Shown here: one piece after another, positions 1-64,000 of the stretch | Numbering within the stretch: the first letter of the stretch is position 1 | Layout: each line of letters starts with the position of its first letter | DNA from: Pseudomonas grimontii | GTDB lineage: Bacteria; Pseudomonadota; Gammaproteobacteria; Pseudomonadales; Pseudomonadaceae | Assembly: GCF_007858185.1 (NCBI RefSeq) | Contig: NZ_VFES01000005.1 | Location: 186,001 to 250,000, forward strand | DNA length: 64,000 nt | Reading direction: 5' to 3' | The notes under the pieces: model-generated | Database searches by the model: none | Told to the model about the DNA's origin: nothing | What the model saw: the letters and a program-made list of their open reading frames with translations, nothing else | Made by a program: the position numbers and the translations under genes

Positions 1-643
1 CTGATAAAGCTAGTAAGTTCCTGCGGCCGATGTACGCCAGGAAGCCACTCAGCCCGAGCACGAACGCTAGATACAGGGTGACACTGATGACCGTGGTGCG
101 GGTCACTTCTTGATTGCGCGTGATGCGGAACTGCTGCTCCATCGCCACCGCTTCCTCATATTCCTTGCGGATCTCATCGGTCAGGCGCTTGCCACGGCCG
201 GCCTTGACCGCGCTGCGGTAGTCTCCACTCTCGCGCTGCATATCAATCATCGACTGGGCGTATTTGTTCCACTCCAGTTGCAACGCTTCCAGGCGCTTGA
301 GGCGATCCACCTGCTGCGGGTTATCCGCCACCAGGCCCTGCAAATTGCGCAAGTCGGCAATGATTCGCGGCTTGGCCACTTCGTACGGGTCGAGGAAGTG
401 CTCGTCACCGGTGATCAGGAAACCGCGCATGCCGGTTTCCAGGTCGACCGTCAGCTTTGACGTCTCGTTGAGGTTGTTGATGACCCGATCGGTGTGCTCC
501 ACCCACTGGATCACCGACAGCAAATAGGTGATCAGACAAACGAAAAACACCGCGCTGAGCACGCCCACACTCAGGGGCAATGCCACGTTTCGGCTCAGCA
601 GTGTACGAAAGCTCTGTTCATCGACGGACGACGCGGGAGTCAT
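1..643 (-). CDS. CHASE3-domain membrane sensor, N-terminal part
   Basis: This gene reads leftward off the window, so only about 214 N-terminal residues are seen. The protein opens with a short cytoplasmic stretch and a first membrane helix (LSVGVLSAVFFVCLITYLLS, about residues 23-42). A periplasmic helical region follows with the CHASE3 hallmark TGMRGFLITGDEHFLDPY, and a second membrane helix (VISVTLYLAFVLGLSGFLAY) lies near the truncation. CHASE3 domains sit at the front of histidine kinases, diguanylate cyclases and chemoreceptors; the output domain is outside the window. I chose the ATG at 643 because AAGG lies 7 bases upstream; an in-frame ATG at 649 is too close to it. It diverges from a response regulator gene, so a kinase is the most likely identity, but that is inference. 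Confidence 0.75.
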   Translation of the reverse strand, partial: MTPASSVDEQSFRTLLSRNVALPLSVGVLSAVFFVCLITYLLSVIQWVEHTDRVINNLNETSKLTVDLETGMRGFLITGDEHFLDPYEVAKPRIIADLRNLQGLVADNPQQVDRLKRLEALQLEWNKYAQSMIDMQRESGDYRSAVKAGRGKRLTDEIRKEYEEAVAMEQQFRITRNQEVTRTTVISVTLYLAFVLGLSGFLAYIGRRNLLALS

Positions 644-649
644 GGGCAT

Positions 650-938
650 GCCTTGGCCAAATACGGAAAAACCGGGAGTTTGCCCCAAAGTTGCGGTTGA
701 ACGCTATTTTTCTGCCAGCTCAGCGTGTAATTGACACGTCGAGCGAGAGGAGGCTGAGGGTAGTACGTTGTTTCCAGCCCAGAACAAACCCATGGTCACC
801 TTGGAAAGAGACAATGCTGTGCGGTGTCGGCACAATGCGCATGCCAAGGGAACTTGGCTTGATCAAGGAGACTCACTACTGCGGTGTCCTTTTGAATTTT
901 TTATTACCTGCTCCCCCCTCTTCTCAGGAATTCCCATT
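650..938. other. Intergenic region between divergent sensor and regulator
   Basis: This stretch separates the leftward CHASE3 sensor from the rightward receiver protein and must hold the promoters of both. I see no convincing -35/-10 pair, repeat or small gene. The longer in-frame extension of the regulator ORF (to 768) lacks receiver homology and a ribosome binding site. Confidence 0.4.
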
Positions 939-1304
939 ATGCCCGCGTCAGCCTCCACCATCCTTGTAGTCGAAGACGACGCCATCGTGCGCATGCTGAT
1001 CGTCGATGTACTCGAAGAGCTGGAGTTCAGTGTGCTTGAGGCGGCCGACGCTAAAGCGGCGCTCGCGGTCGTTGAAAACTCCGCTCAGGTGATCGACCTG
1101 ATGATGACCGACGTGGGCCTGCCGGACATGGACGGCAAGCAACTGGCAACCCGTGTGCGTGAACTACGCCCGGCTCTGCCTATCCTGTTTGCCAGCGGCT
1201 ATGCCGAAAGTATCGACGTCCCTGCCGGCATGCAGGTGATTGCCAAACCGTTCTCGATCGACCAGTTGCGCGATAAAGTCAAATCGATGCTGCCTGCCGC
1301 CTGA
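939..1304 (+). CDS. Single-domain response regulator (CheY-like receiver)
   Basis: The 121-residue protein is a lone receiver domain without an output domain. The acidic pocket (VVEDD, D13/D14), the phospho-acceptor D58 in MMTDVGLPDMDG, the switch residue S86 in LFASGY and the conserved lysine K103 in IAKPFS are all present, so it should be phosphorylated by a histidine kinase. The start at 939 fits AGGA at 926-929. It diverges from the CHASE3 sensor gene, which suggests a cognate pair, possibly within a hybrid-kinase phosphorelay. A GC-rich hairpin (1322-1340) follows the stop, without a T-run. Confidence 0.88.
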   Translation: MPASASTILVVEDDAIVRMLIVDVLEELEFSVLEAADAKAALAVVENSAQVIDLMMTDVGLPDMDGKQLATRVRELRPALPILFASGYAESIDVPAGMQVIAKPFSIDQLRDKVKSMLPAA

Positions 1305-1581
1305 CCCCTCTTTTGCGCATCGCCGCCCAGCACGGGCGGCTATTCCCCCCCTCTTTACCCACCTGTGAAACGCCCGTACTCGCGCCCTCCTTCGTTTGGA
1401 TGCCTGGCGCGCCTGCATTTAGCTGCTCGCTTGAGCCGCAGTGGACCGTGGCGTGCAAAGACGACGGCTGGCCGCAGTTCACGTTATTCGCAGGGATTAA
1501 CGTGACGTTCGGGAAATAAAACAGGAAACTCGTCGCCTTTATTCCCCGTCAGTCAAACGAACTTTGGAAGGACGCAACAAC

Positions 1582-2982
1582 ATGATTGGAAAACCGACGC
1601 GCCTGCTGTTGGCGAGCCTCTCGATACTCATGAGTTCCGGCGCCTGGGCCGATTTCACCGCTACCCCCAGCGAAGCGCGGGCCATTGCCAAGGAAGCCTA
1701 CCTGTATGGCTACCCGGTGGTGGAGATGTACAAGACGCTCTACACCCAGGCCGTTGATAAGGGCGGCGCCAACTTCAAGGCGCCGTTCAACCATATCGGC
1801 AATACCGCCCAGGTGCTCACCCCCAAGGACACCGCGTTCGTGACGCCGAACCTGGACACGCCCTACTCGTTTGTCTGGATGGACCTGCGCAGCGAGCCGC
1901 TGGTGCTGACGCTGCCCAAGATCGAAGACGACCGTTACTACTCGGTGCAATTGATCGACCTCTACACGCAGAACATCGCCTACCTGGGCACCCGCAGCAC
2001 CGGCAACAACGGCGGTCACTACATGATTGCTGGCCCGGACTGGAAAGGTCAGCAGCCGGTGAACGTCGACCGCGTGGTCTACAGCGAAAGCAACATCGCC
2101 TACGCCCTCTACCGCACGCAGTTGTTCGACGAGAAGGACCTGAACAAGGTCAAGCAGATCCAGAACGGCTACAAAGTCCAGTCCCTGAGCAACTACGTGA
2201 AGCAAGCTGCGCCGGCCAAGGCGCCAAAGGTCGCATGGCCCAAGCCCATGGCGACCATGACCGAAGGCCCGCAGCTGTTTCGCTACCTGAACTTCATGCT
2301 GGCCTTCGCCGCGCCCCAGGACAGCGAGAAAGACCTGCTGGCGCGTTTCGCCAAGATCGGTATCGCCCCAGGCGCGCCCTTCAAGGTCAAGGAGTTGACC
2401 GCTGAGCAGCGCAAGGCCCTGGAAGACGGCATCTCCGATGCGCGCGCCGAGTTTGCCGCATTCAAAAAGGACAAGGTCGACACGCACCAGGTCGCCAATG
2501 GCGATTTGTATGGCAGCCGCGACCACTTGAACAATAACTACCTGTACCGCTACGCCGGTGCGGACATGGGGCTTTTCGGTAACTCCGGCGATGAAGTCGC
2601 TTACCTGAGCTACGTCAACGACAGCGAGGGCAAGCCTGCCAACGGTGCACGCCACAGCTACACCGTGCATTTCGCCAAGGACCAGTTGCCACCGGCCGAT
2701 GCGTTCTGGTCGCTGACCATGTACGACGCCAAGACCAAGCAACTGGTGCCCAACCACAAGAAACGTTACGTGATCAACTCGCACATGCTGTCCGGCCTCA
2801 AGCGGGACGCCGATGGCGGCCTGACCCTGGCCCTGCAGCACCACGAACCGCCGAAAGCCGAGCAGAGCAACTGGCTGCCGGCTCCACCCGGTCCGTTCTA
2901 CGCCATCCTGCGGATTTACCTGCCCAAGCCTGAGGTGGGTAACGGCCAGTGGAAACTGCCGCCATTGACGCCGCTTAAGTAA
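1582..2982 (+). CDS. DUF1254/DUF1214 domain exported protein
   Basis: The 466-residue protein has a clear Sec signal peptide (MIGKPTRLLLASLSILMSSG, cut after AWA) and should be periplasmic. The N-terminal half (about residues 40-200; AYLYGYPVVEMY, TPNLDTPYSFVWMDL) matches DUF1254, and the C-terminal part (about 330-450; WSLTMYDAKTKQLVPN, SNWLPAPPGPF) matches DUF1214. These domains usually occur together; their biochemical role is not firmly established. The start at 1582 follows AAGGA at 1568-1572; the longer reading from 1564 would spoil the signal peptide. It appears monocistronic. Confidence 0.85.
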   Translation: MIGKPTRLLLASLSILMSSGAWADFTATPSEARAIAKEAYLYGYPVVEMYKTLYTQAVDKGGANFKAPFNHIGNTAQVLTPKDTAFVTPNLDTPYSFVWMDLRSEPLVLTLPKIEDDRYYSVQLIDLYTQNIAYLGTRSTGNNGGHYMIAGPDWKGQQPVNVDRVVYSESNIAYALYRTQLFDEKDLNKVKQIQNGYKVQSLSNYVKQAAPAKAPKVAWPKPMATMTEGPQLFRYLNFMLAFAAPQDSEKDLLARFAKIGIAPGAPFKVKELTAEQRKALEDGISDARAEFAAFKKDKVDTHQVANGDLYGSRDHLNNNYLYRYAGADMGLFGNSGDEVAYLSYVNDSEGKPANGARHSYTVHFAKDQLPPADAFWSLTMYDAKTKQLVPNHKKRYVINSHMLSGLKRDADGGLTLALQHHEPPKAEQSNWLPAPPGPFYAILRIYLPKPEVGNGQWKLPPLTPLK

Positions 2983-3113
2983 CACCGCGTGCCCGGTCGC
3001 CGCAGGGTCAGGCCGGGCCAGCCCTACCGTGGGCTCTAACCCGTACTGGCGCTGGTTAATCAACCGGTAAAACAGGTAATGTGCGCGCGATTGTCTACGG
3101 AGTTGCACTGCAC

Positions 3114-4661
3114 ATGACTTGCTGGAATGTCCTTGGCCTGGCGCCGGATGCCGATAGCCGCACGATCAAGCGCCAATACGCCGCCCTGCTGAAGAAAACC
3201 CGGCCGGATGATGACCCCGAGGGTTTCCAGCGCCTGCGCGAGGCCTATGAGGCTGCGCTGGCGTGGAGCCAACGGCTGCAGGAAGTCGACGAAGTCGTCA
3301 TCGAAGCCCAGGGCGACACCCTTGCCGACCATTATCAGGCGGCAATGGCCGATGGCAATGCGCTGCCTTTTGAAATCCACCTGTTGCTGCGCGACATCGA
3401 AGGGCATCTGAACCCCGAAGAAACTCGCTGGGCCTTTGAAACCTTCAACTGGCTGACGGCCTGGCAGCGCCTGGAACTGCCCGGCGAGCTGATCGAAAAG
3501 CTCGAGCGCAAGCACCGCAGCGCGTTGCAGCAACCCTTGCGCCAGGCGCTTGAGCAAAAGGACGAGGCCGCCTTCCTGACTGCCTATGCCGCGCGCTCCG
3601 AGCATCCCTGGGTGAACAATCATCCGCATGCCGAGTGGTTCAACCAATGGCTGGCGCGCTTGTTGGCGCAGAGTCATTACTGGTCGAGCGCGGTGTTCGA
3701 CGCAGTGTGCGCTGGCCAAAACTGGCATGGCGGCAGCGGTCATGACTGCCCGGCGGAGGATTGGGCTCGGCTATTGCATCGCCAGCAAGGCCCGGTCTTC
3801 ATGGCACGCCAACGGGCACTGGCCGCCGAAGCGCCCAACAGCCCGCAACAACGGGCTGCCCGACTGCTACTGGCACCGATGAGCCTGGGTCAGCGCCGTG
3901 CCTTCGCCCAACGCTTCGATGAACATGACTGGAAAGCCTGCCAGGCACTCAGTGCAGATATCTACACCGAGCACGCGGCCGAAGCCGAAACGATGCCCGG
4001 CGGTATCGTGTATTTCTGGCAAGGGTGGGACACGGCCATGGATACCTGGCCCTGGATTGTCGCGCTGGTATTGAGCTGCCTGGTAGGCGTGTTGGTGAAT
4101 GCCGAGCCCCTGGCCGGCAACGTGCTGCCGACCTTGGGCTACGGCCTGCTGTGGTCGTTGGGCGCCGTGATCGGCGCCGGATTGGCTTGGCAGGTCTGGC
4201 GCCCGCTGGCTCATCAGTACCGCGTGCTCGATGAACGGCTCAGTGAGCGCCTGCCGCGCTGGTTTAGCCCTACTCACCTGCCGTTGTTGCCGATACGGGA
4301 CCTGCTGCCAGGGCTGGTCCTTGCCGCAGCGCTGGGTTACGCGTTCGGCCCGTTTGCCAGCCTGGCGCTGGTCGCGACCCTGGCGGTTATCGGCGTGATC
4401 AAGCGGCCCTTCATGAACAGCCACACCCCCTGGACCGCCCGCCACCCACGCTGGACGGCCCTGGGCATGGTGCTGTTGGGCATCAGTGGGATTGTGCTGT
4501 ACGCCGGCTTGACGGTGCTCGACAACCAGCAACACGTAACCCGTAACCAGGGCCTGCAACAGTGGACCGAACGCCTGTGCAGCCGCATGCCTCGCTCCGC
4601 CCCCGACTGCCAGGCGCCCGCCACCCAGGCACAGTGGTATGGTCAGGAGGCCGCGCAATGA
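3114..4661 (+). CDS. Membrane-anchored J-domain protein with RPD instead of HPD
   Basis: The 515-residue protein starts with a short J-like domain (residues 1-50: CWNVLGLAPDADSRTIKRQY, then LKKTRPDDDPEGFQRLREAY). The catalytic HPD that stimulates Hsp70/DnaK is RPD here (R30-P31-D32), so normal co-chaperone activity is doubtful. A long helical region follows, then four or five hydrophobic segments (for example WPWIVALVLSCLVGVLVN and LGMVLLGISGIVLYAGL) in the C-terminal third. The start at 3114 is supported by GGAG at 3099-3102. The stop overlaps the next gene's start (ATGA), so the two are translationally coupled and probably work together at the membrane. Confidence 0.75.
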   Translation: MTCWNVLGLAPDADSRTIKRQYAALLKKTRPDDDPEGFQRLREAYEAALAWSQRLQEVDEVVIEAQGDTLADHYQAAMADGNALPFEIHLLLRDIEGHLNPEETRWAFETFNWLTAWQRLELPGELIEKLERKHRSALQQPLRQALEQKDEAAFLTAYAARSEHPWVNNHPHAEWFNQWLARLLAQSHYWSSAVFDAVCAGQNWHGGSGHDCPAEDWARLLHRQQGPVFMARQRALAAEAPNSPQQRAARLLLAPMSLGQRRAFAQRFDEHDWKACQALSADIYTEHAAEAETMPGGIVYFWQGWDTAMDTWPWIVALVLSCLVGVLVNAEPLAGNVLPTLGYGLLWSLGAVIGAGLAWQVWRPLAHQYRVLDERLSERLPRWFSPTHLPLLPIRDLLPGLVLAAALGYAFGPFASLALVATLAVIGVIKRPFMNSHTPWTARHPRWTALGMVLLGISGIVLYAGLTVLDNQQHVTRNQGLQQWTERLCSRMPRSAPDCQAPATQAQWYGQEAAQ

Positions 4662-5641
4662 ATCCGAAATGGTTGTTACCCGTCAGCCTGGTATTGGGCC
4701 TGGGATTGCTCGGTGTGGCCGGGGCCACCAAACCGCTGCAACGTGTGCAATTATGGCTGGACCAACGGGACAGCCCTTCCACCGCAATGGCCAGCGCGTT
4801 GGCGCCGATCATTGATTGCGTGAACCGAATTGATCGCGATACGCGCCTGGCGTACTACCGTATGCGTTCGACACAGCCCGAAGCCCCCACCCAGGATAAG
4901 TTTGGCGACCGTAACGAGCCCGAGCCGCGCATTATACAGGCGGCGGTCTGTTCGCAGCTGTACACCCTCAAACTGGAGCGTCAGCAGCCCGGAAGCCACC
5001 TCGGCACTCTCGCCATGGTGTATGCCGACAAGCTGAATAAATTCACCTCCCTGGCGGACATGGTTGATCCGATACAAACCGAAGGTATGCCGTCGAACAT
5101 GCGTCAATGGGTGGCGCAAGCCATGAACAAGCGGATGGTCGGGGAATTGGCCAACCGGGGCGAAGAGTACCTGAGCGCGTCCGCTGCGTTACGCACCCAA
5201 TTGGAAAACGAAGACATCCATCTGCGCCCGGTACAACTGGCGCGACTCGAATCGCGCTTCGGCCGGGACCTGCATTGGCACCTGCTCAACCATATGATCG
5301 CGGCCCGTCAGGCGATGAACCAGATTGACCAGGGTGTACGCGACGCCAGCCTGACGCCCCAACAACTGCTCAGCTTGACTGAGACACTGCAACAGGCCAG
5401 CGATGCCAGCAAGGACTTCCTGGTTAAAATGCCGCGCAGCAAACGGGAGGAGGAAGCCACTCACCTCTGGTACGCCACCCGCTCGTCAGCCGACGCGTAC
5501 CTCCAGGCGTTGCGCACCCTGCATCAGGACTGGCGGGAACACGCCCCGCCACAGCAACTGAGTGATGACTACTACCTCATCACCCGTCGCTATGACGCCC
5601 TGCTCAGCTACTACAACAAACCCGCCAGGAATGCGTTCTAG
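4658..5641 (+). CDS. DUF3829 (YiiG-like) envelope protein
   Basis: The 327-residue protein starts with a hydrophobic segment (LLPVSLVLGLGLLGVAGA) that looks like an uncleaved anchor or signal peptide without a lipobox cysteine. The rest is charged and helical. Features such as IDCVNRIDRDTRLAYYR near residue 50 and the C-terminal YYLITRRYDALLSYYN fit DUF3829, the family of E. coli YiiG, whose function is unknown to me. The ATGA overlap with the J-domain gene and GGAGG at 4646-4650 indicate coupled translation. Confidence 0.7.
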   Translation: MNPKWLLPVSLVLGLGLLGVAGATKPLQRVQLWLDQRDSPSTAMASALAPIIDCVNRIDRDTRLAYYRMRSTQPEAPTQDKFGDRNEPEPRIIQAAVCSQLYTLKLERQQPGSHLGTLAMVYADKLNKFTSLADMVDPIQTEGMPSNMRQWVAQAMNKRMVGELANRGEEYLSASAALRTQLENEDIHLRPVQLARLESRFGRDLHWHLLNHMIAARQAMNQIDQGVRDASLTPQQLLSLTETLQQASDASKDFLVKMPRSKREEEATHLWYATRSSADAYLQALRTLHQDWREHAPPQQLSDDYYLITRRYDALLSYYNKPARNAF

Positions 5642-5644
5642 TCC

Positions 5645-6316
5645 CTAGTGTTTTTTCAGCTTCACATACGACTGATGCAGGTCCGACGCCCAGCCATCGA
5701 TCACGCCTTTCACGTCATCGGCCTTCATCACCTGCGAGTCGTTGGCCAGCGGCTTGCCGGTGCCCTTGCGCACCACTTGGGCGAGCACCTTGCCGTTGGC
5801 ACCATCGAGGAACTGCGCCTCGGTGCCGAGGGTGGTTTCCTGGTCGCGGATGCCGGTGCCGGTACTCACCGCCGCCGCCACCAGGGCCACAGGCACGAAT
5901 TCATAGGGCTTGAGGCCCTCAGTCTTGCTGCTGACGGCGGTGATCGCCGCACGCACCACGATCACACCGGGGCCGGGGCCGTTGGCCAGGGGCACTGATT
6001 TGCCCAGCTCACGCTTGAGCGCCTGGTTGAAGTAAGTGTTGATGCCATTGAGGGTGCTGTCGGGGATTTTCGCGGTGGCCTGGGGCTTGGGGTAGAACTG
6101 CGTCGGTTCGATGTACACCGCGGTGTAGCGGCTCAGGTCGAGTTTGGGGTCGACCCAGCGCATCACCTCGGCCCCCGAAGGCGACTTGGCTTCCTTGAGC
6201 TGGCTGTAGTCGGAAAGGAAGCCTGAGTACTCGTCCGGTTGGGTGACCTTGCTGGCGCAGCCAGCCATTGCGATTGAAGCCACGCACAGCGTACTGATCA
6301 TTAGCCTTAGTTTCAT
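5645..6316 (-). CDS. DUF3313 family lipoprotein
   Basis: The 223-residue protein carries a lipoprotein signal peptide with lipobox SIAMAGC, so it should be acylated and membrane-anchored. The body (YTAVYIEPTQFYP, LNGINTYFNQALKRELG) matches DUF3313, a family of uncharacterised lipoproteins that often share a fold with outer-membrane assembly accessory proteins. Two adjacent ATGs are possible. The inner one at 6316 has AAGGAG 7 bases away, while the outer at 6319 is only about 4 away. It converges on the DUF3829 gene with only 3 bases between the stops. Confidence 0.78.
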   Translation of the reverse strand: MKLRLMISTLCVASIAMAGCASKVTQPDEYSGFLSDYSQLKEAKSPSGAEVMRWVDPKLDLSRYTAVYIEPTQFYPKPQATAKIPDSTLNGINTYFNQALKRELGKSVPLANGPGPGVIVVRAAITAVSSKTEGLKPYEFVPVALVAAAVSTGTGIRDQETTLGTEAQFLDGANGKVLAQVVRKGTGKPLANDSQVMKADDVKGVIDGWASDLHQSYVKLKKH

Positions 6317-6449
6317 CATTGAACTCCTTGGCGATCATCATCGAAACATGGAGCTGTAGGTATAGCCAATCCTGGGCAAAAAATACTTATTTCCACCCAG
6401 TGTTTGACACGCCTGCGGCCCGCATCGACGCTGTACGAAGCGGTAGCCC

Positions 6450-6944
6450 TCAGCCGCGTTCGCGCGGAATCAGGCTCTGCAACTGCGTGGCCAGGAAGTT
6501 GGCGTCGAAGCCAAAGGTGTCCGGGTCCTTGAGGCCATTGGTTTTCTTCCACAGCCAGTCGTTTTTGTCGGCCGGCAGTACCAGCGACACGCTGCCGTGA
6601 CGGGCAGCGGTCAAGCCCATCACCGACACTGAGATTGAACCGCCCACGCCCATGACCTCGGGCACGAACTCCACGGTTTTTCCGGTGATCTGCACCAGCA
6701 GCTTTTCGGTCTTGAAGGTCGACGTCTCCACCGGCACGCTCGGCCCGCTGGCGATATAGGCTTCACGGTGCACCTCCAGCAAGCCGACGGTCTTGACCGG
6801 TTCCAGCCATTGCTCTATCTGCCCGAACAACTCGCCAAGCTTTTGCGCCCAACGGGCCGACTGCACATCGAACTGCTGCTTCTTGTGCGCTTCGCTATCG
6901 GCGTAATGACGAAGCATCTCGCCCAGTTGCTGTACATCGTCCAT
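6450..6944 (-). CDS. Conserved hypothetical protein, 164 residues
   Basis: I do not recognise this family. The protein has an N-terminal helical segment (VQQLGEMLRHYADSEAHKKQ) and a central beta-rich segment (ETSTFKTEKLLVQITGKTVE), with no signal peptide or membrane helix, so it is probably cytoplasmic. An AAGGAG just before the ATG at 6944 fixes the start; the reading from 6986 lacks such a site. It faces the same way as the DUF3313 lipoprotein gene 130 bases downstream but need not share its transcript. Confidence 0.65.
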   Translation of the reverse strand: MDDVQQLGEMLRHYADSEAHKKQQFDVQSARWAQKLGELFGQIEQWLEPVKTVGLLEVHREAYIASGPSVPVETSTFKTEKLLVQITGKTVEFVPEVMGVGGSISVSVMGLTAARHGSVSLVLPADKNDWLWKKTNGLKDPDTFGFDANFLATQLQSLIPRERG

Positions 6945-7115
6945 TGCGGATCTCCTTGGGTGAGCCAGGTTGCAAAGCGCGATCATGGCAGATGCGCCCG
7001 CTCGGCGTATGACTAAACACCGGCCTGAGGCATGGGTCGTCGTTTACAGCTGGATGAACTCCAACCCGGGCGACCCGGCCTCAACGTGAATGCAATGGAG
7101 GGTGCAGTTAACGGG

Positions 7116-7457
7116 CTAGCCCTGGGCTGCGCTTTCACGGGCGGGGTAATACGCTACGGCTGAACGATGAACCGCGCGCCTGCTAACGTAGGCGCCGTAG
7201 TCGATGTGCAATTCCTTCGTCTTGGGAAGTTGGCTCTTATCAACCACGAGTTCCATGGGTTGCTTCAAGCTGCCTTCTTCCAGGCTCAGGTAGACGGCAA
7301 TGCCATGCCCCAGGTGCGTGCGAAAGAAGAACACCACTTCCTGTCCCTTTTCTAGCCCAGGAATCGCCGGCGCGGTGACTATGAGCTCTTTCTCGGTATC
7401 GGTAATCAGCGCAGCAGGCAGTCCATCGAAGCTAATAATCTTGTATACATTTGGCAT
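7116..7457 (-). CDS. Hypothetical protein, 113 residues
   Basis: I do not recognise this protein. It is rich in beta-forming stretches (AALITDTEKELIVTAPAI, QEVVFFFRTHLGHGIAVYL), soluble, and has no signal peptide. GAGGA lies 7 bases before the ATG at 7457. It is the first gene downstream of the terpenoid genes on the same strand, about 100 bases after idi, so read-through from that cluster is possible, but nothing in the protein suggests a role in terpene chemistry. Confidence 0.55.
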   Translation of the reverse strand: MPNVYKIISFDGLPAALITDTEKELIVTAPAIPGLEKGQEVVFFFRTHLGHGIAVYLSLEEGSLKQPMELVVDKSQLPKTKELHIDYGAYVSRRAVHRSAVAYYPARESAAQG

Positions 7458-7560
7458 GTGGCAATCCTCATCATGTTAAGGGACCAAGCCTTCAAGGCGC
7501 AGGCCTGGCCTCTATTAACAAGGCCAAATTACTTGCCGTCTACTGTCAGAAGTAACAGGT

Positions 7561-8139
7561 TTATACGTGTCCTGACGGTGTCGTATTCCCCTCCGGGCAG
7601 ATCTGCAATGCCGGCGTATCGAACGAAGGGTGTTCCGATAAAAGACGATGCCACTCCATTCGAAACCAGGGCGTGAATTGCCCTTGTGACGCTGAAAGTC
7701 GAGCTGATATTTCGGCTCGCGTCCACCACTTGATCTCGCTGACTTCTTCAGTTGCCGGGCAGACCACAGCGTCAGATTGCGCAACCAATACATGACATAA
7801 CTCATGTTCCGCACCGATCGAACCAAAGTGGGCATGGTACTCAAAACTATATAAAAACCGGCTGGAGGCAGAGATGCCTAATTCTTCACGCAGACGACGA
7901 GACGCAGCATCCAGAATAGTCTCTCCCGGTGCCGGATGACTGCAGCACGCATTCGACCAAAAACCTGGCCAAAGCATTTTACCTGCGGCACGACGTTGAA
8001 GCAGATGACGCCCTTCACTGTCGATCAGATGCACTGAAAATGCGCGATGCAGCTTTCCCTCTCCCAAGTGTGCGATGCGTTTGTCACACACTCCGATCTG
8101 TACATCATTGGCATCAACTAACACTACATCATTGGTCAT
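7561..8139 (-). CDS. idi: Isopentenyl-diphosphate delta-isomerase, type I
   Basis: The 192-residue enzyme interconverts isopentenyl and dimethylallyl diphosphate, balancing the C5 pools for prenyl diphosphate synthesis. The Nudix fold is visible: LHRAFSVHLID, the catalytic-cysteine region SNACCSHPAPGE, the Nudix-like helix ASRRLREELGI, and the metal-binding segment GAEHELCHVLVA. A start at 8139 (MTNDVV) has AAGGGA 8-9 bases upstream; the longer form from 8160 is less likely. Pseudomonads make IPP and DMAPP by the MEP pathway, where Idi is dispensable, so an idi gene next to a terpene cyclase points to boosted precursor supply for this locus. Base composition is less GC-rich than the flanks, consistent with acquisition by transfer. 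Confidence 0.9.
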   Translation of the reverse strand: MTNDVVLVDANDVQIGVCDKRIAHLGEGKLHRAFSVHLIDSEGRHLLQRRAAGKMLWPGFWSNACCSHPAPGETILDAASRRLREELGISASSRFLYSFEYHAHFGSIGAEHELCHVLVAQSDAVVCPATEEVSEIKWWTRAEISARLSASQGQFTPWFRMEWHRLLSEHPSFDTPALQICPEGNTTPSGHV

Positions 8140-8174
8140 TCTGTATTCCCTTCGGTGCAATTACGCGCGCCCTC

Positions 8175-8202
8175 CCCCGCACACTGTTTTCAGTGTGCGG
8201 GG
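8175..8202 (-). promoter_or_regulatory. Intercistronic perfect hairpin in terpenoid operon
   Basis: A 12-bp perfect stem (CCCCGCACACTG / CAGTGTGCGGGG) with a TTTT loop lies between the methyltransferase stop and the idi start. No T-run follows in the minus direction, so it is not a standard intrinsic terminator. An mRNA-stability or partial-attenuation element is plausible. Confidence 0.5.
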
Positions 8203-8212
8203 TTTACCCAAG

Positions 8213-9010
8213 TCAGCGGACTCGTCCCCAGGCGCTGACGAATGTCAACGCCGCGGCGGTAAACGCGGAGTCGTCACGCAGACGGGCCATGGCATCAAGG
8301 TCGTCTTGAGTGAGTAACTTGAGTTTCAGCAGAGCAGGCCCAGCCTGTGCGGTGGTTGCAGCCCAGAAGGCATCGGCTGGGCTTTTGTCTCCGATTCGGC
8401 CTTCAAAGGTGCAATGCCCAACGTTGGAGAGTCCCCGATCACGTAACTGGCCGGGGAGAGTGTCGGCCCAGAGCATATCGGAACCGATGGACTGCTCCAG
8501 GAGGGTAACTCCGGCCTGGGCTACTTTTCGGAACACAGGGTTCGCCGCTATCAAGCTCGGTCGCAGACTCACGTCTTCGATCACCAGCCAACCACCCGGG
8601 CGGACCCAAGTGATGGCTCGCGTCAATATGTCCTCGCGTTCGGTGAGGTGGCACAGAAGCGCGCGGATGTGCACCACGTCAAAGGAGGCAGCAGGAAAAT
8701 CATCGGTCGCCGCATTATGGGTCATCACCCGAATGCGAGGAATATTGGTCAGGAATCGAGTGTCGATGTCGGTGGCGGTGACGGTCGCGTTGGGATAGCG
8801 CTTGCTCAGCCAGCGGGCGAGCGATCCAGCACCGGCGCCGAGATCGAGGATGGCAGGCTTGCCCGGAAGATCCAGCTGATCGAAAACCGCTTGGCTCAAC
8901 GGGTCAAAGGCACGCTCCAGGGTGCGTAACCGTTCCAATTGGCCTGCGTGCTGATCAGCAAGATAACTGTTGGTGTAGCCGGGCTCCTTGGCAAAGTCAG
9001 TAATGGTCAC
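8213..9010 (-). CDS. SAM-dependent methyltransferase of the terpenoid locus
   Basis: The 265-residue class I methyltransferase has SAM motif I ILDLGAGAGS (residues 54-63), the acidic loop TATDID (78-83), a post-I segment FPAASFDVVHIRALLCHL, and motif III RPGGWLVIEDVSL. Its GTG start overlaps the stop of the cyclase-P450 gene (GTGA at 9010-9007), implying coupled translation and a shared pathway. Two roles fit: C-methylation of a prenyl diphosphate before cyclisation, as in the 2-methylisoborneol, 2-methylenebornane and sodorifen pathways, or O-methylation of a hydroxyl or carboxyl made by the P450. The sequence looks more like a general small-molecule methyltransferase than the classical GPP C-methyltransferases as I remember them, so I leave the substrate open. 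Confidence 0.82.
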   Translation of the reverse strand: MTITDFAKEPGYTNSYLADQHAGQLERLRTLERAFDPLSQAVFDQLDLPGKPAILDLGAGAGSLARWLSKRYPNATVTATDIDTRFLTNIPRIRVMTHNAATDDFPAASFDVVHIRALLCHLTEREDILTRAITWVRPGGWLVIEDVSLRPSLIAANPVFRKVAQAGVTLLEQSIGSDMLWADTLPGQLRDRGLSNVGHCTFEGRIGDKSPADAFWAATTAQAGPALLKLKLLTQDDLDAMARLRDDSAFTAAALTFVSAWGRVR

Positions 9011-11232
9011 AGTACGACCTCCAGTTGATCGGGGCAGCGGTTGAGGAATCCGCGTTCGGCAGGGGTGAACCCAGGAGCCCAGCGCACGTTTGGAAAGGTC
9101 TGTAGCAGCATGCGAGCGCTGATCGTGATCTCCATACGTGCCAGCATCGATCCCAGACAGAAGTGGCGCCCCGCTCCGAAGGCGAAATGACTGCTCGCCT
9201 GTTCGGTGCGCGACATGTTGAAGGTGTCCGGGTCGGTGAATTGGTTCGGATCGCGGTTGGCCGAACCGATAAGACAGGCCAGGGTCGCGCCAGCAGGAAT
9301 CGTTCCCGATGGCAGCAGCAGCGACTCACGGGCTTCGCGAAGTACGAGTTGCAAAGGAGGGTTGCGTCGCAGGGTCTCGGCGAGCGCATTGTCCATCAGG
9401 TCTGGATTAGCCATCACCGCGTCTTTGACGCCAGGTTCGCTCAACAGGTTGACAATCAGATTCGCCAGGGCACCGTGACTGGTCTCGCTACCCGCAGTCA
9501 TCAGGATCGCGCAGTAGGACCGGACGAACGTCTCGGACAACGGTTGACCGTCAATCCTTGCCGCCAGAAGCTGCGAGATCAGGTCGTCTGAGGGCTCAGC
9601 ACGACGAGCGTCGATGTGCGGCTGGATGAAGTCGTAGAAACTGTCTCGGTTGGATAACCCGCCGGTCAACAGTGCCGGATCCTGTCGATAGTTGCCCATG
9701 TAAGCGAAGCCGATGGCACACCAACGCTTCAGCTGCTCCACCTCCTCGCGGGTTTCAGCCGGAAGACCCAGCGCACGGGCCATCACCCGCACCGGCAGCG
9801 CTGCGGTGAAATCGGCAATGAGGTCCACCTGGGGTCGCCCGTGCATCTGCGCCAGAAGGTCCGCGGTCACCGACGTGATGGATACTTCAAGCGCTGCCAG
9901 GGCCTTGCTGCGAAACGAAGGGCTAAGCAACGCACGGTGCTGCGCATGTTCACACCCGTCCATCGTGACAATAGTGTGTCCCAGCAGCGGCCCAATCTGC
10001 CAGGTGTAGTTGTTGTTGCTCGCCCCAGGATGGGTCAATGCGGCTTTGACATCCACATGCCGACTGACTAGCCACACATCGGTGGGCTCGTCATAAACGA
10101 TCGGCAGACTGGTACGTAACCGCTCATACAAGGGGTAAGGGTCGATTTCGAACTGCCGGGATTTAAGGGTCGGTGGAGTAAGTTTCAGGTCCACTTGCCG
10201 GTTGTCCTGTGCCGTGGAATCGGCGGCATGCAGGTGATAGCGAGAAACGCTCCGGTGCCAGTCGCCCGCCGCCCGGACAACCTGACGCAGCCGGTCCGGG
10301 TCGGTCGCGACGCACCGCCGGTGATTTGCATGCTGGGTGGCGACCGCCGTGAACTGCGCAACCGCCGTGTTCACCATTTGATGGGCGGATTCAATCGCGG
10401 CAGGCCAGTCCATGCCAGCGGTATCCGCGAGGATTGAAACCAGGTTGAAGCGTTCACCACACACCACATCTTTGGCAATCGAATGGATATCGTTCGTCCA
10501 GGCGATGATATCGGCGCCGTGTTCACGCAACGTGTTCCACCATGCGGTGTCCGCTGGATGCTCGTACGGGTCCAGACTTTCGGCCGCATCGATAAGATCA
10601 AAGAAGAACAGTGCGCCGAAAGCGTCCCGGCGCAACGGCAGGTACTCGGCCAATGTGAGCGCCTTGTCGGTTTCCCGCACACGAACCAGCGTCGCCTGCG
10701 CACGCAGATGTTGGATCAAATGTCGCACAAGCCTATGCCGCCATTGATCGCCCCCCAAACACCGGGTCTGAGGCCACAGATCGTCGACCAGAACAACGAG
10801 CATTGGGTCATCAAATCGGCTGATTTCACCTGATGAATCAGCATCGCCGCCTTCGGTCAACGCCTCTACTGCGATGATGAAACGATCCAACGCACCGTTT
10901 TCCGCCCAGGGTCCATCATCGATTCGGTCATCGAGAGTGAGCGCCCACAGATACCAGCACACCAGAATCTCGGCTTGGGGCGTGGGCGCCCTCCCGCACA
11001 GCGCAACGCCCAGTTCGAGCAGCGCGGTGGTGCTCAACCGATGTGCACCACGGCGTCCGATCAAGCCGTAGCGCTGCGCCCAAGCGAGCGCATGCGTGCG
11101 CAACCGCTCACTGTCGGAACGCGGTGGCGGACCGGCGAAAGGAAGCCGGATCTCGGGAATAACCAGCTGTGTCGTCGGTAAATGACCGCCGTAGGGGGTG
11201 CCGGGAGCACCTTCCCGGAGTTCCGCTGCCAT
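9007..11232 (-). CDS. Terpene cyclase-cytochrome P450 fusion
   Basis: The 741-residue protein joins two enzymes. Residues about 1-340 form a class I terpene cyclase: the metal-binding aspartates are D101-D102-R-I-D105-D106, the second metal site is N247-D-I-H-S251-x3-D255 (canonical N/S/E with Asp for Glu), and an RY pair sits at 331-332 (WHRSVSRY). After a short linker, residues about 358-741 form a soluble bacterial P450: I-helix TAGSETS (579-585), ExxR at E619-R622, and heme loop FAFGAGRHFCLG with Cys692. The predicted product is a cyclised terpene oxidised by the same polypeptide. No redox partner is nearby. GAGGA lies 6 bases before the ATG at 11232. Both halves keep their catalytic residues in one uninterrupted frame, so this is not a broken pair. 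Related single-domain cyclases include 2-methylisoborneol-type synthases. Confidence 0.9.
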   Translation of the reverse strand: MAAELREGAPGTPYGGHLPTTQLVIPEIRLPFAGPPPRSDSERLRTHALAWAQRYGLIGRRGAHRLSTTALLELGVALCGRAPTPQAEILVCWYLWALTLDDRIDDGPWAENGALDRFIIAVEALTEGGDADSSGEISRFDDPMLVVLVDDLWPQTRCLGGDQWRHRLVRHLIQHLRAQATLVRVRETDKALTLAEYLPLRRDAFGALFFFDLIDAAESLDPYEHPADTAWWNTLREHGADIIAWTNDIHSIAKDVVCGERFNLVSILADTAGMDWPAAIESAHQMVNTAVAQFTAVATQHANHRRCVATDPDRLRQVVRAAGDWHRSVSRYHLHAADSTAQDNRQVDLKLTPPTLKSRQFEIDPYPLYERLRTSLPIVYDEPTDVWLVSRHVDVKAALTHPGASNNNYTWQIGPLLGHTIVTMDGCEHAQHRALLSPSFRSKALAALEVSITSVTADLLAQMHGRPQVDLIADFTAALPVRVMARALGLPAETREEVEQLKRWCAIGFAYMGNYRQDPALLTGGLSNRDSFYDFIQPHIDARRAEPSDDLISQLLAARIDGQPLSETFVRSYCAILMTAGSETSHGALANLIVNLLSEPGVKDAVMANPDLMDNALAETLRRNPPLQLVLREARESLLLPSGTIPAGATLACLIGSANRDPNQFTDPDTFNMSRTEQASSHFAFGAGRHFCLGSMLARMEITISARMLLQTFPNVRWAPGFTPAERGFLNRCPDQLEVVL

Positions 11233-11613
11233 GATGTGTCCTCTTCTGTAAGAGATACTTGGCGGCTATTGCCAAGCCGCGTAGCCGGTGAAATCACCGG
11301 GAGCATTTTCCCAGCCGGCCCGATCTTGCTCGAAGTTCACATCCTGAGAAATGAGAATTGTCGGAATTTGCCCCAGAAAAACCCCCGCATAGTGGACAGG
11401 TGTATTGGTCCCTCATCCATGCGGATTAGATACGTGCATTGACTCAAAATATACTGTCATTTCTTACAGGTATAGACGAGTCAGCTCGGCAGGAAAGCAG
11501 TGATTGGTAATCACCGCTTTTTGAACTGCTCTGGTGAATAGGTTGGCAACTGCGTATGACGAATCGGCTTTCGATGGGTAAGGTGAAGCGACCTTCCCTG
11601 TCAGGAGCATCAC
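11233..11613. other. Intergenic region upstream of the terpenoid operon and racemase
   Basis: This 381-base stretch separates the leftward terpenoid operon from the rightward racemase and is visibly richer in A and T than its surroundings. It must carry both promoters. Apart from the inverted repeat at 11258-11276 I see no gene, terminator or strong promoter match. Confidence 0.4.
11258..11276. promoter_or_regulatory. Inverted repeat before the cyclase-P450 gene (possible operator)
   Basis: CTTGGC-N7-GCCAAG is a perfect 6-bp inverted repeat 26 bases upstream of the cyclase-P450 start codon, where it could bind a dimeric regulator or form a 5' UTR hairpin. No regulator gene lies in the cluster. 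The assignment rests only on position and symmetry. Confidence 0.3.
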
Positions 11614-12306
11614 ATGCGCACCATCGGCCTTATCGGCGGCATGAGCTGGGAGTCCAGCGCCGAGTACTACCGCATCATCAACCAGCGTGTGCGTGACCAG
11701 CTCGGCCCCCTGCGCTCGGCACAAGTGTTGATGTACAGCGTGGACTTCGGCCCGGTGGAACAGGCCCAGCACGCCGGGCGTTGGGATGACGCCGCGCTGA
11801 TCCTGGAAGACGCTGCGCGCCGTTTGCAGGCGGGTGGCGCCGAGTGCGTGGTGCTGTGTACCAACACCATGCATTTGGTGGCGCCGCGTATCGAGGCGGC
11901 GGTGTCGATTCCCTTCCTGCATATCGCCGATGCGGCCGCTGCGGCGGCGGTGGCAGCCGGCACCCTGACGGTCGGCTTGCTCGGCACCGCGTTCACCATG
12001 GAGCAGGATTTTCTCACGTCACGCCTGGCCGCCCAGGGCCTCACCGTGCTGGTGCCGGACGCAGACGAGCGCCGCGCCGTGCACCGGATCATCTATGAGG
12101 AGTTGTGCGTCGGCGTGATCAGCGAGGCGTCACGCCAGGTCTACCTGCGGGTCATCGACGCCCTGGCCGCGCGGGGTGCCCAGGCGGTCATCCTCGGTTG
12201 CACGGAAATCAGCCTGTTGGTCAAGCCCGAACACAGCGACCTGCCGCTGCTGGACACCACCGAGCTGCATGCGCAGGCTGCGGTGGCGTTTGCGCTGGAG
12301 GATTAA
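11614..12306 (+). CDS. Aspartate/glutamate racemase family protein
   Basis: The 230-residue protein belongs to the PLP-independent Asp/Glu racemase family, which uses two cysteines as acid and base. Both are present: C82 in VVLCTNTMH and C196 in VILGCTEIS, in two similar half-domains. The N-terminus (TIGLIGGMSWESSAEYYR) is typical of the aspartate racemase branch. It probably interconverts D- and L-aspartate or a similar amino acid in the cytoplasm. CAGGAG lies about 7 bases before the ATG. Its stop overlaps that of the convergent acetyltransferase (TTAA at 12303-12306). Confidence 0.87.
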   Translation: MRTIGLIGGMSWESSAEYYRIINQRVRDQLGPLRSAQVLMYSVDFGPVEQAQHAGRWDDAALILEDAARRLQAGGAECVVLCTNTMHLVAPRIEAAVSIPFLHIADAAAAAAVAAGTLTVGLLGTAFTMEQDFLTSRLAAQGLTVLVPDADERRAVHRIIYEELCVGVISEASRQVYLRVIDALAARGAQAVILGCTEISLLVKPEHSDLPLLDTTELHAQAAVAFALED

Positions 12307-12815
12307 GCCGACTTGCGCAGACGCGCCATGCTCAGGGTGTCGACGAACACCCCGTCGCGCAGGGCGTAGTCACGCAAGCACCCTTCAACCTCGAAGCCGA
12401 ACTTGCGGTACAGGTGGTGCGCGGCTTCGTTGTCGGCGTACACCGTGAGTTCCACCCGGTGCAGGTTCATCCAGTTGTCGGCCACGTCCAGCGCGGCCGT
12501 CAACAGCCGCGAGCCCACGCCCTTCCCCTGCCAGGCCGTCGCCACGCCCATGCCGAACGAACCGACATGGGCCTGGCGCACACGCAGGTACTGTTCCAGG
12601 CCCAGTTGGCCGATCACCTCACCGCCGTGCACCGCCACCAGTTGCAGGCGCCGCTCGTTGTCCATCACCAGGCGTTTGCGCCAGGCCTCGATCGACTGGA
12701 ACGGCATCTGCAGCACCTGCCGGCACACAGCCGGTTCGTTATAGAGCGCCGCGACACCTTCAAGGTGGGCTTCGGTAAAGCGCTGGATCACGATGTGGGG
12801 TTCAGGCGTGTGCAT
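12303..12815 (-). CDS. GNAT family N-acetyltransferase
   Basis: The 170-residue protein shows the GNAT fold. The acetyl-CoA pyrophosphate loop is MGVATAWQGKGVGSRLL (Q-x-x-G-x-G), followed by VELTVYADNEAAHHLYRKFG and the closing strand GFEVEGCLRDYALRDG. The last motifs resemble the RimJ/RimL-like and spermidine/diamine-like group, but the substrate cannot be told from sequence. The stop overlaps the racemase stop on the other strand by four bases. Confidence 0.85.
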   Translation of the reverse strand: MHTPEPHIVIQRFTEAHLEGVAALYNEPAVCRQVLQMPFQSIEAWRKRLVMDNERRLQLVAVHGGEVIGQLGLEQYLRVRQAHVGSFGMGVATAWQGKGVGSRLLTAALDVADNWMNLHRVELTVYADNEAAHHLYRKFGFEVEGCLRDYALRDGVFVDTLSMARLRKSA

Positions 12816-12876
12816 TGCGTTTCATCCTTTGAAAAACAAGTGGCCGGCCAGTGTAGAGGCCATGCCCGCCTCCTGG

Positions 12877-13941
12877 CTAGGGTGCCGGCGCGGTCGTCCA
12901 CAAAGACGGCCAATCGCCATAACCCACGCCCGTGCAGCGCGGCATCACATGAAACTCACTGAGCTGGAACGCCTTGCCGTCAAACACCCAGACGCCACCG
13001 CCGCCACAGTCACCGATCCCGCGCTGCTTGTAGAAATAACTCAGGGTGCCGGTGGCTTCGTCATACCCCACCGAGCCTTGCAGCGCCGCGCCGTCCAACG
13101 GCAAGGGCTCAAGCTCCAGCGGCGTTTGCGCATAGGGCGCCTGACGCTGGCGACTGACCACGTCGAACTCACAGTTGTAGGCTGCGCAGTCGTAACGCAC
13201 CACCGTCATCGCCTGTTGCGCCGTCAGCGCCCCGGCCTTTGCCTCGGGCTCCCCCTCCTCCGGCGTGACGGCCTGCAATGCAGCGGCCACCAGGCCCGCC
13301 TGTTCTTGCGGGGTCAGCGTTGGCGGCGCAGGGAACTTGCGCAACACTGGCGTCGGCAAGCGTCGCGGCACCTCACTGGCCGGAGCTTTTCCGGGGCGTG
13401 CCAGGGCCGTCACGTTATCCACCCGCCCCTGCACCGCATCCATCAACAGCAGCGAAGCGCTCAGGCCGCTCAGCGACACGTGCGCCTGCTCATCGCCCGG
13501 CAATTGCAAGCGCTGGCCATTGCGCAAACGCTGCAACCAGCGCCGCGCCGCTGCGTCCTCGATCACGCCGTAAGACTGCACCTCGGGATCGCCGCCCTGA
13601 TCGTCCAGCTCGACGTGCAGATCCCGCGTCAACTCCAGGCCCAGCGGTTGACCGTCCAACAGCAAGGTCGACAGGTCCAACGCCTCGCCGCGATGATCGA
13701 AGCGCAGGCGCAGGTACCCTTCAGGCCCGGCCTGGTGCCAGACATGCAAGGTCAGGGAGCTGTAGTCTTCTTCATCAACGCCACTGGGCGCGCTCAGGGC
13801 ATGGCAATTGCGCAGGTTGTCGCAACCGGTGACCCAGTTCTTGATTTCCCGTAACAGCGGCACGGTTTCAGCAGGCGGTTGAGCGAAGGCAGGAGTGGCG
13901 GTGCCGGTCAGCAGCAGAGCCAAGAGTATGGGGCGTCGCAT
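12877..13941 (-). CDS. DUF1176 domain exported protein
   Basis: The 354-residue protein starts with a Sec signal peptide (MRRPILLALLLTGTATPAFA) and should be periplasmic. The body (EIKNWVTGCDNLRNCHAL near residue 25 and the C-terminal VWVFDGKAFQLSEFHVMPRC) matches DUF1176, a proteobacterial family of unknown function. The cysteines (TGCDNLRNC, DCAAYNCEFD, CGGG, PRC) suggest disulfides. The ORF extends upstream to 14031, but the signal peptide and a GGAG site set the start at 13941. Confidence 0.8.
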   Translation of the reverse strand: MRRPILLALLLTGTATPAFAQPPAETVPLLREIKNWVTGCDNLRNCHALSAPSGVDEEDYSSLTLHVWHQAGPEGYLRLRFDHRGEALDLSTLLLDGQPLGLELTRDLHVELDDQGGDPEVQSYGVIEDAAARRWLQRLRNGQRLQLPGDEQAHVSLSGLSASLLLMDAVQGRVDNVTALARPGKAPASEVPRRLPTPVLRKFPAPPTLTPQEQAGLVAAALQAVTPEEGEPEAKAGALTAQQAMTVVRYDCAAYNCEFDVVSRQRQAPYAQTPLELEPLPLDGAALQGSVGYDEATGTLSYFYKQRGIGDCGGGGVWVFDGKAFQLSEFHVMPRCTGVGYGDWPSLWTTAPAP

Positions 13942-13996
13942 GGGGACTCTCCGTGTCGAAAAAAGGCGCGGATTGTCCCATGTTCGGCGTGGGGCG

Positions 13997-15136
13997 TCAG
14001 CGCTTGGCAGCGACGCGCCACACCCGCGCAATATCCGCCGCGCGTTCGCGCAGCAAACGTGGTGCCTCGCTGCAGGCCTGTTCCAGGCTCATCGGACCAG
14101 ACGGCACGGCAAACGCTGCATCCACGCCATGGGCATACATCTGTTCGTAGCCGTCGCCCAGGGTGCCGGCGATGACGATCACCGGGACGCCGTGTTGCTG
14201 GGCGATTCGGGCCACGCCGAAGGGGGTTTTGCCGCGCAGGGTCTGGGCGTCGAAGCGGCCTTCGCCGGTGATGACCAGGTCGGCACCGCGTATGGCCTCG
14301 TCAAGTCCCACCAGTTCGGCGACGACTTCCACGCCCGCGCGGAACTGCGCGCCGAGGAACGCCTTGGCGGCAAACCCCAGGCCGCCGGCGGCGCCGCTGC
14401 CGGGTTCGTCGCGCACGTCCTTGGGCAGGACGTTGGCGCAGTGATCGGCGAAGTGGCCGAGGGCAGCGTCCAGTTGTTGCACCTGCTCGGGGTTGGCGCC
14501 TTTTTGCGGGCCGAAAATCGCCGAGGCGCCGTGGGGGCCGCACAGCGGGTTGTTCACATCGGCGGCGATTTCAACGCGTACCTGGGCCAGGCGCGGGTCG
14601 AGTTGTTCCAGGTTGATATGCGCCAGCCGTGACAAGGCCAGGCCTCCGGGTGGCAAAGCCTGTTCCGCGGCGTCGAACAGTTGCACGCCGAGGGCCTGCA
14701 TCGCCCCCGCGCCGCCGTCGTTGGTGGCGCTGCCGCCAATCGCCAGAATGATGCGCTGGGCACCCAGGTCCAGGGCCGCGCGAATCAGCTCGCCGGTGCC
14801 GTAGGTGCTGCTGGTGCACGCATCGCGCTGGCCTGGCGCTACCAATTGCAAGCCGCTGGCTTCGGCCATTTCGATGATCGCGGTGTGGCTGTCGGCCAGC
14901 CAGCCCCAACGTGCTTCAACCGTAGCGCCCAGAGGCCCACGCACCGCCTCGCGGCGCAGTTGGCCGTTACAGGCGGCGAGCACGGAGTCCACCGTGCCTT
15001 CACCACCGTCCGCCATCGGGCACTGGATCACCTGTGCATCCGGCCAGACTTGCGCCAACCCTGCGGCAATGGCCTGGGCGACGCCCTCGGCACTCTGGCT
15101 GTCCTTGAACGAGTCAGGGGCGATGATGATTTTCAT
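13997..15136 (-). CDS. Glycerate kinase (GarK/GlxK family)
   Basis: The 379-residue enzyme phosphorylates D-glycerate, the last step of glucarate/galactarate or glyoxylate breakdown into glycolysis. The family signature is strong: MKIIIAPDSFKDSQSAEGVA at the N-terminus, CPMADGGEGTVDS, LAIGGSATNDGGAGAMQALG, and the C-terminal VITGEGRFDAQTLRGKTPFG. A GGAG site upstream supports the ATG at 15136; the longer ORF to 15286 overlaps the regulator gene and is not needed. It lies on the same strand just downstream of the CdaR-type regulator, with a matching permease diverging, so it belongs to a sugar-diacid/glycerate use module. Confidence 0.92.
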   Translation of the reverse strand: MKIIIAPDSFKDSQSAEGVAQAIAAGLAQVWPDAQVIQCPMADGGEGTVDSVLAACNGQLRREAVRGPLGATVEARWGWLADSHTAIIEMAEASGLQLVAPGQRDACTSSTYGTGELIRAALDLGAQRIILAIGGSATNDGGAGAMQALGVQLFDAAEQALPPGGLALSRLAHINLEQLDPRLAQVRVEIAADVNNPLCGPHGASAIFGPQKGANPEQVQQLDAALGHFADHCANVLPKDVRDEPGSGAAGGLGFAAKAFLGAQFRAGVEVVAELVGLDEAIRGADLVITGEGRFDAQTLRGKTPFGVARIAQQHGVPVIVIAGTLGDGYEQMYAHGVDAAFAVPSGPMSLEQACSEAPRLLRERAADIARVWRVAAKR

Positions 15137-15227
15137 GGGCTTTCTCCGGGTTTTATGACGCCCATGCTGCCAGTTGGCACCGCCGATGACGCCGGTCCGA
15201 TGCACAAGTACGGGTAAGGTTTGTTGT

Positions 15228-16334
15228 TCATTCCGACAAAGCCTGGGGCAACAGCTGCACGCCGAGGTACAGCGCCAGCATGCCATCCAGGGTCAGCGGG
15301 TCGACGCCGCTGAGTTCGGCGATGCGCTCCATACGATAACGCAGGCTGTTGCGGTGAATGCCGAGGGCGTCGGCACAGGCCTGGCTTTGCCCGTCGTGTT
15401 CACACCAACTGCGCAGCGTGGCCAGGAGTTGGCCGTTACCGTCCTTGGCCAGCACCTTGCGCAATGGGTTGAGCAACTCGTCGAGGGCATCGTCGTTGCG
15501 ATGACGCCAGAGCATCACCGGCAGGCGGTAGCGGTTGAGGGTCAACAGCCGCGACTGCGGCAGCACATCGCGACCGTAGGCCAGCAAGTCACCGACGCGA
15601 CGATAGCAACGGCGCAATCCGGCCAGGCCATCCGCCTGCCCGCCGACCGCCACCCGCAGGATATTCCAGCCCAGGCCCTGGAGCTTTTCCAGCAGCCGTG
15701 GATTGTCCACCTGGTGCGTCGCCGGTCGGCACCACAGCAGCGAGAACTGCGCGGAGCTCACGCACCAACTGTCCGGATAGCGCGAGGTCAGCCAGGTGTT
15801 CAAGGCCTCAGCCGATTGGCCTGGCCCCAGTTCGAACAGGTACGGCGTGCGTGCCAGCTGCGGCTTGAGGCCCAATTGCTGGGCTTCATCGACCAGGCGT
15901 GGTGAGTCGCCGCTGTCGGCGAGGAGCAACGCCAACAGATCATCACAGCGCTGGCGTCGCCATTGCTGCTCGGCTTGCTGGTGGCGATGGCTGACGAGCA
16001 TTTCGGCGGTCATGCGCACCAGTTCCGCATAGGTGCGCAACAGCTCGGGCTCGCCGGTGATGCCCAGCACGCCAATCAAGCGCTGATCGTGCATCAGCGG
16101 CAGGTTGATGCCCGGCTGTACGCCCTTGAGGTGCTTGGCGGTCTGCCCGTCGATTTCGACCACGCGACCATTGGCCAACACCAATTGTGCGCCTTCGTGG
16201 CGGGTATTGACTCGCTCGGGCTCACCGCTGCCGAGGATCAGGCCCTGACTGTCCATGACATTGACGTTGTAGGGCAGGATTGCCATGGTCCTATCGACAA
16301 TATCCTGCGCCAGGTCATGATCCAGCTCGAACAT
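15228..16334 (-). CDS. cdaR: CdaR-type sugar diacid regulator
   Basis: The 368-residue regulator has the N-terminal diacid-recognition domain (residues 1-135: LAQDIVDRTMAILPYNVNVM, GINLPLMHDQRLIGVLGITG) and the C-terminal PucR-type helix-turn-helix (CADALGIHRNSLRYRMERIA). The E. coli homologue activates galactarate, glucarate and glycerate genes. The start at 16334 follows AAGGAGA about 8 bases upstream; starts further out lack such a site. It diverges from an ACS-family permease gene, with the shared promoter region between 16335 and 16506, and sits upstream of glycerate kinase. Confidence 0.9.
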   Translation of the reverse strand: MFELDHDLAQDIVDRTMAILPYNVNVMDSQGLILGSGEPERVNTRHEGAQLVLANGRVVEIDGQTAKHLKGVQPGINLPLMHDQRLIGVLGITGEPELLRTYAELVRMTAEMLVSHRHQQAEQQWRRQRCDDLLALLLADSGDSPRLVDEAQQLGLKPQLARTPYLFELGPGQSAEALNTWLTSRYPDSWCVSSAQFSLLWCRPATHQVDNPRLLEKLQGLGWNILRVAVGGQADGLAGLRRCYRRVGDLLAYGRDVLPQSRLLTLNRYRLPVMLWRHRNDDALDELLNPLRKVLAKDGNGQLLATLRSWCEHDGQSQACADALGIHRNSLRYRMERIAELSGVDPLTLDGMLALYLGVQLLPQALSE

Positions 16335-16506
16335 GCGGCCGTCTCCTTGAAAGAAGCCCTTAAAAGCGTGGTTGTTCATCGGCACAGCGCAACGTATGCA
16401 TCACTGTGCGCAAGCACAAAGACAGCACCCCGCCACGTGGCCGAGACTCGTTGGGCGATCAACGTTACCCTCGCATCGCAAAAAATCATAATAAAGAGAG
16501 ATTCCC

Positions 16507-17817
16507 ATGTCACAGAGCGCCGCTGTCACACTGGCCACCGATGACGATAAAAACGCCATCTACAAGCGCGTTACCCTGCGCTTGATCCCCTTCATTTTCA
16601 TCTGCTATCTGTTCAACTACCTCGACCGGGTCAACGTTGGCTTTGCCAAGTTGCAGATGCTCGATGCGCTGAAATTCAGCGAAACCGTGTACGGCCTGGG
16701 TGCCGGGATCTTCTTTATCGGCTACGTGCTGTGTGGCGTGCCGAGCAACCTGGCGCTGACCAAGTTCGGTCCACGGCGCTGGATTGCGTTGATGATGATC
16801 GTCTGGGGCACACTGTCCACCTGCCTGCTGTTCGTCACCACGCCGACGCACTTCTACACCTTGCGCCTGTTTACCGGTGCGGCCGAAGCCGGCTTCTTCC
16901 CCGGAGTGGTGCTGTACCTCTCGCAGTGGTTCCCGACGTTCCGCCGTGGGCGGATCATGGCGCTGTTCATGTCGGCAATCCCGGTATCCGGTTTGCTCGG
17001 CAGCCCGTTTTCCGGCTGGATCCTCAACCACTTCGCCGCCGGCCAGGGCGGCTTGGCCGGCTGGCAGTGGATGTTCCTGCTGCAAGGCATCCCGACCGTG
17101 ATCCTCGGCGCCCTCGCCTACTTCCTGCTCAGCGACAGCTTTGCCCACGCCAAGTGGCTCAAGCCCCACGAGCGCGCAGTGCTGGAAGCCGACCAGGCCA
17201 CCGACCTGGCGAACAAGCCGAAAACCACCACCGATTCACTCGGCGAAGTGTTCAAGAACCCGGCGATCTGGGCGTTCGGCCTGATCTACTTCTGCATCCA
17301 GAGCGGCGTGTACGCCATCAACTTCTGGCTGCCATCGATCATCAAGAACCTGGGCTTCAGCGATAACCTGGTGATCGGCTGGCTCAGTGCGATTCCGTAT
17401 CTGCTGGCCGCCGTCTTCATGTTGCTGGTAGGCCGCTCGGCGGACTTGCGCAAGGAGCGTCGCTGGCATCTGGTCGTGCCGATGTTGATGGGCGCTATCG
17501 GCCTGGTGATCGCCGTGAACTTCGCCACCACGCCAGCGATTGCCATCCTCGGCCTGACCATCGCCACCATGGGCGCCCTCACCGGCCTGCCGATGTTCTG
17601 GCCGGTACCGACCGCCATGCTCAGCGCAGGCGCAGCGGCCGGTGGCCTGGCGCTGATCAACTCCATGGGCCAGATGGCCGGCTTTCTCAGCCCGTATATC
17701 GTCGGTTTTGTGAAGGACGCCACCGGCTCCACGGATGTGGCGCTGTACCTGCTGGCGGCGGTGATTGTGGCGGGTAGTGTGTTGGCGTTGCGGATGACAC
17801 GGACCTTGAAGGTATAA
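16507..17817 (+). CDS. MFS permease, anion:cation symporter family
   Basis: The 436-residue protein has about 12 membrane helices. The ACS-family signatures are present: NYLDRVNVGFAKLQM in helix 1 and the R-rich loop FGPRRWIALMMIVWG. It probably takes up a sugar acid such as glucarate, galactarate or glycerate with protons. The substrate is inferred from the divergent cdaR and the glycerate kinase, not from the protein itself. Transcription ends at the palindromic hairpin 10 bases after the stop. Confidence 0.87.
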   Translation: MSQSAAVTLATDDDKNAIYKRVTLRLIPFIFICYLFNYLDRVNVGFAKLQMLDALKFSETVYGLGAGIFFIGYVLCGVPSNLALTKFGPRRWIALMMIVWGTLSTCLLFVTTPTHFYTLRLFTGAAEAGFFPGVVLYLSQWFPTFRRGRIMALFMSAIPVSGLLGSPFSGWILNHFAAGQGGLAGWQWMFLLQGIPTVILGALAYFLLSDSFAHAKWLKPHERAVLEADQATDLANKPKTTTDSLGEVFKNPAIWAFGLIYFCIQSGVYAINFWLPSIIKNLGFSDNLVIGWLSAIPYLLAAVFMLLVGRSADLRKERRWHLVVPMLMGAIGLVIAVNFATTPAIAILGLTIATMGALTGLPMFWPVPTAMLSAGAAAGGLALINSMGQMAGFLSPYIVGFVKDATGSTDVALYLLAAVIVAGSVLALRMTRTLKV

Positions 17818-17826
17818 CGCATTGCA

Positions 17827-17853
17827 TGTGGGAGCGGGCTTGCCGCTCCCACA
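17827..17853. repeat. REP-type palindrome acting as bidirectional terminator
   Basis: TGTGGGAGCGG-GCTTG-CCGCTCCCACA is a perfect 11-bp stem with a 5-base loop between two convergent genes. The sequence matches the common Pseudomonas REP core (GTGGGAGCGGGCTTGC), which occurs in many copies between genes in P. fluorescens genomes and is mobilised by RAYT transposases. It could also stop transcription from both sides. Confidence 0.8.
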
Positions 17854-17865
17854 TTTAGTCCGCGT

Positions 17866-18570
17866 CTACAGAAGGCCGCCGCCGTCTATATCAATGACAG
17901 CACCGGTCATGTAGCCATTTTCCATGGCGAGCACATACCCCGCTGCCACTTCCTCTGCCTGTCCCACGCGCCCCACCGGCAACGCGCCACCCGCCTTGGC
18001 AAACATCGCCAGGCGCTGGTCCTCCGCCAACCCCGCATACGCCGGGGTATCAATCACACCGGGGCTCACCACGTTGACGCGTCGCGGCGCCAGCTCCTTG
18101 GCCAACTGCTTGCCCAGGGCTTCAGTGGCCGCGTTGATACCGACTTTGATGAACTGGCCCGGCACCAATTTGCGCCCCAGTTGCCCCGAGGTCAGGCTAA
18201 TGCTGCCGCGCTCGTCAAGGAAAGGCAGCGCCTGCTGGATCGCCCGCAACGCGCCCCAAAGTTTTACGTTGAAGTTATCCTGGGCCTCGTCCAGATCGGT
18301 TTCGATCAAGGTCTTGGCGCGCACCGAGGGGCCGGAGGTGTACACCAGATGGTCAAAACGCCCGACGGTTTCGAACAGACGTTGCAGGGAGGCGGCGTCG
18401 GTGACGTCCACTGGCTCGCTGCGCAGCCCCTTGTCGCGGCCCGACGATAGGCGCCGCCCCGCCAACACCACCTGAGCACCGCGTGCAGCAGCGGCCCTGG
18501 CCACGGCTGCACCGATCCCGCTGCTGCCGCCGATCACGATGACCGTTTTACCGTTGAGGGGAGAAGTCAT
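17866..18570 (-). CDS. SDR-family protein lacking the catalytic Tyr/Lys
   Basis: The 234-residue protein has an intact Rossmann nucleotide-binding motif, GGSSGIG (residues 14-20), the VDVTD acidic turn and a C-terminal GAVIDIDGGGLL, all typical of short-chain dehydrogenases. The active-site helix, normally YxxxK, reads K142-V-G-I-N146, so both Tyr and Lys are replaced; a serine (S128) remains. It may be a non-classical reductase or a binding protein. The start at 18570 (MTSPLN) fits the family. It diverges from a LysR gene that likely regulates it. Confidence 0.85.
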   Translation of the reverse strand: MTSPLNGKTVIVIGGSSGIGAAVARAAAARGAQVVLAGRRLSSGRDKGLRSEPVDVTDAASLQRLFETVGRFDHLVYTSGPSVRAKTLIETDLDEAQDNFNVKLWGALRAIQQALPFLDERGSISLTSGQLGRKLVPGQFIKVGINAATEALGKQLAKELAPRRVNVVSPGVIDTPAYAGLAEDQRLAMFAKAGGALPVGRVGQAEEVAAGYVLAMENGYMTGAVIDIDGGGLL

Positions 18571-18671
18571 GGAGAAGTGTCCTGGGTTAGAAAGTGAGCG
18601 TTCATCTTCCCAGCTTGGCAATTGGCGAAAAATCCCGGTAAAACGACAAGATCTTTAAAGGATTTTTACAA

Positions 18672-19574
18672 ATGAGCTCAATCCTCGACCTTGAAGTGTT
18701 CGCGCGCACCGCCGACACCGGCAGCCTGTCTGCCGCTGCACGTGGCCTCGGCTTGACGCCAGCCGCCGCCAGCATCGCCCTCAAGCGCCTGGAAACCCGC
18801 CTGGGTATTCGCCTGCTGGCACGTTCCACGCGCAGCATGCGCCTGACCGAAGAAGGTCGGCGTTACCTCGACAGTGTGCGCGAGGCCCTTGCCGCATTGG
18901 CCGACGGCGAGCAAGCGCTCAAGCAGCAGAGCCAGGGCCTGACCGGCCTGTTGCAATTGGCCGCGCCCTCGGACTTCGGGCGCAATGTGGTCCTGGGCTG
19001 GCTGGATGAGTTCAAGCAGGAACACCCGAATATCCGTCTGCAATTGCTGCTCAACGACAGCAATGCCGACCTGTTCCGCGACACCGTCGACATCGCCCTG
19101 CGTTTCGGCGTCCCCCGGGACTCCAGCCTGGTGGCGCTGCCGGTGGTGCCCGACCACCAACGCATTCCCTGCGCCAGCCCCGACTACCTGGCGCGCCACG
19201 GCACGCCACGCACGCCGGCGGACTTGGCGCAGCACAACACGCTGCGGTACATGCGCCAGGGCCGGGCCAACAGCACTTGGTACTTTCGCCAAGGCACCAC
19301 GTTGCAGGAAGTCGAGGTGACGGGCGACTACCTGAGCGATGACGGAGAAATTGTGCGGCGCTGGGCACTGGCCGGCCACGGTATTGCCTACAAAGCCAAC
19401 CTCGACATCGCCCGGGACCTCAAGGCCGGACGGCTGGTGCAACTGTTGCCGGACTGGCAGGGAGAACCCACGCCGTTCAACCTGATGTGCCCGCATCGCC
19501 TGCAAGTGTCGGAACGGGTGAAAGTGCTGCACCGGTTTCTACAAGTGCGCTGCCAGGCCTTGCTGAGCACATGA
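18672..19574 (+). CDS. LysR-family transcriptional regulator
   Basis: The 300-residue regulator has an N-terminal winged helix-turn-helix (LEVFARTADTGSLSAAARGL, ARSTRSMRLTEEGRRYL) and a C-terminal substrate-binding domain with LLQLAAPSDFGRNVVLG, DIALRFGVP and GIAYKANLDIARDL. It belongs to the large subgroup typified by DsdC/CrgA-like regulators. AAAGGA stands before the ATG. It diverges from the SDR gene with about 100 bases between, the usual LysR/target arrangement, and the aldo/keto reductase downstream may be a second target. Confidence 0.9.
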   Translation: MSSILDLEVFARTADTGSLSAAARGLGLTPAAASIALKRLETRLGIRLLARSTRSMRLTEEGRRYLDSVREALAALADGEQALKQQSQGLTGLLQLAAPSDFGRNVVLGWLDEFKQEHPNIRLQLLLNDSNADLFRDTVDIALRFGVPRDSSLVALPVVPDHQRIPCASPDYLARHGTPRTPADLAQHNTLRYMRQGRANSTWYFRQGTTLQEVEVTGDYLSDDGEIVRRWALAGHGIAYKANLDIARDLKAGRLVQLLPDWQGEPTPFNLMCPHRLQVSERVKVLHRFLQVRCQALLST

Positions 19575-19655
19575 AGAAACGCGCGCAGGGCTTGTTCCAG
19601 AGCCTGCGAGTCTGGTATTGCATAGGGCACGTCTCACAGCCGCAAGGAGCTTTGC

Positions 19656-20666
19656 ATGATTTACCGCACATTGGGCCAGTCCGGTTTGAAGGTCAGCGCC
19701 TTGACCCTGGGCACCATGATGTTTGGCGAGCAGACCAACACCGAGGACTCGCTGCGCATCATCGACAAGGCCTGGGACCAGGGCATCAACTTTATCGACA
19801 CGGCGGACGTCTACACCGGCGGGCGCTCCGAGGAGATCGTCGGCGAAGCCATCGCTCGCCATCGTCAGGATTGGGTGGTGGCGTCGAAAGTTGCCATTGG
19901 CCCCACGGAGGGCCTGCCCAACCGCAGTGGCCTGAGCCGCAAGCGCATCTTCAACGCGCTGGAAGCCAGCCTTACCCGCCTCGATACCGACTACCTCGAC
20001 ATCTACTACCTGCACCGCGAAGATCACGACACCCCGCTGGAGGTGACGGTATCGGCCATCGGCGACCTGATCCGCCAGGGCAAGATCCGTTACTGGGGCC
20101 TGTCCAACTATCGCGGCTGGCGGATTGCCGAGGTGATCCGCATCGCCGAACGCCTGGGCGTGGACAAACCGGTGATCAGCCAACCGCTGTACAACATCGT
20201 CAATCGCCAGGCCGAGGTGGAACAGATCACCGCTGCTGCCGCTTACGGCCTGGGCGTGGTGCCCTACAGCCCACTCGCCCGTGGCGTACTCAGCGGTAAA
20301 TACGCGCCGGATGCCACGCCCGAAGCCGGCAGCCGTGCAGCCCGCCAGGACAAGCGCATCCTGGAAACCGAATGGCGCATGGAGTCGCTGCGCATTGCCC
20401 AGCAGATTCAGCAGTACACCCAAGGGCGTGGCGTGGGAATCGTCGAATTTGCCATCGCCTGGGTGCTGAACAGCTCGGCGGTGAGTTCGGCGATTGTCGG
20501 GCCGCGCACCGAAGCGCAGTGGGATGCCTATACCGGGGCGCTGGACGTGAAGATCACGCCTGAGGATGAGGCGTTTATCGATTCGCTGGTGACACCAGGG
20601 CATTCGTCCACGCCGGGGTTCAATGATGTGGGCCATTTTGTCTCGGGCCGGGTGGCGCGCGTTTAG
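19656..20666 (+). CDS. Aldo/keto reductase
   Basis: The 336-residue NADPH-dependent oxidoreductase has the AKR catalytic tetrad: D48 and Y53 in FIDTADVYTGG, K78 in VVASKV, and the histidine in YYLHREDHD. The closing segment AIVGPRTEAQWDAYTGAL is typical of the cofactor site. It resembles the YajO/Tas-like group acting on aldehydes and ketones; the physiological substrate is unknown. An AAGGAG lies before the ATG. A REP-like hairpin follows the stop. Confidence 0.9.
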   Translation: MIYRTLGQSGLKVSALTLGTMMFGEQTNTEDSLRIIDKAWDQGINFIDTADVYTGGRSEEIVGEAIARHRQDWVVASKVAIGPTEGLPNRSGLSRKRIFNALEASLTRLDTDYLDIYYLHREDHDTPLEVTVSAIGDLIRQGKIRYWGLSNYRGWRIAEVIRIAERLGVDKPVISQPLYNIVNRQAEVEQITAAAAYGLGVVPYSPLARGVLSGKYAPDATPEAGSRAARQDKRILETEWRMESLRIAQQIQQYTQGRGVGIVEFAIAWVLNSSAVSSAIVGPRTEAQWDAYTGALDVKITPEDEAFIDSLVTPGHSSTPGFNDVGHFVSGRVARV

Positions 20667-20691
20667 GCGGATTGACCAAGCGATGGTTGCG

Positions 20692-20720
20692 GAGCGGGCT
20701 TACTGGTGGCAAGCCCGCTC
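20692..20720. repeat. REP-like imperfect palindrome
   Basis: GAGCGGGCTT-N9-AAGCCCGCTC is a 10-bp perfect stem with a 9-base loop. It shares the GAGCGGGCTT core of the palindrome at 17827-17853 and follows the aldo/keto reductase stop, so it is probably a diverged REP copy doubling as a terminator. Confidence 0.6.
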
Positions 20721-20887
20721 GCCACAACAACAAGCCGACTGCCCCTACCAAGCAAACCCAGACCGCGGCAGCGAGAAATCTTCCTGAAAAACGCCCCAAA
20801 ACAGCGCAACCCTCTCGCGTCAAAAGCACCATAATCCGCTCTTGAAATTCCCCCTACTGTTTTGAAATCGGTTTTCGCGAGGGCAGC

Positions 20888-21769
20888 GTGTCTAAAGGTG
20901 TTGTGTTATCGGTGTCGGCCTCGGTGTTGTTTGCCGTGATGTATTACTTCACGTCATTGCTGACGCCATTGAGCGGCCTGGAAATTTTCGGCTGGCGCAT
21001 GCTGCTGACTATGCCGTGCATGACGGTGTTCATGATCGTCAGCGGCGAGTGGCGCCGGGTGTGGGAATTGCTGCAAGTGCTGGCAGCCAAGCCTCGGCTG
21101 ATCGGCGGCGTGGTGCTTTCGTCGGCCTTGCTGGGCGTGCAGTTGTGGTTGTTCATGTGGGCGCCGCTGAACGGGCGCAGCCTGGATGTGTCGGTGGGTT
21201 ACTTCCTGCTGCCGCTGACCATGGTGCTCACCGGGCGCCTGGTGTGGGGCGAACAGCTTTCCTACCTGCAAAAGATCGCGGTGTTTTTTGCGGGCCTTGG
21301 GGTACTCAACGAGTTGTTCCAGGCCGGTGGGTTCTCCTGGGCGACGCTGGTGGTCATCATCGGTTACCCGCTGTACTTCATCGTGCGCAAATACCTCAAG
21401 ACCGACCATCTGGGCGGGCTGTGGCTGGACATGGCGCTGATGCTGCCGGTGGCCTGGTGGTTTGTGCAAAGCGGCGAACAGGGCTTCGCGGTAATGGATG
21501 CCCACCCCAAGCTGTATGGGTTGATCCCGATGCTGGGCCTGATCAGCGCCTCGGCGCTGGTCAGCTATATCATCGCCAGCCGCCTGCTGGCGTTCAGCCT
21601 GTTCGGGCTGCTCAGTTATGTCGAGCCGGCGCTGTTGCTGGTGGTGGCGCTGCTGCTGGGTGAAGGCATCAAGGCGGGCGAATGGTTGACCTACATCCCG
21701 ATCTGGATCGCGGTCATGGTGCTGGTGTTCGAAGGGTTCAAGCATTTGGTGCGACAGCGCCGGGCTTGA
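20888..21769 (+). CDS. rarD: RarD-type EamA family transporter
   Basis: The 293-residue inner-membrane protein has about 10 membrane helices in two EamA halves. The opening SVLFAVMYYFTSLLTPLSGL, GWRMLLTMPC, and YFLLPLTMVLTGRLVWGEQL are typical of RarD. E. coli RarD is named for chloramphenicol sensitivity, but its substrate is not established. A GTG start at 20888 follows GAGGG. It converges on the fimbrial chaperone gene with 7 bases between the stops. Confidence 0.88.
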   Translation: MSKGVVLSVSASVLFAVMYYFTSLLTPLSGLEIFGWRMLLTMPCMTVFMIVSGEWRRVWELLQVLAAKPRLIGGVVLSSALLGVQLWLFMWAPLNGRSLDVSVGYFLLPLTMVLTGRLVWGEQLSYLQKIAVFFAGLGVLNELFQAGGFSWATLVVIIGYPLYFIVRKYLKTDHLGGLWLDMALMLPVAWWFVQSGEQGFAVMDAHPKLYGLIPMLGLISASALVSYIIASRLLAFSLFGLLSYVEPALLLVVALLLGEGIKAGEWLTYIPIWIAVMVLVFEGFKHLVRQRRA

Positions 21770-21776
21770 ACCGTCG

Positions 21777-22526
21777 TCACCTGGAATGCCCCAACTGCGC
21801 AGCATGAATTTGAGTTGCACCTTGATCGTCAAGTGTGGTGAAGCGCAGTGTGGCGCCGCCCTCCCCGCTGTGCGGCAGTCTTGGCATCGCTACGATGGCT
21901 TTGGATCGAGGCGCGATCATCGGCGGGTCTTCGCTTTGGTATTCAACGCCTTCGAGTGTCACGACGATGCTGGACAGCGTGACGTGGTAGTCGCCGGGAT
22001 TATTCACGTGCAGCGTCGACTCATCACCGGTAACCAGCTGCCATTGCAAGGCATTACCCGAGTCTGCCGCCGCCCCCTTCAGTTGGCTCGGCCGCAAGAA
22101 CAATTTAACCCTCGTACGGAATGCCAGATTCACCTGGTTGTTTTGCGCGGATGGCTCAACGGTCGGCCTGATCGCAAGCACGTTGAGCCAATACACTGAT
22201 TCCCGATCCTCCTTGTGCTGTGAAGACGATTGATGGAGCAGGCGCAATGCTCGTCCACTGCCGGCCTCCATACGGAAAATCGGTTGTGTGACAGTGAACG
22301 GCACATCACTGTCTTCAGGCAACGCTTCGCTATTGTCGGCGTCGACCCATACCTGGACCAGCCGCGGGCCATCCGTGTCATTGGTGAGGTTGACCGTTAC
22401 TTCACGGGCCTTTGCCGGATAGATCACACGGGTACGGTCGATGACGATTTCGCCCTGGACCAGGGGCGCCTGCAGCACCATCAGGAGCCCCACCATGCCG
22501 AGCCTTCGCAGGAGCATCCGGCTCAT
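21777..22526 (-). CDS. Second fimbrial periplasmic chaperone (PapD-like)
   Basis: The 249-residue protein has a signal peptide ending near APLVQG and the PapD/FimC immunoglobulin-like fold. Visible are the G1-type donor region, the N-terminal EIVIDRTRVIYPAKAREVTV with the conserved subunit-binding Arg, and NLAFRTRVKLFLRPSQL in the family signature position. It protects pilus subunits in the periplasm. The start overlaps the adhesin stop (ATGA at 22526-22523), suggesting this chaperone is dedicated to the tip adhesin rather than the main subunit. Confidence 0.9.
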   Translation of the reverse strand: MSRMLLRRLGMVGLLMVLQAPLVQGEIVIDRTRVIYPAKAREVTVNLTNDTDGPRLVQVWVDADNSEALPEDSDVPFTVTQPIFRMEAGSGRALRLLHQSSSQHKEDRESVYWLNVLAIRPTVEPSAQNNQVNLAFRTRVKLFLRPSQLKGAAADSGNALQWQLVTGDESTLHVNNPGDYHVTLSSIVVTLEGVEYQSEDPPMIAPRSKAIVAMPRLPHSGEGGATLRFTTLDDQGATQIHAAQLGHSR

Positions 22527-23572
22527 CGGTAACTCATCGTGAACGTTGCCACGCCATTGGCGCTGCCTGGCGCGATCGTCTGCTGGGTCTGGATATAGCG
22601 CGCAGTCAGCGGAATTTGCACCGTGGCATTGCCCGTCGTACCCACCATCCATTGATTAGGGTTGCCCACGCTTGAGGAGTCCGCGCCGTAACGAACCAGA
22701 ATATTGCCGCTGCGTACCAACTGCAGGGCTACGCCCCTGGCCTGCGAATTTGCGGTCAGGGACAACACATCGCTGCGGTTAGAGCGCGAGGTATGGTCAG
22801 TGACAGTGATAAACACATCACGCGTGCCCCCGGTGCCGCCAGCGCAGGAGAGCGTGATATTGCGGGTTACGCTGCCCGCATGACTACCGACGCCACCGAA
22901 CGCCTTAACCGGTACGCTCCCCAACGACATCGCAATGGAGGGCGTCGAAACCCGGCAGGTCGGCTTAAGCGGTGAGCTAATGACCAGCGCCTGCATATTG
23001 ACCGGATGATACCCAGGGGCTGAGGTAACGGTATTTTGCACCCTGTAGTGCGCGACAGTGCGCGTGGACGCAGTCCCAGGTGAAATCGCCCCTCCCGTGG
23101 CCACCAGGTATAACCGTCCCTGCAGGCCCCAAACAACTGGCTTGGGATACTTCACCCTGAGCAGTGATGCGGCCGATTGGCCGACAGCGGCGAAGCCATG
23201 ATTCGGGTCCCGGGCCATCATTGCAAACCCCACCCCGGGCAAGCCGGTGGCGAACACCGGCATCGTCACTCCGTTGGCATTGAATGTCCTGCCAGTGGCG
23301 TTAGCGTTGACCGCGTTGATTGTCGCAGTTACCCAATGGAAACCGCTCCAGAAGTCATAACGGCACTGCATGACAGCGCCAGGTGCATTCAATGGATAGC
23401 CTTCCGGTAAACCGATCACCTGCCCGGCCTGAGGGTTGCTCGGGGCGATGATAGGGGCAATGTTGATAGTCGTTGCCCCTTGCGGAGAACAATTCCCACC
23501 TGAAAAAGCATGCGCGTGCATCGCCAGCGTCCAGCCGACAAACGTCGAGGCAGTAAGCCAAAATAAATTCAT
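22523..23572 (-). CDS. Two-domain fimbrial tip adhesin
   Basis: The 349-residue protein has a signal peptide (MNLFWLTASTFVGWTLAMHA, cut near HAHA), an N-terminal domain of about 180 residues with no recognised family, and a C-terminal pilin domain starting at LKPTCRVSTPSIAMSLGSV and ending FTMSYR, with the paired cysteines typical of subunits. This layout is that of FimH-like tip adhesins: a receptor-binding domain followed by a donor-strand-accepting pilin domain. AGAGGA sits 8 bases before the ATG at 23572; the longer ORF upstream is not a secreted protein. The ligand cannot be predicted. Confidence 0.85.
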   Translation of the reverse strand: MNLFWLTASTFVGWTLAMHAHAFSGGNCSPQGATTINIAPIIAPSNPQAGQVIGLPEGYPLNAPGAVMQCRYDFWSGFHWVTATINAVNANATGRTFNANGVTMPVFATGLPGVGFAMMARDPNHGFAAVGQSAASLLRVKYPKPVVWGLQGRLYLVATGGAISPGTASTRTVAHYRVQNTVTSAPGYHPVNMQALVISSPLKPTCRVSTPSIAMSLGSVPVKAFGGVGSHAGSVTRNITLSCAGGTGGTRDVFITVTDHTSRSNRSDVLSLTANSQARGVALQLVRSGNILVRYGADSSSVGNPNQWMVGTTGNATVQIPLTARYIQTQQTIAPGSANGVATFTMSYR

Positions 23573-23616
23573 ACACAAGTCCTCTGCTGGTGCCCCACAG
23601 ATGCGGCACCGAATAT

Positions 23617-26301
23617 TCACGGGTGCCGATTGATATTGCCGGCTACTTGGCGAGCCGCGCTGGGTACGCACAATCCTTGGAGATAGTCGACGTCTTGCTG
23701 GCGGGTGTTTGCGGCATGTGCGGGCATCTGGTAATGCACGTCGCATCGTTCAGAAATCTTTTCACCCCATTTGACGGTCAACGTACCGGCCGCTGGGATA
23801 TCGCGGACAAAGGCTTTGCTGGCTTGGCCCACTACGCCCACTTCCCGGCCTTGCTGGTCCAGAACCTGCGCCGCAAATGGCAGCGGCTTACCATTTTGCT
23901 GTTTGGCCTGGACGACCACCGCCCGCCCGCTGACGGTCTTGAACTCCACCAACTGCACTGCACCCAGGGTTGGAACGATATTCACGCTCGACTCTTGAAG
24001 CTCCACATCCATGGACATGCCTTGCGGATCAACACTCACCGTATTGTTCTGGAACGCCCTGAGCGACGGAACCACGGCATAACCGCTGCTATTGATGCGC
24101 GTAACACCGTCATGGCCCAACACTGCGCCTTCAGCATCCGGCACATGAACCAGCGCCGAGGCTTCTCCCAGGCTTTGCGAAAACGTCACGCCATCGGCGT
24201 GAACGACGACGCCCCCATCGACGCCAAATGAAAGCTGCGACCTATCGCGGCTCTGGCCATAACCCGCACGCACGCTGGCTGAGCCGGTGCGGTAGCCTGC
24301 ATGGGTGTTAAGTTGGCTGGAACTCGTGCTCTCACTGGTCGCGCGGCTGGCAGAAACACCGTAGTCGAACTCGGCGTTCTCGCCCAGGAAGCCGTTGATG
24401 CCCACCTGCTGCTGGCTGCCCCGTGTATCGCCGGTATCCCGGGACAACGAAGTATTCATCGTCGGCGACCTCGGCTCGCTCCCCAGCGGCATTGACAGCG
24501 TGAGCATGTAGCGGTTATCGATGCGCCCAGGTTGGCCGATACGCCCGAAAAACACATCGTCACTGAGCTCGCTTTGGGTCAGTTGCCGCGTGTCCTGGAC
24601 CCTGGAGCGTTGCGCCGAGAGGTTCCAGTTGAGCTTTTTCCAGGTCGAGCCGTAGCTCGCAGTGAATGAAACCTGGCGCCCTTCCTGCCCGCCCCAGTAG
24701 TCGACTGAGCTGCCGTACAGGCTCAAGGTGCCGATGCCCAACTGCTGGCTGATGGTCAGGTCAAGCCGGCTTTTTTGCCGGGCATAACCGTTGACATCAC
24801 CGGACTGGCGAGCGATTTCACGCACATTCAGTGCATCCGGAAGGTTCAGGTAACCCTCTGTAGAGAACCGGTAGGCACCCAGCGCAAAATGCGTACCCGA
24901 GGTGGGCAGACTTTTGTTGTAGCCCACGCCCAGGCTTTGGCCGGACAGGCGTCCATGATCAGCTACCTTGGTATGCGAGGTAGCGCCGTCCAGCGAGAAG
25001 GCACCGATGGACGTATTTAACGCAACACCGACCTTTCCCTGCTCATAGCCTTTGGAAAGACTGCCGCCGCCATACACCGTCAGATCATCGGTCAAGCCGT
25101 GTTGCAGAGTGCCTTGAAAGACGTTCGCGCCCTTGGCATCGATGCCCTTTTGCTGCACCTCACCCAAGGTGGCGCTGTATTTTGTCGTGTCGGCCCGCAG
25201 TAACTCCGGGGCCACCGAGTACGGCACGACGAAGGTGTTTCGACGCCCGTCGACTTCCGTCACGCTAACGATCAAATCACCGCCATAACCCGTGGCATGC
25301 AGATCACTGATGACAAAGGGACCAGGCGCCACGGTGGTCTCATAAATGGTGTAGCCGTTCTGGCTGATCGTGACCGTTGCATTACTGTCGGCGACACCGC
25401 GCACCTGTGGTGCATAGCCTTGCTGCGTCTGCGGGCGCATGCGGTCGTCGGTGGCCAGGGTTACGCCCCGCAGACGTACCCCGTCGACAATCTGTCCGTT
25501 GCTGAAGGTGTCTCCGAGGGTCAGTTGTGACTGCCAGGGGATGATGCTGCGTTGCACATAGGTGGCCGTGTTCTGATAGGTCTCAAAGCCTGTGCGATTG
25601 TTCCAGCTCTGGGCCCCCTGGTGCCGCAGGCGCCAGGCACCCAGATTGATACCGGCATTGAGGCCCAGGTAGGTGCGACCGTCACCTTCACCGGCAGTGA
25701 CCGCACTGCTACTGAAGTTGTAATTGAGCAACCCGGCGGCAATTCCCTCATCAAACGTCTCGGGGTCAATGTAGCCACGCATGGAACGCTTCATATAGGC
25801 CTGCGGCACGCTGGCGGCCAACTCGAGTGCACCTGGATCGAACGTGCTGGACGCCATCGGAATCCACTGCCCCAGGTCGCCGCAATACTGGCCGGCTGCG
25901 GCAGGGTTCGCGAGTTCACGCGTACGGGCATCGGTATCGACCTTATCCATCGCGATACCGATTTTTTCCAATACTTCGCGGCTCAAGCACGGCTGCGCGC
26001 CGGCCTTTGCATGGGCTGCGACGAACTCCACCTCCCTGCGCCCCAACGCCTGGCCGTTGACCACGATATCTATGCGATATATGCCAGGACTCATCTGGTT
26101 GCCGGTATTGAACCGTGACATGTCAACCGACGACGCCAGGCCACTGGAGAATGCATTCAGATCAAAGCTCAACTCAGACGCAAGCGCGGTATCGCTTGCG
26201 ATTACGGCCGCACTCATCAAACCGCCCAACATCATCTTGCGATGCTGGAATGGCAAAATCGGGGCGCAACGATGCACCCGTACTTGGATGTGACTAGGCA
26301 T
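23617..26301 (-). CDS. Outer-membrane fimbrial usher (FimD/PapC family)
   Basis: The 894-residue protein is the translocation pore of the chaperone-usher pilus. The N-terminal domain (ELSFDLNAFSSGLASSVDMS, GIYRIDIVVNGQ) recruits chaperone-subunit complexes. The middle 24-stranded barrel and plug region include GDTFSNGQIVDGVRLRGV, YAPQVRGVADSNATVTISQN and FVISDLHATGYGGDLIVSV, and C-terminal domains follow. An unusual stretch before the usual signal peptide (VRVHRCAPILPFQHRKMM) leaves the start uncertain; an inner ATG at MMLGG is possible. The C-terminal cysteine pair (ERCDVHY, GLCVP) matches the family. Confidence 0.93.
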   Translation of the reverse strand: MPSHIQVRVHRCAPILPFQHRKMMLGGLMSAAVIASDTALASELSFDLNAFSSGLASSVDMSRFNTGNQMSPGIYRIDIVVNGQALGRREVEFVAAHAKAGAQPCLSREVLEKIGIAMDKVDTDARTRELANPAAAGQYCGDLGQWIPMASSTFDPGALELAASVPQAYMKRSMRGYIDPETFDEGIAAGLLNYNFSSSAVTAGEGDGRTYLGLNAGINLGAWRLRHQGAQSWNNRTGFETYQNTATYVQRSIIPWQSQLTLGDTFSNGQIVDGVRLRGVTLATDDRMRPQTQQGYAPQVRGVADSNATVTISQNGYTIYETTVAPGPFVISDLHATGYGGDLIVSVTEVDGRRNTFVVPYSVAPELLRADTTKYSATLGEVQQKGIDAKGANVFQGTLQHGLTDDLTVYGGGSLSKGYEQGKVGVALNTSIGAFSLDGATSHTKVADHGRLSGQSLGVGYNKSLPTSGTHFALGAYRFSTEGYLNLPDALNVREIARQSGDVNGYARQKSRLDLTISQQLGIGTLSLYGSSVDYWGGQEGRQVSFTASYGSTWKKLNWNLSAQRSRVQDTRQLTQSELSDDVFFGRIGQPGRIDNRYMLTLSMPLGSEPRSPTMNTSLSRDTGDTRGSQQQVGINGFLGENAEFDYGVSASRATSESTSSSQLNTHAGYRTGSASVRAGYGQSRDRSQLSFGVDGGVVVHADGVTFSQSLGEASALVHVPDAEGAVLGHDGVTRINSSGYAVVPSLRAFQNNTVSVDPQGMSMDVELQESSVNIVPTLGAVQLVEFKTVSGRAVVVQAKQQNGKPLPFAAQVLDQQGREVGVVGQASKAFVRDIPAAGTLTVKWGEKISERCDVHYQMPAHAANTRQQDVDYLQGLCVPSAARQVAGNINRHP

Positions 26302-26369
26302 AGTTATGACTTCAGTGGACGCTGGAAAATTTACGTTTGCTTGCCATCAGCAACGTTCCGGGGGCGCGT

Positions 26370-27161
26370 TCAGCGATGCAAGACAGCAGGCTGCGCCGAT
26401 GAAAAGCCGCCGAAATCGTTGATATAGGTGAAATTCACCCGTGCATCGGCGGGTATTACCTGCGCGGCGTTCGGTACCGGCACCTTCAACGTGCCTCCCG
26501 GCGCCACCATTCCTTCCGGCAGGGATAATTTTTCCGCGCCGGGATGGGAGCCCATAAGCAGGGCAATGTCGTTGAAGGTGACGTGATACGCCGATGGGTT
26601 GTGCACCTGTATCACGTTGTCCTGGGCGACCTGCTCCAGGGACCAGCGCAGCAGCCCTGGCGCCTCCTCGGGTGTTCCAGATAACTGCGCCGGGCGAAAA
26701 AACACTTTGGTGCGGATACGGAACGCGAACTTGAAGTGATTCCGCTGGCTGTCTTCAAGCGTGGGATCAAACTCACTGGTAGCGCCAGGTACTTCAAGGA
26801 CGTTCAACCAGAACAGCGACTCTCTATCCGCAGGCAACGGTGCCTTGGTGTAGGACAAGCGCATGGACTGGCTTTTGCCGGCGTCCAGGCGAAATACCGG
26901 GGGAGACATCACGAAAGGCACATCGCTCAGTGTCGGCGCGGCCTCGGGGTCACCTGCGTCCAGCCAGGCCTGGACCAGGCGGGGTGCGTGTTTGTCATCA
27001 TTGGTCACTCGAATGGTGACCTCGCGTCGCTGCTCGGGGTAAATCTGTCGCGTACCGTCGATAACTACCCCCGCCTGCGCCCCATGCGAGGCTATCCCCA
27101 AGGCCAGGCTCAACGCGACCGACACCACGCGATGACTTAAGAACATCAGTAAATCCTGCAT
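26370..27161 (-). CDS. Fimbrial periplasmic chaperone (PapD-like)
   Basis: The 263-residue chaperone has a signal peptide ending at SHGAQA, the N-terminal VVIDGTRQIYPEQRREVTI with the subunit-anchoring Arg, the SLFWLNVLEVP strand and the signature FAFRIRTKVFFRPAQL. It folds and delivers subunits to the usher by donor-strand complementation. An AAGGA 8 bases before the ATG at 27161 sets the start. It lies between the major pilin and the usher and probably serves the pilin, while the second chaperone downstream of the adhesin serves the tip. Confidence 0.92.
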   Translation of the reverse strand: MQDLLMFLSHRVVSVALSLALGIASHGAQAGVVIDGTRQIYPEQRREVTIRVTNDDKHAPRLVQAWLDAGDPEAAPTLSDVPFVMSPPVFRLDAGKSQSMRLSYTKAPLPADRESLFWLNVLEVPGATSEFDPTLEDSQRNHFKFAFRIRTKVFFRPAQLSGTPEEAPGLLRWSLEQVAQDNVIQVHNPSAYHVTFNDIALLMGSHPGAEKLSLPEGMVAPGGTLKVPVPNAAQVIPADARVNFTYINDFGGFSSAQPAVLHR

Positions 27162-27254
27162 CGGGTAATCCTTGAAAACAGTTGTCCTGCGCCCGACCGC
27201 TGGGTCGAGCGAGGATCTCAGGCAACAAACGCAATGGTCATCAGCGAGGCTGCA

Positions 27255-27818
27255 TCAAGGAAAGGTGACCGAGTACTGCACGCTGCTGGTGACATTACCC
27301 GCGCCTGCCGCTCCGCCGTTGGCGATGTAGCGTGCGTAAAACGGCAAGGTCGCCAGACCATTGGTCACGGTGGCAACGGTCGAGTTATTACCTGTGCGCA
27401 AGTCCATTGGCGTGTTGGAAGCGCCATCGAGAATTTGTACCTCTACCCGCGAGGCGGGTGTTGCCGTGGCGGTATTACGCAGGTTGCCGGTTGCCGGGTT
27501 GATGCCAGGGCTGGTCGGCTCATAACGTACGGCGACCTTGGTCCCGTTCGGGCACCCGCCCGAGCCGCCCACATAGACGAAGTAGCGCTTGCTGCCGGCC
27601 GTATCGCCTGCTGCCCTGAGGGACGAGGTTTGCACGCGATCAAGCACTACCGGAAAGTTGGCACCTGAACCTGGCGAGGCTCCGGTACCGCCGCTGATGG
27701 TGCAGGTGGTGCCACTGACCGAGCCAGTGATCGTGATGGTGCCGTCTGCCGCATAAGCGGAGCTGGCAGCGAAGCCGCACAAAGCCAGTACTGCAGCCGC
27801 GAGAGTCTGTTTTTTCAT
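27255..27818 (-). CDS. Major fimbrial subunit (pilin)
   Basis: The 187-residue protein has a signal peptide (MKKQTLAAAVLALCGFAASS, cut after AYA) and a type 1-like pilin body: TITITGSVSGTTCTISGG with the first cysteine, a Gly/Ser-rich loop, GGCPNG with the second cysteine, and a final beta strand (VQYSVTFP) with the penultimate aromatic pattern needed for donor-strand exchange. It is the first gene of the minus-strand fimbrial cluster and should be the most expressed. AAAGG before the ATG at 27818 sets the start; the longer ORF reading is not a secreted protein. Confidence 0.88.
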   Translation of the reverse strand: MKKQTLAAAVLALCGFAASSAYAADGTITITGSVSGTTCTISGGTGASPGSGANFPVVLDRVQTSSLRAAGDTAGSKRYFVYVGGSGGCPNGTKVAVRYEPTSPGINPATGNLRNTATATPASRVEVQILDGASNTPMDLRTGNNSTVATVTNGLATLPFYARYIANGGAAGAGNVTSSVQYSVTFP

Positions 27819-27977
27819 AATCTGCCTTTCCTTAAAATTTGGGGTCGCGAAACGCATAATTTCGACACAGGAGAAGATCAGCTCTTGCGTCATCCATGGG
27901 TGGGAGTCTCGTCAAACTTTGTTCCACAGACCCGAGGAAATGTCCGTTACAAGACTTTTCGGAGCTGTTTGACAGAC

Positions 27978-28011
27978 AAAAAAAATGCTCCGTACCTTTC
28001 GATACGGAGCA
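27978..28011 (-). terminator. Intrinsic terminator of hpd
   Basis: On the minus strand a 9-bp perfect stem (TGCTCCGTA / TACGGAGCA) with an 8-base loop is followed by a run of eight T. It lies 43 bases after the hpd stop and upstream of the fimbrial operon, so it also isolates the pilin gene from hpd transcription. Confidence 0.88.
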
Positions 28012-28053
28012 TGCTCCTGAAGCGCCCGGACAGCCTGCCAGGCCTTACATGGA

Positions 28054-29130
28054 TCAGTCGGTGGTCAAGACGCCACGGCGGACTTGATCGCGCTCGATCG
28101 ACTCGAACAACGCCTTGAAGTTGCCCTCGCCAAACCCATCATCGCCCTTGCGCTGGATGAACTCGAAGAACACCGGGCCCATCAGGGTTTCCGAGAAAAT
28201 CTGCAGCAATAGGCGCTTGTCGCCCTCAATGGACGAACCGTCCAGCAGGATGCCACGCGCCTGCAACTGATCCACCGGTTCGCCGTGGTTCGGCAGGCGA
28301 CCTTCGAGCATTTCGTAGTAGGTGTCCGGCGGCGCAGTCATGAAACGCATGCCGATCTTCTTCAGCGCGTCCCAGGTCTTGACCAGGTCGTCGGTAAGGA
28401 ACGCCACGTGCTGGATGCCTTCGCCATTGAACTGCATCAGGAACTCTTCGATCTGCCCGGCGCCCTTGGACGACTCTTCGTTCAGCGGGATGCGGATCAT
28501 GCCGTCCGGGGCGCTCATGGCCTTGGAGGTCAGGCCGGTGTATTCGCCCTTGATATCGAAGTAACGCGCTTCACGGAAGTTGAACAATTTTTCGTAGAAG
28601 CCGGCCCAGTAGGCCATGCGCCCGCGGTAGACGTTGTGGGTCAGGTGGTCGATGACCTTGAGGCCGGCGCCCTGCGGGTTGCGCTCGACGCCGTCGAGGT
28701 AGACGAAGTCGATGTCATAGATCGAGCTGCCCTCACCAAAACGGTCGATCAGGTACAGCGGCGCGCCGCCGATGCCCTTGATGGCCGGCAGGTTCAGTTC
28801 CATCGGGCCGGTTTCGATATGGATGGGCTGGGCACCCAGTTCCAGCGCGCGGTTGTAGGCTTTTTGCGAGTCCTTGACGCGGAACGCCATGCCGCACACC
28901 GACGGGCCGTGCTCGGCCGCGAAATAGGAGGCGATGCTGTTGGGCTCGTTATTAAGGATCAGGTTGATCTCGCCCTGGCGGAACAGCTGCACGTTCTTGG
29001 AGCGGTGGGTCGCGACTTTGGTGAAGCCCATGATCTCGAAGATCGGCTCCAGGGTGCCTGGGGTCGGCGATGCAAATTCGATAAATTCAAAGCCCATCAG
29101 GCCCATTGGGTTTTCGTATTGGTCGGTCAT
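28054..29130 (-). CDS. hpd: 4-hydroxyphenylpyruvate dioxygenase
   Basis: The 358-residue non-heme iron enzyme converts 4-hydroxyphenylpyruvate to homogentisate in tyrosine breakdown, and also feeds pyomelanin. Its length equals that of characterised Pseudomonas HPPD. Iron ligands are recognisable: His in [12 protein letters not shown], His in [12 protein letters not shown], and Glu in [19 protein letters not shown], where the conserved C-terminal helix also lies. The rest of the homogentisate pathway is not in the window. A terminator follows. The 246-base region upstream holds its promoter and a short hairpin at 29299-29314. Confidence 0.95.
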
Positions 29131-29376
29131 GGCCGGTGCCTCATCATTCTTGTGGGTAGCAATTGATTATTTGCGAGCAAGGATGAGGTCAGAGGGAGGC
29201 GCACACGAAAGGCCTCGCACGCTGCGGGCGAGGAAGTCACCAAAGATGAGAGGGGAGCCGAGTAGCTTCATGGTTACATCAGTCTCTGACGGCCGAGGCT
29301 TGCGTGAGCGCAAGTTCATATTCTTGTATGCGTAAATTGATTCTACACAGCGTAATCGTATTTGTCCGTACTCTTA

Positions 29377-30300
29377 TCAAATCCCCATTGCCCTGGCCTG
29401 TGCAAGGGGTTTGTTGCACAGGTAAATGCCCAGCAGGATGACGCTTGCGCCCGCCAGCATCGGCGCGGTCAGCTGTTCACCCAGCAGCAGCGCACCGCAG
29501 ATCACTGCCGTCAGCGGGTTGAGAGCGATAAACACGCCGGCGCGCGTCGCGCCGATGCGCCGGATGCCATCGTAGTAACCGATGTACGCCAGCGCCGAGC
29601 CCAAAACGCCCAGGTAGGCCAGGCTCAACCACTGGGTCATCGCTAAGTGAACAAGCGCTTCCAGGCTGACGCTTGCCGTGGCCACTGCGGTCATGGTCAA
29701 CATCAACGTACCCAGCAGCACCGACCAGGTCACCGTCTGCAACGGCCCCAGGCTTTGGTTGAGCCCACGGGCACACAGCGAATAAACGCCCCACCCTGCC
29801 ACACAGCCAAGGATCAGCAGGTCGCCGATCCACGCATCGGCGGTGGCCTGCAATACCTGCGGGTTGCGACTGACAATGACCGTCCCGGCACCGACCAGGC
29901 ACAGCAGGATACCCAACAGCTTGATCCGGCTGAGCCGCTCCTTGAATAACAGCCAGCTCGCCAGGCCGATTACCGCCGGGTTCAACGCCACGATCAACGA
30001 GGCCCGCGACGCATTGATGTACTGCAACCCGTAGAAGAAGCACAGGTTGTAGAAAAAAATCCCGAAGAAACCCAATAACGCCAGTTGCGCAAGTTGCCGG
30101 AGGTTCGGGCGTGTCAGGCGGATACGCGCGCAGACCATGAACAGCAACAACGCCAGGCTGGCGAGGATAAAACGCAGGCTGGCGGCCAGCAGCGGATTGA
30201 GCTGGTCGGCCAGGAAGCGGCCGGCGACGAAGGTTCCGCCCCAGATCATGGTGACGGTGGCGAGTTTGCAATAAGTCAGGCGATCGGAGGCGGCGTGCAT
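29377..30300 (-). CDS. EamA family (DMT) exporter
   Basis: The 307-residue membrane protein has about 10 helices in two EamA repeats (TVTMIWGGTFVAGRFLADQL in the first, ILGCVAGWGVYSLCARGL in the second). Members of this group export amino acids or metabolites; the substrate cannot be told. The reading starts at the ATG at 30300 without a strong ribosome binding site. It diverges from a LysR gene 77 bases away, which probably controls it. Confidence 0.88.
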   Translation of the reverse strand: MHAASDRLTYCKLATVTMIWGGTFVAGRFLADQLNPLLAASLRFILASLALLLFMVCARIRLTRPNLRQLAQLALLGFFGIFFYNLCFFYGLQYINASRASLIVALNPAVIGLASWLLFKERLSRIKLLGILLCLVGAGTVIVSRNPQVLQATADAWIGDLLILGCVAGWGVYSLCARGLNQSLGPLQTVTWSVLLGTLMLTMTAVATASVSLEALVHLAMTQWLSLAYLGVLGSALAYIGYYDGIRRIGATRAGVFIALNPLTAVICGALLLGEQLTAPMLAGASVILLGIYLCNKPLAQARAMGI

Positions 30301-30377
30301 GAGGATGGGCTCAAAGTACGGGAGACTTCGCGTATTCTTCAGCTAATAATCGATCATCGTAAAATGAGCTTTCACTC

Positions 30378-31304
30378 ATGACCCTGACCCAATTGGAAAT
30401 CTTCTCACTGGTTGCCGAGCTGCAAGGCTTCACCAGTGCCGCCCACCGCTTGGGCATCAGCCAATCGGCGGTGTCTCACGCGATCAAGGCCCTGGAGCAG
30501 GAGCTGGGTGTGGAGCTGTTTCGGCGCCACCAGTCGCTGGTAGAGCCGAGCGACATCGGCCAGCAACTGCTCGGACGCGCCCGTGCCATGCTCGGCCTGG
30601 CCAACACCCTGCAACAAGAGGCGGCCGATGCCCGTGGCATGCGGTGCGGCACCTTGCGCATCGGCTCGTTCGGGCCGACCGCGTCGATTCGCCTGCTGCC
30701 GGCCATCCTCAGCGAGTTTCGCGCTGCCCATCCGGGGATTGAGGTGCATGTGGACGAAGGGCCCGACCGCCAGGTGCTGCAGTGGCTTGATGAGCGTCGG
30801 ATCGACGTGGGTTTTGTGGTGCTGGAACAGGAGCGCTTCGACACCTTCGCCTTGTTCGAGGACCAGATGGTGGCGCTGCTGCCGGCGGGTCATCCCTTGG
30901 CTGCGCGAGACACACTGGCCCTGCAGGACCTGTGTGACGATGCCTTTATCCTGACCGAAGCCGGTTCCTCGGAATTGGTCACCCGTCTGTTCGACGCCGG
31001 CCAACTGCGGCCAAAGGTCCGTTACCGCTGCGCGCAACTGCTGAGCACCCTCGAAGCGGTCAGCCGCGGGGACGGGCTGAGCCTCGTCGCCGAAGCCTCG
31101 CTGCCCCAGGCACATGATCCGCGCTATGTGAGGCGACCGCTTTCGCCCAGAGTGCCGCGCCAGATTGGCCTGGCGGTGCTTGATCGGCGGCAGTCGTCGC
31201 CGGCCACCCTGGCCTTTATCGAGATTGCGCAAAGCCTGGGTAGGTCGAGCAAATTCCAGGCGGGCCATCTATCATCGACACATTCCTCACCGGCCTGCCG
31301 GTAA
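30378..31304 (+). CDS. LysR-family transcriptional regulator
   Basis: The 308-residue regulator has the N-terminal helix-turn-helix (LEIFSLVAELQGFTSAAHRL, GISQSAVSHAIKALEQELG) and an effector-binding domain beginning GTLRIGSFGPTASIRLLP. The subgroup resembles CynR/CysB-type regulators with a small anion or amino-acid ligand. Divergence from the EamA exporter suggests that it controls the exporter in response to the exported compound. The EAL gene downstream starts 27 bases after the stop and may be co-transcribed. Confidence 0.9.
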   Translation: MTLTQLEIFSLVAELQGFTSAAHRLGISQSAVSHAIKALEQELGVELFRRHQSLVEPSDIGQQLLGRARAMLGLANTLQQEAADARGMRCGTLRIGSFGPTASIRLLPAILSEFRAAHPGIEVHVDEGPDRQVLQWLDERRIDVGFVVLEQERFDTFALFEDQMVALLPAGHPLAARDTLALQDLCDDAFILTEAGSSELVTRLFDAGQLRPKVRYRCAQLLSTLEAVSRGDGLSLVAEASLPQAHDPRYVRRPLSPRVPRQIGLAVLDRRQSSPATLAFIEIAQSLGRSSKFQAGHLSSTHSSPACR

Positions 31305-31331
31305 AGCCCCCTGAGCAACAGGCCTGAACCC

Positions 31332-32873
31332 ATGCCTCTCACCGTCAAAGGCCCGCGAAAGCTCCTCACCCGCTATTCGATCAGCGTGCTGTCGGGTCTG
31401 CTGCCGATCCTGCTGGGTGTGGCCATCCTGTATTGGCAAGCCGAACGCACCCTTGAACAAAGCACGGCGCAAACCGCCCAGGAAGCCGTACGCCAATTCG
31501 ACCTGATGCTCGACAATACCGCCCTCGCCGCCCAGGCCTTGCTGCCACTGGCCGGACAACCGTGTGACAGTGGCGCGCAACTGGCGCTGCGTGAACAAGT
31601 CACGCGCCGCCCGTTTGTGCGGGCGACAACCTTGTCCTGGCAGAAAAACATCTATTGCACCTCGCTGTTCGGCAGCAACTACGAGTCGCCGGTGAATCCG
31701 GATGACTACGTCGATGGGCGCCTGTGGTTGATGAACGGCAACCCGGTTACGCCGGACACCGCGCTGCTGGTCTACCGATTGGTCGACGGGGACAAAGCGG
31801 CGTTTGCCTCGATTGACGGCTATCACCTGACCAACGCCCTGCGCCTGATCAGCCGCTATGCGCAGCTTGTACTGCAAGTGGGGCCTCACTGGCTCGGCGC
31901 CGATGGCAACGTGCATGAGACTGCGGTCCCGGTATTTGCCGTGGCCCATCATCATCTGGCGTCCGAGCGCTATCACTACAGCGTGGATGCCGGCATGCCG
32001 GCCGGTGAGGTGTGGCGCTATATGCAGGCCCGCTACCCCGCGTTGTTCAGCCTGGTGGTGTTCTTTGGCGTACTCGCAGGCCTGCTCGCACACTGGCTGC
32101 AAAAGCGTTCCTCGGCGCCAACCCATGAGCTGCGGCGGGCGCTCGGGGCCAATGAGTTCATCCCGTACTTCCAGCCGGTGGTACGCGGCGACACCCGCGA
32201 ATGGGCCGGTTGCGAAGTGCTGATGCGCTGGCAGCACCCCAAGGAAGGCCTGGTCCGGCCCGATCTGTTTATCCCGCTGGCCGAACATTCTGGCCTGATC
32301 GTGCCAATGACCCGTGCTCTCCTGCGCCAGACCGCCGCCCAATTGGCGCCCCACGCGATGCGGTTCAGCCCGGGGTTCCATATCGGCGTGAATATCACCG
32401 CGCGCCATTGCCACGACCTTGCGCTGGTGGAGGACTGCCGTGAATTTCTCGCCGCCTTCGCACCGGGCCAGGTGACCTTGGTACTGGAGCTGACCGAGCG
32501 CGAGCTGATCGAGCCCACGGATATTACCCGTCGACTGTTCGATGCCTTGCATCAACTGGGCGTGATGATTGCTATCGATGACTTTGGTACCGGTCATTCC
32601 AGCCTGGGTTATTTGCGCAATTTCAATGTGGACTATTTGAAGATCGACCAGAGTTTTGTCGCCATGATCGGTGCGGATGCACTATCGAGTCACATTCTGG
32701 ACAGCATCATAGAATTGTCCGGAAAGCTGGACTTGGGCATCGTTGCAGAAGGTGTAGAGACCGCCGAGCAGTGCGAATACCTGGCCGCTCATGGTGTGGA
32801 TTTCCTACAGGGTTACCTGTTTGGCAGGCCATTACCCAGCGATGAATTCATTAAAAACCTGACCAGCCATTGA
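31332..32873 (+). CDS. CSS-motif EAL-domain c-di-GMP phosphodiesterase
   Basis: The 513-residue protein has one membrane helix (about 17-34), a periplasmic CSS-type domain with cysteines C78 (PCDSGAQ) and C109 (YCTSLFG), a second helix (about 235-255) and a cytoplasmic EAL domain (about 265-510). EAL catalytic elements are intact: GCEVLMRW (EVL for EAL), NITARH, ELTERE, IDDFGTGHSSLGYL, KIDQSFV and EGVETAEQ. E. coli relatives sense envelope redox state through the two cysteines and DsbA/DsbB; a similar redox-controlled hydrolysis of c-di-GMP to pGpG is likely. It should oppose biofilm and fimbrial adhesion. Confidence 0.9.
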   Translation: MPLTVKGPRKLLTRYSISVLSGLLPILLGVAILYWQAERTLEQSTAQTAQEAVRQFDLMLDNTALAAQALLPLAGQPCDSGAQLALREQVTRRPFVRATTLSWQKNIYCTSLFGSNYESPVNPDDYVDGRLWLMNGNPVTPDTALLVYRLVDGDKAAFASIDGYHLTNALRLISRYAQLVLQVGPHWLGADGNVHETAVPVFAVAHHHLASERYHYSVDAGMPAGEVWRYMQARYPALFSLVVFFGVLAGLLAHWLQKRSSAPTHELRRALGANEFIPYFQPVVRGDTREWAGCEVLMRWQHPKEGLVRPDLFIPLAEHSGLIVPMTRALLRQTAAQLAPHAMRFSPGFHIGVNITARHCHDLALVEDCREFLAAFAPGQVTLVLELTERELIEPTDITRRLFDALHQLGVMIAIDDFGTGHSSLGYLRNFNVDYLKIDQSFVAMIGADALSSHILDSIIELSGKLDLGIVAEGVETAEQCEYLAAHGVDFLQGYLFGRPLPSDEFIKNLTSH

Positions 32874-33070
32874 ATAGCCATGCACTAGCGGGTTGAAATA
32901 GTGTTAATAAGGCAAAAGACGTGATTTACTCGTGGTGGATTAACTACTACAATTTTTCTTGCCTGTGCAGAACTCGCAGGACGACTTCTTCTGTGAGTCG
33001 CCTTAACGCTATTGGCTTATAGCTTTGTCTGTAGTTGACATCAGCCAAATACACTATTGGAGTACAGATT

Positions 33071-33436
33071 TTGTCCAGACTCGCCGAATTTCGCGCAGCA
33101 GAAAAAGCCCTTCAAGAGCAGCTTGCCCAGCTGGAATCCCTGAAGAACGACGCCGGCCTGAAGAAAGAAATCGAATTCGAAGAAAAGCTTCAAGGACTGA
33201 TGAAAACCTACGGTAAAGGCCTGCGTGACATCATCCTGATCCTTGATCCAAACCCGGGCAAGACCAGCGCTGCCGCCGCCAGCGCACCAAAACAGCGCCG
33301 TGCGCGCGTGGTCAAGGTTTACCACAACCCGCACACTGGCGAGCTGATCGAAACCAAGGGCGGTAACCACCGTGGCCTCAAAGCCTGGAAAGAACAGTAT
33401 GGCGCCGCCACTGTAGATTCCTGGCTTCGCGGCTGA
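33071..33436 (+). CDS. mvaV: MvaT/MvaV-family H-NS-like nucleoid protein
   Basis: The 121-residue protein is a xenogeneic silencer that binds AT-rich DNA. The N-terminal coiled-coil oligomerisation region (SRLAEFRAAEKALQEQLAQL, LKKEIEFEEKLQGLMKTYG) and the C-terminal DNA-binding segment (VVKVYHNPHTGELIETKGGN, LKAWKEQYGAATVDSW) match the MvaU/MvaV paralogues of MvaT. The start is a TTG at 33071, preceded by GGAG at 33059-33062. Starts from 33035 or other frames ignore the family's N-terminus (MSRLAEFRAAEKAL). The AT-rich gene at 62887 is the sort of target it silences. Confidence 0.93.
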   Translation: MSRLAEFRAAEKALQEQLAQLESLKNDAGLKKEIEFEEKLQGLMKTYGKGLRDIILILDPNPGKTSAAAASAPKQRRARVVKVYHNPHTGELIETKGGNHRGLKAWKEQYGAATVDSWLRG

Positions 33437-33455
33437 TCACAACGCACTAACAAAG

Positions 33456-33481
33456 AGCCCCGCACATGCGGGGCTTTTTTT
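33456..33481 (+). terminator. Intrinsic terminator of mvaV
   Basis: AGCCCCGCA-CA-TGCGGGGCT forms a strong stem followed by seven T, 19 bases after the mvaV stop codon. Confidence 0.92.
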
Positions 33482-33548
33482 ATTCAACGGTTCGAAGCCG
33501 AACTTAAATAACATTTCACCTTGCTCAACATCGACGGATGAAATGCAC

Positions 33549-34085
33549 TTAAAGTTTGAGGCTGTCGCGCACCGAACTGACTTCATCCTTGCTGGCTTCG
33601 TAAGCTTCGGCTTGACCCGCGTATGAAAAAACATAGGCTTTATCGGTATCAACCGCCCCCACCAATGTTTGTGAAAGCACGTGCCGTCCATTCTCGGTAA
33701 TCACACACGTAGTTTCCACGGCCTCAAGACGACTCAGTGTTGTCGAGTGCATCTTGCTGCACACACTTTGGTAACCACCCTGGGCAAAATCTTTCTGGAT
33801 GGACTTGCGCATCTCCAGCAATACGCCCTGAAGATTAACGTTATGCCCGGCCTCGATCGGCGTGCCCGTCAACTCCATCACCATCAATGTATTGCCATTT
33901 TCATCGTTCTTGATCGCACGCTGCCGCGAAACCGGCTGCGGTCTTGCCGGCGCGTCCGCGTCGGGCACCACTTCCTCCACCTGCCAGCCGCTGGGCCAAT
34001 GAATTTCCGGGTCGCCCGCCCACACCCAGGGGCTGGCCAACAGCAAACACAGAGCGCTCAACAGCGGTGTACGACATTCGATCAT
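33549..34085 (-). CDS. DUF4946-like exported protein
   Basis: The 178-residue protein starts with a signal peptide (MIECRTPLLSALCLLLASPW, cut after VWA) and should be periplasmic. The mature part begins GDPEIHWPSGWQVEEV, a pattern I associate with the Pseudomonas family DUF4946, with cysteines at VCSKM and TTCVITE that could pair. Function is unknown. The ORF runs upstream to 34394, but the signal peptide fixes the start near 34085, although the ribosome binding site there is weak. Confidence 0.7.
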   Translation of the reverse strand: MIECRTPLLSALCLLLASPWVWAGDPEIHWPSGWQVEEVVPDADAPARPQPVSRQRAIKNDENGNTLMVMELTGTPIEAGHNVNLQGVLLEMRKSIQKDFAQGGYQSVCSKMHSTTLSRLEAVETTCVITENGRHVLSQTLVGAVDTDKAYVFSYAGQAEAYEASKDEVSSVRDSLKL

Positions 34086-34284
34086 TGCAAAAGACACCCA
34101 AGGTTCAAGCGCCAAAGTGTGAGCCCCGCCACCGGCTGGTCGCAAGACCCGTGCGCGCTTTTTCATTTGGCGCAGCAGACGGGCCTTGCGTATCATGGCT
34201 CGGCTGCACGGACGCCAGCCGCAAGCCAAGGGAACGCTCCTCTCACCTGGAGCCGCGTTTGCCCCATTTTTTTCTGGAGGGCCC

Positions 34285-34806
34285 ATGAGCCTGCACGAAC
34301 TGAACACCTTTCCGGGCGTCACCGCCCAACCTGACACCGCCACCTCGAACTTCGTGTTCAACCACACCATGCTGCGGGTCAAGGACATCACCAAGTCGCT
34401 GGATTTCTACACCCGCGTCCTGGGGTTTTCCCTGGTTGAAAAGCGCGACTTCCCGGAAGCCGAATTCAGCCTGTACTTCCTGGCCCTGGTGGACAAATCC
34501 CAGATCCCGGCCGACGCCGCCGCGCGTACCCAATGGATGAAGTCGATTCCGGGCATCCTGGAACTGACCCACAACCACGGCACCGAAAACGATGCCGACT
34601 TCGCCTACCACAACGGCAACACCGATCCACGTGGCTTTGGCCATATCTGCATCTCGGTGCCTGATATTGTCGCTGCGTGTGAACGCTTCGAAGCATTGGG
34701 CTGCGATTTCCAGAAGCGCCTGACCGATGGCCGCATGAAAAGCCTGGCCTTCATCAAGGACCCGGATGCGTACTGGGTCGAGATCATCCAGCCAGCGCCG
34801 CTGTAA
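34285..34806 (+). CDS. gloA: Lactoylglutathione lyase (glyoxalase I)
   Basis: The 173-residue enzyme isomerises the methylglyoxal-glutathione hemithioacetal to S-lactoylglutathione. The four metal ligands are visible: His in FNHTMLRVKD, Glu in ILELTHNHG, His in GFGHICISVPD and Glu in YWVEIIQPA. The extra loop KSQIPADAAARTQWMKSIPG places it in the longer, Zn-type (eukaryote-like) class that Pseudomonas carries. CTGGAGG sits 5 bases before the ATG. It ends in a bidirectional terminator shared with ahpF. Confidence 0.94.
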   Translation: MSLHELNTFPGVTAQPDTATSNFVFNHTMLRVKDITKSLDFYTRVLGFSLVEKRDFPEAEFSLYFLALVDKSQIPADAAARTQWMKSIPGILELTHNHGTENDADFAYHNGNTDPRGFGHICISVPDIVAACERFEALGCDFQKRLTDGRMKSLAFIKDPDAYWVEIIQPAPL

Positions 34807-34823
34807 GTTTTTAACGCACAACA

Positions 34824-34853
34824 AAAAACCCCATGATCACTCATGGGGTTTTT
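34824..34853. terminator. Bidirectional intrinsic terminator between gloA and ahpF
   Basis: AAAAACCCCATGA-TCAC-TCATGGGGTTTTT is a 13-bp perfect stem with A and T runs on both sides, located between convergent gloA and ahpF. Confidence 0.92.
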
Positions 34854-34870
34854 CGTTTCCGTGCCGGGGG

Positions 34871-36436
34871 TTACGCCGGAGCGGACGTACGGATCAGGTG
34901 ATCGAAAGCACTCAGGGAAGCCTTGGCGCCCTCGCCGACTGCAATCACGATCTGCTTGTACGGCACGGTCGTCACGTCACCGGCGGCGAACACACCCGGC
35001 AGTGAAGTCTCGCCACGGGCATCGACGATGATCTCGCCACGTGGGGTCAGCTCCACAGTGCCTTTAAGCCAGTCGGTGTTGGGCAGCAAGCCGATCTGTA
35101 CAAAGATGCCTTCCAGGTCGATGGTCTTGAAATCGCCAGTATCGCGATCCTTGTAGGCCAGGCCGGTGACTTTCTGGCCATCGCCTTTGACTTCACTGGT
35201 CAGCGCGCTGGTGATCACGTCAACGTTAGGCAGGCGGTACAACTTGCGCTGCAAGACCGCATCGGCGCGCAACTTGCTGTCGAACTCCAGCAAGGTCACG
35301 TGGCTGACGATACCGGCCAGGTCAATGGCCGCTTCAACGCCAGAGTTACCGCCGCCGATCACTGCCACACGCTTGCCCTTGAACAACGGACCATCGCAGT
35401 GCGGGCAGAAGCACACGCCCTTGGCCTTGTATTCCTGCTCGCCCGGCACACCCATTTCGCGCCAGCGAGCGCCGGTGGCCAGGATCACGGTCTTGGACTT
35501 GAGGGTCGCACCGCTTTCAAAACGAATTTCGTGCACGTCACCGGCGTTTTTCGCTGGGATCAGGCTGCTGGCGCGCTGCAGGTTCATGATGTCCACGTCG
35601 TACTGACGCACGTGGGCTTCAAGGGCGCTGGCCAGTTTCGGCCCTTCGGTTTCCTGTACCGAGATAAAATTCTCGATGGACATGGTGTCCAGCACCTGGC
35701 CGCCAAAGCGTTCGGCGGCCACACCGGTGCGAATGCCTTTACGTGCTGCGTAGATGGCGGCTGCGGAACCGGCCGGGCCACCGCCGACAACCAGCACATC
35801 AAAGGCATCTCTGGCGCTGATTTTCTCGGCAGCTTTTTCAATGCCGCTGGTGTCGAGCTTGGCGAGGATTTCTTCCAGGCCCATACGGCCCTGGCCGAAG
35901 TTCACACCGTTCAAGTAGACGCTCGGCACCGCCATGATCTGGCGCTCGTCGACTTCAGCCTGGAACAGCGCGCCGTCAATGGCAACGTGGCGGATGTTCG
36001 GGTTAAGCACGGCCATCAGGTTCAGCGCCTGGACCACGTCAGGGCAGTTCTGGCAGGACAGCGAGAAGTAAGTCTCGAAACTGAACTCGCCTTTAAGGGC
36101 GCGGATCTGTTCGATTACTTCGACACTGGCCTTCGACGGGTGGCCACCGACTTGCAGCAGGGCCAGCACCAACGAAGTGAATTCATGGCCCATGGGGATG
36201 CCAGCGAAACGCAGGCTGATATCGGCACCCGGGCGGTTGATGGAGAACGACGGCTTGCGCGCATCATCGCCATCGGTCTTCAGGGTAATCAGCGTGGTGA
36301 GGCTGGTTACGTCCTGCAGAAGGGCAAGCATTTCCTGGGATTTCGCGCCGTCGTCGAGGGAGGCGACGATCTCGATCGGCTGGGTGACCCGTTCCAGGTA
36401 TGACTTCAACTGAGCTTTAAGATTGGCGTCCAACAT
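34871..36436 (-). CDS. ahpF: Alkyl hydroperoxide reductase subunit F
   Basis: The 521-residue FAD/NADH disulfide reductase regenerates AhpC. It has tandem N-terminal thioredoxin-like folds with the Cxx[10 protein letters not shown] (about 127-133), a FAD-binding [17 protein letters not shown], a second Cxx[10 protein letters not shown] (about 345), and an NADH-binding [15 protein letters not shown]. Length is that of the family. It lies downstream of ahpC on the same strand, but a terminator between them suggests that ahpF gets only read-through from the ahpC promoter or has its own. Confidence 0.95.
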
Positions 36437-36472
36437 ACGGGCGATTTCCTATTAATTCGGTTTATTGCAGAC

Positions 36473-36508
36473 AAAAAAACGCCCGAGCGACTCTCGCCCG
36501 GGCGTTTT
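36473..36508 (-). terminator. Terminator/attenuator between ahpC and ahpF
   Basis: On the minus strand AAAACGCCCGGGCGA and TCGCTCGGGCGTTTT pair with one mismatch around a 3-base loop and are followed by a T-run. It lies between the ahpC stop and ahpF start. Partial termination would give more AhpC than AhpF, which suits their stoichiometry. Confidence 0.88.
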
Positions 36509-36566
36509 GAGGGCGGATGCAGCTTACTTAAGTGCGGAGTTCCGCCCTTGATACGTCTTCACAGAC

Positions 36567-37130
36567 TTAGATCTTGCCGACCAGGTCCAGGGACGGAGCC
36601 AGTGTAGCCTCGCCTTCTTTCCACTTGGCTGGGCACACTTCGCCTGGGTGGGCAGCAACATATTGAGCGGCCTTGATCTTGCGCAGCAGCTCGGAAGCGT
36701 CACGGCCAACACCGCCGTCGTTCAGTTCAACGATCTTGATCTGACCTTCCGGGTTGATCACAAAGGTACCGCGGTCAGCCAGGCCAGCTTCTTCGATCAG
36801 TACGTCGAAGTTGCGGGAGATGGTCAGGGTTGGGTCGCCGATCATGGTGTACTGGATTTTGCCGATGGCTGGCGAAGTGTTGTGCCAAGCAGCGTGGGCA
36901 AAGTGGGTGTCGGTGGAAACGCTGTAGATTTCGACGCCCAGTTTCTGGAATTCGGCGTAGTTGTCAGCCAGGTCTTCCAGCTCGGTTGGGCAAACGAAGG
37001 TGAAGTCGGCTGGGTAGAAGAACACTACCGACCATTTGCCTTTCAGGTCAGCGTCGGTCACATCTACGAAGTTGCCGTTTTTGTATGCGGTAGCTTTGAA
37101 CGGTTTTACTTGGCTGTTGATGATAGGCAT
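36567..37130 (-). CDS. ahpC: Alkyl hydroperoxide reductase subunit C (peroxiredoxin)
   Basis: The 187-residue typical 2-Cys peroxiredoxin reduces H2O2 and organic peroxides. Peroxidatic C47 is in FTFVCPTE and resolving C166 in EVCPAKW; the GGVGR and YF-like C-terminal features of the sensitive bacterial AhpC type are present. A GGAG site precedes the ATG at 37130; the ORF extension to 37181 is not needed. Upstream, ATTG-N7-CTAT (37222-37236) resembles half of an OxyR site, but the other half is absent, so I do not call it. Confidence 0.95.
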
Positions 37131-37263
37131 CGTTGACTCTCCGTCAGGGGTTAAGAAGTTGATGAGGTGAATCCTACCCACTCTCTCGGTGGATGGCTCA
37201 TTGGCAAACCTGATGCTGACGATTGGTTTTCTCTATCAGGTGACGGTATTAATAGAAGAAATC

Positions 37264-38196
37264 TCAAAGCAGCGCTTGGGTGGCCAATGTCATGCCGAGA
37301 AAGGGCGTCGCTTCAACATAGCGCATGGCGGATTTCATGTCGCTCCAGCCGACGTAACTCATCAACGACTTCAAATCCCAGCCGCTGCGATGGGCCCAGG
37401 TGGCAAACCCGCGGCGCAGGGAGTGACTGGTGTAGTGCTCGGCGGCGATGCCCGCACGCTCAAGCGCCTGGCGCAGCAGCGGGATCACGCTGTTGGGGTG
37501 CAAGCCCTCCTCGCCCAGGTTTCCCCAGCGGTCGATACCCCGGAATACCGGACCACGCACCAGCGCTGAGGCGCTGAGCCATTCACTGTAGGCCTGCACC
37601 GGACACAGGCGCAGCAGCGCCGGGGTGTGATAGGTCTTGCCGAGGTTGTCGCGGTCACTTTTGCTGCGCGGCAGATACAGGCTGATGCCGACACTGGGTG
37701 TGGCCTGCACGTGTTCGATACTTAACCGGCACAACTCATCGCTACGAAAACCGCGCCAGAAGCCCAGCAGGATAAGCGCAGTGTCGCGCTTGGCGCGCAG
37801 CAATCGTGGTGGGTCATGCGCCTCACTGGCCTCTCGCGCCTCAGCCTCAAGGCAGGCCACGACCTGCTCCAGATGCCTGAGCTGCAAAGGCTCGGCCTGC
37901 TTCTCCTGCACCGGGTGCACGGCGCGAATCCCCTTGAGCACCTTGCGTACCACCGGCGCTTTCGTCGGGTCGGGAAAGCCCTGGCTGGTATGCCATTGCG
38001 CTAATGCCGAGAGCCGCAGCTTCAGGGTGTTGACCGCCAGCACGCCTGCATGCGCCACCAGATAACGCGCCACGCTGTCGCTGGTGGCCGGCAGGAACCC
38101 GCCCCAACTGACCTCGAAGTGTTCGATGGCCGCACGATAGCTGCGGCGCGTGTTATCGCGGGTGGCGGCGCTGAGGTAACGATCCAGATCGCTCAT
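37264..38196 (-). CDS. Tyrosine recombinase / site-specific integrase
   Basis: The 310-residue protein has an N-terminal SAM-like core-binding domain (residues about 1-95) and a C-terminal catalytic domain with the full active site: R151 in GFRSDELCRL, K179 in PRSKSDRD, H258 and R261 in SHSLRRGFAT, W284 in YVGWSD (in the His/Trp place) and Y293 in SAMRYVEA. It diverges from a KfrA-like gene, with two palindromes between. No excisionase, phage gene or att repeat is nearby, so it does not look like an integrase of a resident element. It may be a domesticated or orphan recombinase. Confidence 0.92.
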   Translation of the reverse strand: MSDLDRYLSAATRDNTRRSYRAAIEHFEVSWGGFLPATSDSVARYLVAHAGVLAVNTLKLRLSALAQWHTSQGFPDPTKAPVVRKVLKGIRAVHPVQEKQAEPLQLRHLEQVVACLEAEAREASEAHDPPRLLRAKRDTALILLGFWRGFRSDELCRLSIEHVQATPSVGISLYLPRSKSDRDNLGKTYHTPALLRLCPVQAYSEWLSASALVRGPVFRGIDRWGNLGEEGLHPNSVIPLLRQALERAGIAAEHYTSHSLRRGFATWAHRSGWDLKSLMSYVGWSDMKSAMRYVEATPFLGMTLATQALL

Positions 38197-38275
38197 GGGA
38201 GGCCTATTCGTACTACTGGCAGAGGTAAAAGCGTTCCAAACACTACTGACACGGGATAATACGCCAATATCCCAT

Positions 38276-38299
38276 CTGTTGAATCATGAATTTCAACAG
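38276..38299. promoter_or_regulatory. Perfect palindrome 1 in the recombinase/kfrA divergent promoter
   Basis: CTGTTGAA-N8-TTCAACAG is an 8-bp perfect inverted repeat with an 8-base AT-rich spacer, located between the divergent starts. It is a candidate operator for the KfrA-like protein, which in plasmids represses its own promoter. Confidence 0.55.
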
Positions 38300-38317
38300 G
38301 TTTTTATTCGTGATACA

Positions 38318-38340
38318 GTATGTATTTACATAATACATAC
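38318..38340. promoter_or_regulatory. Perfect palindrome 2 near the kfrA-like start
   Basis: GTATGTAT-N7-ATACATAC is a perfect 8-bp inverted repeat ending 26 bases before the KfrA-like start codon. The TATGTAT/TTTACATA bases also offer -10-like sequence. A different motif from palindrome 1, it suggests a second regulator or a second mode of binding. Confidence 0.55.
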
Positions 38341-38366
38341 CACAGTACTAAATCGACGGAGACCCC

Positions 38367-39374
38367 ATGGCTCGCGGCGGCATTAATAAAGCAGTAGTTC
38401 AAACGGCACGCTTGGCGATCCTAGCCCGTGGCGAGAACCCCAGCATCGACGCGGTACGCATCGAGATGGGCAATACCGGCTCGAAAACCACGATCCACCG
38501 CTATTTGAAGGAGCTGGACGACAGCGAGGCCCGCCTGACCATTACCGAAGCCCCGATTGACGACGAGCTTGGCGAACTGGTTGCACGCTTGGCGCAGCGC
38601 TTGAAGGAGAAGGCTCAAGAGCCAATCGACCTGGCCCTGGCGCAGTTCGAACAGCAAAAAACCGCCCTGCTCGCGCAGATCGAGACGCTTGAGGACGCTC
38701 ACCGTGAGCTCAAGCAACAATTCGATATTCAGGCGGCCGCACTGGCAGAAGAAAGCGCCGCCCTGCACACCACCAGCACCAGCCTGCAAACCGAGCAAAC
38801 GCGCAACGCCGGGCTCAGCCAGGCCTGCAGTGATTACGAACTGCGGATCAATGACAAGGATGAACAGATTCGCTCGCTGGAAGAAAAGCACCTGCACGCC
38901 CGCGAGGCGCTGGAGCACTACCGCAATGCGATCAAGGAGCAACGCGAGCAGGAACAGCAGCGCCACGAAGGCCAGTTGCAGCAGGTACAGGCAGAACTGC
39001 GCCAGGCCCAGCAAAGTGCAATGGTTCGCCAGGATGAGATCACCCAGCTGCATCGCGACAATGAGCGACTACTGATCGAACAGCGAGTGACGACCAGGGA
39101 ATTGGCTGCGCTGCAGGAAGAAACCCGCAAAGGCCAGGCGCAGCAACTGAAGCTGAGCGAACACGCGAGCCAGATCGACAGCGAGCGCACTCTGCTTCAG
39201 GAGCGTCTGCGGGTTGCCTTGCTTGAAAACGAGTCACGCCAACAAGCGTTGACAGAACACGCGCACACCAACAAGCGCCTGGAACTGGACCTTATGAAGG
39301 CCCATGCCACTGTCGAAGCATTGCGCCTGGCCGCCGCCGTTGCAACGGCGCCAGAGGCAATGCCACCAGCCTGA
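38367..39374 (+). CDS. KfrA-like DNA-binding coiled-coil protein
   Basis: The 335-residue protein has the KfrA N-terminal DNA-binding domain (residues about 1-110: GINKAVVQTARLAILARGEN, IEMGNTGSKTTIHRYLKEL) followed by a long Gln/Glu/Ala-rich coiled coil to the end. Plasmid KfrA (for example of RK2) is an autoregulated, DNA-condensing accessory of partition. Chromosomal relatives are common in Pseudomonas, and their role is unclear. It diverges from a tyrosine recombinase and its stop abuts the gor stop on the opposite strand (39374/39375). Confidence 0.9.
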   Translation: MARGGINKAVVQTARLAILARGENPSIDAVRIEMGNTGSKTTIHRYLKELDDSEARLTITEAPIDDELGELVARLAQRLKEKAQEPIDLALAQFEQQKTALLAQIETLEDAHRELKQQFDIQAAALAEESAALHTTSTSLQTEQTRNAGLSQACSDYELRINDKDEQIRSLEEKHLHAREALEHYRNAIKEQREQEQQRHEGQLQQVQAELRQAQQSAMVRQDEITQLHRDNERLLIEQRVTTRELAALQEETRKGQAQQLKLSEHASQIDSERTLLQERLRVALLENESRQQALTEHAHTNKRLELDLMKAHATVEALRLAAAVATAPEAMPPA

Positions 39375-40733
39375 TCAGTCCGCCACAGGCGTGCGCATGG
39401 TGACGAACTCTTCCGCCGCCGTGGGGTGTACGCCGATGGTTTCATCGAAGTGCTGCTTGGTCGCGCCGGCCTTGAGCGCGATCGCCAGGCCCTGGACGAT
39501 CTCGCCCGCGTCCGGGCCGACCATGTGGCAGCCCAATACTTTGTCGGTGTCGGCGTCGACTACCAGTTTCATCAAGGTTTTTTCCTGGCACTCGGTCAAG
39601 GTCAGCTTCATCGGGCGGAAACGGCTTTCGAAGACCTGCACCTTGTGCCCGTTCTTCTTCGCCTCCTCCTCCGTCAAACCGACGGTACCGATATTCGGCA
39701 GGCTGAATACCGCTGTCGGGATCATTGCGTAGTCCACCGGGCGGTATTGCTCGGGCTTGAACAAGCGACGCGCTACTGCCATGCCTTCGGCGAGGGCGAC
39801 CGGCGTCAGCTGTACGCGGCCGATCACATCACCGATCGCCAGGATCGAAGCTTCAGTCGTTTCATACTGGTCGTTCACCTGGACAAAACCGCGCTCATCC
39901 AGTGTGACGCCGGTATTTTCCAACCCCAGGTTATCCAGCATCGGACGTCGGCCGGTGGCATAGAACACGCAATCGGCCTCCAGCACACGACCGTCTTTCA
40001 AGGTGGCCTTGAGGCTGCCATCGGCTTGCTTTTCAATGCGTTCGATATCGGCGTTGAATTGCAGGTCGAGGCCGCGCTTGGTCAATTCTTCCTTCAGGTG
40101 CGTACGCACTGAACCATCAAAGCCCCTCAGGAACAGATCGCCGCGATACAACAACGAAGTTTGCGCGCCCAGGCCATGGAAAATCCCGGCGAACTCAACC
40201 GCGATATAGCCGCCCCCCACCACCAGCACGCGTTTGGGCAACGCTTTGAGGAAGAACGCCTCATTGGAGCCAATCGCGTGTTCACGCCCCGGAATGTCCG
40301 GAATCTGCGGCCAGCCGCCGGTCGCAATCAAGATATGCTTGGCCGTAAAGCGCTCACCGTTGATTTCCACCTGGTGCGGGTCAACCAGGCGCGCATGACC
40401 TTCATGCAGGGTCACGCCACTGTTGACCAGCAGGTTGCGGTAGATGCCGTTCAGGCGGTTGATCTCGCGATCCTTGTTGGCGATCAGGGTCGCCCAATCA
40501 AAATTCGCTTCGCCCAGGGACCAGCCAAAGCCACTGGCCTGCTCGAAGTCCTCGGCGAAATGCGCGCCGTACACCAACAGTTTCTTCGGCACGCAGCCGA
40601 CGTTTACGCAGGTACCGCCCAGGTAACGGCTTTCCGCCACGGCCACCTTGGCGCCAAAGCCCGCAGCAAAGCGCGCCGCGCGAACACCGCCGGAACCGGC
40701 GCCAATTACATACAGATCAAAATCGTAGGCCAT
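39375..40733 (-). CDS. gor: Glutathione-disulfide reductase
   Basis: The 452-residue FAD/NADPH flavoenzyme keeps glutathione reduced. It shows the FAD fingerprint ([20 protein letters not shown]), redox-active disulfide [13 protein letters not shown], the NADPH motif [20 protein letters not shown], and the C-terminal catalytic [11 protein letters not shown] from the partner subunit. Length and motifs are typical of proteobacterial Gor. A terminator for the upstream galU lies just before its start, so it has its own promoter. Confidence 0.95.
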
Positions 40734-40788
40734 TTCACTCTCCTCGGCAGGACATCAGCATACCGACTTACATGGGGCTGAAAAACGA

Positions 40789-40812
40789 AAAAGCCACCCG
40801 AAGGTGGCTTTT
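40789..40812 (-). terminator. Intrinsic terminator of galU
   Basis: On the minus strand AAAAGCCACC-TTCG-GGTGGCTTTT has a 10-bp stem with a stable UUCG tetraloop and a T-run, about 20 bases after the galU stop. Confidence 0.92.
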
Positions 40813-40832
40813 CAAACGCAGGCAAGCGTGAA

Positions 40833-41672
40833 TCAGTAAGCTTTGCCAGTCTTGTAGAAGTGCTCGTAGCAGAAGTTGGTTGCTTCGATGTAGCCCTCGG
40901 CGCCACCGCAGTCAAAACGACGACCCTTGAACTTGTAGGCAATCACACAACCGTCTTTCGCCTGTTTCAACAGGGCGTCGGTGATTTGGATCTCGCCACC
41001 TTTGCCTGGCTCGGTTTCTTCGATCAGCTTGAAGATGTCCGGGGTCAGAATGTAACGACCGATGATCGCCAGGTTCGACGGTGCATCTTCAGGCGCAGGC
41101 TTCTCGACCATGTCACGTACGCGGATCAGGCCATCACCAATGTCGTCACCGGCAATCACGCCGTACTTGTTGGTCTCTTGAGGATCAACCTCTTGAACCG
41201 CAACGATGGTGCAACGGTATTTCTGGTACAGCTTGACCATCTGGGTCAGTACGCCGTCGCCTTCCAGGTTCACACACAGGTCGTCCGCGAGGACTACGGC
41301 GAACGGCTCGTCACCAATCAATGGGCGACCGGTCAGGATGGCGTGGCCGAGGCCTTTCATCTGGGTCTGACGGGTGTAGGAGAACGAGCACTCGTCCAGC
41401 AGTTTGCGGATGCCGACCAGGTATTTTTCCTTGTCGGTGCCCTTGATTTGGTTTTCCAGCTCGTAGCTGATGTCGAAGTGGTCTTCCAGTGCACGCTTAC
41501 CGCGACCGGTGACGATAGAGATTTCGTTCAGACCGGCATCCAATGCCTCTTCGACGCCGTACTGAATCAGTGGCTTGTTTACCACCGGCAGCATCTCTTT
41601 GGGCATGGCCTTGGTCGCTGGCAAGAAGCGAGTGCCGTAACCGGCTGCTGGGAACAAGCATTTCTTGATCAT
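40833..41672 (-). CDS. galU: UTP-glucose-1-phosphate uridylyltransferase
   Basis: The 279-residue enzyme makes UDP-glucose for lipopolysaccharide, exopolysaccharide and osmoprotectant synthesis. The nucleotidyltransferase signature is clear: KCLFPAAGYGTRFLPATKAM, PKEMLPVVNKPLIQYGVEEA, FAVVLADDLC and GGEIQITDALL. AAGGAC precedes the ATG at 41672. It is expected to be transcribed alone, ending at the UUCG terminator. Confidence 0.95.
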   Translation of the reverse strand: MIKKCLFPAAGYGTRFLPATKAMPKEMLPVVNKPLIQYGVEEALDAGLNEISIVTGRGKRALEDHFDISYELENQIKGTDKEKYLVGIRKLLDECSFSYTRQTQMKGLGHAILTGRPLIGDEPFAVVLADDLCVNLEGDGVLTQMVKLYQKYRCTIVAVQEVDPQETNKYGVIAGDDIGDGLIRVRDMVEKPAPEDAPSNLAIIGRYILTPDIFKLIEETEPGKGGEIQITDALLKQAKDGCVIAYKFKGRRFDCGGAEGYIEATNFCYEHFYKTGKAY

Positions 41673-41982
41673 ATAAGTCCTTACAAAGGGCTGTGCGTAC
41701 GGAATTCGGCGCAGTCTAATCAGGCCGCAGTCACCTTACAATGGGTCCTGCTGGCGTTGCGATGTCATCATAGAGAAAAAATGTCGGCGTAAGTTCCGCT
41801 GATCTTACAAAGAGCGACTCCGCCATCACACTAAAAAAAACCGCTTCCTCATGTTTAAAGGGGTCTGCAACCCTTTTAACACGCTTTTCAGCCCAGAACA
41901 CTGACCTGGAATAACTTGCGCGGCCCAGGGACATTTGGCGCTATCATTACGCCCTTGAATCAGACCACGAGATTGTTAATAG
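41673..41982. other. Intergenic region between galU and a small protein gene
   Basis: This 310-base stretch lies between divergent genes and is more AT-rich than its neighbours. It must hold the galU promoter and that of the small gene at 41983. A 67-residue minus-strand reading frame (41731-41934) has no family resemblance, no clear ribosome binding site and odd composition, so I do not call it. Confidence 0.4.
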
Positions 41983-42168
41983 ATGTCAGAACCAAAAGGC
42001 GTGAACGGCTACCTGATCACCAAGCGAGCGGATGGCTGGCACCTGATCAACTTCCATGGAGACAGCGTCGCGGGCGTTTTCGAAACCGAAAGCATGGCCA
42101 TCGCGGTCGCCGAAGTATTTGTGGATGAAGCGGGCCACGCGTCGAGCAAAAGACCGAAGGGCAAGTAA
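41983..42168 (+). CDS. Small conserved protein, 61 residues
   Basis: I do not recognise a named family. The protein has beta-hairpin segments GYLITKRADGWHLINFHGDS and VAGVFETESMAIAVAEVFVD with a basic C-terminal tail (SSKRPKGK), soluble and without a signal. It is probably real: the codon use matches its neighbours, it ends just before a strong intrinsic terminator, and it stands alone with a start at 41983. The ribosome binding site is weak (GAGA). Confidence 0.65.
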   Translation: MSEPKGVNGYLITKRADGWHLINFHGDSVAGVFETESMAIAVAEVFVDEAGHASSKRPKGK

Positions 42169-42186
42169 GCCTCCAGACCCTGCGCA

Positions 42187-42213
42187 AAAAGCCCCGACTT
42201 ACGGGGCTTTTTT
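42187..42213 (+). terminator. Intrinsic terminator after the 61-residue gene
   Basis: AAAAGCCCCG-ACTTA-CGGGGCTTTT is a 10-bp perfect stem ending in T's, 18 bases after the stop codon. With A-run and T-run on both sides it could stop transcription in either direction. Confidence 0.92.
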
Positions 42214-42310
42214 GGTTTTGCCTGTACCTAGATGGCAGTTCGCTATAATCTTCCAAAAACGCCCCACGACAGTGTCAGCGCCCCTCCCACACCCTCGACG
42301 ACGAACACAC

Positions 42311-42592
42311 ATGAACAAATTTCTGGCACTGACTGCGGTACTGGCACTTGCCGGCTGTACCACGACTTCCGATGTCTACCTCAAAAACGGTGAGCAAGGC
42401 CTGACCATCGACTGTTCAGGCGAAGCCAACTCCTGGGCCAGTTGCTACGAGAAAGCCGAGGCCTCCTGCGCAGGCACCGGCTATCGCATTGTCGGCACCG
42501 AGGGCACACCATCGCTGAAAGAAAGCGACAAGACCCTGGGCCAGGATGTGGGCAACTACAAAAGTCGCAGCGTGGTGGTGGTCTGCAAGTAA
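42311..42592 (+). CDS. Small lipoprotein, 93 residues
   Basis: The 93-residue protein begins with a lipoprotein signal peptide MNKFLALTAVLALAGC (lipobox LALAGC). The mature part holds four cysteines in TIDCSGEANSWASCYEKAEASCAG and VVVCK, probably in disulfides in the envelope. I do not recognise the family beyond this. The start at 42311 fits the signal peptide. It converges on the small gene at 42602 with 9 bases between. Confidence 0.75.
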   Translation: MNKFLALTAVLALAGCTTTSDVYLKNGEQGLTIDCSGEANSWASCYEKAEASCAGTGYRIVGTEGTPSLKESDKTLGQDVGNYKSRSVVVVCK

Positions 42593-42601
42593 CCCTGAGG
42601 G

Positions 42602-42832
42602 TTACAGGTGAATCTCGGCAAATTTGATGCCCAGCTCACGAAGGATCTCGCTTAGCTCGTCAAGGCTGGCAAAGGACTCGACTTCATCCTGATCATCCAC
42701 CAGAAAAAAGCTGCGCCCGCCGCTTTTCTTGAAGAAGACGATCCACTCGCCCAAGTCGGCTGGGTTCTGGATGACATGGGTGGCCGAGATTTCACCCTCG
42801 GCATGACGGGCTTTGACGTGTTCACGCTTCAT
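42602..42832 (-). CDS. Small conserved protein, 76 residues
   Basis: I do not recognise a named family. The protein (VIQNPADLGEWIVFFKKSGG, SFFLVDDQDEVESFASLDEL, SEILRELGIKFAEIHL) looks like a small soluble alpha/beta domain. A start at 42832 (MKREHVKARHAEG) has GGGGAAAG upstream; the longer frame to 42868 is less likely. It follows the lipoprotein gene at 42853 on the same strand with about 20 bases between, so the two may be co-transcribed. Confidence 0.6.
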   Translation of the reverse strand: MKREHVKARHAEGEISATHVIQNPADLGEWIVFFKKSGGRSFFLVDDQDEVESFASLDELSEILRELGIKFAEIHL

Positions 42833-42852
42833 ATCTGCTTTCCCCAGCGGCC

Positions 42853-43203
42853 TCAACCGGAAATGCACTCTTCTCCGGCCTTCTTCACATCACCCGGACG
42901 GATCGGCACGTTCGACATGCTCTCGTAGAGCTTGATGCTGCTACCGCTGGAGCGCTCTTCAATTTCGAAAATAGCCGAAGGATCGGCGGAAAATTTCTGC
43001 GGCACGATGACCTGCACACCGTCTTTATGCGGTTCAATCTGCGGCGGCCGACGGGTGGCCGACAATTTTCTTACCACACACGCGGCGTACTCCTGGGGTT
43101 TTTTCCCGGAAATGACTGCCAACGTCGGCGGGGTCTGCTTGATATCTGCAACCGAAGCACACCCACCTATCGCCAAGGCCAGAACCAACACACTCCACTT
43201 CAT
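42853..43203 (-). CDS. Lipoprotein, 116 residues
   Basis: The protein has a lipoprotein signal peptide MKWSVLVLALAIGGC (lipobox AIGGC) and a short acidic/basic mature part with two cysteines (YAACVVRKL, GEECISG). It is probably an outer-membrane lipoprotein, and the family is not recognised. The AGGAT before the ATG at 43203 supports the start. The same-strand gene at 42602-42832 follows closely. Confidence 0.7.
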   Translation of the reverse strand: MKWSVLVLALAIGGCASVADIKQTPPTLAVISGKKPQEYAACVVRKLSATRRPPQIEPHKDGVQVIVPQKFSADPSAIFEIEERSSGSSIKLYESMSNVPIRPGDVKKAGEECISG

Positions 43204-43415
43204 ACAAATCCTCCAATAAAGACCCTACGACAGCGGGGATGGTAATTTTCTCCCGCCCACGTAGGATTTATCCCTGATAACTCGGTAAATAACTGTTTTA
43301 AATTGTCGACGTCATTGAAGACGAGCCGATAATAAACACGCTGGGGCTGATAAACTCTATCTTAACCTACGTATCATTCTGATTTTTCAGAAAAAGCCCT
43401 TCTGGAGACACCCTC

Positions 43416-43718
43416 ATGAAATTCATCCACCAGCGCGAGCACCTCAACGAGGGAGACATTGTCGTCATCGAGTGCTCGCAGACTTGTAATATTCGCCTGA
43501 TGAGCGACGCGAACTTTCGCAGCTTCAAGAATGGCGGTCGCCACACCTACCACGGCGGCGCCTTCGATAAGTTTCCCGCCAAAATCACCGCACCCAGCAC
43601 CGGGTTCTGGAACATCACCCTGGACGTGGTGACGCGTCGCGCGATCAGTGTCACCCGCAAGCCCGCGTTGTCCCACAAGATCCGCATCGTACGTCGCACC
43701 AGCACCAAGCTGAGCTGA
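43416..43718 (+). CDS. DUF1883 domain protein
   Basis: The 100-residue protein matches DUF1883 along its full length: MKFIHQREHLNEGDIVVIEC, CNIRLMSDANFRSFKNGGRH, TYHGGAFDKFPAKITAPSTG and FWNITLDVV. The fold is a small beta-sandwich of unknown role; a DUF1883 domain also occurs joined to TIR domains in some proteins, which is only a hint. CTGGAG precedes the ATG. It begins a run of closely spaced genes (55-residue gene, alkB), so it may be the first gene of that operon. Confidence 0.85.
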   Translation: MKFIHQREHLNEGDIVVIECSQTCNIRLMSDANFRSFKNGGRHTYHGGAFDKFPAKITAPSTGFWNITLDVVTRRAISVTRKPALSHKIRIVRRTSTKLS

Positions 43719-43743
43719 CTCGAAGACGCCACAGGAAACCACC

Positions 43744-43911
43744 GTGACTGCTACCACCAAATACGTGATCAAGTACAAGCTCAACGGCGAACGCCGCTTT
43801 GAGTTCGCCCAACTTACGAGCAATAGCGTGGAAGAGGCCCTGCAAGCCTTGGCGAAAATTCACGATGCCAGTGATGTGATCACCGACATCAACGTGAGCA
43901 AGGCGCTGTAA
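43744..43911 (+). CDS. Small protein upstream of alkB, 55 residues
   Basis: This 55-residue reading frame starts at a GTG with AGGAAA 6 bases upstream and ends 4 bases before alkB. The protein (TTKYVIKYKLNGERRFEFAQ, TSNSVEEALQALAKIHDASD, DVITDINVSKAL) looks like a small folded alpha/beta domain with a plausible helix. Codon use matches its neighbours. Its tight placement between the DUF1883 gene and alkB suggests operon membership. I do not recognise a family. Confidence 0.72.
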   Translation: MTATTKYVIKYKLNGERRFEFAQLTSNSVEEALQALAKIHDASDVITDINVSKAL

Positions 43912-43915
43912 GGCA

Positions 43916-44581
43916 ATGCCCGGCCCCACTGCAGACTTGTTCGCTGACGACGCCCTGCAACAGCCCGCAGGGCGTGAGCAAATTGGCGAACAGTCCTACG
44001 TGCTAAGGGGCTATGCCCTGCCCTGGATTGAGCGACTTCTGCCAGCGTTGCGCAGCGTGCTGGCTCAATCGCCTTTTCGGCAAATGGTCACGCCAGGTGG
44101 CTTTACCATGTCGGCGGCGTTGAGCAGTTGCGGCGCCCTGGGCTGGACCACCGACACCACCGGCTATCGCTACAGCCCACTGGACCCGCGCAGCCAGCAA
44201 CCGTGGCCGGCCCTGCCTGACGTGCTGCGTGAACTGGCGGTATCAGCTGCGGCAGACGCCAGGTTCAGCGATTTCGACCCCGACGCCTGCCTGATCAACC
44301 GCTATGTGCCAGGCGCCAAAATGTCCCTGCACCAAGACAAGAATGAGCGCTGCTACAGCGCCCCTGTGGTATCCGTGTCCCTTGGCTTGGCGGCGATTTT
44401 CCTGTTCGGTGGTCATGAGCGTGGCGATCGAGCCCAAAAGATCTCGCTGTTCCACGGTGACGTGGTGGTCTGGGGCGGCGTCGACCGCCTGCGCTTTCAC
44501 GGCGTGATGCCGATCAAGGAAGGCGTGCACCCGATCATGGGCCCGCAGCGCATCAACCTCACCTTTCGCACCGCCGGTTGA
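43916..44581 (+). CDS. alkB: AlkB-type DNA oxidative demethylase
   Basis: The 221-residue Fe(II)/2-oxoglutarate dioxygenase reverses 1-methyladenine and 3-methylcytosine in DNA. Iron ligands H139 and D141 are in SLHQDKNE and H195 in RFHGVMP. The 2-oxoglutarate-binding arginine R212 and the substrate-site R218 are in RINLTFR. It sits 75 bases before an ada-like gene on the same strand, forming an alkylation-repair pair as in many bacteria. ATG at 43916 follows the small gene by 4 bases. Confidence 0.94.
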   Translation: MPGPTADLFADDALQQPAGREQIGEQSYVLRGYALPWIERLLPALRSVLAQSPFRQMVTPGGFTMSAALSSCGALGWTTDTTGYRYSPLDPRSQQPWPALPDVLRELAVSAAADARFSDFDPDACLINRYVPGAKMSLHQDKNERCYSAPVVSVSLGLAAIFLFGGHERGDRAQKISLFHGDVVVWGGVDRLRFHGVMPIKEGVHPIMGPQRINLTFRTAG

Positions 44582-44656
44582 TTTGACCGCAAGCTTCGGA
44601 GTGCCAGGCCAGCACGGCGAGGCTAATCTGGCCAGGATCCGTCAAGAGTGCCGACC

Positions 44657-45703
44657 ATGACTACCGAACACGACCCGCGCTGGGCTGCAATCGTCGCCCG
44701 CGACCCCAAAGCCGATGCGCTGTTCGTCTACGGCGTGAAGACCACCGGCGTGTACTGCCGACCCAGCAGCGCCTCACGCTTGCCGCGCCCGGAAAATATC
44801 GAATTCTTCGACACGCCGGCGCAAGCCGAAGCGGCGGGTTATCGCGCGAGCAAACGTGCGGCCGGCGACCAGACCCAACGAGCAGCTCAGGATGCACAAC
44901 GGGTGGCTGACGCGTGCCGCCATATCGAGCAGGCGGATACCCCGCCGAGCCTGAACGCGCTCGCCACCCTCGCCGGGCTTAGCGCCTTTCATTTCCACCG
45001 CATTTTCAAAGCCGTCACTGGCCTCACTCCCAAGGCCTACGCCAGCGCCCATCGCTCACAAAAAGTACGCGACGGGCTCAAGGGCCAGCATTCAGTGACC
45101 GATGCGCTGTACGGCGCAGGCTTCAACTCCAACAGTCGCTTTTATGAGTCGGCCAACCACTTGCTGGGCATGAAACCCAGTGACTACAAGGCGGGTGGCA
45201 CCAACAGCGAAATTCTATTTGCGGTGGGGCAATGTTCGCTTGGGGCGATTCTGGTGGCCCGCAGCACCCGCGGCGTGTGCGCGATCCTGCTGGGGGATGA
45301 CCCGGACCAACTGGTGCGTGACTTGCAGGATCAGTTCCCCAAGGCCGAGCTGGTGGGCGCTGACCACGATTTCGAACAGCTGATTGCCCACGTCATAGGT
45401 TTCATCGAGGCCCCCGCCCTCGGCCTCGACCTGCCGCTGGACCTGCGTGGCACGGCCTTTCAGGAGCGGGTGTGGCAGGCCTTGCGCGAAATCCCGGTGG
45501 GCAGCACAGCCAGCTATGCGCAAATCGCCCAGCGTATCGGCGCGCCTACGTCTTTTCGCGCGGTGGCCCAAGCCTGCGGGGCGAACAGCCTCGCGGTGGC
45601 GATCCCCTGTCATCGGGTGGTGCGCAGCAATGGCGATTTGTCGGGCTATCGTTGGGGGGTTGAGCGCAAGCGGCAGTTGCTGGACCGCGAACGAGACCAC
45701 TGA
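44657..45703 (+). CDS. ada: Ada-like protein: degenerate N-domain, AraC domain, O6-methylguanine methyltransferase
   Basis: The 348-residue protein has an Ada N-terminal domain (1-75), an AraC-type helix-turn-helix (about 80-175; LAGLSAFHFHRIFKAVTGL) and an O6-methylguanine-DNA methyltransferase domain with the active-site cysteine C318 in IPCHRVVRSNG. The N-domain keeps the phosphotriester-accepting cysteine position (C34 in YCRPSS). However, three zinc cysteines of E. coli Ada are replaced: S38, S65 and A68 in place of C42, C69 and C72 (SKRA for CKRC). The methyl-switch that makes E. coli Ada an activator is therefore probably lost. Start chosen at 44657, with AAGAG upstream. Confidence 0.92.
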   Translation: MTTEHDPRWAAIVARDPKADALFVYGVKTTGVYCRPSSASRLPRPENIEFFDTPAQAEAAGYRASKRAAGDQTQRAAQDAQRVADACRHIEQADTPPSLNALATLAGLSAFHFHRIFKAVTGLTPKAYASAHRSQKVRDGLKGQHSVTDALYGAGFNSNSRFYESANHLLGMKPSDYKAGGTNSEILFAVGQCSLGAILVARSTRGVCAILLGDDPDQLVRDLQDQFPKAELVGADHDFEQLIAHVIGFIEAPALGLDLPLDLRGTAFQERVWQALREIPVGSTASYAQIAQRIGAPTSFRAVAQACGANSLAVAIPCHRVVRSNGDLSGYRWGVERKRQLLDRERDH

Positions 45704-45808
45704 AGCGCACGAAAAGCCCGCCTCGTCCAGTGAATAAAACAGACTGGCCGGGTGCCAGGTACCCTGCTAAAACAGCGAAAAACCTGACTGACGCTGGAGA
45801 AGCATCCG

Positions 45809-46867
45809 ATGAGCACCTGGCCAGACACTCGCATTCTCGACCTGCTGGGCATCGACGTGCCCATCATCCAAGCGCCGATGGCCGGCGCTACCACGGCCGC
45901 CATGGTCATCGCCGCCAATGAAGCGGGCGCCCTGGGCTCGATGCCAGCGGCAACACTGAACATTGAGCAACTACGCGAAGCGCTGACCCGCATTCGCCAG
46001 GCCAGTACGCGCCCGATCAACGTCAACTTCTTTTGCCACCAGCCCCCTGCAGCCGACGAAGCGCGTGATCGACGCTGGAAGGATCTGCTGGAGCCCTACT
46101 ACCGCGAGCTGGGCGCCGATTTTGAGGCGCCAACGCCGGTGTCCGATCGCGCACCGTTCAACGACGCCGCGTGCCAGGTGGTTGAAGCGTTTCGGCCCGA
46201 GGTTGTCAGTTTTCACTTTGGCCTGCCGGAAAAATCCCTGCTGGACCGGGTAAAAGCCACCGGCGCCAAGGTGCTGTCGTCGGCCACCACCGTTGAAGAG
46301 GCGATCTGGCTGGAGCAGCACGGTTGCGATGCGATTATTGCCATGGGCATTGAAGCTGGCGGCCATCGTGGGATGTTCCTGAGCGACGACCTCAACAGTC
46401 AGATAGGCCTGATGGCATTGGTGCCGCAGATCGTCGACGCGGTGACCGTGCCAGTGATTGCTGCCGGTGGCATTGGCGATGCACGTGGCATCGTCGCAGC
46501 CTTGGCATTGGGTGCTTCAGCGGTACAGATCGGTACGGCGTATCTGTTCACGCCCGAAGCCACGATCACAGCCTCCCATCACCACGCGTTGCGCCACGCC
46601 CAGGCCAGCGAAACCGCCCTGACCAACCTGTTCACCGGGCGCCCGGCGCGGGGCATCGTTAACCGAGTAATGCGTGAGTTGGGCGCGATCAACCCCACGG
46701 CCCCCGCGTTTCCCAGGTCTGGAGGCGCATTAATGCCACTCAAGGCCAAGGACGAAGCAGGCTTCAGCAACCTGTGGTCCGGCCAGGCGCTGCGCCTGGG
46801 CAAAGACACAAGCACCTACGAACTGACCCGCGAGTTGGCCGGGCAGGCCTTGGCGAAACTCAAGTAG
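45809..46867 (+). CDS. Nitronate monooxygenase-like FMN protein
   Basis: The 352-residue TIM-barrel flavoprotein belongs to the NMO/2-nitropropane dioxygenase family: PIIQAPMAGATTAAMVIA at the N-terminus, NVNFFCHQPP, MGIEAGGHRG (FMN phosphate/active-site region), and PVIAAGGIGDARGIVAALAL followed by GASAVQIGTAYL. It oxidatively denitrifies alkyl nitronates such as propionate 3-nitronate. Some relatives are enoyl reductases, so the assignment is at family level. A CTGGAGA site precedes the ATG. It stands alone between ada and modA. Confidence 0.88.
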   Translation: MSTWPDTRILDLLGIDVPIIQAPMAGATTAAMVIAANEAGALGSMPAATLNIEQLREALTRIRQASTRPINVNFFCHQPPAADEARDRRWKDLLEPYYRELGADFEAPTPVSDRAPFNDAACQVVEAFRPEVVSFHFGLPEKSLLDRVKATGAKVLSSATTVEEAIWLEQHGCDAIIAMGIEAGGHRGMFLSDDLNSQIGLMALVPQIVDAVTVPVIAAGGIGDARGIVAALALGASAVQIGTAYLFTPEATITASHHHALRHAQASETALTNLFTGRPARGIVNRVMRELGAINPTAPAFPRSGGALMPLKAKDEAGFSNLWSGQALRLGKDTSTYELTRELAGQALAKLK

Positions 46868-46912
46868 CGCCTTCACCTGTGGCAACTTTGCACTGTACCG
46901 GCAATGGCTAAC

Positions 46913-47744
<832 letters not shown>

Positions 47745-48425
47745 ATGCCCCTGTCGAGTGCCGATTTTTCCGCGATCTGGTTGACCCTCAAACTGGCGTC
47801 GCTGACCACTGTGATCCTGCTGGTCATCGGCACGCCGATTGCCCTGTGGCTGTCGCGCACGCGTTCATGGTGGCGCGGCCCGATTGGCGCGGTGGTGGCC
47901 TTGCCGTTGGTGCTGCCACCCACCGTGATCGGTTTCTACCTGCTGTTGGCCATGGGGCCCCACGGCTACTTCGGCCAGTTCACCCAATGGCTGGGCCTGG
48001 GCACCCTCACCTTCAGCTTCGCCGGGCTGGTCATCGGTTCGGTGATCTATTCCATGCCGTTTGTGGTGCAGCCATTGCAAAACGCCTTCTCCGCCATCGG
48101 CACTCGCCCATTGGAAGTGGCCGCGACCCTGCGCGCCAATCCCTGGGACACCTTCTTCAGCGTCATCCTGCCCCTGGCGCGCCCGGGGTTTATCACCGCT
48201 GCCATTCTCGGGTTTGCGCACACCGTCGGTGAGTTCGGCGTGGTGCTGATGATCGGCGGCAATATCCCGGACAAGACCCGCGTAGTCTCGGTACAGATCT
48301 ACGACCATGTCGAAGCCATGGAATATGCCCAGGCCCATTGGCTGGCGGGTTCCATGGTGGTGTTCGCGTTCCTCGTGTTGCTGGCGCTTTACTCCAGCCG
48401 TAAAACCAAGATGGGCTGGAGCTGA
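47745..48425 (+). CDS. modB: Molybdate ABC transporter permease
   Basis: The 226-residue inner-membrane protein has about 5-6 helices ([39 protein letters not shown]) and the permease EAA-type loop [20 protein letters not shown] that contacts ModC. It starts directly after the modA stop and overlaps modC, as in a tightly coupled operon. Confidence 0.95.
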
Positions 48426-49510
48426 TGTCGATGATCAATGTGCGCCTGAACGTGAAGTACCCAGGCTTTGCCCTGGACGTGGACCTGCAGTTGCCCGGCC
48501 GTGGGGTGACCGCGCTGTACGGGCATTCCGGCTCCGGCAAGACCACCTGCCTGCGCTGCATCGCCGGCCTTGAGCGTGCCGAGGACGGCTTTATCCAGAT
48601 CAACGATGAAGTCTGGCAAGACAGCCGCAACGGGTTGTTCGTGCCCCCGCACAAGCGCGCGCTCGGCTACGTGTTTCAGGAGCCTAGCCTGTTCGCGCAT
48701 TTGTCGGTGCGCGCCAACCTGGAGTTTGGCCTCAAGCGCATCCCGCGCCAGCAACGCCGCGTTGATATGGCCCAGGCCACCGAACTGCTCGGGATCGGTC
48801 ATCTGCTCGATCGGCATCCCCAGCACCTGTCCGGCGGTGAGCGCCAACGCATCGGCATCGCCCGCGCCTTGCTGACCAGCCCCACCTTGCTGCTGATGGA
48901 TGAGCCTCTGGCCGCCCTCGACAGCAAACGCAAAGGCGAAATCCTGCCGTACCTGGAACGCCTGCACGACGAACTGGACATCCCCGTGCTGTACGTCAGC
49001 CACGCCCAGGATGAGGTGGCGCGCCTGGCCGATCACATCGTCTTGCTCAGCGACGGCAAGGCCCTGGCCAGCGGCCCTATCGGCGAAACCCTGGCGCGGC
49101 TCGACTTGCCGATGGCGCGAGGGGACGACGCGGGCGTGGTGGTCAACGGCAACGTCAGCGCCTACGACGATCACTACCAACTGCTGACGCTGCAACTGCC
49201 CAACAGTGCCCAGCACCTGCGTGTCGCCCATGTTCCGCTGGCGCTGGGCAACGCCCTGCGGGTGAAGGTCCAGGCGCGCGACGTCAGCCTCAGCCTGCAA
49301 GCCGAGGAACACAGCAGCATCCTCAACCGCCTGCCGGTGACGGTTACCCAGGAGATTGCCGCGGATAACAGCGCCCATGTGCTGGTGCGCCTGGACGCGG
49401 ATGGCACACCGTTGCTGGCGCGCATCACGCGTTTCTCCCGCGATCAGTTGCAACTGCATCCCGGCCAGACCCTATGGGCACAGATCAAGGCGGTCGCCGT
49501 GCTGGCGTAA
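48425..49510 (+). CDS. modC: Molybdate ABC transporter ATP-binding protein
   Basis: The 361-residue ATPase has Walker [10 protein letters not shown], signature [15 protein letters not shown], Walker [13 protein letters not shown], and a C-terminal TOBE/MOP domain (about 290-355; [15 protein letters not shown]) that binds molybdate. The ATG overlaps the modB stop (TGATG). With modA and modB it makes a complete high-affinity molybdate importer for molybdenum-cofactor enzymes. Confidence 0.95.
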
Positions 49511-49588
49511 AAAACCTTTTGGCACGACCGCATACGGCTGCGGTCAATCAGGCATACCGGTCTGATTTTTTGCCAAGGAATTTGCCCC

Positions 49589-50617
49589 ATGCCCGACTCC
49601 GCGCTGCCCGCCGACCTGCCCCGCGACCTGCATTACGTTGACGACACCCAGCCGGGCATTCGCCGCAAGAAGCTGCGTGGCAAGTTCCAGTACTTCGACG
49701 CGAAGGGCGAGCGCATCCAGGACGCCGATGAGATCAAGCGCCTGAACGCCCTCGCGGTCCCGCCGGCCTATACCGACGTGTGGATCTGCGCCGACCCGCG
49801 CGGCCATCTGCAAGCCACCGGGCGCGACGCCCGTGGACGCAAGCAGTACCGCTATCACGCGCGCTGGCGCGAAGTGCGCGACAGCGACAAGTACGCTCGG
49901 CTGCAGGAATTCGGCACCGCCCTGCCGAAACTGCGCAAACAGCTGGAAGCGCAAATCGCCGAACCCGGCTTCACCCGCGAAAAAGTCCTGGCCACAGTGG
50001 TGATGCTGCTGGACGCCACGCTGATTCGTGTCGGCAATACTCAATATGCGCGAGACAACAAATCCTACGGGCTGACCACCTTGCGTAACCGCCATGTGGA
50101 CGTGAAAGGCAGCGAAATCCTGTTCCAGTTTCGCGGCAAGAGCGGTGTGGAGCACCAGGTCAGCGTCAAGGACCGGCGCCTGGCCACGGTGGTCAAGCGC
50201 TGTATGGAATTGCCGGGGCAAAACCTGTTCCAGTACCTGGACGAGGACGGTGAACGTCACACGGTCACTTCCCAGGACGTGAATGCCTACCTGCACAGCC
50301 TCACCGGCGCCGACTTCACCGCCAAGGATTACCGCACCTGGGCCGGTACCGCCATGGCACTGGCGGTGTTGCGCGAATTGGAATGGCAGCCCGAATCCGA
50401 TGCCAAGCGGCACGTGGTGGCGATGGTCAAGGACGTTGCCAGGCAGCTGGGCAACACCCCGGCGGTGTGTCGCAAGTGTTATATCCACCCGGCGGTGCTG
50501 GAGCACTTCAGCCTGGGCGAGTTATCCAAGCTGCCCAAGCCTCGGCTGCGCAAGGGGCTCAAGGCCGAGGAAGTCGCTCTGGCCATGTTCCTTGAACAGC
50601 TCGCCAAGGCGAGTTAG
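49589..50617 (+). CDS. DNA topoisomerase IB (poxvirus-like)
   Basis: The 342-residue enzyme relaxes supercoils through a 3'-phosphotyrosyl link. It has the family N-terminal domain (LHYVDDTQPGIRRKKLRGKF) and catalytic domain with RVGNTQYARDNKSYGLTTLR, the KSG-x-HQV segment (FRGKSGVEHQVSVKDRRLA), DYRTWAGTAMAL, and the nucleophile Y298 in VCRKCYIHPAVLE. It is a typical single-gene type IB enzyme of soil bacteria. It follows modC by about 80 bases and probably has its own promoter. Confidence 0.93.
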   Translation: MPDSALPADLPRDLHYVDDTQPGIRRKKLRGKFQYFDAKGERIQDADEIKRLNALAVPPAYTDVWICADPRGHLQATGRDARGRKQYRYHARWREVRDSDKYARLQEFGTALPKLRKQLEAQIAEPGFTREKVLATVVMLLDATLIRVGNTQYARDNKSYGLTTLRNRHVDVKGSEILFQFRGKSGVEHQVSVKDRRLATVVKRCMELPGQNLFQYLDEDGERHTVTSQDVNAYLHSLTGADFTAKDYRTWAGTAMALAVLRELEWQPESDAKRHVVAMVKDVARQLGNTPAVCRKCYIHPAVLEHFSLGELSKLPKPRLRKGLKAEEVALAMFLEQLAKAS

Positions 50618-50677
50618 GCTTTGCCCCCCCTCCAACCCTCGGGATGACCGCCGACGTGAATCACTAAGCCTTCCAAA

Positions 50678-50749
50678 ATGTACCTGCAACGAGCCGCCTG
50701 GCGCGCTTGTTGGCCTGTCCGACATTTTTTTGGAGGTGCTGATGACTGA
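50678..50749 (+). promoter_or_regulatory. Possible leader ORF and hairpin before the ABC-F gene
   Basis: A 23-codon frame (starting MYLQRAAWRACW and ending HFFGGADD) overlaps the ABC-F start codon. Within it CAACGAGC and GCTTGTTG (50687-50712) form an 8-bp stem with one G-U pair, and a T7 run follows at 50725-50731. ABC-F resistance genes are often attenuated by such leaders. There is no clear ribosome binding site for the leader, so it may be chance. Confidence 0.3.
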
Positions 50750-52364
50750 CGTCAACCGGCTGCCCGTATTGGTTTCCCTGCAACACCTGTGCTTCCAGTT
50801 CGCCAACGGCGAGACTTTGCTGGACGACCTGAACCTGTCCATCGACCACACACCCACCGGCATTGTGGGGCGCAATGGCCGAGGTAAAAGTATCCTCGCC
50901 CAACTGATCGCCGGGGTGCTGTCACCCTCCCGCGGCTCACTCGGTTGCTCGGCCAGCGTGGCGTATGTGTCGCAGAACGTGGTGATCGCTGCAGGAGATA
51001 CCGTCGCCCACGTCACGGGCGCCGCCGAGGCCTTGGCGGCGCTTGAGCGCATGGCCCTGGGCGCAGCGCAGGTTGACGACCTGGCGTTGATCGACGAGCG
51101 CTGGGACCTTGCCGATCGCCTGCGTCGGGCCCTGGATGCCGCAGGCCTGGAACAGCTCGGTGTTGAAACCCCGGCCGCGCAACTCAGTGGCGGCCAATTG
51201 GCGCGGGTTGCGCTGATCGGTGCACTGTTGGCCGCCCCCCAACTGCTGGTACTGGATGAACCCACGAACCACCTCGACAGCGCTGGCCGCACGTGGCTGC
51301 TGCGCGTGCTGGCGGATTGGCGCGGCGGCCTGGTGGTGGTCAGCCATGACCGGCAACTGCTGGACACCCTCGGCCGCATCATCGAACTCTCGCCCCTAGG
51401 AACGCAGGTGTACGGTGGTAACTACCAGGCCTATCGCATCCAGCGCGACCGGCAGCAGCAAGCCGCCCTCGCCGCGTTGGAGCACGCACGCCTGGAGCGC
51501 AGCCGTGAGCGTCGGCGTCTGCAAAAAGACCATGACAGCCTGCAACGCAATGCCGCCCATTCACGCAAACAGGCAGAGACGGCCAATGTGGATCGGTTTA
51601 CCAAGGCCCGTTGGAAAGGCGCTGCCACCGAGGTCGTGAGTACGCAGCGCAGCGCCCACCACGCCCACAAAAACCAGCTTGATGACCAGGTGCGCCAGGC
51701 CTATGCGCGGGTCGAGGAACAAACCCCCACCCTGTTAGCCTTGCCGGGATCGGCGGTGCCTAACGGTCGGCAGGTGCTGGCCTTGCTCCATGCCCGATTA
51801 CCGTGGCTGGACCACCCCGCGTTGACGCTCAACCTGATGGGCCCGGTGCGCGTTGCCGTGCGTGGGCCCAACGGTTGCGGCAAATCCACCTTACTCAAGC
51901 TGCTGGCCGGCCAGTGGCAGCCACTCAGCGGTGAATGCCACGTGCATGTGCCCATTGCCTATATCGATCAGCGCCTGGCACTGCTGGATGACCGGCGCTC
52001 CGTCGTCGAACAGCTCAACCTGCTCGACACACCGCTGGCCGAAGCCGAACTGCGTACGCGCCTGGCCTTGCTGCAACTGGATGCCCGGCGGGTGATACAA
52101 CCGACCGCGCACCTCAGCGGCGGCGAGCGTTTGAAAGCCGCGATGGCGATTGCCCTGTGGCGTGAAACACCCGCGCAACTGCTGTTGCTCGACGAGCCCA
52201 GCAACCACTTGGACCTGGAATCGGTGATCGCTTTCGAGCAGGCGTTGCAAGGTTTTAACGGGGCGATGGTAGTGGTGTCCCATGACGAAGCGTTCGTGCA
52301 GGCGATCAAGCCCACTCACGTTTTGAGCTGGGCGGTTGAGGGTTGGTGCCTGGAGAGTGTCTGA
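50742..52364 (+). CDS. ABC-F family ATPase
   Basis: The 540-residue protein has two ATPase domains and no membrane segment. The first has Walker A GRNGRGKS, signature LSGGQLARVALIGAL and Walker B LLVLDEPTNHLD; the second has GPNGCGKS, LSGGERLKAAMAIAL and LLLLDEPSNHLD. The linker between them is long, basic and coiled (about 235-310; ALEHARLERSRERRRLQKDH). ABC-F proteins act on ribosomes in translation or antibiotic protection. TGGAGG precedes the ATG at 50742; the longer frame from 50283 overlaps topoisomerase. Which subclass (housekeeping or resistance) cannot be told. Confidence 0.92.
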   Translation: MTDVNRLPVLVSLQHLCFQFANGETLLDDLNLSIDHTPTGIVGRNGRGKSILAQLIAGVLSPSRGSLGCSASVAYVSQNVVIAAGDTVAHVTGAAEALAALERMALGAAQVDDLALIDERWDLADRLRRALDAAGLEQLGVETPAAQLSGGQLARVALIGALLAAPQLLVLDEPTNHLDSAGRTWLLRVLADWRGGLVVVSHDRQLLDTLGRIIELSPLGTQVYGGNYQAYRIQRDRQQQAALAALEHARLERSRERRRLQKDHDSLQRNAAHSRKQAETANVDRFTKARWKGAATEVVSTQRSAHHAHKNQLDDQVRQAYARVEEQTPTLLALPGSAVPNGRQVLALLHARLPWLDHPALTLNLMGPVRVAVRGPNGCGKSTLLKLLAGQWQPLSGECHVHVPIAYIDQRLALLDDRRSVVEQLNLLDTPLAEAELRTRLALLQLDARRVIQPTAHLSGGERLKAAMAIALWRETPAQLLLLDEPSNHLDLESVIAFEQALQGFNGAMVVVSHDEAFVQAIKPTHVLSWAVEGWCLESV

Positions 52365-52433
52365 GGTCATTGCGCGCGCAATCAAAGCGTCCTAGGGTAG
52401 TGGCCGGATAATCTCACCGAGGAGCCCGGCCCT

Positions 52434-53138
52434 ATGTTGCCTTCGCCCCAAAAGCCTTATGCCAATGCCGCACTGGCCCACCAAAAGCGCTGGCGCGGCC
52501 GCGTCGGCCTGATGCTGGTGGCCAGCCTTTCGGTATTGGCAGGTATGACTGACGCCATTGGCTTTATGGCCAGTGGCGACTTTGTTTCGTTCATGAGCGG
52601 CAACACCACGCGCCTGGCAGTGGCTATCAGCGTTGGAGATCTCGGTTTGACCGCACGCCTGTTGTTGCTGGTCGCCACATTCGTCGCCGGTAACGCCTTG
52701 GGGGTGGTGGTCGGCCGCCTCAGCCGGCGCCATGCCCTGCCCCTGTTGCTGTGTATCGCAACGTTGCTCTGCGGCGCAGCCGTGTTGCCCTTCGCCGACA
52801 CATTGCCCGCGCTGCTGGCGGCGATCATCGCGATGGGCATGCTCAACGCGGCCGTGGAAGAGGTCAACGGCTTGCCGGTGGGGCTTACCTACGTCACCGG
52901 GGCGCTGTCACGCTTTGGCCGCGGACTGGGACGCTGGATGCTGGGGGAACGCCGCAACGGCTGGCGGGTGCAACTGATTCCATGGGCGGGGATGTTTGTT
53001 GGCGCGGTGATCGGCGCGTTGCTGGAGCAGCACATGGGGCTGAAGGCGCTGATGGTCAGCGGCGTGTTGGCGGGCGTATTGGGGCTGGTGTCGCTGAAGA
53101 TTCCCCGACGCTGGCATTTGGGCTTTATGCCGCGATAA
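52434..53138 (+). CDS. YoaK/DUF1275 family membrane protein
   Basis: The 234-residue protein has about six hydrophobic helices and the family opening SVLAGMTDAIGFMASGDFVS followed by FMSGNTTRLAVAI. DUF1275 proteins are uncharacterised. GAGG precedes the ATG at 52434. It is the last plus-strand gene before a structured intergenic region and converges with a lipoprotein gene. Confidence 0.87.
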   Translation: MLPSPQKPYANAALAHQKRWRGRVGLMLVASLSVLAGMTDAIGFMASGDFVSFMSGNTTRLAVAISVGDLGLTARLLLLVATFVAGNALGVVVGRLSRRHALPLLLCIATLLCGAAVLPFADTLPALLAAIIAMGMLNAAVEEVNGLPVGLTYVTGALSRFGRGLGRWMLGERRNGWRVQLIPWAGMFVGAVIGALLEQHMGLKALMVSGVLAGVLGLVSLKIPRRWHLGFMPR

Positions 53139-53150
53139 GGAACCAAAGAT

Positions 53151-53259
53151 GCCCGCCCGACGGTTAGGCCTCGACGTCCGTGTACTGGTAAAGAGCCATC
53201 GTGTCGGGCGGGCGGAGTGAATCATAAGCGAATGTCCGGCGGCTGTCCCGCCGGGCATT
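53151..53259. other. Structured intergenic region with two strong hairpins
   Basis: GCCCGCCCGAC (53151-53161) and GTCGGGCGGGC (53213-53223) are perfect 11-bp complements around a 51-base loop. A second hairpin pairs AATGTCCGGCGG (53231-53242) with CCGCCGGGCATT (53248-53259) around CTGTC, with one G-U. Neither is followed by a T-run. It lies between convergent genes, and I recognise no known RNA family, so it is recorded as structure without a function. Confidence 0.5.
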
Positions 53260-53283
53260 TCCTAAAAAGACTAAGGCAACGGC

Positions 53284-53637
53284 TTACAGACACGTCGCGA
53301 GTGCGGCCAAACGACGTTTGGCGGGCATCGTATCTTCAGCGGCGTAGTACTTGACGGACGAACCGGCACCGGCGCTTTGCACGTCGACGAAGTAATCGCC
53401 ACCCGTGGTGTAGACGGTGAAACCACCGGCCCCGTTCGGCTCTTTGAAGCCACCGGCGTCGACGCCAAACACGCTTTCATCCTGCCAGCCAAACTGGATG
53501 CACTCGGCAACCACCAGGGTGGCCTTGTCCGATGCCATGGCCTTGTAGGGAGCACCCAGGCGCGCCTCGTTCATCTTCGAACCCGCGCAACCGGACAGTG
53601 CTACCACTACCAATGCGCCCATTACCACCTTGTGCAT
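53284..53637 (-). CDS. Small lipoprotein, 117 residues
   Basis: The protein has a lipoprotein signal peptide (MHKVVMGALVVVALSGC, lipobox ALSGC) and a mature part with two further cysteines (VVAECIQFGW and ALATCL). The segment GGFTVYTTGGDYFVDVQSAG looks like a beta-rich domain. The family is not recognised. A GAGG 8 bases before the ATG at 53637 supports this start; the longer ORF reading lacks a signal. Confidence 0.72.
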   Translation of the reverse strand: MHKVVMGALVVVALSGCAGSKMNEARLGAPYKAMASDKATLVVAECIQFGWQDESVFGVDAGGFKEPNGAGGFTVYTTGGDYFVDVQSAGAGSSVKYYAAEDTMPAKRRLAALATCL

Positions 53638-53773
53638 GCCATTGCCTCGTTGGAAAAAACGCGACTGTACCATTGCCGCAGGGCTGACTGACGCCCCCAT
53701 GAACTTTGTTTCACTGTGGGGGGAGAATTTGCCGCCTATAGTGGCCTGGCTCATTTTTAGAAGTCTCCCTTCT

Positions 53774-53798
53774 GCCCGCCCTCCCGCGGGCTTTTTTT
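53774..53798 (+). terminator. Orphan plus-strand intrinsic terminator
   Basis: GCCCGC-N6-GCGGGC is followed at once by seven T (53792-53798) on the plus strand. No plus-strand gene ends nearby: the nearest is DUF1275, more than 600 bases upstream, and the gene just before is on the minus strand. A small RNA could end here. Confidence 0.6.
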
Positions 53799-53808
53799 CG
53801 CCTGCGCT

Positions 53809-54120
53809 TCAGAGCCACCAGCGAAACAGGTAGAACAACGCCATGCTCAGCAGCACGGTGAGCAGCACATTGCGCGTCCAGAACATCAACGCCACCGCAC
53901 AGATACCTGCCAGCAAATACGGATTGGCCGGGCTCAGGTTGAGCTGATGATCAGCCAGGAAAATAATCGGCCCGCAGATCGCCGTGAGCATGCCCGGCAC
54001 CGCAAAGCCGAGAAATTCCCGCGCCCCACGGTTGAGGCGCACCGGCAGGCGCGGCTCGATAAACAAATAGCGGTTGAAAAAAACCACCAGGCCCATGGCC
54101 ACAATCATCAGGTAAATCAT
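53809..54120 (-). CDS. azlD: AzlD-family branched-chain amino acid exporter subunit
   Basis: The 103-residue membrane protein has about four helices (IYLMIVAMGLVVFFNRYLF, FLGFAVPGMLTAICGPIIFL, YLLAGICAVALMFWTRNVLL and VLLSMALFYLF). With AzlC it forms an exporter related to YgaZH, for branched-chain amino acids or analogues such as azaleucine. The ATG overlaps the azlC stop (ATGA at 54120-54117), so the two are coupled. Confidence 0.87.
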   Translation of the reverse strand: MIYLMIVAMGLVVFFNRYLFIEPRLPVRLNRGAREFLGFAVPGMLTAICGPIIFLADHQLNLSPANPYLLAGICAVALMFWTRNVLLTVLLSMALFYLFRWWL

Positions 54121-54812
54121 CGCTGCCCTACTCCCAATCGCTTGCAGGCAAACCCTGCGCTCATGCCCAGCACACCCGACACCACCACTGCCGACTCCCA
54201 GTGCAGGAAGCTCAACCACACCGAACACAACAGCGACACCGCCACGCAGACCACCGTCGGCACGTCGCGCACCACCGGGGTGATCAGCGCGATAAAGGTG
54301 GCGGCGATGGAGAACTCCAGGCCCAACTGGTCGAGGCCGGGGATACTTTTACCGAGCACGATGCCGGCCAGGGTAAACAGGTTCCAGATGATGTAAAACG
54401 TCAGGCCGACGCCCAGGGCATACCAGCGATTAAAGGTTTCGCGGTCATAGTGGCTGACCAGCGCAAAGAACTCATCGGTGAGCAGAAAGCCCAGGCTCAT
54501 GCGCCAGCGCGTCTTGAGCGGCGAAAGAATCGGACGCAGGTGCATGCCATAGAGCAGGTGCTGGGAGGTCAGCAGCAAGGTGGTCAGTACGATGGAGATC
54601 AGGCTGGCGCCGCTCTTGACCATGCCAATGGCGACCAACTGCGCAGCGCCGGCAAACACAATGGCGGACAACCCCTGGGCTTGCAGCGGCGTGAATTGCG
54701 CATCGATGGCCATGGAGCCGGCCAGCAGCCCCCAGGGCGCACAGGCCAGGGACAAGGGAATGACGGCGATTGCGCCGCGAGCGAAAGCGTAATGAGGTAA
54801 GGCAGCAGGCAT
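54117..54812 (-). CDS. azlC: AzlC-family branched-chain amino acid exporter subunit
   Basis: The 231-residue membrane protein has about five to six helices and the family features GLLAGSMAIDAQFTPLQAQG, VFAGAAQLVAIGMV, LLTSQHLLYGMHL and TDEFFALVS. It is the larger subunit of the AzlCD (YgaZH) exporter. The pair is divergent from nothing nearby; the small gene at 54884-55099 precedes it on the same strand. No Lrp-type regulator is adjacent. Confidence 0.9.
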   Translation of the reverse strand: MPAALPHYAFARGAIAVIPLSLACAPWGLLAGSMAIDAQFTPLQAQGLSAIVFAGAAQLVAIGMVKSGASLISIVLTTLLLTSQHLLYGMHLRPILSPLKTRWRMSLGFLLTDEFFALVSHYDRETFNRWYALGVGLTFYIIWNLFTLAGIVLGKSIPGLDQLGLEFSIAATFIALITPVVRDVPTVVCVAVSLLCSVWLSFLHWESAVVVSGVLGMSAGFACKRLGVGQR

Positions 54813-54883
54813 GGAAACGGCTCATCGACAGACAGTCGACAAGCATGCCAGCGCAAGATGGAGCTTGTCTTGAACGATCTTGC

Positions 54884-55099
54884 TCAGGCGAGCCGGACCG
54901 ACACCTGCTCCACCGAATCCCGCGCTTCACGCAGTTCGTGAGCGTCCTGGTTGAGCCGGTGGATGGTGTTGAGCAAGCGCTGGCGCAGCACTTCATCGCC
55001 GAGTTTTTCGACCGCGCGCATCAGGTCGAAGGCCGCGGTTTCGTTATTTTCCGCGACGGAATCCAGGGTCTTGCGCAGGTTGCGAGTGGCACGGGTCAC
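54884..55099 (-). CDS. Small helical protein, 71 residues
   Basis: The protein is entirely helical and charged (TRNLRKTLDSVAENNETAAF, LMRAVEKLGDEVLRQRLLNT, IHRLNQDAHELREARDSVEQ). No family is recognised. It starts at a GTG at 55099 with AAGGAA upstream. The codon use and amphipathic pattern argue for a real gene. It is 71 bases upstream of azlC on the same strand. Confidence 0.6.
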   Translation of the reverse strand: MTRATRNLRKTLDSVAENNETAAFDLMRAVEKLGDEVLRQRLLNTIHRLNQDAHELREARDSVEQVSVRLA

Positions 55100-55225
55100 G
55101 CGGGGTCTTCCTTCATCAGCAATGGGGAGGCACTTTAGGACATTCGTGTTTCATTTTAATTTCAATCACTTGTGGCAGTTTTCCCGAGCGTTGATCCATA
55201 TCAATTGAAACAGGGTTTGACTGAT

Positions 55226-55261
55226 ATATATGGAAATACGTATATTCGAATTTCCACATAT
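55226..55261. promoter_or_regulatory. ArsR operator overlapping the ars promoter
   Basis: ATATATGGAAAT and ATTTCCACATAT are 12-base arms with one mismatch around a 12-base spacer. They end 13 bases before the arsR start. This is the size, position and symmetry expected for an ArsR-family repressor site, released by arsenite or antimonite. Confidence 0.72.
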
Positions 55262-55274
55262 ACAGGCCCTGCCC

Positions 55275-55631
55275 ATGTCGGACCTCATCTCACCGCCCAC
55301 CCTGTTCAAATGCCTGGCCGATGCGACCCGGGCGCGCCTGACGTTATTGATTCAGCGTGAAGGCGAACTTTGCGTGTGCGAACTGATCCATGCCTTGGAC
55401 GACAGCCAGCCAAAAATCTCCCGCCATCTGGCGCAACTGCGCAGTTGCGGGTTGTTGCTGGATCGTCGCCAGGGCCAATGGATCTACTACCGCATCAACC
55501 CGGCACTGCCCGATTGGGTGACCCAGGTGCTGGACATCACCCTTAAAGCCAACCAGCCATGGTTGCATAACGACGCACAGCGCCTGGATGCAATGGGCGA
55601 CAGACCACAACGGGCCAGCACCTGCTGCTGA
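55275..55631 (+). CDS. arsR: ArsR-family arsenite-responsive repressor
   Basis: The 118-residue winged-helix repressor has the family form [20 protein letters not shown], metal-site cysteines C33 and C35 in [12 protein letters not shown], and the recognition helix [19 protein letters not shown], with a C-terminal Cys pair (STCC). Arsenite binding releases it from the operator upstream. Start at 55275; the longer frame from 55230 covers the operator. It is the first gene of arsRBCH. Confidence 0.93.
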
Positions 55632-55650
55632 GCCATCGGAGCGTTTATTC

Positions 55651-56934
55651 ATGCTTGTCGCAGTTGCCATTTTTATCTTCACCATCGTTCTGGTCATCTG
55701 GCAGCCCAAGGGCCTCGGCGTGGGCTGGAGCGCCACGATGGGGGCGATCCTGGCCCTGGCCTGTGGCGTGATCAGCCTGGCTGACATCCCCGTGGTGTGG
55801 CACATCATCTGGAATGCCACCGGGACGTTTGTCGCGCTGATCATCATCAGCCTGCTGCTGGATGAGGCCGGGTTCTTTGCCTGGACAGCGCTGCATGTGG
55901 CGCGTTGGGGACGCGGGCGTGGCCGGCGGTTGTTTGCCTATATGGTGCTGCTCGGGGCGTTGGTGTCGGCGCTGTTTGCCAATGACGGCGCGGCGCTGAT
56001 TCTCACGCCCATCGTGATATCGATGCTGCTGGCGCTGCGTTTTTCGCCGACCGCCACCCTGGCGTTTGTGATGGGGGCGGGGTTTATTGCCGACACGGCG
56101 AGCCTGCCGCTGGTGGTGTCGAACCTGGTGAATATCGTCTCGGCGGACTACTTCAAGATCGGCTTCAACGAATATGCCGCCGTCATGGTGCCGGTCAACT
56201 TTGTCAGCGTCGCCGCCACCCTGGCGGTCTTGCTGTGGTTCTTTCGCCGCGACATTCCGCAGAGCTACGACCCCGCCGACCTGGCCGACCCCGCCAGCGC
56301 AATCCACGACCGCGCCACCTTCCGCGCCGGCTGGTGGGTGCTGGGCATCCTGCTGATCGGCTGTTTTGCCCTGGAACCGCTGGGCATTCCCATCAGCGCG
56401 ATTTCCGCCGTGTGCGCCGTACTCCTGCTGGTGATCGCCGCCAAGGGCCACAAGATCTCCACACGCAAAGTGCTGAAGGAAGCGCCGTGGCAGATCGTGA
56501 TCTTTTCCTTAGGGATGTACCTGGTGGTCTACGGCTTGCGTAACGCCGGCCTCACCACTTACCTGGCGACCTGGCTCGATACCTTCGCCACCTACGGCGT
56601 GTGGGGTGCGGCCATGGGCACCGGCGTGCTGACAGCATTGTTGTCCTCGGCGATGAACAACCTGCCGACAGTCTTGATCGGCGCGTTGTCCATCGAGTCC
56701 AGCCATGCCGTGGGCGTGGTCAAGGACGCAATGATCTACGCCAACGTGATCGGCAGCGACCTGGGCCCGAAAATCACCCCTATCGGCAGCCTGGCCACCC
56801 TGCTGTGGCTGCATATCCTGGCGCGCAAAGGCATCACCATCACCTGGGGCTACTACTTCAAGGTCGGGATCGTGCTGACCTTGCCGGTGCTGTTGATCAC
56901 CCTCGCCGCCCTCGCGTTGCGCCTGAGTATTTAA
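55651..56934 (+). CDS. arsB: Arsenite efflux pump ArsB
   Basis: The 427-residue membrane protein has about 12 helices and the ArsB/NhaD superfamily motifs [59 protein letters not shown] and [16 protein letters not shown]. It exports As(III) and Sb(III) using the proton gradient or an ArsA partner; no arsA is in the window. GGAG precedes the ATG at 55651. Confidence 0.94.
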
Positions 56935-56947
56935 AGGAGAGACCGCA

Positions 56948-57418
56948 ATGAAAGTCCTGTTCATGTGCACCGCCAACAGCTGCCGCAGCATCTTGTCCGA
57001 AGCGATGTTCAACCACCTGGCACCAGAGGGTTTCGCCGCGATCAGCTCTGGCAGCTTCCCCAAGGGCCAAGTCCTGCCGCGCAGCCTGAGCACGTTGCAG
57101 GCGGCGGGTATCAGCACCGAAGGGTTGTACAGCAAGGGCAATGACGCGTTTGAAGGCAGCCCGCCGGACCTGGTCATCACCGTCTGCGACAAGGCGGCCG
57201 GCGAAGCCTGCCCGGTGTATTTCGGGCCGGCGGTGAAGGCGCATTGGGGCCTGGAAGATCCTTCGGACGCTCAAGGTGACGAGGCCAGCATCCAGGCCGC
57301 GTTCGACGCCACGCTGGCGACCATCGCCACCCGTTGCCGGGCGTTTTTCGCCCTGCGCTTCGGCCAGCTCAGCCCTGCTGAACTGAAAGCAGAACTCGAG
57401 CGCATTGCGCTGTTATAA
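56948..57418 (+). CDS. arsC: Arsenate reductase (thioredoxin/LMW-phosphatase type)
   Basis: The 156-residue enzyme reduces arsenate to arsenite. It has the phosphatase P-loop C7-T-A-N-S-C12-R13 and a second and third redox cysteine, C80 and C88, in [18 protein letters not shown]. These mark the thioredoxin-coupled class (as in S. aureus ArsC) rather than the glutaredoxin class. AGGAGA precedes the ATG. It supplies As(III) to ArsB. Confidence 0.94.
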
Positions 57419-57429
57419 CCGGAGCATTT

Positions 57430-58110
57430 ATGACCACCCTGCCCAACCTGGACACGACCTTGATCCAGCCTGCCGGTTTGGCCCAGCCGCCCCGTATTCT
57501 GCTGCTCTACGGCTCGACCCGCGAGCGCTCGTTCAGCCGCCTGCTGGTGGAAGAAGCCGCGCGCCTGCTGCAACACTTCGGTGCGCAGACCCGCATCTTC
57601 AACCCGAGCGGTTTGCCGTTGCCCGATGACGTCCCCAGTGACCACCCCAAGGTGCAGGAGCTGTTGGAACTGATGCAATGGTCCGAAGGCCAGGTCTGGT
57701 GCTCCCCCGAGCGGCACGGCTCGATGTCGGCGGTGTTCAAGGCACAGCTTGATTGGGTGCCGCTGGCCCTTGGCGCCGTCCGCCCGACCCAAGGCAAGAC
57801 CCTGGCGGTGATGCAAGTGTCGGGCGGCTCGCAGTCCTTTAATACCGTCAATCAGCTGCGCGTACTGGGCCGCTGGATGCGCATGTTCACCATCCCCAAT
57901 CAGTCCTCGGTGCCCAAGGCCTTCATGGAGTTCGATGACCAGGACCGCATGAAACCTTCAGCCCTTTATGATCGCGTTGTCGACGTGATGGAAGAACTGC
58001 TGAAGTTCACCCTGCTGCTGCGTGACCGCCCGGACCTGGTAGACCGTTATTCGGAGCGCAGGGAAAGCGCCGAGCAACTCTCTCAACGGGTCAATCAACG
58101 GTCGATTTGA
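57430..58110 (+). CDS. arsH: ArsH NADPH-dependent FMN reductase
   Basis: The 226-residue flavoprotein has the NADPH-FMN reductase motif [20 protein letters not shown] and the family segments [20 protein letters not shown] and [20 protein letters not shown]. ArsH oxidises trivalent organoarsenicals and confers resistance to methylated or aromatic arsenicals. It completes the arsRBCH operon. Confidence 0.94.
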
Positions 58111-58160
58111 ACCGCGTTGCCGGCGTATCCTCAGCCTTTGCCCCTGAACGAGCCAACTCG

Positions 58161-58952
58161 ATGAGCGCCCTTCAACACGCCTGGCTGGGCCATTACGAAA
58201 TCAGCAGCACCACCTGCACCGGCCTGAACTTTGCCCGCCACAGCCACGACGAGTGCGTAATCGGCGTGAACCTGGTGGGCGAGGAAAAGGTGTGGCTGGA
58301 TCGCCGCGAGTTCGAGGCCGGGCCGGGCTCCATCACCCTGTATAACCCAGGCCAGATTCAGGGCGGCGGTGCGGCGGATGGCGCGCCGTGGCAGTTTGTC
58401 AGCCTGTACGTCACGGCGGATCAATTGGCCAATGACCTGGGCCTGACGCATCTGGAGTTCGATCGCTCGTTGTGTTTTCAGCCGGACCTGGCGCAGCGCC
58501 TGGCGGCAGCGGTAAAAGGCGCATTGAGCAGTGATGCGTTGCTCCGCGAGTTAAGCGAAGACGCCTTGGTGCTGTTGCTCGGTGACGTGGTCAGCCTCAG
58601 CGGCGTGCGCGTGCCCGGTAGCGCAACAACCGGCAAAAGCCTGATTGGCCGTGCCCAGGAAATGCTCGCCGAACACCTGCATCAAGCACTGCCTCTGGAC
58701 CGGCTGGGCGATGAGCTGGGGCTATCGAAATTCCACCTGCTGCGCACCTTTCAGAAAGAAACCGGGCTCAGCCCGCGTCAATGGGCCATGCAATTGCGCA
58801 CCCGGCGCGCCAAGGGCCTGTTGCGCACTGGTATGGCGGCCAGCACGGTGGCCCATGACCTCGGCTTCGCGGACCAAAGCCATCTCAATCGGCATTTTCG
58901 CGCGGCCTACGGCATTACACCGGGCCGCTACCAAAGCGCGCTGAAGGGCTGA
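58161..58952 (+). CDS. AraC-family transcriptional regulator
   Basis: The 263-residue regulator has an N-terminal cupin-like sensor domain (SSTTCTGLNFARHSHDECVI, GPGSITLYNPGQIQGGGAAD) and a C-terminal double helix-turn-helix (LPLDRLGDELGLSKFHLLRT, VAHDLGFADQSHLNRHFRAA with YGITPGRYQ). This pairing with the LysE gene 74 bases downstream is a common arrangement in which the regulator controls the exporter. Start chosen at 58161; the longer frame to 58107 overlaps arsH. Confidence 0.9.
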   Translation: MSALQHAWLGHYEISSTTCTGLNFARHSHDECVIGVNLVGEEKVWLDRREFEAGPGSITLYNPGQIQGGGAADGAPWQFVSLYVTADQLANDLGLTHLEFDRSLCFQPDLAQRLAAAVKGALSSDALLRELSEDALVLLLGDVVSLSGVRVPGSATTGKSLIGRAQEMLAEHLHQALPLDRLGDELGLSKFHLLRTFQKETGLSPRQWAMQLRTRRAKGLLRTGMAASTVAHDLGFADQSHLNRHFRAAYGITPGRYQSALKG

Positions 58953-59026
58953 ACAGCGCAATCTGGTTCAAGACACCCCGCCTCTGCGCCCGCACACTGC
59001 CCGCCATCACTTGAAGGAACGCGGGC

Positions 59027-59638
59027 ATGCTGACGATCTTCTTTTACGCGCTGGTATTCGGTTTTGTGTTTTGCCTCTCCCCCGGCGCCGTGCTGGCGGA
59101 GACCTTGCGCCGTGGCTTACTCCACGGTTTCACACCCGCCTTGCTGGTGCAGTTTGGCTCGCTGGTCGGCGACGCAGTCTGGGCGGTGATCGGCCTCACC
59201 GGCATCGCGCTGTTGATCCAGCATGACGCGGTGCGCGTACCGCTGACGGTGATCTGTGCGTTGTACCTGGCCTGGTTGGGCATACGCAGCCTGATCGACG
59301 CCTGGCACTTGCCCGAAGCGGACAGCGCGCCGACCAGTACCCGACAAAACGCGCTGGCCGTGGGCGCGGCAATCTCCCTCGCCAACCCGAAAAACATCGT
59401 CTACTGGGGGGCATTGGGCAGCGCGCTGACAGGCATCGTCGGTGCCACGCCCAGCCATGGGCAGACGCTGATGTTTTTCGCCGGGTTCATGTTGGCTTCG
59501 GTGCTGTCATGCTTTCTGATCGCCGCACTGGTCAACCTGCTGCGCAAGAATGCATCGCCCACTTGGCAGCGCATCAGTTATGGCGCCTGCGGTTTGGTAT
59601 TGATCTATCTGGCCGTTCTCGCCGCACGCGGCGTATGA
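59027..59638 (+). CDS. LysE-family amino acid exporter
   Basis: The 203-residue membrane protein has six helices and the LysE/RhtB opening VFGFVFCLSPGAVLAETLRR, with GAAISLANPKNIVYWGALGS in the middle. It probably exports an amino acid or analogue; the substrate is unknown. The AraC gene upstream likely regulates it. GAAGGAA precedes the ATG at 59027. Confidence 0.9.
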   Translation: MLTIFFYALVFGFVFCLSPGAVLAETLRRGLLHGFTPALLVQFGSLVGDAVWAVIGLTGIALLIQHDAVRVPLTVICALYLAWLGIRSLIDAWHLPEADSAPTSTRQNALAVGAAISLANPKNIVYWGALGSALTGIVGATPSHGQTLMFFAGFMLASVLSCFLIAALVNLLRKNASPTWQRISYGACGLVLIYLAVLAARGV

Positions 59639-59870
59639 AGTTATATATCGGGTAACTTTCGAGCGCCTCTTGTCTGAATGAACTCTAAACGGTGGCGCTC
59701 GCCCAGCCGGGTGGTGATGACACATCCGGAATGGTCTGCCGGGCCAGAGCCAGCGGCGTTTCGGTACTGACGGTAGAAAACTGCATTCAAGCGAGGTGCC
59801 GTTGCAACTGCGGGGCGTCGAGTTGATTGCCTTATGATGGCGGCACCATTGCCAACGAGGGGCGTAGCAC

Positions 59871-60398
59871 GTGAACCGTATCGAACAAATGGCGCTGCTG
59901 GCGACCTACAACCAGTGGATGAACCGCAAGGTCTATGACGCGGCCGCCAAGCTCACGGACGATGAATTGCGCGTGGACCGCCAAGCGTTTTTCGGCTCGA
60001 TCTTCGGCACGCTCAACCACCTCACGTTGGGCGACACCGTCTGGCTCAAACGCTTTGCCCTGCACCCCGCCGGCTATGCGGCGCTGGCGCCGCTGAGCGC
60101 CATTGCCACCCCGCCGGACCTCAAGCAACTGGCGTTCGCCGACCTGGGTGAACTCGCGGCCCAGCGCCGTTGGCTGGACCAGTTGATCATCGATTGGGTC
60201 CACACCCTGCGCGAGCCCGACCTCGACCATCGCCTGCACTACCACAACATGCTCGGCGCGGCGGCCAGCAAGCCGTTTGGCGACCTGCTGGTACATTTTT
60301 TCAATCACCAGACCCACCACCGGGGCCAGGTCACGACGCTCCTGACCCAGGCCGGGCAGGATGTAGGCGACACAGACCTGCTCGCCTTGATTGACTGA
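59871..60398 (+). CDS. DinB-family four-helix protein
   Basis: The 175-residue protein fits the DinB/YfiT superfamily of metal-binding four-helix bundles. It has the N-terminal ALLATYNQWMNRKVYDAAAK, a conserved His in IFGTLNHLTLGDTVWL, and the C-terminal His pair in HFFNHQTHHRGQVTTLLTQ, which together form the metal site. Members include thiol-dependent enzymes; this one's substrate is unknown. It starts at a GTG at 59871, with GAGGGG upstream. Confidence 0.88.
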   Translation: MNRIEQMALLATYNQWMNRKVYDAAAKLTDDELRVDRQAFFGSIFGTLNHLTLGDTVWLKRFALHPAGYAALAPLSAIATPPDLKQLAFADLGELAAQRRWLDQLIIDWVHTLREPDLDHRLHYHNMLGAAASKPFGDLLVHFFNHQTHHRGQVTTLLTQAGQDVGDTDLLALID

Positions 60399-60602
60399 AC
60401 TCAGCGAGCACTGAACTCGGCATAGGCCTGCAACAACCGGGCAAATTCCTGGGGTTGCGGCAGTTGCTCGAAGCTTTCGAGTGCTGAACGCTGCTGCGCC
60501 CGTGGGGTCGTAATCTCAGGGGCCGGGATTTTTAATCCCCGCCCTCCCCGCGTGCATTGTGGGTTTACCGATGCGCGTACCCAATAAGAAGGAGACGCTT
60601 GC

Positions 60603-60884
60603 ATGGTCATTCACTTCAAGGTTGCCGGGCATCTGGCCTGCGGCCATCACGGCAATAGCCTGCCCTCCAGCACCGAGCTGAACCGGGTCAAATGCCGCAC
60701 CTGCCGCAACACCGATGCCTACAAGGAAGCGCGCCGCAACCAGCGCAACGCCGCTCGCCGTGCTTCGCGCCAAGCCAAGACCCACATCAGCACCGACTGG
60801 CGCAGTGCGTGGACGCAGCACCTGACCGGATTGCCAGGGCTGCAACGCCTGCCACGTGGCTTCGGCGCACAACCGTTCGTATAA
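60603..60884 (+). CDS. Small cysteine/histidine protein, 93 residues
   Basis: The 93-residue protein has a possible zinc site in HLACGHHGNSLP and VKCRTCRNTDAYK, then a very basic stretch (EARRNQRNAARRASRQAK). The fold resembles small nucleic-acid binding proteins, but no family is recognised. A very good AAGAAGGAGA precedes the ATG and an intrinsic terminator follows, so it is a well-defined single-gene unit, probably well expressed. Confidence 0.72.
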   Translation: MVIHFKVAGHLACGHHGNSLPSSTELNRVKCRTCRNTDAYKEARRNQRNAARRASRQAKTHISTDWRSAWTQHLTGLPGLQRLPRGFGAQPFV

Positions 60885-60896
60885 GCCAGAAACGCA

Positions 60897-60925
60897 GAAG
60901 CCCCGGTCAAACCGGGGCTTCGTTT
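60897..60925 (+). terminator. Intrinsic terminator after the 93-residue gene
   Basis: GAAGCCCCGGT-CAA-ACCGGGGCTTC is an 11-bp perfect stem followed by GTTTT, 12 bases after the stop. It may also serve the convergent minus-strand gene. Confidence 0.9.
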
Positions 60926-60929
60926 TCAA

Positions 60930-61121
60930 TCAATCATCATTGGACACCGGCCTGTTGCGTGCCTGGTACCCCGGCAACGTGGCGGCATACGCCAGTGCCT
61001 GTTCACGGGAATTAAACGACGCCAGCCGGTCCTGGGGCGTACACACCCGCCATGGCCCGAAATTGACCTGCACGATGTCGTACCCATTCAGATGCAGTTT
61101 CTTCAGCAGTGGAGCGCTCAT
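60930..61121 (-). CDS. Small conserved protein, 63 residues
   Basis: The protein (LLKKLHLNGYDIVQVNFGPW, RVCTPQDRLASFNSREQALA) looks like a small alpha/beta domain, and I recognise no family. An ATG at 61121 has GAGGTGA just upstream; a GTG two codons earlier (61127) is possible. It converges with the 93-residue gene across the terminator. Confidence 0.6.
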   Translation of the reverse strand: MSAPLLKKLHLNGYDIVQVNFGPWRVCTPQDRLASFNSREQALAYAATLPGYQARNRPVSNDD

Positions 61122-61215
61122 AGTCACCTCGCTTTCCTGAGATTTCCCAGCGTTACACGCCCTACCTTACACCCGCGTCCAAGGTCATGACTGACCGCAT
61201 GTCGCAGCGGCCAGG

Positions 61216-61680
61216 CTACTTGACCTTGCTGCTCAAGGTATCGACGCTGCGCTTTAGATCGTCCAGGCTGCGCTTCAAGCCATCGATGTCGCTTTTCTGC
61301 CGTTCGATCGTGCTTTTCTGATCCTCGACCGTGCGCTTGAGGCTCGCCAACTGGCTGTCACTGGAACTGGAACTCGAACCGTCCTTGCGCTTGAGCTCAT
61401 CGAACGCACGGTCCTGCCCTTCCAGCTTGCTTTTCAGGCCTTGCACTTCGCTATCGGTGCGTTTCTGCGCAGCTTGCAGCTGCTCAATATCCCCCACCGA
61501 AATGCTCGACGTCTTCAACACATACTGGTTACCTGCCTCCAGCGAAGCCCCCGTCAACCGGTCACCCGCTGACGCACTGAAATCCCCCCACTTCACCGGA
61601 CTCCCAGCCTGTGCCGTACCGGCCAACAGTCCCATGACGCCTACAACCACCATCCAAGAGCGCTTGCGAACACTGAGCAT
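61216..61680 (-). CDS. Exported coiled-coil protein, 154 residues
   Basis: The protein has a signal peptide (MLSVRKRSWMVVVGVMGLLA, cut after AQA) and a mature region that is a long coiled coil. The C-terminal third is a heptad-like repeat rich in Lys/Asp/Ser (ERQKSDIDGLKRSLDDLKRS) after a serine tract SSSSSSD. It should be periplasmic or envelope-attached. No family is recognised. AAGGAAT precedes the ATG at 61680. Confidence 0.65.
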   Translation of the reverse strand: MLSVRKRSWMVVVGVMGLLAGTAQAGSPVKWGDFSASAGDRLTGASLEAGNQYVLKTSSISVGDIEQLQAAQKRTDSEVQGLKSKLEGQDRAFDELKRKDGSSSSSSDSQLASLKRTVEDQKSTIERQKSDIDGLKRSLDDLKRSVDTLSSKVK

Positions 61681-61905
61681 CAACTGATTCCTTTCCAGAC
61701 TGCCGGGATGGCATATCGCTATGACTGTCATTTATGCAACTTGTTCCCGCACTGTAGCAATCCTCTGAATCCCCCGTTAAAGCCGATGTAGATCACTGAT
61801 CTGCCAAGCTTTTTCGCGCGTCCCCTGATGCAATAAAGCGGCAACCCGACCTTGCGCCGAAGCGCCTGGATCTATATATTCCCAACCCTGCAACAACGCG
61901 CTACC

Positions 61906-61992
61906 GCCCGAATGGCGAAACTGGTAGACGCATGGGACTTAAAATCCCCCGCTCGTAAGGGCGTCCCGGTTCGATTCCGGGTTCGGGCACCA
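61906..61992 (+). tRNA. tRNA-Leu (anticodon TAA)
   Basis: The 87-base gene folds as a class II tRNA. The acceptor arms GCCCGAA / TTCGGGC pair, the D-loop contains ACTGGTAGA, the anticodon stem GGGAC-TTAAAA-TCCC carries anticodon TAA, there is a long variable arm (CGCTCGTAAGGGCG), the T-arm holds GGTTCGATTCC, and the CCA end is encoded. It is a common site for integrase-mediated insertion, and mobile DNA follows it. Confidence 0.96.
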
Positions 61993-62000
61993 TATATATC

Positions 62001-62042
62001 AAGGGCTTGCATGATGAACTTCATGCAGGCCCTTATCTTTTT
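62001..62042 (+). terminator. Intrinsic terminator of tRNA-Leu
   Basis: AAGGGCTTGCATGA and TCATGCAGGCCCTT pair over 14 bases with one G-U around a 6-base loop, and a T-rich tail follows (62035-62042). It ends the tRNA transcript. Confidence 0.85.
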
Positions 62043-62166
62043 CGCTCCGCAATTTTAGGCACTGCACCGCAATTTCCATTTCCACGGCGTCCTGCCGACG
62101 AACACCACTCCCAAATCTGATACACCTCGACTACTGTACGCACATACAGCATTTGAGGGCGCCAAC

Positions 62167-62505
62167 ATGAACATAGATGAAGACACCTGCGAGTGGCTTG
62201 GACTCCCCACGCCCCTCGAAATGTACAAGCAGCACTGCCGCATGCTGGAGAACGAGGTAAAGGAACTGAACCTGCAGCTTCGAAAAGCACAGGCCGACGT
62301 TTTCGGCATCAGCCAGATGCTGCTGGAGACCCAGGCGAAGAACAGCGAGTTTGCCGGGTACCTTCGAGAGCGCGGTACCGAAGCGGCAGCAATGCGTAAA
62401 CAAATCTCAGACCTGACCACATCGACCAGCGTAAGCAGACGAGAGGCGGACGAGTTGCGCCGGATCGTAAATGAGAGGAGGCCTCGCCCGACCACGATTG
62501 TCTAA
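62167..62505 (+). CDS. Coiled-coil hypothetical protein near tRNA-Leu
   Basis: The 112-residue protein is mostly coiled coil (YKQHCRMLENEVKELNLQLR, KAQADVFGISQMLLETQAKN) with an Arg-rich tail (NERRPRPTT). No family is recognised. GAGGG precedes the ATG at 62167. It sits between tRNA-Leu and an SRAP pseudogene, and similar small coiled-coil genes often occur in prophages; I infer an accessory origin. Confidence 0.55.
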   Translation: MNIDEDTCEWLGLPTPLEMYKQHCRMLENEVKELNLQLRKAQADVFGISQMLLETQAKNSEFAGYLRERGTEAAAMRKQISDLTTSTSVSRREADELRRIVNERRPRPTTIV

Positions 62506-62530
62506 GCTCAAACAGAGAGAGGTGCTGGCC

Positions 62531-62812
62531 ATGTGTGGACGACTTTCACAGTATCGAGGGATTCACGACTTCGTGGCGGCGCTGAGCATGCCCAACGCCC
62601 TGGCGAACTCCGCGGGTGACACACCGCTTGAGCGGTACAACGTTGCACCGACAACATAGATCGCCCTGCTCCACCTCCAGGGGGAAACGCTACACGCTGA
62701 TCTGGTGCGTTGGGGATGGCGGCTCCACTGGGCAACCGTCCCAATCAATGCCCACGTCGAGAAGGAAGTCCACGCCCCTCTCTTCCGAGCATTCTATCCT
62801 TTCAATTTATAA
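62531..62812 (+). pseudogene. Broken SRAP (YedK/HMCES) peptidase gene
   Basis: The frame opens with catalytic Cys2 (MCGRLSQYRGIHDFV) and the family motif ERYNVAPTT, then meets an amber codon at 62657-62659 where relatives read Gln. It resumes in frame as IALLHLQGETLHADLVRWGW and PINAHVEKEVHAPLFRAFYP before a TAA at 62810. The C-terminal half with the conserved Glu and His is missing, and DNA becomes AT-rich at about 62795. SRAP proteins protect abasic sites by crosslinking. Intact family members are about 200-230 residues, so this is a truncated pseudogene. Confidence 0.85.
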
Positions 62813-62818
62813 GTATGC

Positions 62819-62849
62819 TTGACAATGGCCCTTCATTATTAGTAAAGAT
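62819..62849 (+). promoter_or_regulatory. Possible promoter of the AT-rich gene
   Basis: A perfect -35 TTGACA (62819-62824) is followed 18 bases later by TAAAGA (62843-62848), a weak -10. It lies at the border where the SRAP fragment ends and AT-rich DNA begins, 38 bases before the next start. Confidence 0.4.
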
Positions 62850-62886
62850 GCTAGAATTTCAAAAAACCGCTGTGTAGCTTAATAAA

Positions 62887-63702
62887 ATGGCAAAAGAACA
62901 ATACAAAAATACCTGCATGTTTTGCGGAAGTAAAAAACCGTCAAAGGAACACATGTTTCCGCAGTGGTTGAGAAACCACATTTCTGAAAAATCGCACAAC
63001 AAATCTTTCAACCGCGCACTGACAATCAGAAAAGCTGAAACTCATATTTCGACTCAAAGATTCCCGAAAAATTCAAACAACCCAATTTTAAGCCTACAAA
63101 CAAAAAAAGTCTGTATCACGTGCAATAATGGATGGATGAGCGAATTAGAGAGCAAGATCATCCCAATATATGAAAAGCTCAAGCGGAAGGAATTTATTAC
63201 TATATCTAATGACGAAGCCTTCACGCTAGGCTTATGGGCCACAATGCTTGCAATGAAGTGGGACATACTTGAAACAAATACTTCCGGATATACCGAGCCC
63301 GACACAAATTATTTATATAAGTATAAATCCCCCCCACCTAACGTAAGAGTTTGGCTAGGGCACTGTGACCAAAGCGGAATAGTAGCTTGGCATAGAACAT
63401 ACTTACACCTTACACAATACAGCCCTGAACAACTCACCCCAAATGTCAGATCTACAACCTTTATGATTGGCCATATCATACTCCACATCCTGAGTCATGA
63501 AGACTCGAGCATAAATCGAATAATAAGAGCAAACGAAAAAAATAACCGAGTTGTAAAAATCTGGCCTTCAGCGACCGCAGTAGATTTTAACAAACCAAAA
63601 ATAGAGCGCAGCACAGAGGAAACTACAAAATCGATGACTATTTTCTGCGGAATGCAACACGACTCGGATTACGTTCACAGGCTTCTTCAATTGTTGCCGT
63701 AA
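62887..63702 (+). CDS. AT-rich CxxC/HNH-like protein, 271 residues
   Basis: I do not recognise a named family, but the N-terminal layout is that of treble-clef HNH nucleases: C10-x2-C13 (MFCGSKKPSKEHMFPQWLRN), with E21-H22, then C76-x2-C79-N-N (KKVCITCNNGWMSELE). This suggests zinc binding and nuclease function. The rest is unfamiliar. The DNA is strikingly AT-rich beside GC-rich neighbours, a sign of recent acquisition, and such genes are typical MvaT/MvaV silencing targets. It may be a defence or phage-encoded gene. No ribosome binding site is clear at the ATG at 62887. Confidence 0.75.
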   Translation: MAKEQYKNTCMFCGSKKPSKEHMFPQWLRNHISEKSHNKSFNRALTIRKAETHISTQRFPKNSNNPILSLQTKKVCITCNNGWMSELESKIIPIYEKLKRKEFITISNDEAFTLGLWATMLAMKWDILETNTSGYTEPDTNYLYKYKSPPPNVRVWLGHCDQSGIVAWHRTYLHLTQYSPEQLTPNVRSTTFMIGHIILHILSHEDSSINRIIRANEKNNRVVKIWPSATAVDFNKPKIERSTEETTKSMTIFCGMQHDSDYVHRLLQLLP

Positions 63703-63707
63703 TTCGA

Positions 63708-64000
63708 TCACAGCTGTGTTTGTAGCTCTCTCACATAAGCCTGGCACGCCCGCAGCGCGATCACGGCGTTATCCCCGTCGTCGGTGATGGCGATAATTCG
63801 TTGAGCATGCGCTGGGTCAAGTTGGGCTCGACGGGCTGCATGAACCACGCCGACGGCGCTGGTGGCGGTAGGCACGTTGCAGCCACTGGCTGAATCCGTG
63901 GCGTCGAGAAGGACTGACAGCCGCAGATCAGAAGTGGCAAGACGATCACGCAGCAACGCCTGGTTACGCTGGGCATCGGATAATTCCTTGGTGTGTTGTT
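63708..64000 (-). CDS. Phage Rz-type inner-membrane spanin, C-terminal part
   Basis: The gene reads leftward from beyond the window; about 97 C-terminal residues are seen. They run ELSDAQRNQALLRDRLATSD to AQRIIAITDDGDNAVIALRA and CQAYVRELQTQ. This matches the Rz spanin family of Pseudomonas phages, which fuses inner and outer membranes at lysis. It converges on the AT-rich gene with 5 bases between the stops. Rz1 is embedded in another frame. Gene content beyond the window is unknown. Confidence 0.82.
   Translation of the reverse strand, partial: QHTKELSDAQRNQALLRDRLATSDLRLSVLLDATDSASGCNVPTATSAVGVVHAARRAQLDPAHAQRIIAITDDGDNAVIALRACQAYVRELQTQL
63761..63976 (-). CDS. Phage Rz1-type outer-membrane lipoprotein spanin
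   Basis: The 71-residue protein lies wholly inside the Rz gene in a different frame. It has a lipoprotein signal peptide MPSVTRRCCVIVLPLLICGC (lipobox LICGC) and a proline-rich mature part (AATCLPPPAPSAW, LSPSPTT), as expected for the outer-membrane half of a two-component spanin. The nested arrangement is the classic lambda-like one and argues that both are genuine phage genes. Confidence 0.85.
   Translation of the reverse strand: MPSVTRRCCVIVLPLLICGCQSFSTPRIQPVAATCLPPPAPSAWFMQPVEPNLTQRMLNELSPSPTTGITP

What the first reader, a model, noticed from the sequence alone, without database searches (positions are those of the whole stretch)
9007..11232. Terpene cyclase fused to a cytochrome P450 in one open reading frame
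Both halves keep their full catalytic sets: DDRIDD and NDIHS...D plus the RY pair for a class I cyclase; AGSETS, ExxR and FGAGRHFCLG for a P450. The reading frame is continuous. I know of bacterial cyclases and P450s as neighbours, but not of a characterised bacterial polypeptide that carries out cyclisation and oxidation together; I cannot search to confirm. The second metal motif ends in Asp rather than Glu.
Basis: partly seen in the sequence, partly recalled or inferred. Interest (0 to 1): 0.88.

Follow-up and report, generated by a model that had tools for sequence, protein, structure and literature searches.

The report
Terpene cyclase fused to a P450
A single bacterial protein joins the enzyme that folds a terpene with the enzyme that oxidises it; the same joined gene is kept in Pseudomonas and three other bacterial genera, which makes it a natural test case for whether such enzymes hand their product directly from one active site to the next.

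Summary
Window 9007-11232 (minus strand) is one 741-codon frame: a class I terpene synthase (residues ~23-335), a ~20-residue linker and a cytochrome P450 (~356-741), both with their usual catalytic residues. It is no assembly error: 20 different intact copies were read in Pseudomonas, Pantoea (plasmid), Proteus and a Paraburkholderia MAG. Both halves are under purifying selection (median dN/dS 0.17 and 0.10). The Proteus copy has drifted to 39% G+C with the fusion intact, so the fusion looks old. A methyltransferase gene overlaps the fusion's stop codon and a type 1 IPP isomerase usually follows. The host has two trans-prenyl synthases, so FPP is the likely substrate. Best reading: FPP is cyclised, the product oxidised by the attached P450, then probably methylated on oxygen. 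The Paraburkholderia genome keeps the fusion without a detectable methyltransferase or isomerase, which argues, moderately, against the methyltransferase supplying the substrate. Product, oxidation and channelling are untested. Ten searches of open-access papers listed no such bacterial fusion; subscription papers were not searchable. The annotation of the Pantoea copy says only 'cytochrome P450'.

The parts
9007..11232 (-). Terpene synthase-cytochrome P450 fusion gene, 741 aa
   Evidence: 19 further intact copies read
10228..11166 (-). Class I terpene synthase domain, residues about 23-335
   Evidence: PF19086; model matches T-muurolol synthase at Z 33.5 over 296 residues, rmsd 2.4
10915..10932 (-). 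Asp-rich metal motif DDRIDD, residues 101-106
   Evidence: Identical in 20 of 20 copies
10630..10632 (-). Arg201, 46 residues before the second metal motif: likely diphosphate sensor (role recalled)
   Evidence: Identical in 20 of 20
10468..10494 (-). Second metal motif NDIHSIAKD, residues 247-255, last ligand Asp
   Evidence: N247, D248, S251, K254, D255 identical in 20 of 20
10237..10242 (-). RY pair, residues 331-332
   Evidence: Identical in 20 of 20
10168..10227 (-). Inter-domain linker, residues 336-355
   Evidence: Median dN/dS 0.36, laxer than both domains; same length in all 20 rows printed
9010..10167 (-). Cytochrome P450 domain, residues 356-741
   Evidence: PF00067; best PDB sequence match P450 YjiB 7y97, E 1.9e-54; NCBIfam TIGR04538 242.6 bits, cut-off 500
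9478..9495 (-). I-helix motif AGSETS, residues 580-585
   Evidence: E583 kept in 19 of 20, V in Pantoea
9367..9378 (-). ExxR motif ETLR, residues 619-622
   Evidence: E619 and R622 in 20 of 20
9151..9180 (-). Haem-binding loop FGAGRHFCLG with Cys692
   Evidence: C692 and H690 in 20 of 20
8213..9010 (-). Class I SAM-dependent methyltransferase, 265 aa; its GTG start overlaps the fusion's TGA stop
   Evidence: ATGA or GTGA at the fusion's stop in 20 of 20 copies
7561..8160 (-). Type 1 isopentenyl-diphosphate isomerase (start may be the ATG at 8139)
   Evidence: NF002995 175 bits over cut-off 127; TIGR02150 150 over 105.8

Best explanation
A three-gene terpenoid operon whose first product is a bifunctional enzyme. 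The N-terminal class I terpene synthase ionises and cyclises a prenyl diphosphate, most likely FPP from the housekeeping FPP synthase, with the operon's isomerase raising the DMAPP supply. The C-terminal P450, fed electrons by ferredoxins encoded elsewhere, oxidises the cyclised product. The methyltransferase, whose start overlaps the fusion's stop, then probably caps the new hydroxyl or carboxyl group. Tethering keeps a volatile, poorly soluble sesquiterpene next to the P450. Shown here: domains, conserved catalytic residues, conservation of the fused state, operon structure and purifying selection. Inferred: substrate, order of steps, oxidation by the P450, electron source, O-methylation. 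Unknown: product, and whether the intermediate is channelled.
For: Both domains pass Pfam cut-offs in one frame. The metal-binding residues and the haem cysteine are kept in 20 of 20 intact copies. Purifying selection: median dN/dS TS 0.17, P450 0.10, linker 0.36. The TS model matches sesquiterpene synthases best (T-muurolol Z 33.5, 1-epi-cubenol 33.2, 10-epi-cubebol 32.9), with a diterpene synthase, 9m25, about one Z unit behind. Only two PF00348 synthases lie in the genome. A methyltransferase follows in 21 of 22 other loci (one truncated) and an isomerase in 18 of 22. Among 25 genomes of the genus, type 1 isomerases above cut-off occur in 4, three of them the fusion carriers. The methyltransferase model's 50 best rows include the O- or S-methyltransferases OxaG, RoqN and TmtA and the carboxyl methyltransferase JHAMT (activities of OxaG and RoqN recalled).
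Against: No chemistry was tested. Structure and sequence of the TS do not fix chain length: the top PDB sequence hit, 9m25, is a diterpene synthase. The P450 half modelled poorly (pLDDT under 50 over much of it; whole model mean 56.9, pTM 0.51), so domain arrangement and a channel could not be examined. No ferredoxin or reductase lies in the operon. The Pantoea copy has lost the I-helix acid (E583V), so its P450 may do different or no oxygen activation. The methyltransferase's single best structural match, 3mgg (Z 21.1), has no stated function, and its best sequence matches are N-methyltransferases. Three of 23 copies are interrupted, so the pathway may be dispensable in some strains; one of these is a single frameshift that could be a sequencing error.
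Confidence: 0.68

Rival explanations
1. The methyltransferase acts first, C-methylating a prenyl diphosphate (as in 2-methylisoborneol or sodorifen-type pathways), and the fusion cyclises and oxidises this non-canonical substrate.
For: The methyltransferase is the fusion's most constant neighbour (21 of 22 loci), also in Pantoea, which lacks the adjacent isomerase. Such pathways exist in Pseudomonas (2-methylenebornane in P. fluorescens; PMC10881772, passages seen). The host also has a separate terpene synthase beside a weakly GPPMT-like methyltransferase (L068, 22.9 bits, cut-off 400).
Against: The operon methyltransferase gives no NCBIfam match to GPPMT at E 0.001, and aligns with the L068 methyltransferase over only 134 residues at 26%. 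The Paraburkholderia genome keeps an intact fusion with no methyltransferase homologue at E 0.001; but it is a MAG of unreported completeness, and its low dN/dS to the window copy (0.16 TS, 0.13 P450) may largely predate the loss. The model's rows are mostly heteroatom methyltransferases (many activities recalled), though a family missing from that list is not excluded.
Confidence: 0.22
2. The chain is a convenience of co-expression: the P450 works on some other substrate, or has lost oxygen activation in some lineages, and no coupled cyclisation-oxidation takes place.
For: Pantoea's P450 lacks the I-helix acid. The linker is the least constrained part apart from the N-terminus. The nearest NCBIfam P450 subfamily is associated with cyclodipeptides, not terpenes (cut-off not met).
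Against: The P450 half is the more constrained half (dN/dS 0.10), with Cys692, E619 and R622 in 20 of 20. Apart from the decayed copies, no copy is split.
Confidence: 0.15
3. The cyclase uses GPP or GGPP rather than FPP, giving an oxidised mono- or diterpenoid.
For: The closest PDB sequence is a diterpene synthase (9m25). Structural hits include 1,8-cineole and linalool/nerolidol synthases. FPP synthase releases some GPP (general knowledge).
Against: Only two PF00348 synthases, with open frames of 309 and 341 aa, lie in the genome; they are read here as FPP and octaprenyl synthases (assignment inferred). Most of the 50 structural rows are sesquiterpene synthases.
Confidence: 0.25
4. The fusion is a sequencing or assembly artefact.
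For: None found.
Against: The same continuous frame occurs in 20 different copies from separate genomes or records, including a 68% identical Proteus copy at 39% G+C.
Confidence: 0.005

Closest known systems
Single-domain bacterial class I terpene synthases (T-muurolol, isoafricanol, pentalenene, epi-isozizaene synthases)
   Same: Fold (Z 33.5 to T-muurolol synthase), Asp-rich motif, NSE-type motif, RY pair
   Different: Only about 22% identical to the best structural match; third NSE ligand is Asp; carries a P450 at its C terminus; NCBIfam isoafricanol synthase 77 bits against a cut-off of 500
CYP170A1, bifunctional albaflavenone monooxygenase/terpene synthase (NF051859)
   Same: One polypeptide associated with both P450 and terpene synthase activity
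   Different: CYP170A1 has both activities in one P450 fold (recalled); here there are two complete domains. Match 52 bits against cut-off 700
Streptomyces operons with separate P450 and terpene cyclase genes (L083, L084)
   Same: P450 and cyclase encoded side by side; in L083 the two reading frames overlap by four bases
   Different: Two proteins, P450 gene first, followed by a polyprenyl synthase
Terpene cyclases fused to other domains: HAD-TC-beta drimenol synthases (PMC12365925), EutB reductase-cyclase (PMC11574762), two-domain geosmin synthase (recalled)
   Same: Bacterial terpene cyclase fused to a second domain
   Different: The second domain is a phosphatase, a truncated HMBPP reductase or a second cyclase, not a P450 (PMC11574762 passages; PMC12365925 listing and abstract start)
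CypX-type and YjiB-type P450s (TIGR04538; PDB 3nc3, 7y97)
   Same: P450 half is most similar to these
   Different: Stand-alone enzymes; TIGR04538 242.6 bits against cut-off 500. The three best-ranked stand-alone plasmid hits are 35-39% identical and show no annotated terpene synthase within 8 kb

Membership tests
Class I terpene synthase (PF19086) | Profile match above the curated cut-off | tested here: met
   96.2 bits against 23.7
Class I terpene synthase (PF19086) | Asp-rich motif and NSE/DTE motif | tested here: met
   DDRIDD and NDxxSxxxD in 20 of 20; the last ligand is Asp rather than the usual Glu
Class I terpene synthase (PF19086) | Alpha-helical terpenoid synthase fold | tested here: met
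   Z 33.5, rmsd 2.4 over 296 residues to 9hqd
Class I terpene synthase (PF19086) | Mg2+-dependent cyclisation of a prenyl diphosphate | not testable with these tools
   Needs enzyme assay
Cytochrome P450 (PF00067) | Profile match, haem-ligand Cys loop, ExxR | tested here: met
   104.9 bits against 22.8; C692, E619, R622 in 20 of 20
Cytochrome P450 (PF00067) | Acid-alcohol pair in the I helix | tested here: met
   E583/T584 in 19 of 20 copies including the window; Pantoea has V583
Cytochrome P450 (PF00067) | P450 fold in a structure model | tested here: inconclusive
   That half of the model has pLDDT mostly under 50
CYP170A1 bifunctional enzyme (NF051859) | NCBIfam equivalog cut-off | tested here: not met
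   52.4 bits against 700
Cyclodipeptide-synthase-associated P450 (TIGR04538) | NCBIfam subfamily cut-off | tested here: not met
   242.6 bits against 500
Isoafricanol synthase (NF041624) | NCBIfam equivalog cut-off | tested here: not met
   77 bits against 500
Geranyl diphosphate C-methyltransferase (operon methyltransferase) | NCBIfam NF041943 match | tested here: not met
   Not among the 15 families matched at E 0.001 by window 8213-9010
Type 1 IPP isomerase (7561-8160) | NCBIfam equivalog cut-offs | tested here: met
   NF002995 175.3 against 127; TIGR02150 150.4 against 105.8

The most novel reading that the evidence does not exclude
A natural cyclase-P450 in which the cyclised hydrocarbon passes from the terpene synthase pocket to the haem pocket of the same chain (or its dimer partner) without release, so that the organism never emits the free hydrocarbon. 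This would be the first cyclise-and-oxidise polypeptide of its kind in bacteria, spread by horizontal transfer through at least four genera.
Probability: 0.3. Interest if true: 0.8.

Novelty: new variant of a known kind. Interest (0 to 1): 0.62.

Why it matters
Terpene cyclases and P450s are the two steps that make most terpenoid diversity, and whether their poorly soluble intermediates are channelled is an old question usually approached with engineered fusions. A natural, apparently old and conserved fusion makes the question directly testable, offers a ready-made linker for engineering, and points to a terpenoid pathway in soil and plant Pseudomonas for which I found no description. The Pantoea copy, the one whose annotation was seen, is labelled only as a cytochrome P450, so the terpene synthase half is easily overlooked.

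Tried and rejected
Artefact: rejected, since the frame recurs in 20 different copies. Unfused orthologues as the ancestor: none found in 398 genomes of the genus, in the genome-contig scan, which used two tight peptide patterns and so reaches only close relatives, or in plasmids, where 1 of 1319 matching records covers 80% or more of the fusion (30 rows listed). The next terpene synthases on plasmids are 25-29% identical (13 further records) and the three best-ranked other P450s 35-39%, so the parents of the fusion are not identified. A search of 369 genomes of the class with the TS half matched only the own genome. PF19086 in 398 genomes of the phylum matched 17 places in 11 genomes: 3 are this fusion and 3 lie in other long frames; two of those three were scanned and have non-P450 partners (L072, L063), the third (L064) was not. 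Other phyla could not be sampled with the genome search, so an independent TS-P450 fusion elsewhere, for example in Actinomycetota, is not excluded.

A promoter/terminator scan gave counts near chance. AlphaFold with 14 close sequences modelled the TS but not the P450, so no channel or interface could be judged. Methyltransferase relatives: one Streptomyces plasmid relative (39%) lies near a terpene synthase, a P450 and an uppS-like gene; another lies in a plasmid region with a P450 but no annotated terpene gene; the S. clavuligerus record has no annotation there. No prenyl-diphosphate C-methyltransferase is named in the 50 rows, which does not exclude kinship. Literature: ten searches seen as listings with abstract openings; the listings are capped (20 of 81, 10 of 5,849). 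Passages seen of PMC11574762, PMC11026467 and PMC10881772. Subscription literature and bioRxiv were not searchable, so absence from print is not claimed.

Mended at the one check: confidence in the best explanation lowered from 0.70 to 0.68, and that in the methylated-substrate rival raised from 0.20 to 0.22, because the Paraburkholderia dN/dS may predate the loss of its methyltransferase.
Full report
WHAT IS THERE. Window 9007-11232 on the minus strand is a single 741-aa reading frame. Pfam places a class I terpene synthase (PF19086, residues 93-292, E 2.8e-27) and a cytochrome P450 (PF00067, residues 379-713, E 5.9e-30) in it. The AlphaFold model (mean pLDDT 56.9, pTM 0.51) is confident over most of residues 21-330 and aligns there over 296 residues with T-muurolol synthase (Z 33.5, rmsd 2.4, 22% identity); 1-epi-cubenol, 10-epi-cubebol, selinadiene, epi-isozizaene and pentalenene synthases and a Streptomyces diterpene synthase follow within about two Z units. 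The P450 half was modelled poorly, so its identity rests on sequence: 7y97 at E 1.9e-54 in the PDB and TIGR04538 at 242.6 bits, below its cut-off of 500.

IT IS A FAMILY. A search of 95 related genomes found the fusion in 3. A search of 398 genomes of the same genus found 11 with a match spanning at least residues 12-739 (80-100% identity, own genome included) and one with two fragments. A scan of the genome-contig collection (84,980 species by its description) found 16 loci: 13 intact copies (11 Pseudomonas, Proteus myxofaciens at 68%, a Paraburkholderia MAG at 81%) and three decayed copies in Pseudomonas. One of 72,556 plasmids carries it, pPAT9B01 of Pantoea sp. At-9b, annotated only as cytochrome P450. 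Key residues in these 20: the metal-motif residues, R201, the RY pair, E619, R622, H690 and C692 are identical in 20 of 20; E583 is Val in Pantoea alone; S582 is Gly and R689 is Pro in Paraburkholderia; R689 is Lys in Proteus. The scan patterns were tight, so distant members would be missed.

AGE AND SELECTION. My own Nei-Gojobori script over the 190 pairs of the 20 copies gave median dN/dS of 0.17 for the TS half (171 pairs with dS defined), 0.10 for the P450 half (171), 0.36 for the linker (177) and 0.41 for the first 22 residues (129); pairs with saturated dS were dropped, against the window that of Proteus, and the two short regions are crude, with some proportions reaching 1. The Proteus copy is 39% G+C overall and 27% at third positions, in both halves alike, against about 60-65% in Pseudomonas; its 1.2 kb of flank is also 39%, the rest of its genome was not measured. 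It appears to have taken on its host's composition while staying fused. Trees of the two halves share the well-supported groups L043+L007, L045+L032 and L042+L028+L030; most deeper forks are unresolved in both, the TS bootstrap had not settled, and starred groups of one tree (L031, L044, L053 for the P450; window, L039, L052 for the TS) are unresolved in the other. In 6 of 16 loci the operon sits beside the same racemase gene as in the window; L042, with a flank on one side only, shares genes there; 9 share none of the seven neighbour genes tested, some of these with short flanks. With four host genera this points to horizontal transfer; no mobility gene was sought systematically.

THE OPERON. 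The fusion's stop codon lies in an ATGA or GTGA in 20 of 20 copies, in Paraburkholderia without a methyltransferase behind it. A methyltransferase follows in 21 of 22 other loci tested (one truncated to 38 residues) and a type 1 isomerase in 18 of 22; the four without an adjacent isomerase are Proteus (contig ends soon after the methyltransferase), Paraburkholderia, Pantoea and the decayed P. orientalis copy. A wider look finds an isomerase elsewhere in Proteus, none on the Pantoea plasmid (its chromosome was not searched), and neither gene in the 6.0-Mb Paraburkholderia MAG, whose completeness was not reported. Among 25 genomes of the genus, type 1 isomerases over the cut-off occur in four: the three fusion carriers and G016, which has two and no fusion.

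HOW IT PROBABLY WORKS. The genome has two PF00348 synthases, read here as the housekeeping FPP and octaprenyl synthases by length and number (assignment inferred), so no GGPP synthase is apparent and FPP is the likeliest substrate. The TS half cyclises it, the P450 oxidises the product with electrons from host ferredoxins (inferred), and the methyltransferase acts last. The last point rests on the Paraburkholderia fusion staying intact without it (moderate evidence: a MAG, and the constraint measured may predate the loss), on the lack of an NF041943 (GPP methyltransferase) match, and on a model (mean pLDDT 84.6) closest to 3mgg (Z 21.1, no stated function) and then to methyltransferases such as TmtA, RoqN, GtmA and OxaG, with phosphoethanolamine N-methyltransferases and JHAMT below. 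None of this is biochemical proof, and the alternative of a methylated substrate keeps about 0.22.

WHAT IS KNOWN. Ten full-text searches of open-access papers returned cyclases fused to HAD phosphatases (PMC12365925; [quoted passage not shown] passages), and cyclase-P450 pairs encoded as separate genes, as in Dictyostelium (PMC6524965; listing and abstract start) and fumagillin-type fungal pairs (PMC11026467; passages), but no TS-P450 fusion among the rows shown. CYP170A1 is the nearest concept, but it carries terpene synthase activity within the P450 fold itself (recalled), and its model does not fit here (52 bits against 700). The fusion is therefore a new architecture built of two known families: a new variant rather than a new kind.

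LIMITS. Catalysis, product and channelling are untested. Phyla other than the window's own were examined only through the plasmid collection and the tight genome-contig scan. The roles given to R201 and the RY pair, and the CYP170A1 and geosmin synthase comparisons, are recalled and come from no call.

Noticed in passing
L072:1219-3261 (genome G970, same phylum): A 681-aa frame joins a terpene synthase (PF19086, E 8.6e-24) to a SAM methyltransferase domain (PF13489, E 2.3e-11): a different terpene synthase fusion.
   Followed up: partly
L063:1222-3033 (genome G903; G1047 has a like-sized frame, L064, not scanned): A 604-aa frame joins a terpene-synthase domain to most of a type 2 IPP isomerase (TIGR02151, 208 bits, below the cut-off of 281, profile positions 3-245 of 338); its C-terminal end looks cut or frameshifted.
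   Followed up: partly
L004:219-1352 and 1450-2496; L068:1252-2280 and 2296-3411 (own genome, contigs C43 and C11): The same genome has three further terpene synthases: an adjacent pair, and one beside a weakly GPPMT-like methyltransferase with another type 1 isomerase about 5 kb away.
   Followed up: partly
L035:11962-14172 (Pantoea sp. At-9b plasmid pPAT9B01): The Pantoea fusion has Val in place of the conserved I-helix acid (AGSVTS), while the haem loop is intact.
   Followed up: no
L048, L049, L054 (three Pseudomonas strains): Three copies of the fusion are interrupted by a frameshift or internal deletion, so the gene may be being lost in some strains; the single frameshift in L048 could be a sequencing error.
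   Followed up: no
L080:1495-8807 (Streptomyces sp. YIM 121038 plasmid): A relative of the operon methyltransferase (39%) lies near a terpene synthase, a cytochrome P450 and an uppS-like gene.
   Followed up: no
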